DNA from: an uncultured Brevinema sp. | GTDB taxonomy: Bacteria > Spirochaetota > Brevinematia > Brevinematales > Brevinemataceae | Length of the DNA stretch: 32,547 nt | NCBI GenBank assembly: GCA_947036575.1 | Contig: CAMQSH010000003.1 | Coordinates: 1 to 32,547, forward strand | Direction of reading: 5' to 3' | In this document: piece by piece, positions 1-32,547 of the stretch | Layout of the letters: each line of letters opens with the position of its first letter | Position numbering within the stretch: the first letter of the stretch is position 1 | Position numbers and translations under genes: made by a program | Notes under the pieces: model-generated | Told to the model about the DNA's origin: nothing | What the model saw: the letters and a program-made list of their open reading frames with translations, nothing else | The model's database searches: none

Positions 1-66
1 CTCCAAAGTATCACGATCTCTATAGTAAAAAATTCCCATTGTCTATGGAAAAATAGAATTATTAAT

Positions 67-100
67 AAAAAAAACACCTCTGTAATAGGGGTGTTTTTTG
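67..100. terminator. Rho-independent terminator after GH4 gene
   Basis: AAAACACCTCtgtaatagGGGTGTTTTTT: stem CACCTC/GGGGTG with flanking A and T runs; lies just past the minus-strand stop at 118. Confidence 0.85.
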
Positions 101-117
101 TTTAATATTTAAAAATA

Positions 118-1449
<1,332 letters not shown>

Positions 1450-1459
1450 TTATGGTATT

Positions 1460-3043
1460 TTATAATAGTTTTTCAAAAGCTTCTCTTACTTGCGGAACGG
1501 TTAATCCAACAATAATTTGAATATTGTTGTCAGATCTTACTACTCCATGAGCACCACCTATTTTAAAAGAGCTGTTGGCTTCAATCTTTTGAGGATCTTT
1601 AACACTGATTCTTAATCTAGTAGCACAATTAGTAACAGATTTGACATTTTCTTTTCCCCCAATAGCAGTTAAAAAGATGAGAGCTTGATCTTCAGATTTT
1701 GTTGTGGTTTGTTCTTCAGAAGTGATATCTTTATTTTTAAAATCTTTTTTGGTATAAAGTTTCATTTCTGACTCTTCTTCTCTTCCAGGAGTTTTAATAT
1801 TTAATTTTTCGATTAATAACTTGAACACGATAAAATAAATACCAGTAAATATTAATCCTATAATAATTTGGGTGAATATCATTTCTGAGTGATTCTGAAA
1901 TAGAGGAATCCAACTAGTAGCAAACCAATTTATTAAACCACTACCAAAATCTCCTGTAACACCAAAAGCATAAGCTACTGTTGCTAAAGTTGCAGCAAGA
2001 AGAGAATGCACTAAAAATAAAATAGGAGCTAGGAATAAAAATGTAAATTCTAAAGGCTCTGTTATTCCAGTCATCATGGCTGTTAAAGTTACAGGAATAA
2101 GTAAAGAAGCTACTCGTGTACGTTGATCTGGTTTAGCTGTAAAATAGATTGCTGCTGCAATTCCTGGAGAAGCAAAGACTTTAGACATTCCATACATACG
2201 GAAAGCGCCTTCTGGATATATATCTATCAGAGGACCGGTATGAGCTATAAAGGTTTCAAGATTTGCTGGATAATAGACAGTTAGACCTTCTGGAACTATT
2301 GCAGGACCAAAAGAAAACGGACCATAAATAAAATGATGAAGTCCTGTAGGTATGAGAGCTCTTTCTAAAAACGTAAATACCCAAACTCCAACTAATCCTG
2401 AATTTGCCATAAAGCCTTGTAAAGAGTTTATCCCCATTTGAACTTGAGGCCAAATAATAACAGTAAGTACAGAAACTGGTAACAAAACAAAGAAAGCCCG
2501 AATCACAACATAACAAGTTCCATTAAAAGTCCCCAACCACTCAGGTAATTGAGTATCAAAATATTTATTGTGAATATCCGTAACAATATAAGCGATTAAT
2601 AAAGATCCTATCATTCCTGTATCTAATGTTTTAATACCTGCTATCATTGCAAGCCCACTTCCAGGTTTTACAGCTTGAGACATATCAATTCCAACAAGTC
2701 CTCCGAATTGAGTCAAAATAGCAGAAATAAAATAGTTAAAAGTTAAATAGGATATAACAGCTCCTAAAACAGCACGTCCAGGTGCTTTTTCAGCGAGAGC
2801 AATGGGAAGCCCCAAAACAAAAACAATAGGTAATTGTCGAAAAATAGTCCATGCTCCTTCTTTGACAATATATACAATCTTAAAAAATACTCCTGAAGGA
2901 TCTGCTAGATCTCCAACAATAGAGGGGGAACTCAGGACTGTTGTAATAGCAACCATAATCCCTGCAAAAGCAAATAGCAATACAGGAACAAACATAGCTG
3001 CTCCTAATCTTGAGAAAAAAGTCATAAATTTAGAACTTTTCAT
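1460..3043 (-). CDS. PTS alpha-glucoside-type EIICB
   Basis: Multi-TM EIIC with C-terminal EIIB motif NCATRLRI. Start set at 3043 (MKSSKFMTFF...) with AAGGAGA RBS; the longer ORF start at 3118 lies in the promoter/inverted-repeat region. Confidence 0.88.
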   Translation of the reverse strand: MKSSKFMTFFSRLGAAMFVPVLLFAFAGIMVAITTVLSSPSIVGDLADPSGVFFKIVYIVKEGAWTIFRQLPIVFVLGLPIALAEKAPGRAVLGAVISYLTFNYFISAILTQFGGLVGIDMSQAVKPGSGLAMIAGIKTLDTGMIGSLLIAYIVTDIHNKYFDTQLPEWLGTFNGTCYVVIRAFFVLLPVSVLTVIIWPQVQMGINSLQGFMANSGLVGVWVFTFLERALIPTGLHHFIYGPFSFGPAIVPEGLTVYYPANLETFIAHTGPLIDIYPEGAFRMYGMSKVFASPGIAAAIYFTAKPDQRTRVASLLIPVTLTAMMTGITEPLEFTFLFLAPILFLVHSLLAATLATVAYAFGVTGDFGSGLINWFATSWIPLFQNHSEMIFTQIIIGLIFTGIYFIVFKLLIEKLNIKTPGREEESEMKLYTKKDFKNKDITSEEQTTTKSEDQALIFLTAIGGKENVKSVTNCATRLRISVKDPQKIEANSSFKIGGAHGVVRSDNNIQIIVGLTVPQVREAFEKLL

Positions 3044-3073
3044 AAATATCTCCTTATATAAATAAAAACAACA

Positions 3074-3117
3074 TGTATTATATAAAAAGATACAAGCTGT
3101 TCTTTTTATATAATACA
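3074..3117. promoter_or_regulatory. 17-bp perfect inverted repeat (10-bp spacer) overlapping the PTS promoter -10
   Basis: TGTATTATATAAAAAGA (3074-3090) is the exact reverse complement of TCTTTTTATATAATACA (3101-3117). Confidence 0.75.
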
Positions 3118-3137
3118 ATATGTGTGTATAAAGTCAA
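3110..3137 (-). promoter_or_regulatory. Sigma70-like promoter for PTS operon
   Basis: Minus strand TTGACT-16-TATTAT (-35 at 3132-3137, -10 at 3110-3115). Confidence 0.6.
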
Positions 3138-3196
3138 TCTATAAAAAGGAATAAAAAATATATATATGTAAAATATTGTTTTATAATGAGTTGTGA

Positions 3197-3934
3197 TTAT
3201 TTTTCAATGTGAATAAGGAATTGATGATCTACTGGATTCTTGAATGCTTCTGTGTATTCAAAGATTTCCCCTGTATCAAAATAGCTCGTTGTTGTAGTGA
3301 TAATGAGAGGAGTATTTAAAGGAATATTTAAAATATCAGCGATTTCTGGAGTTGGGTGAGCTGGAATAAGCTCTAAATCATGACTTTTGATTTTTCTATT
3401 TTTTTGTTGAGTAATGTATTCATATTTTGAGTGAGAAAGAATCTCTATACTTAGCTCAGGAAACAAAGAAACTGGCATATAGCCGATTTCGATAGAATGG
3501 ACAAAATTATTCAAATAACGGATTCTTTTAGTGAAATAAACTAAAGCATCAAGTTCTATATTTAATTTTTTTGCATGGAATGTGTTTGCTGCTTGAATAC
3601 GAAAGTCTAGGACTTTAGTAAAAGGAATAGATTTTTCTTTTTTGGCTAATTCATGAAAACTATAAACAAAATTGAGAGAATGTTGTCTTCTTTTGTTAGA
3701 ACGAATATACCTACCACTTCCATGAACAGAATAGATTTTCTCACTTTCTACAAGCTCTGCTAAGGCTCTTCTTATTGTTGTTCTACTGACTTGATAATGA
3801 GATGCGAGTTGATTCTCTGATGGAATAATCTCATGATCTTGTTTTGAACTGATAAAATCTTGATAAATATGGTCTGCGATTTTAGAAAATAATTTTTGTT
3901 TTATTACTTGATAGGAAGTGTTTTTTTTAGACAT
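3197..3934 (-). CDS. GntR-family transcriptional regulator with UTRA domain
   Basis: wHTH SENQLASHYQVSRTTIRRALAELVESEKIYSVHGSGRYI and C-terminal UTRA-like domain. Confidence 0.9.
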   Translation of the reverse strand: MSKKNTSYQVIKQKLFSKIADHIYQDFISSKQDHEIIPSENQLASHYQVSRTTIRRALAELVESEKIYSVHGSGRYIRSNKRRQHSLNFVYSFHELAKKEKSIPFTKVLDFRIQAANTFHAKKLNIELDALVYFTKRIRYLNNFVHSIEIGYMPVSLFPELSIEILSHSKYEYITQQKNRKIKSHDLELIPAHPTPEIADILNIPLNTPLIITTTTSYFDTGEIFEYTEAFKNPVDHQFLIHIEK

Positions 3935-4031
3935 TATAATTTCTCTATTTTTTTGTTATATTATATATTATGATCTGGAGATTTGCAATCTACCAATGAG
4001 TATTCTTATTTAGTCATACTTACAAAAATAA

Positions 4032-4066
4032 AAAACACCACCCTAATAATAAGGTGGTAGGTTTTT
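4032..4066. terminator. Rho-independent terminator
   Basis: AAAAACACCACCctaataataaGGTGGTaGGTTTTT. Confidence 0.75.
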
Positions 4067-4113
4067 GTTTTTATACAATAATTATTTTGTTTGTCTTATT
4101 AAGATAATCTAAT

Positions 4114-4770
4114 TTACTCGCTACCAAAAGTAAAGCCAAAGGTAATTGAGGTGTTAAATCCTGGTAAAAAATGGCTAAAATTTAATAATTCAAATTTATT
4201 TCTCCAACCTATAGTAAATCCATTATTCATTATATATTGTATACCTGGAAATATGTAATATACTCCTAAGCTGAGGGAATTTCTTCCTTCTAATGTTTCT
4301 GATCTATTGAGATAATATTTAGTATCGGCAGCTCCAAAGTGTACTCCAACCCCAAGTATATCAAACATTATTCTACCTGATTCTAGCTGGCGTCCTACAG
4401 TATAGGCCATTGCAAATTCACCATATATCTTTTCAAAAGTTTGATTATATATCGTATCGTAATCTCCTTCTAAAAAACTCATAGAAAAACCTGCTCTCAT
4501 ATCAAAACCATGTACCATATTATTTTTACGTACACTATGAAAAAGGTATCCTATTTCTAGGGTAAACATCCCACCATCCACCGATACTGCAGGTCGTGCA
4601 GGAGATTCTATAGTCCCCCACCAAAAATCTGTTGTATAGGCATCTCGTCCACCTCTAGAAGCTGTTTGATATCCACCACCGATATTAATCTGTAGATTGT
4701 GTCTTCCGATCTTTGCGTAAGACATGGTACTTATTATAAGTAAAGCACATAATAAAGTAATTCTTTTCAT
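4114..4770 (-). CDS. Exported outer-membrane beta-barrel-like protein
   Basis: Signal peptide MKRITLLCALLIISTMSYA; Gly/aromatic-rich alternating strands; RBS AGGGGGT before 4770. Confidence 0.6.
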   Translation of the reverse strand: MKRITLLCALLIISTMSYAKIGRHNLQINIGGGYQTASRGGRDAYTTDFWWGTIESPARPAVSVDGGMFTLEIGYLFHSVRKNNMVHGFDMRAGFSMSFLEGDYDTIYNQTFEKIYGEFAMAYTVGRQLESGRIMFDILGVGVHFGAADTKYYLNRSETLEGRNSLSLGVYYIFPGIQYIMNNGFTIGWRNKFELLNFSHFLPGFNTSITFGFTFGSE

Positions 4771-4810
4771 TTTATTTACCCCCTTATATAACAAAAATAT
4801 TTTATTAATT

Positions 4811-4839
4811 ATTATAGTATTATACTAATAGATTGTCAA
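4811..4839 (-). promoter_or_regulatory. Consensus sigma70-like promoter for the 4770 gene
   Basis: Minus strand TTGACA-17-TATAAT (-35 at 4834-4839, -10 at 4811-4816). Confidence 0.75.
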
Positions 4840-4866
4840 TAACTATCTATTAGTATAATACTATAA
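4812..4866. promoter_or_regulatory. 22-bp perfect inverted repeat whose arms contain 13-bp palindromes
   Basis: TTATAGTATTATACTAATAGAT (4812-4833) / ATCTATTAGTATAATACTATAA (4845-4866), 11-bp spacer. Confidence 0.8.
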
Positions 4867-4871
4867 AGCTA

Positions 4872-4899
4872 TTGCTATTATAAAAAAGTATGATATAAT
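4872..4899 (+). promoter_or_regulatory. Candidate promoter for the PTS EIIC gene
   Basis: TTGCTA-16-TATAAT upstream of ATG 4932. Confidence 0.5.
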
Positions 4900-4931
4900 A
4901 AATTAATAATAATATATTATAGGAGTTTCGA

Positions 4932-6197
4932 ATGTCTTTTGAACAAAAATTTTTAAGTGCTGCTAATGCGTTTTCAACACAACGGCATATTAATGCTGTT
5001 AGGAATTCGTTTTATAAGTTAATGCCTCTCATTCTTATTGCATCATTTTATGTACTGATTAACAATGTTTTTTTTCCATTGTTTGCGGACAATGCTTTTA
5101 TCCAATCTTTTAAAGATGTTGGAGATAGAGTATTTCGTGGAACATTAGGAATTATGTCCTTACTCTCTGCCTTTATAACTGCTTTCTATTTAGCAGAATC
5201 TTATAAAGAAGAGGGTATTTTTTATGGAGCAACAGCTCTTGGTTGTTTAGTAGCTTTACTTCCTGGTGCACCTATGGTCACTGTAGAGGGTGTTACTGGA
5301 GGTGTTTGGGGGATTTTAACATTTGCTGATACTTCTGCTTCTGGATTATTTGTAGCTATTCTTACAGCTATTGTGAGCACAGAATTATTGAGATCATTTT
5401 CCAAAGTTAAAGCACTTCTTATTACTCTTCCTGATTCAGTCCCACCAGCTGTAGCAAAATCTTTTTCTGCTCTTGTTCCTATTTTATTAACTTTCACTAT
5501 TTTTTCAGTTTTTGCTTATATTCTAAATTATGCTTGGGGAACAACTCTTTCTAATATCATTACAACAACCATACAAACTCCTCTTGTTAGTATTTTTCAA
5601 ACACCAATTGGATTGATGGCTGTTGTAGTATTAAAAAATCTTCTTTGGGGATTTGGTTTACATGGATCTTTTGTTCTTGGTCCCATTACAGAACCTACTC
5701 TTCTTATTGCAATTCAAGAAAATATCGCTAATATACAAGCAGGACTTGAGCCAACATTTATTGTTACAAAGCCTTTCTTAGATGCTTTTGCTAATTTTGG
5801 AGGTTCTGGTGGTACTTTTGGTTTAATTTTGGCACTGCTTATTTTCTCCAAAAGAGAGGATGAAAAACTTATTGGTAAATTAAGTCTTACTCCTGGGTTA
5901 TTCAATATCAATGAGCCTCTTATGTTTGGACTTCCTATTGTGTTAAATCCTGTTTATATAATTCCTGTTATTATTACGCCTATCGTAACAACTTTGATTG
6001 CTTATATTGCAACAGCTATGGGGCTTATTAATAAAACAATTGTATTAGTTCCTTGGACAACACCACCAGTGTTATCAGCATACCTTGCTACAGGAAATGA
6101 TATTAGAGCAGCGATTTTATCTATGGTATTAATTGTAATTTCTACTCTTATTTTTGCTCCTTTTGTTATGATATCTAATAAAATGCTCAAAAAATAA
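4932..6197 (+). CDS. PTS sugar transporter EIIC, cellobiose/lactose (CelB-like) family
   Basis: ~10 TM EIIC with GLHGSFVLGPITEP and FNINEPLMFGLPIVLNP motifs; RBS AGGAG. Confidence 0.85.
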   Translation: MSFEQKFLSAANAFSTQRHINAVRNSFYKLMPLILIASFYVLINNVFFPLFADNAFIQSFKDVGDRVFRGTLGIMSLLSAFITAFYLAESYKEEGIFYGATALGCLVALLPGAPMVTVEGVTGGVWGILTFADTSASGLFVAILTAIVSTELLRSFSKVKALLITLPDSVPPAVAKSFSALVPILLTFTIFSVFAYILNYAWGTTLSNIITTTIQTPLVSIFQTPIGLMAVVVLKNLLWGFGLHGSFVLGPITEPTLLIAIQENIANIQAGLEPTFIVTKPFLDAFANFGGSGGTFGLILALLIFSKREDEKLIGKLSLTPGLFNINEPLMFGLPIVLNPVYIIPVIITPIVTTLIAYIATAMGLINKTIVLVPWTTPPVLSAYLATGNDIRAAILSMVLIVISTLIFAPFVMISNKMLKK

Positions 6198-6210
6198 ACT
6201 TTAAAATATA

Positions 6211-6245
6211 AAAATACCACCTATTAATAAGGTGGTGTTTTTTTG
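6211..6245. terminator. Bidirectional terminator between convergent genes
   Basis: AAAATACCACCtattaataaGGTGGTGTTTTTTT. Confidence 0.8.
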
Positions 6246-6254
6246 TTTAATTTA

Positions 6255-6527
6255 TTATTGAAAACTCTCTAAATATTTGAAAATTTCTTTAGATTGAGCA
6301 TAATGTATAGCCTTCTTTCCATCATAATCTCTTACGTTAATATTACTATTATCTGCCAAATATTTTACTATCTCTAAATGACCACAAGCTGAAGCATACA
6401 TTAAAGCTGTCCACCCACTACTATCTTTAGTAAGATTAATATCAGTACCATTTTTTATACATCTTTGCACACCAGTTAGATCACCATTTTTTGCACTTTC
6501 AAGAAGATTGTCAATATTATTTTTCAT
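6255..6527 (-). CDS. Small ankyrin-repeat protein
   Basis: Ankyrin repeats (GWTALMYASACGHLEIVKYL); start at internal Met MKNNIDN. Confidence 0.75.
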   Translation of the reverse strand: MKNNIDNLLESAKNGDLTGVQRCIKNGTDINLTKDSSGWTALMYASACGHLEIVKYLADNSNINVRDYDGKKAIHYAQSKEIFKYLESFQ

Positions 6528-6577
6528 TTGAAATCTCGTTATCAATTTCTATATTATTTTTTAATATAAATTTTCTA

Positions 6578-7786
6578 CTACTTAGCACCTACAGCCTTGA
6601 GTAAGTCTATAATTTCCAAATCACCATTCTCTAAAGCCCATGTTAAAGGAGAGCCACCATCATTATCTTTAGTATTAACATCAGCCCCACCATCTATAAG
6701 TAATTTTGTTATATCTTTATAGTTCATCAAAATAGCAAAGGATAAAACAGACTGATTATGATTATCTTTATATTTGACATTGAGATCTGCTCCACTTTTT
6801 ACAAGTGATGCTACTACTCCCGTGTGCTTCCCATAAACAGCCCACATCAAAGGAGTCAAATTATCTCTAGTATCTTTAATATTAACATCCGCCCCATTTT
6901 TTAGAAGTATGTCCACGACACTAGTATGACCATTCATTGACGCATACATTAAAGGTGTTATTCCACTGGTGTCTTTTATATTAACAGGAACACTTTTTTT
7001 GATAAGCATATCTACTATATCAGCATGACCATGCCCTGAAGTCCACATCAAAGCATTTTGATCGTGTTTGTTTTTAGCGTTAATATCTACATCTTCTTGG
7101 ATAAGCATTTTTATTATATCTGCATTACCATTTACAGAAGCATACATCAAAGTAGTTGAGCCATTCTTATCTGCTAGGTGAGCATCAGCTCCATTTTGCA
7201 TTAAGAATTCAACAATATTTTTATTACCACTTATAGACGCTGTCATCAAGGGTGTTACCCTTTTAGTACCTCTTTCGTTGACATCTCTTCCCTCTTTAAT
7301 AAAAGCTTGCACTTTTTGTAGATCTCCTATTCCTGCTGCATCCCAAAAATCAACAGTAGCTCCATTATTAAGAAGGAGTTGGGTAATATCTTTATGTCCA
7401 GCATAATAAGCCTGTCTCAAGAGCGTTTTCCCATCATCTAATTTAATAGAAATATCTGCCCCAGCATCTATGAGTAGTTTTACAATTTCTGTATATCCTT
7501 GTTGAGTTGCTAACATCAAAGCAGTCATTCCATCATTATTAGCTATATCAAGATCAGCGCCTTCTTTGATAAGGAATTTTACAATATCAGGATGTCCAAT
7601 ATAAGAAGCCCACATTAAACTGGTAAAGCCCCTATCATTAGTAGCATTAATATTTACTCCGTCTTTGATCAAAGTTTCAACTTTATTCAAATCTCCGTAA
7701 AAAGTAGCTGAAAACAACTCCTCATTTGAGTTATTACTACAAGATATGAAAGATAATAATAGTATAAATAATAATATTTTTTTCAT
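6578..7786 (-). CDS. Ankyrin-repeat lipoprotein
   Basis: Signal peptide with lipobox LLLSFISC followed by about 11 ankyrin repeats. Confidence 0.9.
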   Translation of the reverse strand: MKKILLFILLLSFISCSNNSNEELFSATFYGDLNKVETLIKDGVNINATNDRGFTSLMWASYIGHPDIVKFLIKEGADLDIANNDGMTALMLATQQGYTEIVKLLIDAGADISIKLDDGKTLLRQAYYAGHKDITQLLLNNGATVDFWDAAGIGDLQKVQAFIKEGRDVNERGTKRVTPLMTASISGNKNIVEFLMQNGADAHLADKNGSTTLMYASVNGNADIIKMLIQEDVDINAKNKHDQNALMWTSGHGHADIVDMLIKKSVPVNIKDTSGITPLMYASMNGHTSVVDILLKNGADVNIKDTRDNLTPLMWAVYGKHTGVVASLVKSGADLNVKYKDNHNQSVLSFAILMNYKDITKLLIDGGADVNTKDNDGGSPLTWALENGDLEIIDLLKAVGAK

Positions 7787-7864
7787 AATTACTCCTTTAG
7801 AACCACAGGAATGTTAATAACATGTGGCTTCTTATACAGAATTTTTATAGAATAATTCTGTATA
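7787..7864 (-). promoter_or_regulatory. Structured 5' leader: IR motif (7831-7864) plus CCACA/TGTGG hairpin and extended RBS
   Basis: Leader halves recur upstream of the genes at 8796 and 30644 (see findings). Confidence 0.55.
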
Positions 7865-7905
7865 CCTACTATTATCGGTATAATAAAGTTTTAATTTAGA
7901 CAAAG

Positions 7906-7936
7906 AAACACCACACTAATCATAAAGACGGTGTTT
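7906..7936. terminator. Rho-independent terminator
   Basis: AAACACC...GGTGTTTT. Confidence 0.6.
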
Positions 7937-7942
7937 TAATTT

Positions 7943-8796
7943 TTATAACCTATCAAATATATTTTTTAAAGCCTTATGATAAGCTTCAGGATCTTCCAAA
8001 TCTGCTAAATGTCCTGCATTTTCAATCCAAAAAAGATCTTTATCTGGAGCTTGGATCTTTGAGTAATATTTTTCTGTTAAAACACTAGGAACTTGCCAAT
8101 CGTTTCGACCACAGATAAAAAAAACAGGAACATCAAACTCTAAATAGTCACTAGTATCATAGCTTAAAAGAAATTGCATAATATTATTGTTTGTTTTTAG
8201 TCCCGTAAAAAGTATAGGGATGTCTCTCATCGAAAACACAGGGCTTTTAAAAAATAGAGAGAGCAGTTTAAAAAATCCATCTCTATGTCCTGCAAGTTTG
8301 TATTTTAATTGTATCCCTCTCATGCGTACTACTAATCTCATAACATTCTCTTCATTAAAAGAATAGGGATAATCAGACATTTCTTGAAGATTTTTTAAGG
8401 TTTTAAGATCATTTTTTTGCTTTACCAAATCCAAACAATAATCATATCCGACTTTCTCTCCTTGTATAAATCCGACAACTTGTCCCATTCCCACGAACGC
8501 TGCGACTGTATTTGGAAAACGCTTTATGTATTCAATTCCCATATTAGTGCTTCTAAGGAAATATCTTGTGGATTTGATTTATTTTTACTTTGTGTTTTTC
8601 CTGTGCCTCGTTGATCATAATAGACAAAACTATAAGGTAGATTTTGCTTTATTGTTTTATAAACAAAATGAGCTTCTGAACTACCTGGACCACCATGCAA
8701 AAACAAGACGACTTCACTAGAATTTTCTACAGGATATTGCAAAAAATATTGTTTTATTCCATTTATTAAAATGTATTCTTCTGTAAATGCTTTCAT
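7943..8796 (-). pseudogene. Alpha/beta hydrolase (prolyl-aminopeptidase-like) with internal deletion and frameshift
   Basis: ORF 8796-8524 has the oxyanion HGGPGSSE and YDQRGTGKTQS motifs and ends ...ALIWELNT*; ORF 8542-7943 resumes GIEYIKRFPN and keeps the Asp (CGRNDWQVP) and His (AGHLADLEDP) regions; the GxSxG nucleophile segment is absent. Confidence 0.8.
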
Positions 8797-8846
8797 TTTA
8801 AATCTCCATTTAAAAAATAAGAAGTGCGAAGCTACGACACTATTGT

Positions 8847-8878
8847 CTTATACAGAATTTTCATAGAATAATTCTATA
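8847..8878 (-). promoter_or_regulatory. Second copy of the leader IR motif
   Basis: CTTATACAGAATTTTCATAGAATAATTCTATA, 30/32 identical to 7831-7862. Confidence 0.6.
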
Positions 8879-8890
8879 ATTCTATATTTT

Positions 8891-8919
8891 ATTATATCTT
8901 TATAATAACTAATTGTCAA
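8891..8919 (-). promoter_or_regulatory. Consensus sigma70-like promoter for the hydrolase
   Basis: Minus strand TTGACA-17-TATAAT. Confidence 0.7.
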
Positions 8920-8935
8920 TAGTCACCTATATACA

Positions 8936-8968
8936 AAAAGCCCTCTCATTTTCAGAGAAGGCTTTTTT
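8936..8968. terminator. Rho-independent terminator after brnQ
   Basis: AAAAAGCCcTCTCattttcaGAGAaGGCTTTTTT. Confidence 0.8.
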
Positions 8969-9001
8969 GGTATCGAAGATACTTATTTAATTATTAATAT
9001 T

Positions 9002-10282
9002 TTAAGTAGATTTTTTAGAATATACAGTGACATCTAAAAGATAAGCAACTCCAAGACTGACTACAAAAGGAACTAACCAAGGGAATCCTGCCCCTCCCAA
9101 AGGAATAGAAGTAACAAGACTTGTGAATGGTGCTACTTTAAAAGTAGATCCAATAACTTCGATGAGAGTTACCACTAAAACAGTATAAGTACCTAATTTA
9201 AAATAGATAGCTTTTAGGTTTGCAAGGTTCATTAATATTAATACTATAGTGAGAGGATATAATAAAAGGAGCATAGGGATAGATAATTTAACAATCATAT
9301 CAACACCACCAATAGCTATAACGGTAGAAAATACACAAGTAATAATAAGTAATTTTGTATAAGAAATATTTAATAATTTGGAGAACCAGTCAGCAGTTAG
9401 TGCTGCTAATCCCACTGCTGTTGTTAAACACGCAGCACCCACACAAATACCAAAAATGATTCTTCCCATAGATCCTAAAGTTGCTTCTGCAATATAGAGA
9501 GCAGGACTTGTAGTATTGTTCAAAGCTTCTCCACTGACTAAAGCACCAAAATAAGTTAAAAAGAGATAAATTAGCCCCAAACCTGTTGCTGCAATAACTC
9601 CTGCACGAACAAGATAATATTGTTGTTCTTTTACTTCAGTAACACCTTTGGATTTTAGACCAGCAACGATAACGAGTCCAAATAAAATAGACGCTAAGGC
9701 ATCCATAGTTTGATAACCATCTATAAAACCACGAGCAAATAGATTTGTTGTTTGAGCTGTTGGTACAGGTGTACCAATATCCATAGTCATCCCTCTAACA
9801 AATATAATTGCTAACATCGCTAAAATAATAGGAGTAAGGTATTTTCCAATAATATCGGTAACTTTATTTTCTTTAACGGTGAGTAAATAAGTAATAGCAA
9901 AAAATAGTGTTGAACTAATAATAGAAATTACGACATTTCCTTGATTTGCAAAAAACGGTTGTACTGCTAATTCAAAAGTAGTAGATCCTGTTCTTGGTAA
10001 TGCAAAAAATGGTCCTATGACTAAAATAAGTAAGGAACAAAATAAAATATTAAATCGTGGCGATACTTTGGAAGCAAAATCATCTAAACTACTACACTTC
10101 GTGAATGCAAGTACCCCTAATAGTGGCAATCCCGCTCCTGTAATTAAAAACCCAAGACTAGCAACAAACCAGTTACTACCTGTAGCAACGCCTAGAGATG
10201 GAGGAAAAATCAAATTTCCAGCTCCAAAAAACATAGCAAATAGTGCAAAGCCTAATACCCATACTTCTTTTGTCTTTGACAT
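9002..10282 (-). CDS. brnQ: Branched-chain amino acid transport system II carrier protein
   Basis: FALFAMFFGAGNLIFPPSLG and LPRTGSTTFELAVQPF motifs; 12-TM pattern. Confidence 0.92.
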   Translation of the reverse strand: MSKTKEVWVLGFALFAMFFGAGNLIFPPSLGVATGSNWFVASLGFLITGAGLPLLGVLAFTKCSSLDDFASKVSPRFNILFCSLLILVIGPFFALPRTGSTTFELAVQPFFANQGNVVISIISSTLFFAITYLLTVKENKVTDIIGKYLTPIILAMLAIIFVRGMTMDIGTPVPTAQTTNLFARGFIDGYQTMDALASILFGLVIVAGLKSKGVTEVKEQQYYLVRAGVIAATGLGLIYLFLTYFGALVSGEALNNTTSPALYIAEATLGSMGRIIFGICVGAACLTTAVGLAALTADWFSKLLNISYTKLLIITCVFSTVIAIGGVDMIVKLSIPMLLLLYPLTIVLILMNLANLKAIYFKLGTYTVLVVTLIEVIGSTFKVAPFTSLVTSIPLGGAGFPWLVPFVVSLGVAYLLDVTVYSKKST

Positions 10283-10626
10283 AGTTTCCTCCTTTTGGAA
10301 TTTAGTGATGATCCCTTATAGGTAATCTATCCTGTTAAATTAAGTACTGTGTTAATATTATATTATATTTTTAAAAATAAGTCAATACATGCGTAAAAAA
10401 ATATCAAATAGCATAAAGTGGTTGATTTTTAGACAATATTAAGACAAATTCCTATAATTTAGCTCTAGTAGAGTATTGTTATACACATCTAAATAATCCT
10501 ATATAAAGTATTCAGTTGACAATCAATCATATTTAATATACAATAATAAATAATATAAGAATTCACATATTGTATTTTATACACTTTAAAGAGTTGATGA
10601 CTCTAGTGGTTCTAAAGGAGAAATTT

Positions 10627-11367
10627 ATGGCTAATCCTGCTTTTCAAGAGAATATTTTAGAAGAATATTCCTACGCCGATGAACAAGTAATGACAGTAAC
10701 AGGAGCTGTTAATAGATCTTTGTTTTTAACAACAATATTAATGTTGACAGGTACTCTTAATGCGTTTATATTTTTTTATGTAGATCCTAGTATTGCTATG
10801 ACAATAGCTACCGTATCAGGTATTGCAGGATTTATTACGGCTTTAGTTGTTATATTCAAACAAAAAACTGTGGCTATTAAAACACCTATTATTGTTTATG
10901 CTGTTTTTGAAGGACTTGCTTTAGGAGGAATTTCTTCCTATTATGAAGCTGTTTTCTCTGGAATTGTTATTCAAGCAGTATCTATAACTGCTTTAGTATT
11001 ATTTATAATGCTCTTTTTATACAAATATAGAATTATCAAAGTGACAGAAACTTTTAAAAGTGTTATTATTGGTGCTACTATGGCGGTAGCTGTTTTTTAT
11101 CTTATTGCTTTTGTGTTATCTTTGTTTAATATGCCTATTGCATTTTTATATGGCAATTCAAATCTTGCAATCGGTATTAATGCTGCTATTGCAGGACTTG
11201 CAGCTTTTAATTTGTTACTTGATTTTGATTTCATCGAAAGAGGTGCTAATCAAAATTTACCTAAATTTTTTGAATGGTACGCAGGTTTTGGTTTATTAGT
11301 TACTTTAGTATGGTTGTATCTTGAGATTTTAAAATTATTATCAAAATTACGATCTAGAAAAAACTAG
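10627..11367 (+). CDS. Bax inhibitor-1/YccA family membrane protein
   Basis: NPAFQ start and multi-TM BI-1/YccA pattern; start 10627 follows GGTTCTAAAGGAG RBS. Confidence 0.8.
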   Translation: MANPAFQENILEEYSYADEQVMTVTGAVNRSLFLTTILMLTGTLNAFIFFYVDPSIAMTIATVSGIAGFITALVVIFKQKTVAIKTPIIVYAVFEGLALGGISSYYEAVFSGIVIQAVSITALVLFIMLFLYKYRIIKVTETFKSVIIGATMAVAVFYLIAFVLSLFNMPIAFLYGNSNLAIGINAAIAGLAAFNLLLDFDFIERGANQNLPKFFEWYAGFGLLVTLVWLYLEILKLLSKLRSRKN

Positions 11368-11388
11368 TTTTTTAATTTAATCAATATA

Positions 11389-11424
11389 AAAAAACAACCT
11401 TATTATTAATAGGGTTGTTTTTTA
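11389..11424. terminator. Rho-independent terminator
   Basis: AAAACAACCttattattaatagGGTTGTTTTTT. Confidence 0.75.
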
Positions 11425-11453
11425 TGTTTATTTAACAAGAGAAGAAATTATTT

Positions 11454-11793
11454 TTAAAGCTCATCATTTCTCAGAGCAATAAAAAATTCTTCTGTAAAAT
11501 CTTCAAAAGAATACTTATTTTTTGTATTTTATAATGTTTTGGTTCACTTGGATCCTGAGATTCTACAAATCGATCAATATATTCCTCAGAGTATTTATCA
11601 AGTAGAAATTCCCCTTTAGATATATTATACTTAAATGTTGCATAAGACAGTACAAAATCTCTCTCATCAAATACTTGCTCTATGGTAAAATAATCACCCT
11701 TTACTGCAATATACTGGATAGTCCTAAAATACTTAATAAAGTAAGACGAAACATAATACCTCTTTTATTTTTGTAAATATTATATTAAATAAA
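11454..11793 (-). pseudogene. Decayed unknown ORF (no start codon, internal frameshift)
   Basis: Minus frame reads KRYYVSSYFIKYFRTIQYIAVKGDYFTIEQVFDERDFVLSYATFKYNISKGEFLLDKYSEEYIDRFVESQDPSEPKHYKIQK, then shifts frame to KYSFEDFTEEFFIALRNDEL*. Confidence 0.5.
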
Positions 11794-11802
11794 TGGTATC
11801 TA

Positions 11803-13083
11803 TTAAAAATCTATTTTTAAGGTTTCTTTACCTAAGATAGTACTATCTAAAGCAGTGATTTTTAATTTTTGTTCTTCACTAAATCCTATTGTTTCACCAT
11901 CTTGTAGGGTGACATCTGATGTTATTACATATTCTGTAATAGATTGTAGAAGACTAAGTGTTTCATCCTCAGATTTATCACTATCGATTATTTCCATATT
12001 TAGCTTGCCATACACATCCAAACCATAAGTATAAAGGCTTAGTGTAGCACCATTATCATTACTATACATACCGAAAAACACCATATTCATTAGTGGAAAT
12101 TCATTATCATTAAGACTGGATTCTGCAGAATCAATATAAAATTTTGGTTGTAATACCGATCCTAAAGTACTTATTGCAATAGCGTTAGGTTGTTTTAGAC
12201 AACTAGAACAAACTTTAACAAAGAGATCTGTAGCATCTAGCAATTTTTTTTCCCCACCCAATACAGCTACAGTCATATAAGCTTTGTGACTTTTTGCGAC
12301 TTCGACAGCATCTTCCCAATAAAAATTTGTTCTAGCATTATCAACTGCTTCATCATTTGGGATTGGGGCTGGCATGAGACTCACAATAAGAGCCATATCA
12401 TCAATTGTTTCGATTAATGATTCGGGATCGTCTTCAGGTTTTTTATTGATAATAATTCCCCAATCTTTTTGTAATTGCTTTCTTAATAAGTCCAAATCTA
12501 TTTTATTTTCATCTAATAAGACAAAACTTATAAAAGAGCCTGTTCCATCTCTATCTTCTTGATCTTCTGATCCCTCAGGATCTAGCTCTCGTACTTTATT
12601 AAAATCAAGTTCAGCCTCTTTTTCTCTTCCTAATTCAGAATAAGTACACCCTCTATTATAGTAAGCAAAACCGTCCTCAGGATCTAGTTTTATTGCTTCA
12701 GTAAAATCATGAATAGCCTCTTCATATTTTTCTAATTCATTATACGCAAGCCCTCTACACTCGTAATAGGTACTATCCTCAGGATCTAGTTTTATAGCTT
12801 CAGTAAAATTGCTGATAGCTTCTTCATATTTTTCTAATGCAGAATAAGCATAGCCCAAGCGATAATACCATTTATGATGGTTTTTACCTTCTTTCGCTGT
12901 ATCAAGGAGAGTTTGTATTGCTTCATTATATTTTTCTGTATTGTTATAAGCGACAGCTAATTGTCCAATAAGTTCATAGTCCCTATCTTTTACTGGTAGT
13001 GCTAAAATAGCATCTACTATTTCTTGATGATCGCCTTCATCGTGCCATACATCTATTTGTTCTAAAAGTTCTTTGTGATCCAT
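11803..13083 (-). CDS. TPR-repeat protein with C-terminal DUF4261-like domain
   Basis: Several TPRs (YEEAISNFTEAIKLDPEDSTYY) then LIVSLMPAPIPNDEAVDNARTNFYWEDAVEVAKSHKAYMTVAVLG. Confidence 0.8.
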   Translation of the reverse strand: MDHKELLEQIDVWHDEGDHQEIVDAILALPVKDRDYELIGQLAVAYNNTEKYNEAIQTLLDTAKEGKNHHKWYYRLGYAYSALEKYEEAISNFTEAIKLDPEDSTYYECRGLAYNELEKYEEAIHDFTEAIKLDPEDGFAYYNRGCTYSELGREKEAELDFNKVRELDPEGSEDQEDRDGTGSFISFVLLDENKIDLDLLRKQLQKDWGIIINKKPEDDPESLIETIDDMALIVSLMPAPIPNDEAVDNARTNFYWEDAVEVAKSHKAYMTVAVLGGEKKLLDATDLFVKVCSSCLKQPNAIAISTLGSVLQPKFYIDSAESSLNDNEFPLMNMVFFGMYSNDNGATLSLYTYGLDVYGKLNMEIIDSDKSEDETLSLLQSITEYVITSDVTLQDGETIGFSEEQKLKITALDSTILGKETLKIDF

Positions 13084-13104
13084 TATAAACTCCTATATTG
13101 ATAT

Positions 13105-13133
13105 ATCTTACTACACCAAAATCAAAAAGTCAA
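13105..13133 (-). promoter_or_regulatory. Promoter for the TPR-DUF4261 gene
   Basis: Minus strand TTGACT-17-TAAGAT. Confidence 0.55.
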
Positions 13134-13154
13134 GGTATATAGGTATATAGGTAT
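13134..13154. repeat. Short tandem repeat GGTATATA (~2.6 copies)
   Basis: ggtatataggtatataggtat abutting the -35 element. Confidence 0.7.
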
Positions 13155-13268
13155 GGTAATTTTTGATATAAATTTACTCAATTAACAAATATTATTAAGA
13201 TGGATATATTGCTAAATATCATAATAAATTATATAATATAAAAAACGTTCAAATAGGAGAGGATTTAA

Positions 13269-14948
13269 ATGAAAAAATATAGTATATATATATGTTTATT
13301 AATTTTAACCACGGCATATTGTAGTAAAAAAACGATAGAAGGTACAGGTCCTGGATATATTTCTCCAATAACTGTAAAATTATCTATGTCTGAAGGTCAA
13401 ATCATTGATCTTGATATTATAGAAAATGACACTAGTTATATTAGTAAAAGAGCTATACCTATCATCAAAGAAAGAATCTTAACTGCTAATAGCCCAGTTG
13501 TGGATAATGTATCAGGAGCTTCTTATACTTCTTTTGGTGTGAAGTTAGCTGTTGCTAACGCATTAAAAAAAATGGGTAAAGATGTAGAAAAAATTACATT
13601 AACAACAAAAGCACCTGAACAAGAGCCTATAGAATCTCCAGATGTACAAACAGATATTATTGTTATAGGTGGAGGACCAGCAGGATTAACTGCAGCTATT
13701 TCGGCAAAAGAAAATAACACTACTGCTAATGTTATTTTGGTAGAAAAATTAGATATTCTCAGTGGTAATGGAAAATCTGATCGTACATTTTATGATCTTG
13801 TTAATACAGAAGCACAAAAAAAAGCTAATATTGAAGATTCTGCAGATAAATTTTATGGAGATCTTGTTAAACGATCTAAAGAAGTAAATCCAGACTTAGA
13901 TAGAATGAGAGCTTATGCTGACGGTTCTGCAACTTTAGATCCTTGGTTAAGAGATCATAATATTGCTCTAGATTATGTCCTTAAAAGAACACACCAAGCA
14001 AAATCTAATTCTTTTGCTGGTGTTTATATTCAAGACAATTTAGAAATTGCAGCAAAAAAAGTAGGTATAGATATTAGAACAGGAACTAAAGCTATAGATC
14101 TCTTTGTTGAAGCAGGAGTTGTAAAAGGTATACGTGCCCAAAAAGGAAATCAAACATACAATATATATGGAAAAGCAGTGATTGTAGCAACTGGTGGGTT
14201 TTCACACAATAAAGATTATATAAAAAAATATGCACCTCAATACAAAGATCTTTTAACTTCTAATTCTAAAGGAGCTACAGGTAGTTTTATTTCACTCTTT
14301 GAAAAAAATAATATTGCTTTAACTAACATGGGTGTAATCAATGTTTACCCGATAATTTCAGATAGAACAAGAGAATTAATATCAACAGAAGATTATATTT
14401 TAGTCAACCAAGAAGGTCTAAGAACATTTAACGAAACTACAACTTTTACAGATAGAAATAATTCTGTATCTAATATTCTAGCTCAAACAGGTCAAAAAAT
14501 GTATCTTATTTATGATGAAGCTGATAGAAAAGATAGCTATCGTATTGCTTATCAAGAAGCTCATGGAATAGCAATCAAAGGAAATACCGTACAAGAATTA
14601 GCTGACAAATTAAAAATGACTTCTTCAGAAGGTCTTCAGAATACTTTTGATAAATATAATAAAATAGTAAAAGGTGAAACAGTAGATCCTTTTGGAAGAA
14701 CTACTTTTAGAAATGGTTTTGAAAAAGGTCCTTATTATGCTATTTCTGTAAAACCTGGTATTCATATGACAAGAGGTGGAGTACTTGCTACTGCTAAAGC
14801 AGAAGTTTTACATAATGATAAGACTTTAGTGAAAGGTTTGTATGCAGCTGGAGAAGTTGCTAATATTTTAGATGGAGCATATGTTGCTGCTGTTGTATTT
14901 GGACGTATTGCTGGTATAGAAGCAGCTCAATATATTCAAAACAATTAA
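13269..14948 (+). CDS. Lipoprotein flavoprotein: FMN-bind domain plus FAD-dependent fumarate/urocanate-reductase-like domain
   Basis: Lipobox-like TTAYC; flavinylation-type motif DNVSGASYTS; FAD motif IIVIGGGPAGLTAAISA; C-terminal GLYAAGEVANILDGAYVAAVVFGRIAG. Confidence 0.88.
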   Translation: MKKYSIYICLLILTTAYCSKKTIEGTGPGYISPITVKLSMSEGQIIDLDIIENDTSYISKRAIPIIKERILTANSPVVDNVSGASYTSFGVKLAVANALKKMGKDVEKITLTTKAPEQEPIESPDVQTDIIVIGGGPAGLTAAISAKENNTTANVILVEKLDILSGNGKSDRTFYDLVNTEAQKKANIEDSADKFYGDLVKRSKEVNPDLDRMRAYADGSATLDPWLRDHNIALDYVLKRTHQAKSNSFAGVYIQDNLEIAAKKVGIDIRTGTKAIDLFVEAGVVKGIRAQKGNQTYNIYGKAVIVATGGFSHNKDYIKKYAPQYKDLLTSNSKGATGSFISLFEKNNIALTNMGVINVYPIISDRTRELISTEDYILVNQEGLRTFNETTTFTDRNNSVSNILAQTGQKMYLIYDEADRKDSYRIAYQEAHGIAIKGNTVQELADKLKMTSSEGLQNTFDKYNKIVKGETVDPFGRTTFRNGFEKGPYYAISVKPGIHMTRGGVLATAKAEVLHNDKTLVKGLYAAGEVANILDGAYVAAVVFGRIAGIEAAQYIQNN

Positions 14949-15009
14949 TAATATTAAAGAGATTTTAGAAAAACAAATCATAATAAAAGTACAATATAGT
15001 ATATAAATA

Positions 15010-15043
15010 AAAACACCACCCTAATAATAAGGTGGTGTTTTTT
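15010..15043. terminator. Rho-independent terminator
   Basis: AAAACACCACCctaataataaGGTGGTGTTTTTT. Confidence 0.85.
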
Positions 15044-15108
15044 ATTGATTAAATATCTAGACTAAAATATTTTTGAAATTTTCCTCCTTCTTATTTTTAT
15101 ATGGGCAT

Positions 15109-15957
15109 TTAAATTATATTTGTTTCTTCACTATTAAATTTGAGATTGTAGTGTTTTTTAGTATTCACATACATATCTATATAGATCTTTTGAAAATTTG
15201 TATTAGGGGGTAGGTATTTACTAGGAGGATTGTCACTTTTTTTATTATTTTCTGTAGATCGAATAGGTAACAATCCTGAATCTATATTAATATTAAGAAA
15301 ATCTTTTTTTTGTTTTTTTGTCCAATTTGTATGAGTTCGAAAAGCTTCAGCAATTGATACTACATGATCTATTTGTAAATAGTTAGTATTTGTAGAATAA
15401 CTATGTGTATAAGGATCATACTGCAAATTATAATGTGAGTAGTTAAGGTTTGTAGTATATCTATCGGTGAAGTGATCATACCATAATCCAGATTTTACAG
15501 TGTAATTTTTATTTGCTGTAAAAATAATGGAGGTATTGGTAATTATTTGTTTATTACTGGTGATGATTTGAAAAAAACTATTAGAGAGGTGAGTTCTTTT
15601 TAATGTTTTATATCTATATATCTTAGTATTCGCTTTCCATTTATTTATGGGTGTATTATTAGTATGAGTATTAGTAATTTTTTTGGTAGTTATATTGGTA
15701 ATTGGATTAAAGTTTGTTGAACAGATAAAAGTTTTATTAGTATAATTAGTAATAGAAAAATTACTTTTAGAAGTATAGATATTAGTGAGATATTCTTTTT
15801 TTAGGTGGTCAAAATAAATTTCAGAATGTGTTGGAAGTGAAGGAGTGGAATTACTTGGTGATATTGTATAGACAATACTATATCGTGGTATCTTAATCTT
15901 GAAAGGATATTGGGTATGTATATAAATCGGGGATATTAATAAAAAGAGGGAAAGCAT
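15109..15957 (-). CDS. Exported Thr/Asn-rich protein with C-terminal DUF1524/HNH nuclease domain
   Basis: Hydrophobic N-terminus; SGLWYDHFTD...LQIDHVVSIAEAFRTHTNWTKKQKKDF...GLLPIRSTENNKKSDNPPSKYLPP matches the secreted HNH/DUF1524 pattern (DHxVxxxEA, N-x-x-K-x-D, YLPP). Confidence 0.8.
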   Translation of the reverse strand: MLSLFLLISPIYIHTQYPFKIKIPRYSIVYTISPSNSTPSLPTHSEIYFDHLKKEYLTNIYTSKSNFSITNYTNKTFICSTNFNPITNITTKKITNTHTNNTPINKWKANTKIYRYKTLKRTHLSNSFFQIITSNKQIITNTSIIFTANKNYTVKSGLWYDHFTDRYTTNLNYSHYNLQYDPYTHSYSTNTNYLQIDHVVSIAEAFRTHTNWTKKQKKDFLNINIDSGLLPIRSTENNKKSDNPPSKYLPPNTNFQKIYIDMYVNTKKHYNLKFNSEETNII

Positions 15958-16003
15958 TAAATAACTCTAAATATGAAATTCCCCAATATCATATTTATAA
16001 GTT

Positions 16004-16032
16004 ACTATAGCATAAATCACAAAATAATGCAA
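16004..16032 (-). promoter_or_regulatory. Promoter for the nuclease gene
   Basis: Minus strand TTGCAT-17-TATAGT. Confidence 0.5.
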
Positions 16033-16050
16033 AATATTTCTTTAAAACTA

Positions 16051-16079
16051 TTGCATTTTTATGAAAAAAAATGTATTAT
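16051..16079 (+). promoter_or_regulatory. Promoter for dnaN
   Basis: TTGCAT-17-TATTAT upstream of ATG 16114. Confidence 0.6.
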
Positions 16080-16113
16080 TTACTAGTCATATTATATATA
16101 TTGGAGACATGTA

Positions 16114-17238
16114 ATGAAATTTACCGTAAACAAAGATGAGTTCTTAAAAGCCTTGACAATATCGGATTCGATTATATATCCAAGAACCCCATTAAGTATC
16201 TTATTAAATATTTATCTTGAAGTACATAATGATGGTCAAATCATTATTCAAAGTTATAATGGTGATCATGGTGTTAAAGTAGAAGCAACAGCAAAAGTAG
16301 AAGAAGCTGGAAAAATCAGCTTACTATCTAAAAAATTATTAGAAATTATACGTAATATTCCTAATGATACTATTTGTATAGAACAAAAACCAGGTGAATT
16401 AGAAGTAGTTATTCATCCTGAAGGTAAAAAATCACCTATTTTTCGTTTGAATGGTGTTTCAGCTGAAACTTATCCTACTTTTAAAGAATTTAATTGGGAT
16501 AGTTATATCAAACTCAATCAAGGAACACTCAGAGAATTAATTACTTCCACAGAATTTGCTGTGTCTACAGATCAATCTCAAATTGCTTTTACAGGTACTT
16601 TTATCACAGAAAGTTCTGATGGTATTTTATCTTTTGTTACTACAGATGGTAAAAGATTAGCAGTAATTTCAAAAGCTATAGAAGAAAAAGAAGGCGAAGT
16701 TTTAACAGATATTATTGTTCCACAAAGAATTCTAAAAACTATTAGTGATTCCTTAGGACAAGGTGAAGTATTATTTGCTGTACACAATGGTCAAGCTTAT
16801 TTTAAAGTGAATAATACCTATGTCTTTACAAATCTTGTTGAAGGAAAATTTCCTAATTATAGAGATGTTATCCCAGCACAAAGTACTTCAACACTAACAG
16901 TCGATGCAAGTGCTTTAATTGCTTGTTTACAACAAGTTGCTATTATGTCTGATAATGAATCTGGGCGTGTAAAATTAGATGTTGAAGGTAATCAGTTAGT
17001 GATTACAGGTGTTACTGTTCATGGTAATAGTAACGCATCTGTCGAAATTGGGGAAGTGACAGAAGGTCAAAATGTAGTGTCAATAGCAGTAAATCATAAA
17101 GCACTAACAGACTTCTTACGTAATATTCAAGGTAAAAATGTACTCATATCGATTAATTCTTCAGGCAGTCCTATTTTGTTAAAGCCTGCTGGTGAGAGTG
17201 ATTATGAATATATTACGATGCCAATGAAAAATAATTAA
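16114..17238 (+). CDS. dnaN: DNA polymerase III beta sliding clamp
   Basis: 374 aa, MKFTVNKDEFLKAL start, three-domain clamp pattern, YEYITMPMKNN C-terminus. Confidence 0.95.
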   Translation: MKFTVNKDEFLKALTISDSIIYPRTPLSILLNIYLEVHNDGQIIIQSYNGDHGVKVEATAKVEEAGKISLLSKKLLEIIRNIPNDTICIEQKPGELEVVIHPEGKKSPIFRLNGVSAETYPTFKEFNWDSYIKLNQGTLRELITSTEFAVSTDQSQIAFTGTFITESSDGILSFVTTDGKRLAVISKAIEEKEGEVLTDIIVPQRILKTISDSLGQGEVLFAVHNGQAYFKVNNTYVFTNLVEGKFPNYRDVIPAQSTSTLTVDASALIACLQQVAIMSDNESGRVKLDVEGNQLVITGVTVHGNSNASVEIGEVTEGQNVVSIAVNHKALTDFLRNIQGKNVLISINSSGSPILLKPAGESDYEYITMPMKNN

Positions 17239-17264
17239 TAAAATTGAATTAAGGAAATATAAAA

Positions 17265-17960
17265 ATGGAAAGTGATAGTAGTAGGTGTAATAAAGAAAAT
17301 TTTATTACACTATTAGAAGGATTTGAAGCAGAAGATGTTTTAACGCCTATTTCAATGACTCAATTAATCAATATAGAAGATAGCTATGAAGAAATCATAG
17401 AGATCATTTCTAATTCATCTCATTATTGTTATCCTGTTTATAAAGATGGGATAGATAATATTTTGGGTATCCTCTATATTCGAGATCTATTAATTAATAA
17501 ATCAGAACCTTTTGATTTGTATTCTCTTTTACATTATCCTATATTTATATCTGAAAACAAAAGTTTACTAGAAATACTAAAAGAATTTAAACAAAAAGAA
17601 ACTAGTTTTGCTATTGTTGTTGATGAACACGGTGCTGTTCGTGGTACTGTTACAAGTACAGATATTCTCAATAGTTTTTGTGATAGTAATGCTTCTGAAG
17701 CATCCTTACAAGATCTTGTCAAAATACAAGGAAATGACTATCTTATAAATGCACGTTTTCCTTTGGATGAATTTAATAAAAAATTCGATCAAGAGTTAAA
17801 AGGTGAAGACTGTGATAGTTTGGGTGGATTTGTTATTGAACAATTTTCTTATGTTCCTCAATTAGGGGAAGTGCTAACTATAAATAATATGGTTATTACT
17901 ATTTCACAAACTGAAGGTGCAAAACTTCAAGAACTGACTGTTAATTTTAATACAAAATAG
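17265..17960 (+). CDS. CBS-domain protein with CorC_HlyC C-terminal domain, no membrane domain
   Basis: Tandem CBS (YPVYKDGIDNILGILYIRDLL; FAIVVDEHGAVRGTVTSTDIL) and CorC-type C-terminus (DSLGGFVIEQFSYVPQLGE). Confidence 0.85.
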   Translation: MESDSSRCNKENFITLLEGFEAEDVLTPISMTQLINIEDSYEEIIEIISNSSHYCYPVYKDGIDNILGILYIRDLLINKSEPFDLYSLLHYPIFISENKSLLEILKEFKQKETSFAIVVDEHGAVRGTVTSTDILNSFCDSNASEASLQDLVKIQGNDYLINARFPLDEFNKKFDQELKGEDCDSLGGFVIEQFSYVPQLGEVLTINNMVITISQTEGAKLQELTVNFNTK

Positions 17961-17968
17961 GAGCTATT

Positions 17969-18757
17969 ATGAAAATTTTATTTATCAATGATGATGGATA
18001 TGATGCTATAGGAATTCAAACATTATATAAAGCTTTTGTTAATCATTATGATTCCTACATGTGTGCTCCTCTTACTCATAAAAGTGCTTTTAGCCATGCT
18101 ATTAATTATTATGATCATCTAGAATTAAAACCTCTTTCTGATGGTATAAAAGGGTTTGCTCTTGATGGGACACCAGCAGATTGTGCGAGAGCATCATTAC
18201 AAGGATTATTCAAAGAAAAATTTGATCTTGTATTATCTGGTATTAATTATGGAGTTAATGCAGCCCAAGATATTTTTTATTCTGGTACTGTTGCTGCTGC
18301 TAGGGAATCTACTTTTCATGGTGTAATGGCTATAGCAACTTCTCTTCATCTTCAGGATTCAGCGGGTCATGTTATTACTGATGATATACAAAACAAATTT
18401 GCTTATGCTGCTGAAATGACTAAAAGAATAGTTGATACCTTGCCAAAAGAATTACTTCAATACAAAGAATCTCTTATTAATATTAATTTTCCAGCTACAA
18501 TGCCTGCTAAAGGGATTAAACTTACTACTCTTGGATTACATGGATACAAAACAGAATTGGAACATTCTTCTAAAGATAATAAAGATTATGTAAAAATTAA
18601 TACTGTTGATAAAAGTGTGGGTACAGGACCAGGGACTGATGTATATCATTTGAATGAAGGATATATTGTTGTTACTGCTCTACACAAAGGTATTAGCTAT
18701 GATGAAATTTTACAAAGTAAACTTGCTTTTATAGAAAAAATTTCAACTGCTCTTTAA
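17969..18757 (+). CDS. surE: 5'/3'-nucleotidase SurE
   Basis: ILFINDDGYDAIGIQTL, LDGTPADCARASL, VLSGINYGVNAAQDIFYSGTVAAARE. Confidence 0.95.
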   Translation: MKILFINDDGYDAIGIQTLYKAFVNHYDSYMCAPLTHKSAFSHAINYYDHLELKPLSDGIKGFALDGTPADCARASLQGLFKEKFDLVLSGINYGVNAAQDIFYSGTVAAARESTFHGVMAIATSLHLQDSAGHVITDDIQNKFAYAAEMTKRIVDTLPKELLQYKESLININFPATMPAKGIKLTTLGLHGYKTELEHSSKDNKDYVKINTVDKSVGTGPGTDVYHLNEGYIVVTALHKGISYDEILQSKLAFIEKISTAL

Positions 18758-18780
18758 TTTTATACAAAAATGTTTATTAA

Positions 18781-18805
18781 AAAAGGACTCTTAGAGTCCT
18801 TTTTT
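18781..18805. terminator. Bidirectional terminator
   Basis: AAAAGGACTCttaGAGTCCTTTT perfect stem between convergent genes. Confidence 0.85.
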
Positions 18806-18826
18806 TGATTTGAAATATAATTAGGA

Positions 18827-21097
18827 TTATAAATTAGGATTTTGAGGATCAAAGATAATATCTTTTCTTTCTTGTAATTCTTTAATAGAAGACACACCTA
18901 ATAAAAGCATTTGACTATAAATTTGTTTTTTGATATTATTGAGATAAGCAGTGATAGCTTCATATCCTCCACCAACAGCATGTGTAGCAACAGGTCTTCC
19001 TATCAGGACAGCATCAGCGCCCAAACTAATTGCTTTGATAACATCTGATCCGGATCTAATAGCACCATCAACTAGTATAATAGCTTTATCGCCAATAGCT
19101 TTTTTTATATGAGGAAGCATATCTATAGGTAAAGGAAAAGAATCACCAATACGCCCTCCATGAGAAGAAACGATAATATGTGTTGCCCCAGCTTCAACTG
19201 CTTTAAGAGCATCTGAAACAGAGAGGACTCCCTTAATAATAAATGGTAAATCATAAGTTTGGGATAGTTCTTTTAATTCTGATGTTGTTTTGGGAGTAGT
19301 TTCTTGTCCTAGATTGGAGAATGTTTTTAAGCCGATACCATCAATGTCTGTTCCAAATCCCAAGGCTCCAGCTTCTACAGCTAATTGATAACGTAATTTT
19401 ATAAAATCTAAATCTTTTCTCGGCTTACAAATAATTACAGAATGTCCAAAGTTTTCTAAAATTGCTTGTGCTACATGAGGAAATAAGTCAGGGTCTGCAG
19501 GATCTGGGGTGAAAGCGATGGTTCCTGCATGCTTGGCACCTTTTATGAAGGCTCTTTGTAAATCTAATTCTGTAATAGCATTATTATAATTAATTTTTCC
19601 TCCACCAATAGGAGCAACTAAAACAGGCATAGATAGCTGTCTATCAAACATTTTTATAGAAGTATCTACAGTGATATTTTCATGAATATAATTAGGCATG
19701 ATTTTAATTTGTTTAAATCTATTATAAGCTTGGATAAATGCTTCACCAGTACCAACTCCACCAACACCTGGTATTTGACCTCGACACCAAACTCCATCAC
19801 AAGCTTTACAGACAATACATACAGTCTTTAGTAAGTTTCTTGCCTGTTTTTCACTATTTTGGATAATTGCAGTGTAATCGCTAGTATTTTCGACTTCTAT
19901 TTTAATAGATGCTAGAGTTTTGTTAATTGCTCTTAATGCAAGCTCTCTTGTAGGTGCGGTAGCAATAATATTACCTTGTTTATCAAGATTGTTTTTTGGA
20001 TAGTAGACAATATCTCCTACTTGAGCTTTGATAGAAAAGTGAGAAATATATTCTTGTTCCAAAATGTTATCAGGAATAGACATACTTATTACTTTGCCTG
20101 GAGGTAGAATAATAGCTCTTTCTATACTGGTAAAATTTTTAGTAGGGGTGAGTTCAGGAATTTTCTCTCCTAAGGCAGTTTTGACCATATATTCATGGAG
20201 AGGAATTCCTGTTGCAAAAGGAAAAGTGTGGGAAGACATAAATCCACCAGATAAACGAGCAGCAATTTCTATAACCCAAGTTTTATCTTTAGATATTTTG
20301 AGGTCTGCCTTAGCTGCACCGTGACTGAGCCTCAAAGCTTTGATACCATCTCTAAAAGTAAAAATCGCTCTTTCTAACCATTCGTTATTCAAGCTTGAGG
20401 GCAAGATATGTCCTGTTTCTACAAAATAAGGAGAGTATTCGATAATTCTATCTCCAATACCTGTAATAGTAATAATTCCATCATTAATAAGTGCATCAAT
20501 ACTTAATTCATGAGCATCTATATATTCTTCTATAAGGATTTCTGGAAAGTCTCTATTATTTTCTTGGGCTAGAGTAATAGCAGCTGTTAGTTCTTCTACA
20601 GATTTAACAAGAGAAACTCCTCTAGCACCCATATTTCTTGTTGGTTTAACTACACAAACATGATCTAATTCTTCAAAAAAAGACAAAGCTTCTTCTAAAT
20701 TAGTAATTTTTTTGTATAAAGGAATAGGGACCCCAGCGTTTTCAAATGCTTTACGCATTAAGGCTTTGTCGCTAGCATTCAATGCAGCATTAGGGTGATG
20801 CCCTGGTAAATCAAAATGATGGGCAATGGTAGCTACTGTATAAGAAGCGTCAGTCCCAGCTGTTGCAACTCCGTGGATATCACCTTTTAGGCTTACATAT
20901 TCTTGGACTTTTTCTAAGCTTTCTTGAGCATCCATAGTATTAGCAATGATAAAATCATCAGAAAACTCAAAACCTACAGCTTCGGGATTTTGATCAGTAG
21001 CGATTACTCTTAATCCAAGATTTTTTGCTGCTTTGATGAGAGGTATTTGTAATTCACCTGCCCCTATAACGATAAATTGTTTGTCTGAATAGGACAT
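18827..21097 (-). CDS. Fusion protein: N-terminal ATP-grasp ligase and C-terminal FMN-dependent alpha-hydroxy-acid dehydrogenase-like domain
   Basis: N-terminal pre-ATP-grasp/ATP-grasp features (VIGAGELQIPLIKAAKNLG; VVKPTRNMGARGVSLV; WVIEIAARLSGGFMSSH); C-terminal CIVCKACDGVWCRGQIPGVGGVGTG, PFIIKGVLSVSDA, HGGRIGDS, DGAIRSGSDVIKAISLGADAVLIGRP. Confidence 0.88.
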   Translation of the reverse strand: MSYSDKQFIVIGAGELQIPLIKAAKNLGLRVIATDQNPEAVGFEFSDDFIIANTMDAQESLEKVQEYVSLKGDIHGVATAGTDASYTVATIAHHFDLPGHHPNAALNASDKALMRKAFENAGVPIPLYKKITNLEEALSFFEELDHVCVVKPTRNMGARGVSLVKSVEELTAAITLAQENNRDFPEILIEEYIDAHELSIDALINDGIITITGIGDRIIEYSPYFVETGHILPSSLNNEWLERAIFTFRDGIKALRLSHGAAKADLKISKDKTWVIEIAARLSGGFMSSHTFPFATGIPLHEYMVKTALGEKIPELTPTKNFTSIERAIILPPGKVISMSIPDNILEQEYISHFSIKAQVGDIVYYPKNNLDKQGNIIATAPTRELALRAINKTLASIKIEVENTSDYTAIIQNSEKQARNLLKTVCIVCKACDGVWCRGQIPGVGGVGTGEAFIQAYNRFKQIKIMPNYIHENITVDTSIKMFDRQLSMPVLVAPIGGGKINYNNAITELDLQRAFIKGAKHAGTIAFTPDPADPDLFPHVAQAILENFGHSVIICKPRKDLDFIKLRYQLAVEAGALGFGTDIDGIGLKTFSNLGQETTPKTTSELKELSQTYDLPFIIKGVLSVSDALKAVEAGATHIIVSSHGGRIGDSFPLPIDMLPHIKKAIGDKAIILVDGAIRSGSDVIKAISLGADAVLIGRPVATHAVGGGYEAITAYLNNIKKQIYSQMLLLGVSSIKELQERKDIIFDPQNPNL

Positions 21098-21106
21098 GTA
21101 TACCTC

Positions 21107-23074
21107 TTAATTATTCTCAGCATTGGAAAAATCCACAGTGTTTTTATGACGGATTTGACTAATCTGATCAACATTTTTAATAACATTTGTAGATGGAATA
21201 TTTGTTTTTTTATCCTTAGTAGTATTGGTATTTAACGAAGGCACAAACTCTATAGGAATAATAAAAGCAGATTTAATATCAATGAGTGATAAAGGGGTAG
21301 TATTTTGCTTTATCGTAGCGGTATAAGGTGTGATAGCAGTTACCGTTGCTGTTGTAAGAGGAATAAAATTTTTATCAAGGATGGCGACAGTTGAATTTTT
21401 AGTTAGATCATAAGCCGTCCCCAAACTGATCTCAAAACTCGAATCTGCTAAACGTGAATTAATATAACCAATAGTAGGAAGAAATTGTGAAATATTTACA
21501 ATTAAATTTATGAGATTTTCTGTTAATCGTTGTGAAGTAAAAGCATGCTGAAGTTTTTTAATTAACAATCCATTTTTATCAAATACTTCAATATCTAATA
21601 CTGAATTATCTTGATCAATCACCATACTTGTAATAGTATTATAAGTAGTATTTTGTTGAAAGATTGTCCGACTTTCTTGGACAAATTCTTTATCTCTTTC
21701 TATTACAAAATTCATGTCAGGATAAAAAAACTCTAATTCTTTAAATTCTTTTTGAATAGAAGATCCAATTCTACAAGAACTGTCTTTAATAAATATTTTA
21801 TTTGTATATTGATATAAAAGTCTTTTACTAGTATTTAATCTTTTAGTTTTTGTGAGATGATTACGTAATGCTAAAATCTTAGTTGTCAAAGGATTGCTAG
21901 TATTTTGATTAATAGCTTCTGTTAAGAGTAGATTTATAAGGTATTGATTGTTTTGAATTTTTGCATAATTAATAAGCTCATTTCGAGCTTTACTATTAGA
22001 AGGGTCTAACTTAACTATTTTTTGTAATAGAGAAAGCCTATAATAGCCAAGACCTTTTTTACGCTCTTGATTTGCTAAACCTTCAAGGTGCTTAGAAAGC
22101 TTTAATTTTAAGTCTGTATTTTCTGTTGATAATACATAATTATAAAATGCAGATATATATAATTGATTAGAAGGTTCTAACTCAAAAGCTTTTTGTAAAA
22201 ATTCATTAGCCTTATCAATGTTATTGGCAATAGAATATAAATTATATAATTTCCATTTTAATATCGCAGTATTTTGTATAGGTAATTCTGAAAGTGTTTG
22301 ATCTGTTATTTCGTAATATTTTAATGCTTTTGTATAGTTATTTTGAAAAAACGATAAATCACCAAGCAGTCTATTTCTAAGAATAGAATCACCAAAACGT
22401 GCATTTGCTTCTTCTAAGATGACAATAGCTTTGTTAGGTTCTTTATCAGAAATATAAAAATCAGCAAAGGCATCAAGTAAATATTCATTATAAGGAAAGC
22501 TTCTGATTCCATCTAAAAATATTTTTTGTGATAAAGACGAATTACGATTTTGTTGAGCAATTTTTGCTCTTAAAATAACATTTTGCCAAGAATTAGGACT
22601 ATAGTGATATGCTAATTCAGCCAAACGTTCTGCATCTTGTAGAAAATTATATTGAAGATTTAATAATGCAAATTCAGAGTACGCTTCTCCCATGTTAGGA
22701 GCTAATTTAATAGCATAAGCATAGGCATCTTGAGCATTGGTATATTTTTTTTGTGCTCTATAGATATTTCCTGCAATTACATGGTTACTAGGATTTTCTT
22801 TAGATAGTAAAATAGCTTTTTGAATATTAGTAATAGCATTGTCGTATTGATTAAAAGATAGTAATAATTCTGCATATGTTCTATAAATATTATTATCATT
22901 AGGGTTTTCTTGAAGTAATGCAGTTAAGCTAGAAATTCCTTGTGCATAATTTTTCTCAGTGATATACTCTTGGACTTGTGCTAGTTGTTCTTTTACAGAA
23001 TTACTTGTTTGAGAAAAAGAGATATTTGGGAAACAGATAGTTAGCAATAAAAAAATATATATTATAGTTTTCAT
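21107..23074 (-). CDS. Exported TPR-repeat protein
   Basis: Signal peptide MKTIIYIFLLLTICFPNISFSQ and many TPRs. Confidence 0.8.
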   Translation of the reverse strand: MKTIIYIFLLLTICFPNISFSQTSNSVKEQLAQVQEYITEKNYAQGISSLTALLQENPNDNNIYRTYAELLLSFNQYDNAITNIQKAILLSKENPSNHVIAGNIYRAQKKYTNAQDAYAYAIKLAPNMGEAYSEFALLNLQYNFLQDAERLAELAYHYSPNSWQNVILRAKIAQQNRNSSLSQKIFLDGIRSFPYNEYLLDAFADFYISDKEPNKAIVILEEANARFGDSILRNRLLGDLSFFQNNYTKALKYYEITDQTLSELPIQNTAILKWKLYNLYSIANNIDKANEFLQKAFELEPSNQLYISAFYNYVLSTENTDLKLKLSKHLEGLANQERKKGLGYYRLSLLQKIVKLDPSNSKARNELINYAKIQNNQYLINLLLTEAINQNTSNPLTTKILALRNHLTKTKRLNTSKRLLYQYTNKIFIKDSSCRIGSSIQKEFKELEFFYPDMNFVIERDKEFVQESRTIFQQNTTYNTITSMVIDQDNSVLDIEVFDKNGLLIKKLQHAFTSQRLTENLINLIVNISQFLPTIGYINSRLADSSFEISLGTAYDLTKNSTVAILDKNFIPLTTATVTAITPYTATIKQNTTPLSLIDIKSAFIIPIEFVPSLNTNTTKDKKTNIPSTNVIKNVDQISQIRHKNTVDFSNAENN

Positions 23075-23982
23075 TATTCCTCATCTTCCTGATTTTCGAT
23101 TTCATCGGCAACACTAGTATCAAAACCACTAGTTGCTAGTTTTTCTAATAATTTGCTTGCTTTTGTATATAAATTTTTTGAATTAACAACAAGTACGTGT
23201 GGTTTGTTTTTAGTAGATTTACCAACACCAAATATTTTTGATAAGACACGTTTTACCGTTCCGATTTTAACAATTTGTTCTTTAGGATCTAATAAATGTA
23301 CGTGTTTCATAGATAAGTATGCAATTATATATAAAAGACCGTCATATCCAAAGTTTGTATCGACATCCGGTCCCATCCATACAAATCCGTCAAAAGGTTC
23401 TTCATGAGAAAATTGTTTAGTGAGACATTCAGAATAATTAATATAAGATTGGTAATAGAGAGATTCTCTTAACTCTTTAAAATGTTCTATGTTACTTTTT
23501 TGATAAAGATCGTCTGCTAACCAAGCAGCTCTTAAAGCATATAATCCACGTCTTGCTGTTGGTGATGATTCTTTAGGGAGATGTATAGTACTTGCAAATG
23601 CCAAAATATAAGCAGCTAATCCTTCGACAGTATCTCTATATGTTGTAAAATCAATTTTTTCTCCAAAAATATCTGTTAATAATTTATCTCTATTATCTGC
23701 TTCTTGTTGGATTTCTGGTATCATAGTAGGCACTACTTTTTTTAAATCACTTAATAAACCTGAATAAAGACAAGAAGGGCATACAACAATAGGATAAATC
23801 ATAGGATTTATGATTCCGTATTTTTGAGTAGGTATGTACATACGCCTTAGTTCAATGGTGAGATCTCCTGCATTGAGACGGCCTCGTCCTGTTTGTAATT
23901 CTTCTTTTTGAAATTTAGTTTGACAAGCGGGGCAAGTGATAATATTTTTAGAAAAAAATGTAACTTGTTGTTTTTCATTCAA
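23074..23982 (-). CDS. DUF2225 family protein (predicted zinc-binding)
   Basis: CPACQTKFQKEELQTGRGRL and VVCPSCLYSGLLSDL Cys pairs; one-base overlap with the downstream TPR gene. Confidence 0.8.
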   Translation of the reverse strand: MNEKQQVTFFSKNIITCPACQTKFQKEELQTGRGRLNAGDLTIELRRMYIPTQKYGIINPMIYPIVVCPSCLYSGLLSDLKKVVPTMIPEIQQEADNRDKLLTDIFGEKIDFTTYRDTVEGLAAYILAFASTIHLPKESSPTARRGLYALRAAWLADDLYQKSNIEHFKELRESLYYQSYINYSECLTKQFSHEEPFDGFVWMGPDVDTNFGYDGLLYIIAYLSMKHVHLLDPKEQIVKIGTVKRVLSKIFGVGKSTKNKPHVLVVNSKNLYTKASKLLEKLATSGFDTSVADEIENQEDEE

Positions 23983-24151
23983 AATGGATCTCCTTGTTAC
24001 AAAATAAATAATTATATTTATTTTAATATATACATTGTAACGTAAATACTCTTTTTTTTCAAAAAAGTGAGCCTTTATTCTTTAAAAAAATAAATAAAGT
24101 ACGAAAATATATATAGGGATAAAATTTTTACTTTGTAACAATCGAGGTTTT

Positions 24152-24961
24152 ATGTTATTAGAATTGATTTTTTTGGCTATTATACAAGGAATCACAGAAT
24201 TTTTACCTGTCTCTAGTTCCGGTCACCTTAATGTTTTAGCTCATTTTATAGCTTTTGACCAACAACATCTATTGTTATATTTTTTGGTATTACATGCGGG
24301 TACAGCTTGTGCTGCTATTTATTTTTTTAGGCAAGATATTTATGCTATTATTTTAGGATTATGGGAGTTTGTTACAAAAAAAGATACAGAGCAAGCAAAA
24401 AATGCGATTAAATGGGTACAATTAATTATAATGGTATCTATTCCAACAGGTATTGTAGGAATAACTTTAAAAACATCTGTAGAAGCTTTAGGTTCAAACT
24501 TATTAGTGATAAGTATTGCTTGGATTGTTACAGCAATTATTTTATTTGCCACAAAATTTGTTGTTTCCAAAAAATTAGAACTTATGACATTCACTTATAA
24601 AGATGCTTTTTTAGTTGGAATTGCTCAAAGTTTTGCTCTACTTCCTGGTATTTCAAGATCTGGATCTACTATTGCCATGGCATTATTCTTAGGAGCAAGT
24701 CCTTCTTTTGCAGGAAAGCTTTCTTTTTTAGCTTCTTTTGTCGCTATTTTTGGAGCTTTGTTGTTAGAAATATTAGATTATATAAAAGTTGGTGACTCAA
24801 CATTATCCTTTACTTATTTATTTATTGGATTTATAATGTCTTTTATAGTGGGCTTGTTTTCACTTAAATTTTTAATTAGTATATTAAAACATGGTAAATT
24901 GTTTTTATTTTCTGTATATTGTTTTATAATAGGAGTATTACTTCTATTTGTTATTTTATAA
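24152..24961 (+). CDS. uppP: Undecaprenyl-diphosphatase UppP/BacA
   Basis: IIQGITEFLPVSSSGHL and LLPGISRSGSTIAMALFLG motifs. Confidence 0.95.
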   Translation: MLLELIFLAIIQGITEFLPVSSSGHLNVLAHFIAFDQQHLLLYFLVLHAGTACAAIYFFRQDIYAIILGLWEFVTKKDTEQAKNAIKWVQLIIMVSIPTGIVGITLKTSVEALGSNLLVISIAWIVTAIILFATKFVVSKKLELMTFTYKDAFLVGIAQSFALLPGISRSGSTIAMALFLGASPSFAGKLSFLASFVAIFGALLLEILDYIKVGDSTLSFTYLFIGFIMSFIVGLFSLKFLISILKHGKLFLFSVYCFIIGVLLLFVIL

Positions 24962-24977
24962 AGTTGTAGGTGTATAA

Positions 24978-27900
24978 ATGTTCAAAGGTATTTTAAAAGT
25001 TGTAATCTCTTACGCTTTAATGTTGTTTTCTCTTTTATTGATGATCTCTCTAGTGAAGTTTTCTCCAAATGATTTAGCTTTTTATACGACAGCTATAAAC
25101 TCATCATATACAAATATATTGGGAACTCTTGGTGTACAAATAGCATCTCCTTTTGTATTTTTTTATGGGTATTCTTCTTGGATTTGGGGCTTGTTTTCTT
25201 TATTAATAGGAATGCGTATTTTAGTGGGTATAACGCCCCATGATTTGTTAATTCGTTTTGCTCTTGCTCATGGTATTGCTCTTTTAAGTTCTACACTTTT
25301 TACTTTGTTTACTTCTAATTTTTCTTTTCTTACAGGAGGAGTTTTTGGAGCTCTTTTTGCACATATCTTGACCAGTATTATTCCTAGTTTTATAATGATT
25401 CCTATTATTTTGGCTTTATTAATAATATTACTTGCACAAATGTGGTCTTTACCTTTTGAACAATTAGCAAAAAAATTCAATTCTTTAAATAAAGCTCCCC
25501 AAGTTGTAGTAGAACAGTATAGCGAATATAGAGATGAATTGCCTCAATATAATTCTGATTATTCAGAATTATCAATTCCTATTAATGATAATATAGAAGA
25601 AATATCTCAACAATACCATGCTACTCATGATGAAAATATGCACTATGGTGCTGTGGATACTTTAATAGAGGAATCACACCCAAGTGATTTTAGACATCGA
25701 TCTCAATTACCAAGTTTTTTACAAGAAATTGATGAAGGAGAACCCTCAGAACAGCAGCAACCAGTATTTATCTGTAAAAAACCTTTGGTAACAAAAAAAG
25801 AAACACTATTAAGAGATGTAGAAGTAGATCTTCTTTCTCCTTATCTAAGAGGATCTAGTTCTTTTTATAATAAAATAGAAGAAAATAATTTTCTAAAATC
25901 AAGATCATTAGAGGCTTTAGAATCTCCAACGACTTTAGAAGAAGATGTTCAAAATATTACTGAGGGCCTTGATGAATTAGACCAATCTTTTGAATCTATG
26001 TTGCCTACCAGTGAATGGATTAGAGAATCTGGTGTACCTTTATCAGACTTTATTCGTAATCAATCTGGTGTTAAAAGATTGTCCTTTTCTGATGGGATTG
26101 TAAGTGAAGTAACAGAAATGAGTGAAATCTCAGAAACCCAAATTAATGCTGATGAAAATGAAAACATTGCAACAGTAGATAAAAAAACAGATTATGATTC
26201 TGAAGAGTTTGCTAATACTACAGATGATGCAGACAAGTTAGCTATTCATACTCTTATAGAAGATTCTGCAGATATTGTCTTTGATGCAGAACCCTCAATA
26301 ATCCCCCAACATATTTCCAACTTTCCTCCTGTTAGTGGACTTTTAAGTGATACACCGATTATTTTAAACGAATTGGATGATAAAGGGCAAGAAATCTCCA
26401 ATTTTTCTTTGGAACATTTTGAGAATCCGACTTATAGTAAGATAGATAATGATATTATAGGAATATCAGATTCTGAAAAAATATTGCTGAGTGGAATCGA
26501 GAGAACCATGAAAAAACAGCAAGAATCTACTGATTCATTAAAAGATAAACTTCATAAAAAACAACAAGAGTTAGCAGAAATATATTATAAGACATTAGAA
26601 CAAGAAGAAAATGCTAGTTTTGTAGATGAAGAACTAGGACCAGTGATATCTGATTTTGTTCTTCAAGATTTTGAAAAGGAAATTTTAGCATTAAAAAAAG
26701 AATCTAATACTCTTGATACTGTATCTCAAAACATATCTGATACTAGCTTTTTGATGACTCATAAATCATCACTTGATTCGGAACCTGTGTTTGATCCTTT
26801 AGCTCAAGACCCAATTAATACTCTTGTTTTACCTGAAAAATCTATAGATTCAGAACACCTTATACAAGAATTGATGATTCCTAATGTAGAAGATATTGAA
26901 GATATTGAAAATGTAGATTATCTAGAATCTTTATTGGAAATAACGCCTAAGGAAGAAAAAGAATCTATTGATTTTCAAACAGAAGAAGATCTTAATATTA
27001 AAGAAGAATATGATATTCCAAATTTAGTCTCTCTTATGAGATTAAATTTGGGAGAGGCAGAATTTCCTGATATTAAAGAATTAACAAGAAAAGCTTTTTC
27101 CCCTAATAATAGTAATTGGAATATTGATTTTAAAGATTTTGACAAAGAAGAAACAGTTTTAGAATTTAAAGATATTTTCACACAAAAAGATAAGCCAAGT
27201 AATGATATTAATAAAATAGAAAAATTTGAAGAGTTACTGGAGACTGAAGATCCTTTTGTGCTATTAGAAGAGTCGCAGGGAGAAATTCCTATACCTTCAG
27301 TAGATACAATGCATAGTTTTTCTTCTGAATTAGAGAGAGAACCGGCCTTTGTTATTAGCAGGAATGATGATGAAAATACTCAAGAGAGTAATCTTCTAAA
27401 ACCAAATACTATGACTCCTATGTCTATTCCTACTTTTATAGAGGATACAGCATTTAGTTTTTCTTCAGAAGATTCAGAAAGAGAACCTGAATTTACAATT
27501 CGTAATATTAATGATAATACAGTTTTAGATAATAACCCACCCCTTGAAATAGTGCAAAAAATAGCAGAGCCAGAAGAAATAGTAGCGCCACAAACAATAA
27601 TACCAGAAGAGATATTTATACAGGATTCATCAGAATTAACAGATATAGAATTTAGGGATCAAGAAGATAATATTGCACTAGAAAAACCTATTGTTTTTGA
27701 AGAGTCTATTATTCATGATATGCTTGAAGAGGATAGAGAACCTACTACAGAAAAAGATAGTGAAGAAATGTTAAATGTGGAGCAGGAACAAAGAGATATT
27801 ATACTTAGTCATGAAGAAGAAATTTTATTTGCAGATGAGGATAGTAATGAAATTTATGAAATTGAACAAAACCCTGTAGATCAAGATATTACCGATTTGG

Positions 27901-29462
27901 ACACACCTGAATCTCTGTTAATGCCTTCAGTAACAACAGATACACATTTAATCAAAACTGTAGAGTATCCTGTTGCAGAGCAGATAGTTACACAAAATTC
28001 TCCTAAAGAAGCGATTTTTCCAAATATAGAAGATCTTGAGCCCAATACAGATGTGATTTCTAGAGCTGAAGAAGATGAAGAAGTTGAAACTACCATGAAA
28101 ATGATAGAGGACACCTACGAAAGTTTTAATATCAATATGCAAGTTGTTGATTATAATAGAGGACCTACAATTACTCGTTTTGAGCTTGAACCACCATCAG
28201 GATTAAAATTACGTACTATTTTGAATTTACAAGATGATTTAGCATTACAAGCGGGAACATCCAATCTTCGTATTATTAGTCCTGTTGAAGGACGTAGTCT
28301 TATTGGGATAGAAGTCCCTAACAAAGTTCGTCGTAATTTCTTATTAAGAGAACAAATAGAGAGTGATCTTTTTGACGAATCCCAAGCAGAATTACCATTG
28401 ATCTTAGGAATAGATGTGGGCGGAAAAGAAATAGTTAGTGATTTAGCGACAACTCCTCATTTATTAATTGCTGGTACAACAGGAAGTGGTAAGAGTGTTT
28501 ATGTTAATGCCTTAATCATGGGATTATTATTCAAACTATCTTCTGAAGATCTTAAATTTATTATGATAGATCCAAAAATGGTAGAATTAGAGCTTTATAA
28601 TGGTATCCCTCATTTATTAGCACCTATTATTACCAAGCCTGAAGAAGCTATGGCTGCTTTAGAATGGGCTGTTCAAGAAATGGATAGAAGATATAAAATA
28701 TTATCAGAGCTAAGTGTTCGTAATATAAAAGAATATAAAAATTTAGGTAAGAATTCTCCTACTGGTGATCAAGGCTACGAAAAATTACCTTATATTGTTG
28801 TGATTGTTGATGAGTTTGCAAATCTTATGCTTAGAGCACCAAAAGATACAGAAAAACATATTTCTCGTTTGGCATCTATGTCAAGAGCGGTGGGGATACA
28901 TTTGGTCTTAGCGACACAAAGACCGTCTGTTGATGTGGTTACGGGAGTTATCAAAGCGAACTTCCCAAGTAGAATAGCTTTCAGAGTAAGTTCAAAAATT
29001 GATTCCAGAACAATCATCGATAGAAATGGTGCCGAAACACTTTTAGGTAGAGGCGATATGCTCTTTATGTCTCCTAATTATATGGATCCTGTACGTATTC
29101 AATCTCCTTATGCTTCGAGTGAAGATGTCGCTAGAGCGGTAAATACAATCAAAAAAAATGGGCCACCTGACTATGCAATTGATTTTTCTGAAGTCTTAGC
29201 AAAACAAGAAGAAAACAACTCTGATGGCTCTCGTACTGATGCGATGAGTGATCCTTTATTTGAAGAAGTACTTCGCTATGCCGTAGATAATGGGGAGATT
29301 TCGGCTTCAGGTATTCAACGTCGTTTTAGGGTTGGGTACAATAGAGCTTCAAGACTTATAGAATCCATGAAAGATATGAAAATCATCTCTCCTCCACCGA
29401 GTGCGGGAAAAGGCTGGTTGATTAATATCACAAGAGACGAGATACAAAGTTATCTCGACTAA
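24978..29462 (+). CDS. ftsK: DNA translocase FtsK/SpoIIIE with very long acidic linker
   Basis: N-terminal TM segments; Walker A IAGTTGSGKSVYVNALI; VIVDEFANLM; C-terminal gamma wHTH (GEISASGIQRRFRVGYNRASRLIE). Confidence 0.95.
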   Translation: MFKGILKVVISYALMLFSLLLMISLVKFSPNDLAFYTTAINSSYTNILGTLGVQIASPFVFFYGYSSWIWGLFSLLIGMRILVGITPHDLLIRFALAHGIALLSSTLFTLFTSNFSFLTGGVFGALFAHILTSIIPSFIMIPIILALLIILLAQMWSLPFEQLAKKFNSLNKAPQVVVEQYSEYRDELPQYNSDYSELSIPINDNIEEISQQYHATHDENMHYGAVDTLIEESHPSDFRHRSQLPSFLQEIDEGEPSEQQQPVFICKKPLVTKKETLLRDVEVDLLSPYLRGSSSFYNKIEENNFLKSRSLEALESPTTLEEDVQNITEGLDELDQSFESMLPTSEWIRESGVPLSDFIRNQSGVKRLSFSDGIVSEVTEMSEISETQINADENENIATVDKKTDYDSEEFANTTDDADKLAIHTLIEDSADIVFDAEPSIIPQHISNFPPVSGLLSDTPIILNELDDKGQEISNFSLEHFENPTYSKIDNDIIGISDSEKILLSGIERTMKKQQESTDSLKDKLHKKQQELAEIYYKTLEQEENASFVDEELGPVISDFVLQDFEKEILALKKESNTLDTVSQNISDTSFLMTHKSSLDSEPVFDPLAQDPINTLVLPEKSIDSEHLIQELMIPNVEDIEDIENVDYLESLLEITPKEEKESIDFQTEEDLNIKEEYDIPNLVSLMRLNLGEAEFPDIKELTRKAFSPNNSNWNIDFKDFDKEETVLEFKDIFTQKDKPSNDINKIEKFEELLETEDPFVLLEESQGEIPIPSVDTMHSFSSELEREPAFVISRNDDENTQESNLLKPNTMTPMSIPTFIEDTAFSFSSEDSEREPEFTIRNINDNTVLDNNPPLEIVQKIAEPEEIVAPQTIIPEEIFIQDSSELTDIEFRDQEDNIALEKPIVFEESIIHDMLEEDREPTTEKDSEEMLNVEQEQRDIILSHEEEILFADEDSNEIYEIEQNPVDQDITDLDTPESLLMPSVTTDTHLIKTVEYPVAEQIVTQNSPKEAIFPNIEDLEPNTDVISRAEEDEEVETTMKMIEDTYESFNINMQVVDYNRGPTITRFELEPPSGLKLRTILNLQDDLALQAGTSNLRIISPVEGRSLIGIEVPNKVRRNFLLREQIESDLFDESQAELPLILGIDVGGKEIVSDLATTPHLLIAGTTGSGKSVYVNALIMGLLFKLSSEDLKFIMIDPKMVELELYNGIPHLLAPIITKPEEAMAALEWAVQEMDRRYKILSELSVRNIKEYKNLGKNSPTGDQGYEKLPYIVVIVDEFANLMLRAPKDTEKHISRLASMSRAVGIHLVLATQRPSVDVVTGVIKANFPSRIAFRVSSKIDSRTIIDRNGAETLLGRGDMLFMSPNYMDPVRIQSPYASSEDVARAVNTIKKNGPPDYAIDFSEVLAKQEENNSDGSRTDAMSDPLFEEVLRYAVDNGEISASGIQRRFRVGYNRASRLIESMKDMKIISPPPSAGKGWLINITRDEIQSYLD

Positions 29463-29550
29463 GGGGGGCGTTCGACCCACTCTTATGATCTGTCATTCAA
29501 CTCAGTCATTTAAGATCATACGATCCTTTTCTAAAATTTCTAAAAAATAT

Positions 29551-29600
29551 AAACTCCTTTCTAATTGTAGAATTAAAAATACAATAGAAGGGAGTTTTTG
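29551..29600. terminator. Long-stem terminator-like hairpin downstream of ftsK
   Basis: AAACTCCTTTCTAATTGTA / TACAATAGAAGGGAGTTT, ~18-bp stem with one wobble and one bulge, then TTG. Confidence 0.7.
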
Positions 29601-29713
29601 TTTATACATTTATAAAGTATAAACCTATACAATATAGACTTATACATAAATTCTTCTTGAATGGGCTACGATAATGTGATACACTATATTAATAATACAA
29701 ATAGGAGTATCTT

Positions 29714-29875
29714 ATGAAATTTGCAACAGGTGAAAAATGTAGTCAAGAGGGTAATTATAAAATCAGATGTTATAAAGGCGAAGTTTTTGTCAAAGAAGGA
29801 GAAAATTTTCCTCCTCATCCAGCGTCAGGAAAAGATGCTAACTATACCTTAGTAGACGAGAGTAAAAAGAAATAA
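29714..29875 (+). CDS. Small 53-aa protein MKFATGEKCSQEGNYKIRCYKGEVFVKEGENFPPHPASGKDANYTLVDESKKK (YjzC-like pattern)
   Basis: Manual translation; upstream AGGAG; FxxGExCxxxGxY...GExFPP pattern; terminator follows at 29891; below the ORF-track length cutoff. Confidence 0.65.
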   Translation: MKFATGEKCSQEGNYKIRCYKGEVFVKEGENFPPHPASGKDANYTLVDESKKK

Positions 29876-29890
29876 TTAAGCAATTATTAC

Positions 29891-29927
29891 CAAAAAGCCC
29901 CATTTTTGATTAAGTGGGGGTTTTTTG
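29891..29927. terminator. Rho-independent terminator
   Basis: AAAAAGCCCCAtttttgattaagTGGGGGTTTTTT. Confidence 0.75.
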
Positions 29928-29950
29928 TAGAAAAACTTATATAAATAAAA

Positions 29951-30368
29951 ATATCCCCCCATATTTCATTAAAAAAAGGAAATACAGAGGGATATAAAAT
30001 AGAAATATCTAGACCAAATCTCAAAATAGTAACGTAAAAATAATCATTTAAAATACAAAAGCCCATAGAGCTTGTATAGGTCATATTCCAACGAAACTAA
30101 GTTTTAAATATTTCTATTTTATTACTCGACGACGAAATTATACAAGGCTCTATGAGCTATAATATAAATGTACTCGTCGTCGAGTAAAAAACAAAAATCT
30201 AGTACAAAAGCCATGATATGAGAAACACATGGTCTTTTTATCTTTATCTTATGCAGTCCATGACTATGCCAATAAAAAAAGAATTATCCGTAGATAATCC
30301 AATGCTATTTTAAGCATAAGATAAAAATATATAACAAACTATTTCTAGTTCATTGGAATATGACTATA
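29951..30368. repeat. Cluster of nested/overlapping inverted repeats
   Basis: At least six perfect or near-perfect inverted pairs, including 30122-30135/30174-30187 (14 bp) and 30080-30091/30353-30364 (12 bp). Confidence 0.75.
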
Positions 30369-30396
30369 ATTACTATAAACTATTATTAAATACTTG

Positions 30397-30420
30397 TCAA
30401 GGGTCATACGACCTTTTTAT
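30397..30420. terminator. Terminator-like hairpin
   Basis: AAGGGTCatacGACCTTTTT. Confidence 0.55.
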
Positions 30421-30592
30421 TTATAAAATTTTATAATTTGAAAAATTCTTGAAAGCAATAAAACTATATAAATTGAAAGCCCTAAAGGGTGCTTCGCTAG
30501 GGCGAATGCTCTTTGCATATTGTGTTTTATAAGTATTTATTTTATAATATATATGAAAGGAGTCCTGTTGCGTTCACTTTGTTCGCTTACTG

Positions 30593-30643
30593 GATAAGAA
30601 TCCACATGTCTCTATCGTTCCTGTGGTTCTAAAGGGGGTAAAT
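30593..30643 (+). promoter_or_regulatory. Conserved 5' leader element with CCACA/TGTGG hairpin
   Basis: ATAAGAAtCCACATGTctctatcgTTCCTGTGGTTCTAAAGG, shared with the 7786 gene leader. Confidence 0.6.
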
Positions 30644-31654
30644 ATGAGTATTAATTATATAGATATTTTAGTATCGAATATAGAAAAACGAAAAGAACAA
30701 GATAAAAAATTTGATTGGTGGCTATATCCTTTTTTAACGATAGTACTGATGATTGTGTTACCAACAGTTATGTATATACTAGTACTTGATTTAAATCCAG
30801 CTAATTTTAGTTTCTATGGTCTTAATGCAGAGCATCCTTATCTTGTAATAGCTGTCTTATTACTAATAGCGATAGGACTTATTGGATTTGTTTTTATAAG
30901 TTTTCACTTGATGTATAAAAGAGCAAAAAGAGTAAATTTTTTTATTCAAAGAAAAAAAGAATGGTACGAAACAATCACGGAATTCACTACTAATTCCTGC
31001 AAAAACTCAGATTCTTTAGGGAAATTAGAAGATTTTATTAATGAAGAAGTTAATATGTCTCCTAAAAAAATAAACTATACTTATTTAATCATTATAGCAG
31101 CATTTTCTATTCTGTATTATTTTTTAAAGACCCAAGACTCTTTGTATAGAGTACTTCCTTTACTTGCTATTTTGATTTTAGAATATTTGTTTTTATATCA
31201 AAGAGTTCAAGATCCTATCATAAGTCTTTCTGTAAAAAATATGGGGTTTTTGATGTTGATATCAGTACTTGCTGTTATATTCTTGGGAGATGTGCTAGGA
31301 AATACAATAAACAATGTAGCTTGGATAATGATATTAGCTATTTATAGCATGCCTATTAATTATCTGTGGAATAAATTACAAAAAAGAGAAAGTAGATTTT
31401 GTGAATTGATTAATAATATATGGATAGAAGAAGGCTGGATGACAGAGAAGATAGAATTCTTTGTCGATCCTAGAAAACAGAGATCCATGCGTGAGTGGAT
31501 ATTTCTTTCTGTGATTACTTTGGGAATAGTCGGGATAGTGTGGGATTACAAAATACATACAGATCCTGATAATATGTATCCACGCTTTTATAAAGCAGAA
31601 GATGATATGTTAGAGATAATCAAAAAACAAAGTTCTTTACTTCAAGAGCTATAA
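30644..31654 (+). CDS. Multi-TM membrane protein with DUF4234-like C-terminal segment
   Basis: Start MSINYIDILV at 30644 after AAAGGGGG RBS (the GTG at 30623 lies inside the leader); C-terminal MREWIFLSVITLGIVGIVWDYKIHTDPDNMY. Confidence 0.7.
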   Translation: MSINYIDILVSNIEKRKEQDKKFDWWLYPFLTIVLMIVLPTVMYILVLDLNPANFSFYGLNAEHPYLVIAVLLLIAIGLIGFVFISFHLMYKRAKRVNFFIQRKKEWYETITEFTTNSCKNSDSLGKLEDFINEEVNMSPKKINYTYLIIIAAFSILYYFLKTQDSLYRVLPLLAILILEYLFLYQRVQDPIISLSVKNMGFLMLISVLAVIFLGDVLGNTINNVAWIMILAIYSMPINYLWNKLQKRESRFCELINNIWIEEGWMTEKIEFFVDPRKQRSMREWIFLSVITLGIVGIVWDYKIHTDPDNMYPRFYKAEDDMLEIIKKQSSLLQEL

Positions 31655-31829
31655 GAATAAAAGCAGGCCTCTATAGGCTTGATTTTTATATTTTGGCATA
31701 GTATTTATAATAGGATGTTTTTTATTAGAATTCATATTCTATTGACAAAAAATATAAGATTTTGCTAAGATAAAATGAAGTGACACCTACTGATTGAATA
31801 TTATAAATAAATTTAAGAGGTAAACTTTA

Positions 31830-32080
31830 ATGGCAAAAAAAGAACTACATTAGTTAAAGACTTTAGAGAAATTATAGAGCGTGGTGAGTTTGAAGATCTA
31901 AAATCTGTGTTTGATAAATGTGATATTAATGCAATAGATGGAAAATATGGACCAAACGCTTTTGGATTTACACCATTATCACGAGAGTTCGTATTTTGGT
32001 TAAAAGAATAAGGTAGGGATGTTAACTTAAAAGATTATTATGGATCCTCACCTGTTTTTAGGCAGATAGTTATGTATTAA
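31830..32080 (+). pseudogene. Ankyrin-type protein pseudogene (homopolymer frameshift plus in-frame stops)
   Basis: ATGGCAAAAAAAGAACT frameshift; then TTLVKDFREIIERGEFEDLKSVFDKCDINAIDGKYGPNAFGFTPLSREFVFWLKE*GRDVNLKDYYGSSPVFRQIVMY*. Confidence 0.7.
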
Positions 32081-32176
32081 CTGAATTATATAAACTTATA
32101 GGTGTTACCCTCATTGTAGGAATAGGTAAATTTATTTTGAAAAAAATATTGAAAAAAATATAGAGAGGATTTGATT

Positions 32177-32547
32177 ATGAAATTAAGTTTATTATTACTA
32201 TTGTTATTGGGAAGTATTAATCTTTCTTATGGAGTAGAGTCAGAAGAGTCTTTAGAACAATTACAAATGGCTATTACAGAAGGGAATTTGGATCAAGTAA
32301 AAATACTGTTTGATAGTGGGATCGATTTACAAGTAGTGATTGAGCGTAGAGATATAACATCTTTACATTTTGCTGTTCAAGAAAAACAGTTGGAAGTAGT
32401 AAAATATTTAGTAGATAGAGGTGCTGATGTTAATGCTTTGGCAGATGAAAAAGCAACACCACTTCATTTTGCTGCTAATGATGGAGAGTTAGATATTGTA
32501 AGATATCTTATTGATAATAAAGCAAATGTTAATGCTCAAACTATTCA
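32177..32547 (+). CDS. Exported ankyrin-repeat protein, truncated by window end
   Basis: RBS AGAGGA; signal peptide MKLSLLLLLLLGSINLSYG; ankyrin repeats TSLHFAVQEKQLEVVKYLVDRGADVNA; absent from ORF track because it runs off the edge. Confidence 0.85.
   Translation, partial: MKLSLLLLLLLGSINLSYGVESEESLEQLQMAITEGNLDQVKILFDSGIDLQVVIERRDITSLHFAVQEKQLEVVKYLVDRGADVNALADEKATPLHFAANDGELDIVRYLIDNKANVNAQTI

What the first reader, a model, noticed from the sequence alone, without database searches (positions are those of the whole stretch)
7787..7830. Conserved hairpin leader with invariant RBS shared by unrelated genes
Seen: the leader of the ankyrin lipoprotein (minus strand ATAAGAAgCCACATGTtattaacaTTCCTGTGGTTCTAAAGGagtaattATG) and of the membrane protein at 30644 (ATAAGAAtCCACATGTctctatcgTTCCTGTGGTTCTAAAGGggg...ATG) match at ~33 of 42 positions, with differences concentrated in an 8-nt loop between CCACA and TGTGG. 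The BI-1 gene at 10627 shares GTGGTTCTAAAGGAG behind a different hairpin (GAGTtgatgACTC). Conserved stem with variable loop suggests selected RNA structure. This may be an undescribed cis-acting RNA or translational control element.
Basis: partly seen in the sequence, partly recalled or inferred. Interest (0 to 1): 0.7.

Follow-up and report, generated by a model that had tools for sequence, protein, structure and literature searches.

The report
Dispersed double-hairpin repeat abutting ribosome sites
The hairpin in front of these unrelated genes is one copy of a small, apparently mobile two-hairpin DNA repeat scattered about 90 times through three related bacterial genomes; roughly four in ten copies stop exactly at a gene's ribosome-binding site, so it probably tunes expression there, but it is not a dedicated regulatory switch for these genes.

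Summary
A degenerate fourth copy precedes the hydrolase gene.
Covariance models find 89 copies in the window's genome and two of three congeners. None was found elsewhere in the order or class, and only single borderline hits in 150 genomes of the phylum.
Anatomy: hairpin 1, then AAG, then hairpin 2 (outer stem AGA...TCT, internal loop UC/CUC, inner stem), then TCTAA. Arm sequences are replaced wholesale, yet complementarity persists (covariation score 0.242 against 0.084 +- 0.014 in shuffles; 0.349 against 0.121 within one 170-nt repeat).
35 copies end directly at a Shine-Dalgarno 8-14 nt before a sense start codon. 54 do not: some precede terminators, some form tandem chains, two lie in reading frames, one breaks a recombinase gene. 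Filled and empty sites show 51-90-nt insertions. Orthologues differ in presence or in which hairpin they carry.
Best reading: a new lineage-restricted, modular, MITE/BOX-like hairpin repeat whose leader copies form the mRNA 5' end. A dedicated cis-regulatory RNA is unproven. No Rfam family, Y1 transposase or integron integrase was found.

The parts
7834..7863 (-). Hairpin 1 of the ank leader copy (ATACAGAATT...AATTCTGTAT)
   Evidence: arms pair better than permuted arms across 29 copies
7797..7834 (-). Hairpin 2 of the ank leader copy, TAAGAAGCCACA...TGTGGTTCTAA
   Evidence: R1 74.2 bits, E 6.5e-16; covariation
7784..7796 (-). Shine-Dalgarno AGGAG, spacer and ATG of the ankyrin-repeat lipoprotein gene (6578-7786)
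8810..8850 (-). Degenerate fourth copy of hairpin 2 before the alpha/beta-hydrolase gene (8524-8796); hairpin 1 at about 8851-8878; TTGACA-N17-TATAAT 40 nt upstream
   Evidence: R2 E 8.8e-4
10556..10615 (+). Long-loop copy of hairpin 2 in the BI-1 leader (no hairpin 1), followed by AGGAG and the ATG at 10627
   Evidence: R1 53.4 bits; absent from the G003 orthologue leader
10516..10544 (+). Promoter-like TTGACA-N17-TACAAT directly upstream of the BI-1 hairpin
   Evidence: Sequence read; promoter enrichment upstream of leader copies
30562..30595 (+). Hairpin 1 of the DUF4234 leader copy (GTCCTGTTGCG...CTTACTGGAT)
30595..30632 (+). Hairpin 2 of the DUF4234 leader copy, TAAGAATCCACA...TGTGGTTCTAA
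   Evidence: R1 73.5 bits, E 1.1e-15
30633..30646 (+). Shine-Dalgarno AGGGGG, spacer and ATG of the DUF4234 membrane protein gene (30644-31654)
30272..30382 (-). Empty insertion site: the window's copy of a second repeat, which in other copies carries the double-hairpin element just before its terminator
   Evidence: Filled and empty copies compared

Best explanation
The leader hairpin is one copy of a lineage-specific, dispersed, modular double-hairpin repeat that does not encode its own mover and behaves like bacterial small interspersed or MITE-like repeats. The unit is hairpin 1 - AAG - hairpin 2 - TCTAA; it chains in tandem and inserts into A/T-rich sites. About 40% of known copies sit exactly between a promoter and a Shine-Dalgarno, where the element makes up nearly the whole 5' UTR: two hairpins at the mRNA 5' end with AGGAG directly after the second stem. 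Shown: copy number, structure with compensatory change, exact abutment to AGGAG, filled and empty sites, and presence/absence and hairpin exchange between orthologues. Inferred: movement by an outside transposase or by recombination between copies (gene conversion); and that the leader copies persist because a stem ending at the SD is tolerated or mildly useful (mRNA 5'-end protection, SD kept open). No dedicated ligand or regulator is implied.
For: 89 copies in three congeneric genomes. 35 abut an SD, 28 of them as TCTAA+AGGAG, and 54 do not. Where a sense start with an SD-like motif lies within 220 nt, 29 copies lie 8-14 nt from it and only 5 elsewhere, two of these being tandem units. Non-leader copies have mixed orientation to their neighbours. 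Empty sites: C89, C105 and C259 against L039, L312, L332 and the window's 30272-30382; a 51-nt antisense insertion with a stop in a tyrosine-recombinase gene, absent from homologues; BI-1, the SPLMGQ family and the MNKNL family with and without the element. Decoupling: DUF262 coding region 96% identical but hairpin 2 only 50%; DUF4234 leader 97-98% but coding region 76%. Structure. Promoters are enriched just upstream of leader copies (p 2.7e-4).
Against: No terminal inverted repeats and no consistent target-site duplication could be defined. No transposase partner was found (Y1: none). Exact abutment to the SD in unrelated genes is more regular than random insertion would give, which points to selection, targeted insertion or joint movement with the SD. 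The strong compensatory change is more than a purely selfish element needs, unless palindromes are corrected by template switching.
Confidence: 0.75

Rival explanations
1. A dedicated cis-regulatory RNA (protein-binding leader, thermometer or riboswitch-like) controlling translation of a regulon of mostly exported or membrane proteins; non-leader copies are derived debris.
For: 35 sense copies end exactly at the SD with nearly constant spacing; conserved internal loop (TC opposite CTC/TTC) between two covarying stems; hairpins sit at the predicted 5' end of the mRNA; SD predicted slightly more open than with shuffled leaders (0.40 against 0.31, p 0.023).
Against: Orthologues lacking it; hairpin 2 replaced by unrelated sequence in a 96%-identical gene; genes functionally mixed; 54 copies outside leaders; no Rfam match; many A/U-rich hairpins predicted weak as RNA (mean outer-stem probability 0.31).
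Confidence: 0.15
2. Recombination sites of a gene-cassette system (attC-like hairpins flanking accessory genes).
For: Several arrays of same-orientation copies separated by single accessory genes (C130, C317, C143); bulged or mismatched stems.
Against: Two hairpins per unit and no attC R'/R'' core seen on inspection; no integron integrase over its cut-off, only Xer-like recombinases that also ring in all 14 control genomes; many solitary copies.
Confidence: 0.04
3. REP-like palindromes moved by a Y1 (RAYT/IS200-type) transposase.
For: Short imperfect hairpins next to conserved tetranucleotides (TAAG, CTAA) in intergenic DNA.
Against: No Y1_Tnp match in G000-G004 or G010, while the control search rings in 5 genomes; the genomes are incomplete.
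Confidence: 0.04
4. Chance similarity or one recent segmental duplication.
For: Two copies in the window are 85% identical over 46 nt.
Against: About 90 copies, unrelated flanks and genes, arms replaced but still complementary.
Confidence: 0.02

Closest known systems
BOX elements of Streptococcus pneumoniae (with RUP and SPRITE; PMC3049150)
   Same: Modular small interspersed repeats with strong stem-loops, in intergenic DNA and UTRs, co-transcribed, sometimes in reading frames, thought to affect expression of genes they are transcribed with.
   Different: Unrelated anatomy (hp1-AAG-hp2-TCTAA rather than boxA-B-C); here about 40% of copies end exactly at a Shine-Dalgarno and hairpin arms are exchanged wholesale. 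No sequence comparison with BOX was run.
Bacterial MITEs (review PMC10969869)
   Same: Short, A/T-rich, secondary-structured, no coding capacity, filled and empty sites.
   Different: No terminal inverted repeats, target-site duplication or parental IS could be shown here.
Rickettsia palindromic elements (RPE; PMC10969869)
   Same: Palindromic repeats that can lie in frame inside genes; here two lipoprotein N-termini and one recombinase.
   Different: RPEs are about 150 bp and many copies are in frame in genes; here in-gene copies are rare and leaders are the commonest single context.
REP/BIME with RAYT transposases
   Same: Short imperfect hairpins in intergenic DNA.
   Different: No Y1 transposase found.
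Guanidine-II (mini-ykkC) riboswitch
   Same: Two small tandem hairpins directly upstream of an SD.
   Different: Defining ACGR loops (known from general knowledge) not seen; no Rfam match.

Membership tests
MITE | Insertion polymorphism (filled and empty sites) | tested here: met
   orthologue and paralogue presence/absence
MITE | Terminal inverted repeats shared with an autonomous IS | tested here: inconclusive
   Ends (AGGAA / TCTAA) are not convincing inverted repeats; only Y1_Tnp was searched, not other transposase families
MITE | Target-site duplication | tested here: inconclusive
   Filled/empty pairs give no consistent duplication; some leader copies are flanked by AAGGAG on both sides
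BOX element | boxA/boxB/boxC module sequences | not tested
   No BOX model was available; the likeness is of kind only
REP/RAYT | Y1 transposase (PF01797) in the genome | tested here: not met
   0 of 6 genomes; controls positive; genomes incomplete
Integron attC | IntI integrase (TIGR02249) over its cut-off | tested here: not met
   0 of 5 genomes over cut-off
Known Rfam cis-regulatory RNA (riboswitch, thermometer, ribosomal leader) | Covariance-model match at the gathering score | tested here: not met
   None in the window or eight element-rich loci apart from a tRNA; only sub-threshold chance matches
Cis-regulatory RNA in general | Structure conserved by compensatory change | tested here: met
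Cis-regulatory RNA in general | Vertically conserved with orthologous genes | tested here: not met
   BI-1 lacks it in G003; DUF262 hairpin 2 replaced
Cis-regulatory RNA in general | Measured effect on expression | not testable with these tools
   Needs reporters or RNA-seq

The most novel reading that the evidence does not exclude
The leader copies are a mobile, exchangeable 5'-UTR cassette: a double hairpin moving together with or onto the Shine-Dalgarno, installed in front of many unrelated gene families, with its hairpin swapped for sequence-unrelated but structurally equivalent versions. That would let the genome re-wire translation or mRNA stability of accessory genes by moving a structured leader.
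Probability: 0.3. Interest if true: 0.68.

Novelty: new variant of a known kind. Interest (0 to 1): 0.48.

Why it matters
It shows that a striking conserved leader shared by unrelated genes can be the footprint of a small mobile hairpin repeat rather than a regulon signal. It also gives a natural series of leaders in which the same architecture is rebuilt from unrelated sequence, including orthologues with and without it. That makes a direct test possible of whether a structured element placed exactly at the Shine-Dalgarno changes expression, and of how non-coding palindromes keep their complementarity.

Tried and rejected
Viral contigs: the generic pattern gave 31 stretches, judged chance matches, mostly coding-like and without comparable stems. 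Leader peptide in hairpin 1 (a TTG...GGATAA frame in DUF4234): rejected, the frame is not kept in other hairpin 1 types (read by eye). CsrA or terminator readings: considered; there is no constant loop GGA and no U-tract after hairpin 2. Y1 transposase and IntI tested negative. SD sequestration: not seen; SD accessibility is weakly above shuffled leaders. R2 missed the single G002 leader copy found by pattern and R1, so scan counts are lower bounds.

Full report
Observation. The two leaders were read directly. They match at 36 of 42 positions; the match is limited to 46 nt, and the genes are unrelated: an ankyrin-repeat lipoprotein and a DUF4234 membrane protein. The BI-1 leader is not a separate hairpin with a shared RBS: it carries the same outer stem, AAGAAtTCAC...GTGGTTCT, around a longer loop. 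A degenerate fourth copy lies in front of the alpha/beta-hydrolase gene at 8810-8850(-).

Finding the family. The window is contig C3 of a fragmented 2.3-Mb genome, 69% complete. A covariance model from nine leaders (R1) found strong copies in the same genome and in two congeners, G001 and G003, plus weaker ones with entirely different stems. A second model from 22 copies outside the class of the original leaders (R2) found 35, 15 and 27 hits in G000, G001 and G003. It found none in the rest of the order or class apart from two weak hits at E above 0.2, and three single borderline hits in 150 genomes of the phylum. G002, a congener, has one leader copy by pattern and R1 that the filtered R2 scan missed, so counts are lower bounds. 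With the class of the original leaders added, 89 copies were tabulated.

Anatomy. The unit is hairpin 1 (for example ATCCAG...CTGGAT, ATACAG...CTGTAT, ACTC...GAGT), then AAG, then hairpin 2, then TCTAA. Hairpin 2 has an outer stem beginning AGA and ending TCT, an internal loop with TC on the 5' side and CTC or TTC on the 3' side, and an inner stem. Arm sequences are replaced wholesale between copies yet stay complementary. Covariation scores: 0.213 against 0.051 +- 0.015 for 28 leader copies (this alignment was fitted to the model and leans towards it); 0.242 against 0.084 +- 0.014 for 22 copies of other classes; 0.349 against 0.121 +- 0.033 for seven distinct versions inside one 170-nt repeat of G003. 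An alignment-free test agrees: 5' and 3' variable arms of the same copy pair better than permuted arms (-2.89 against -0.87 +- 0.37 kcal/mol, 0 of 20000; 11 class representatives 17 of 50000). Hairpin 1 is supported more weakly in the same way (6.14 of 7 pairs against 5.61 +- 0.11). Units also occur in tandem.

Where the copies sit. 35 of 89 are followed at once by an SD and a sense start codon; in 28 of them TCTAA is followed by AGGAG. Among copies with a sense start preceded by an SD-like motif within 220 nt, 29 lie 8-14 nt from it and only five elsewhere. Promoter-like sites are enriched upstream of leader copies relative to other copies (p 2.7e-4), so in leaders the element makes up most of the 5' UTR. 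The other 54 copies lie downstream of genes, before terminators, inside a second multicopy repeat, in tandem chains, inside the first codons of a lipoprotein gene in two genomes, and antisense in a recombinase gene. AGGAG is an ordinary Shine-Dalgarno here: 32% of 575 long ORFs have it at a plausible start.

Evidence that it moves or is exchanged. (a) A second repeat occurs with the element (C89, C105, C259) and without it (L039, L312, L332, L311 and the window itself at 30272-30382), at the same place just before its terminator. (b) A 51-nt copy interrupts a tyrosine-recombinase gene; intact homologues in G001 and G002 lack it. (c) BI-1 has the hairpin in G000 and G001 but an ordinary leader in G003; SPLMGQ, MNKNL and DUF262-type families have members without it. 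(d) Leader and gene histories are decoupled: the DUF262 gene is 96% identical between G000 and G001 while hairpin 2 is 50% identical and of another class; the DUF4234 leader is 97-98% identical while the gene is 76%.

Interpretation. These facts fit a dispersed, non-coding, MITE- or BOX-like repeat better than a dedicated regulatory RNA. The exact abutment to the SD, the constant sense orientation there and the compensatory changes still suggest that leader copies are under selection, or that the insertion prefers the A-rich sequence in front of GGAG. Which of these holds is not decided. Predicted SD accessibility is only slightly above shuffled leaders, and many A/U-rich stems are predicted weak as RNA, so a strong switch is not indicated. 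The alternative that palindromes are kept perfect by template switching, without any function, is not excluded.

Comparison. No Rfam family matches. BOX elements and MITEs share modularity, stem-loops and UTR positions (PMC3049150, PMC10969869); Rickettsia palindromic elements share in-frame copies (PMC10969869). Membership in MITE proper is not established, because inverted ends, target duplication and a mover were not found. REP/RAYT and integron attC were tested and not met. A held-library search for double-hairpin elements returned only organelle papers and the combined hairpin/SD/spirochete terms nothing, so I found no earlier description; subscription journals were not searched.

Limits. 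Genomes are fragmented; some copies at contig ends or on near-identical contigs may be counted twice or missed. The organism could not be named. Direction of change (gain or loss) at individual sites is inferred.

Noticed in passing
window 30050-30382 (-): A second dispersed repeat; copies such as L311 and L312 show a TTGACA-N17-TATAAT promoter, about 100 nt and an intrinsic terminator (GTTATC..GATAATTCTTTTTT), like a multicopy small-RNA gene. Some copies elsewhere carry the double-hairpin element just before the terminator.
   Followed up: partly
G003, for example L230 344-387, L224 15581-15623(-), L348: About ten copies of a roughly 170-nt multi-hairpin repeat (GGGGGAGCC..GGCTCTCCCCC, then hairpins 1 and 2, then AACCCCCTAAGAACCCCC) whose hairpin 2 covaries strongly.
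   Followed up: partly
G000:C246:2340-2383(-) (L340) and G003:C21:13213-13274 (L224): The double hairpin sits in frame directly after the start codon of a lipoprotein gene (MKYL.QRLDKTIKS...LLTMSCTDK), lengthening its signal region.
   Followed up: partly
window 7943-8796 (-): The alpha/beta-hydrolase is split into two overlapping ORFs (8524-8796 and 7943-8542), probably a frameshift or pseudogene.
   Followed up: no
window 4015-4073, 6193-6249, 11383-11430, 14993-15046: Several terminators share nearly the same stem and loop (CACCACCctaataataAGGTGGTG), alike in sequence between unrelated genes.
   Followed up: no
G001:C152 end (L362) and G000:C124 (L356): The G001 contig ends at the point where the G000 recombinase gene carries the element, which suggests that these repeats break short-read assemblies.
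   Followed up: no
window 6578-7786 (-): The ankyrin lipoprotein matches PADLOC candidate-defence ankyrin models (PDC-M72A 2.4e-69), probably through the ankyrin repeats alone.
   Followed up: no
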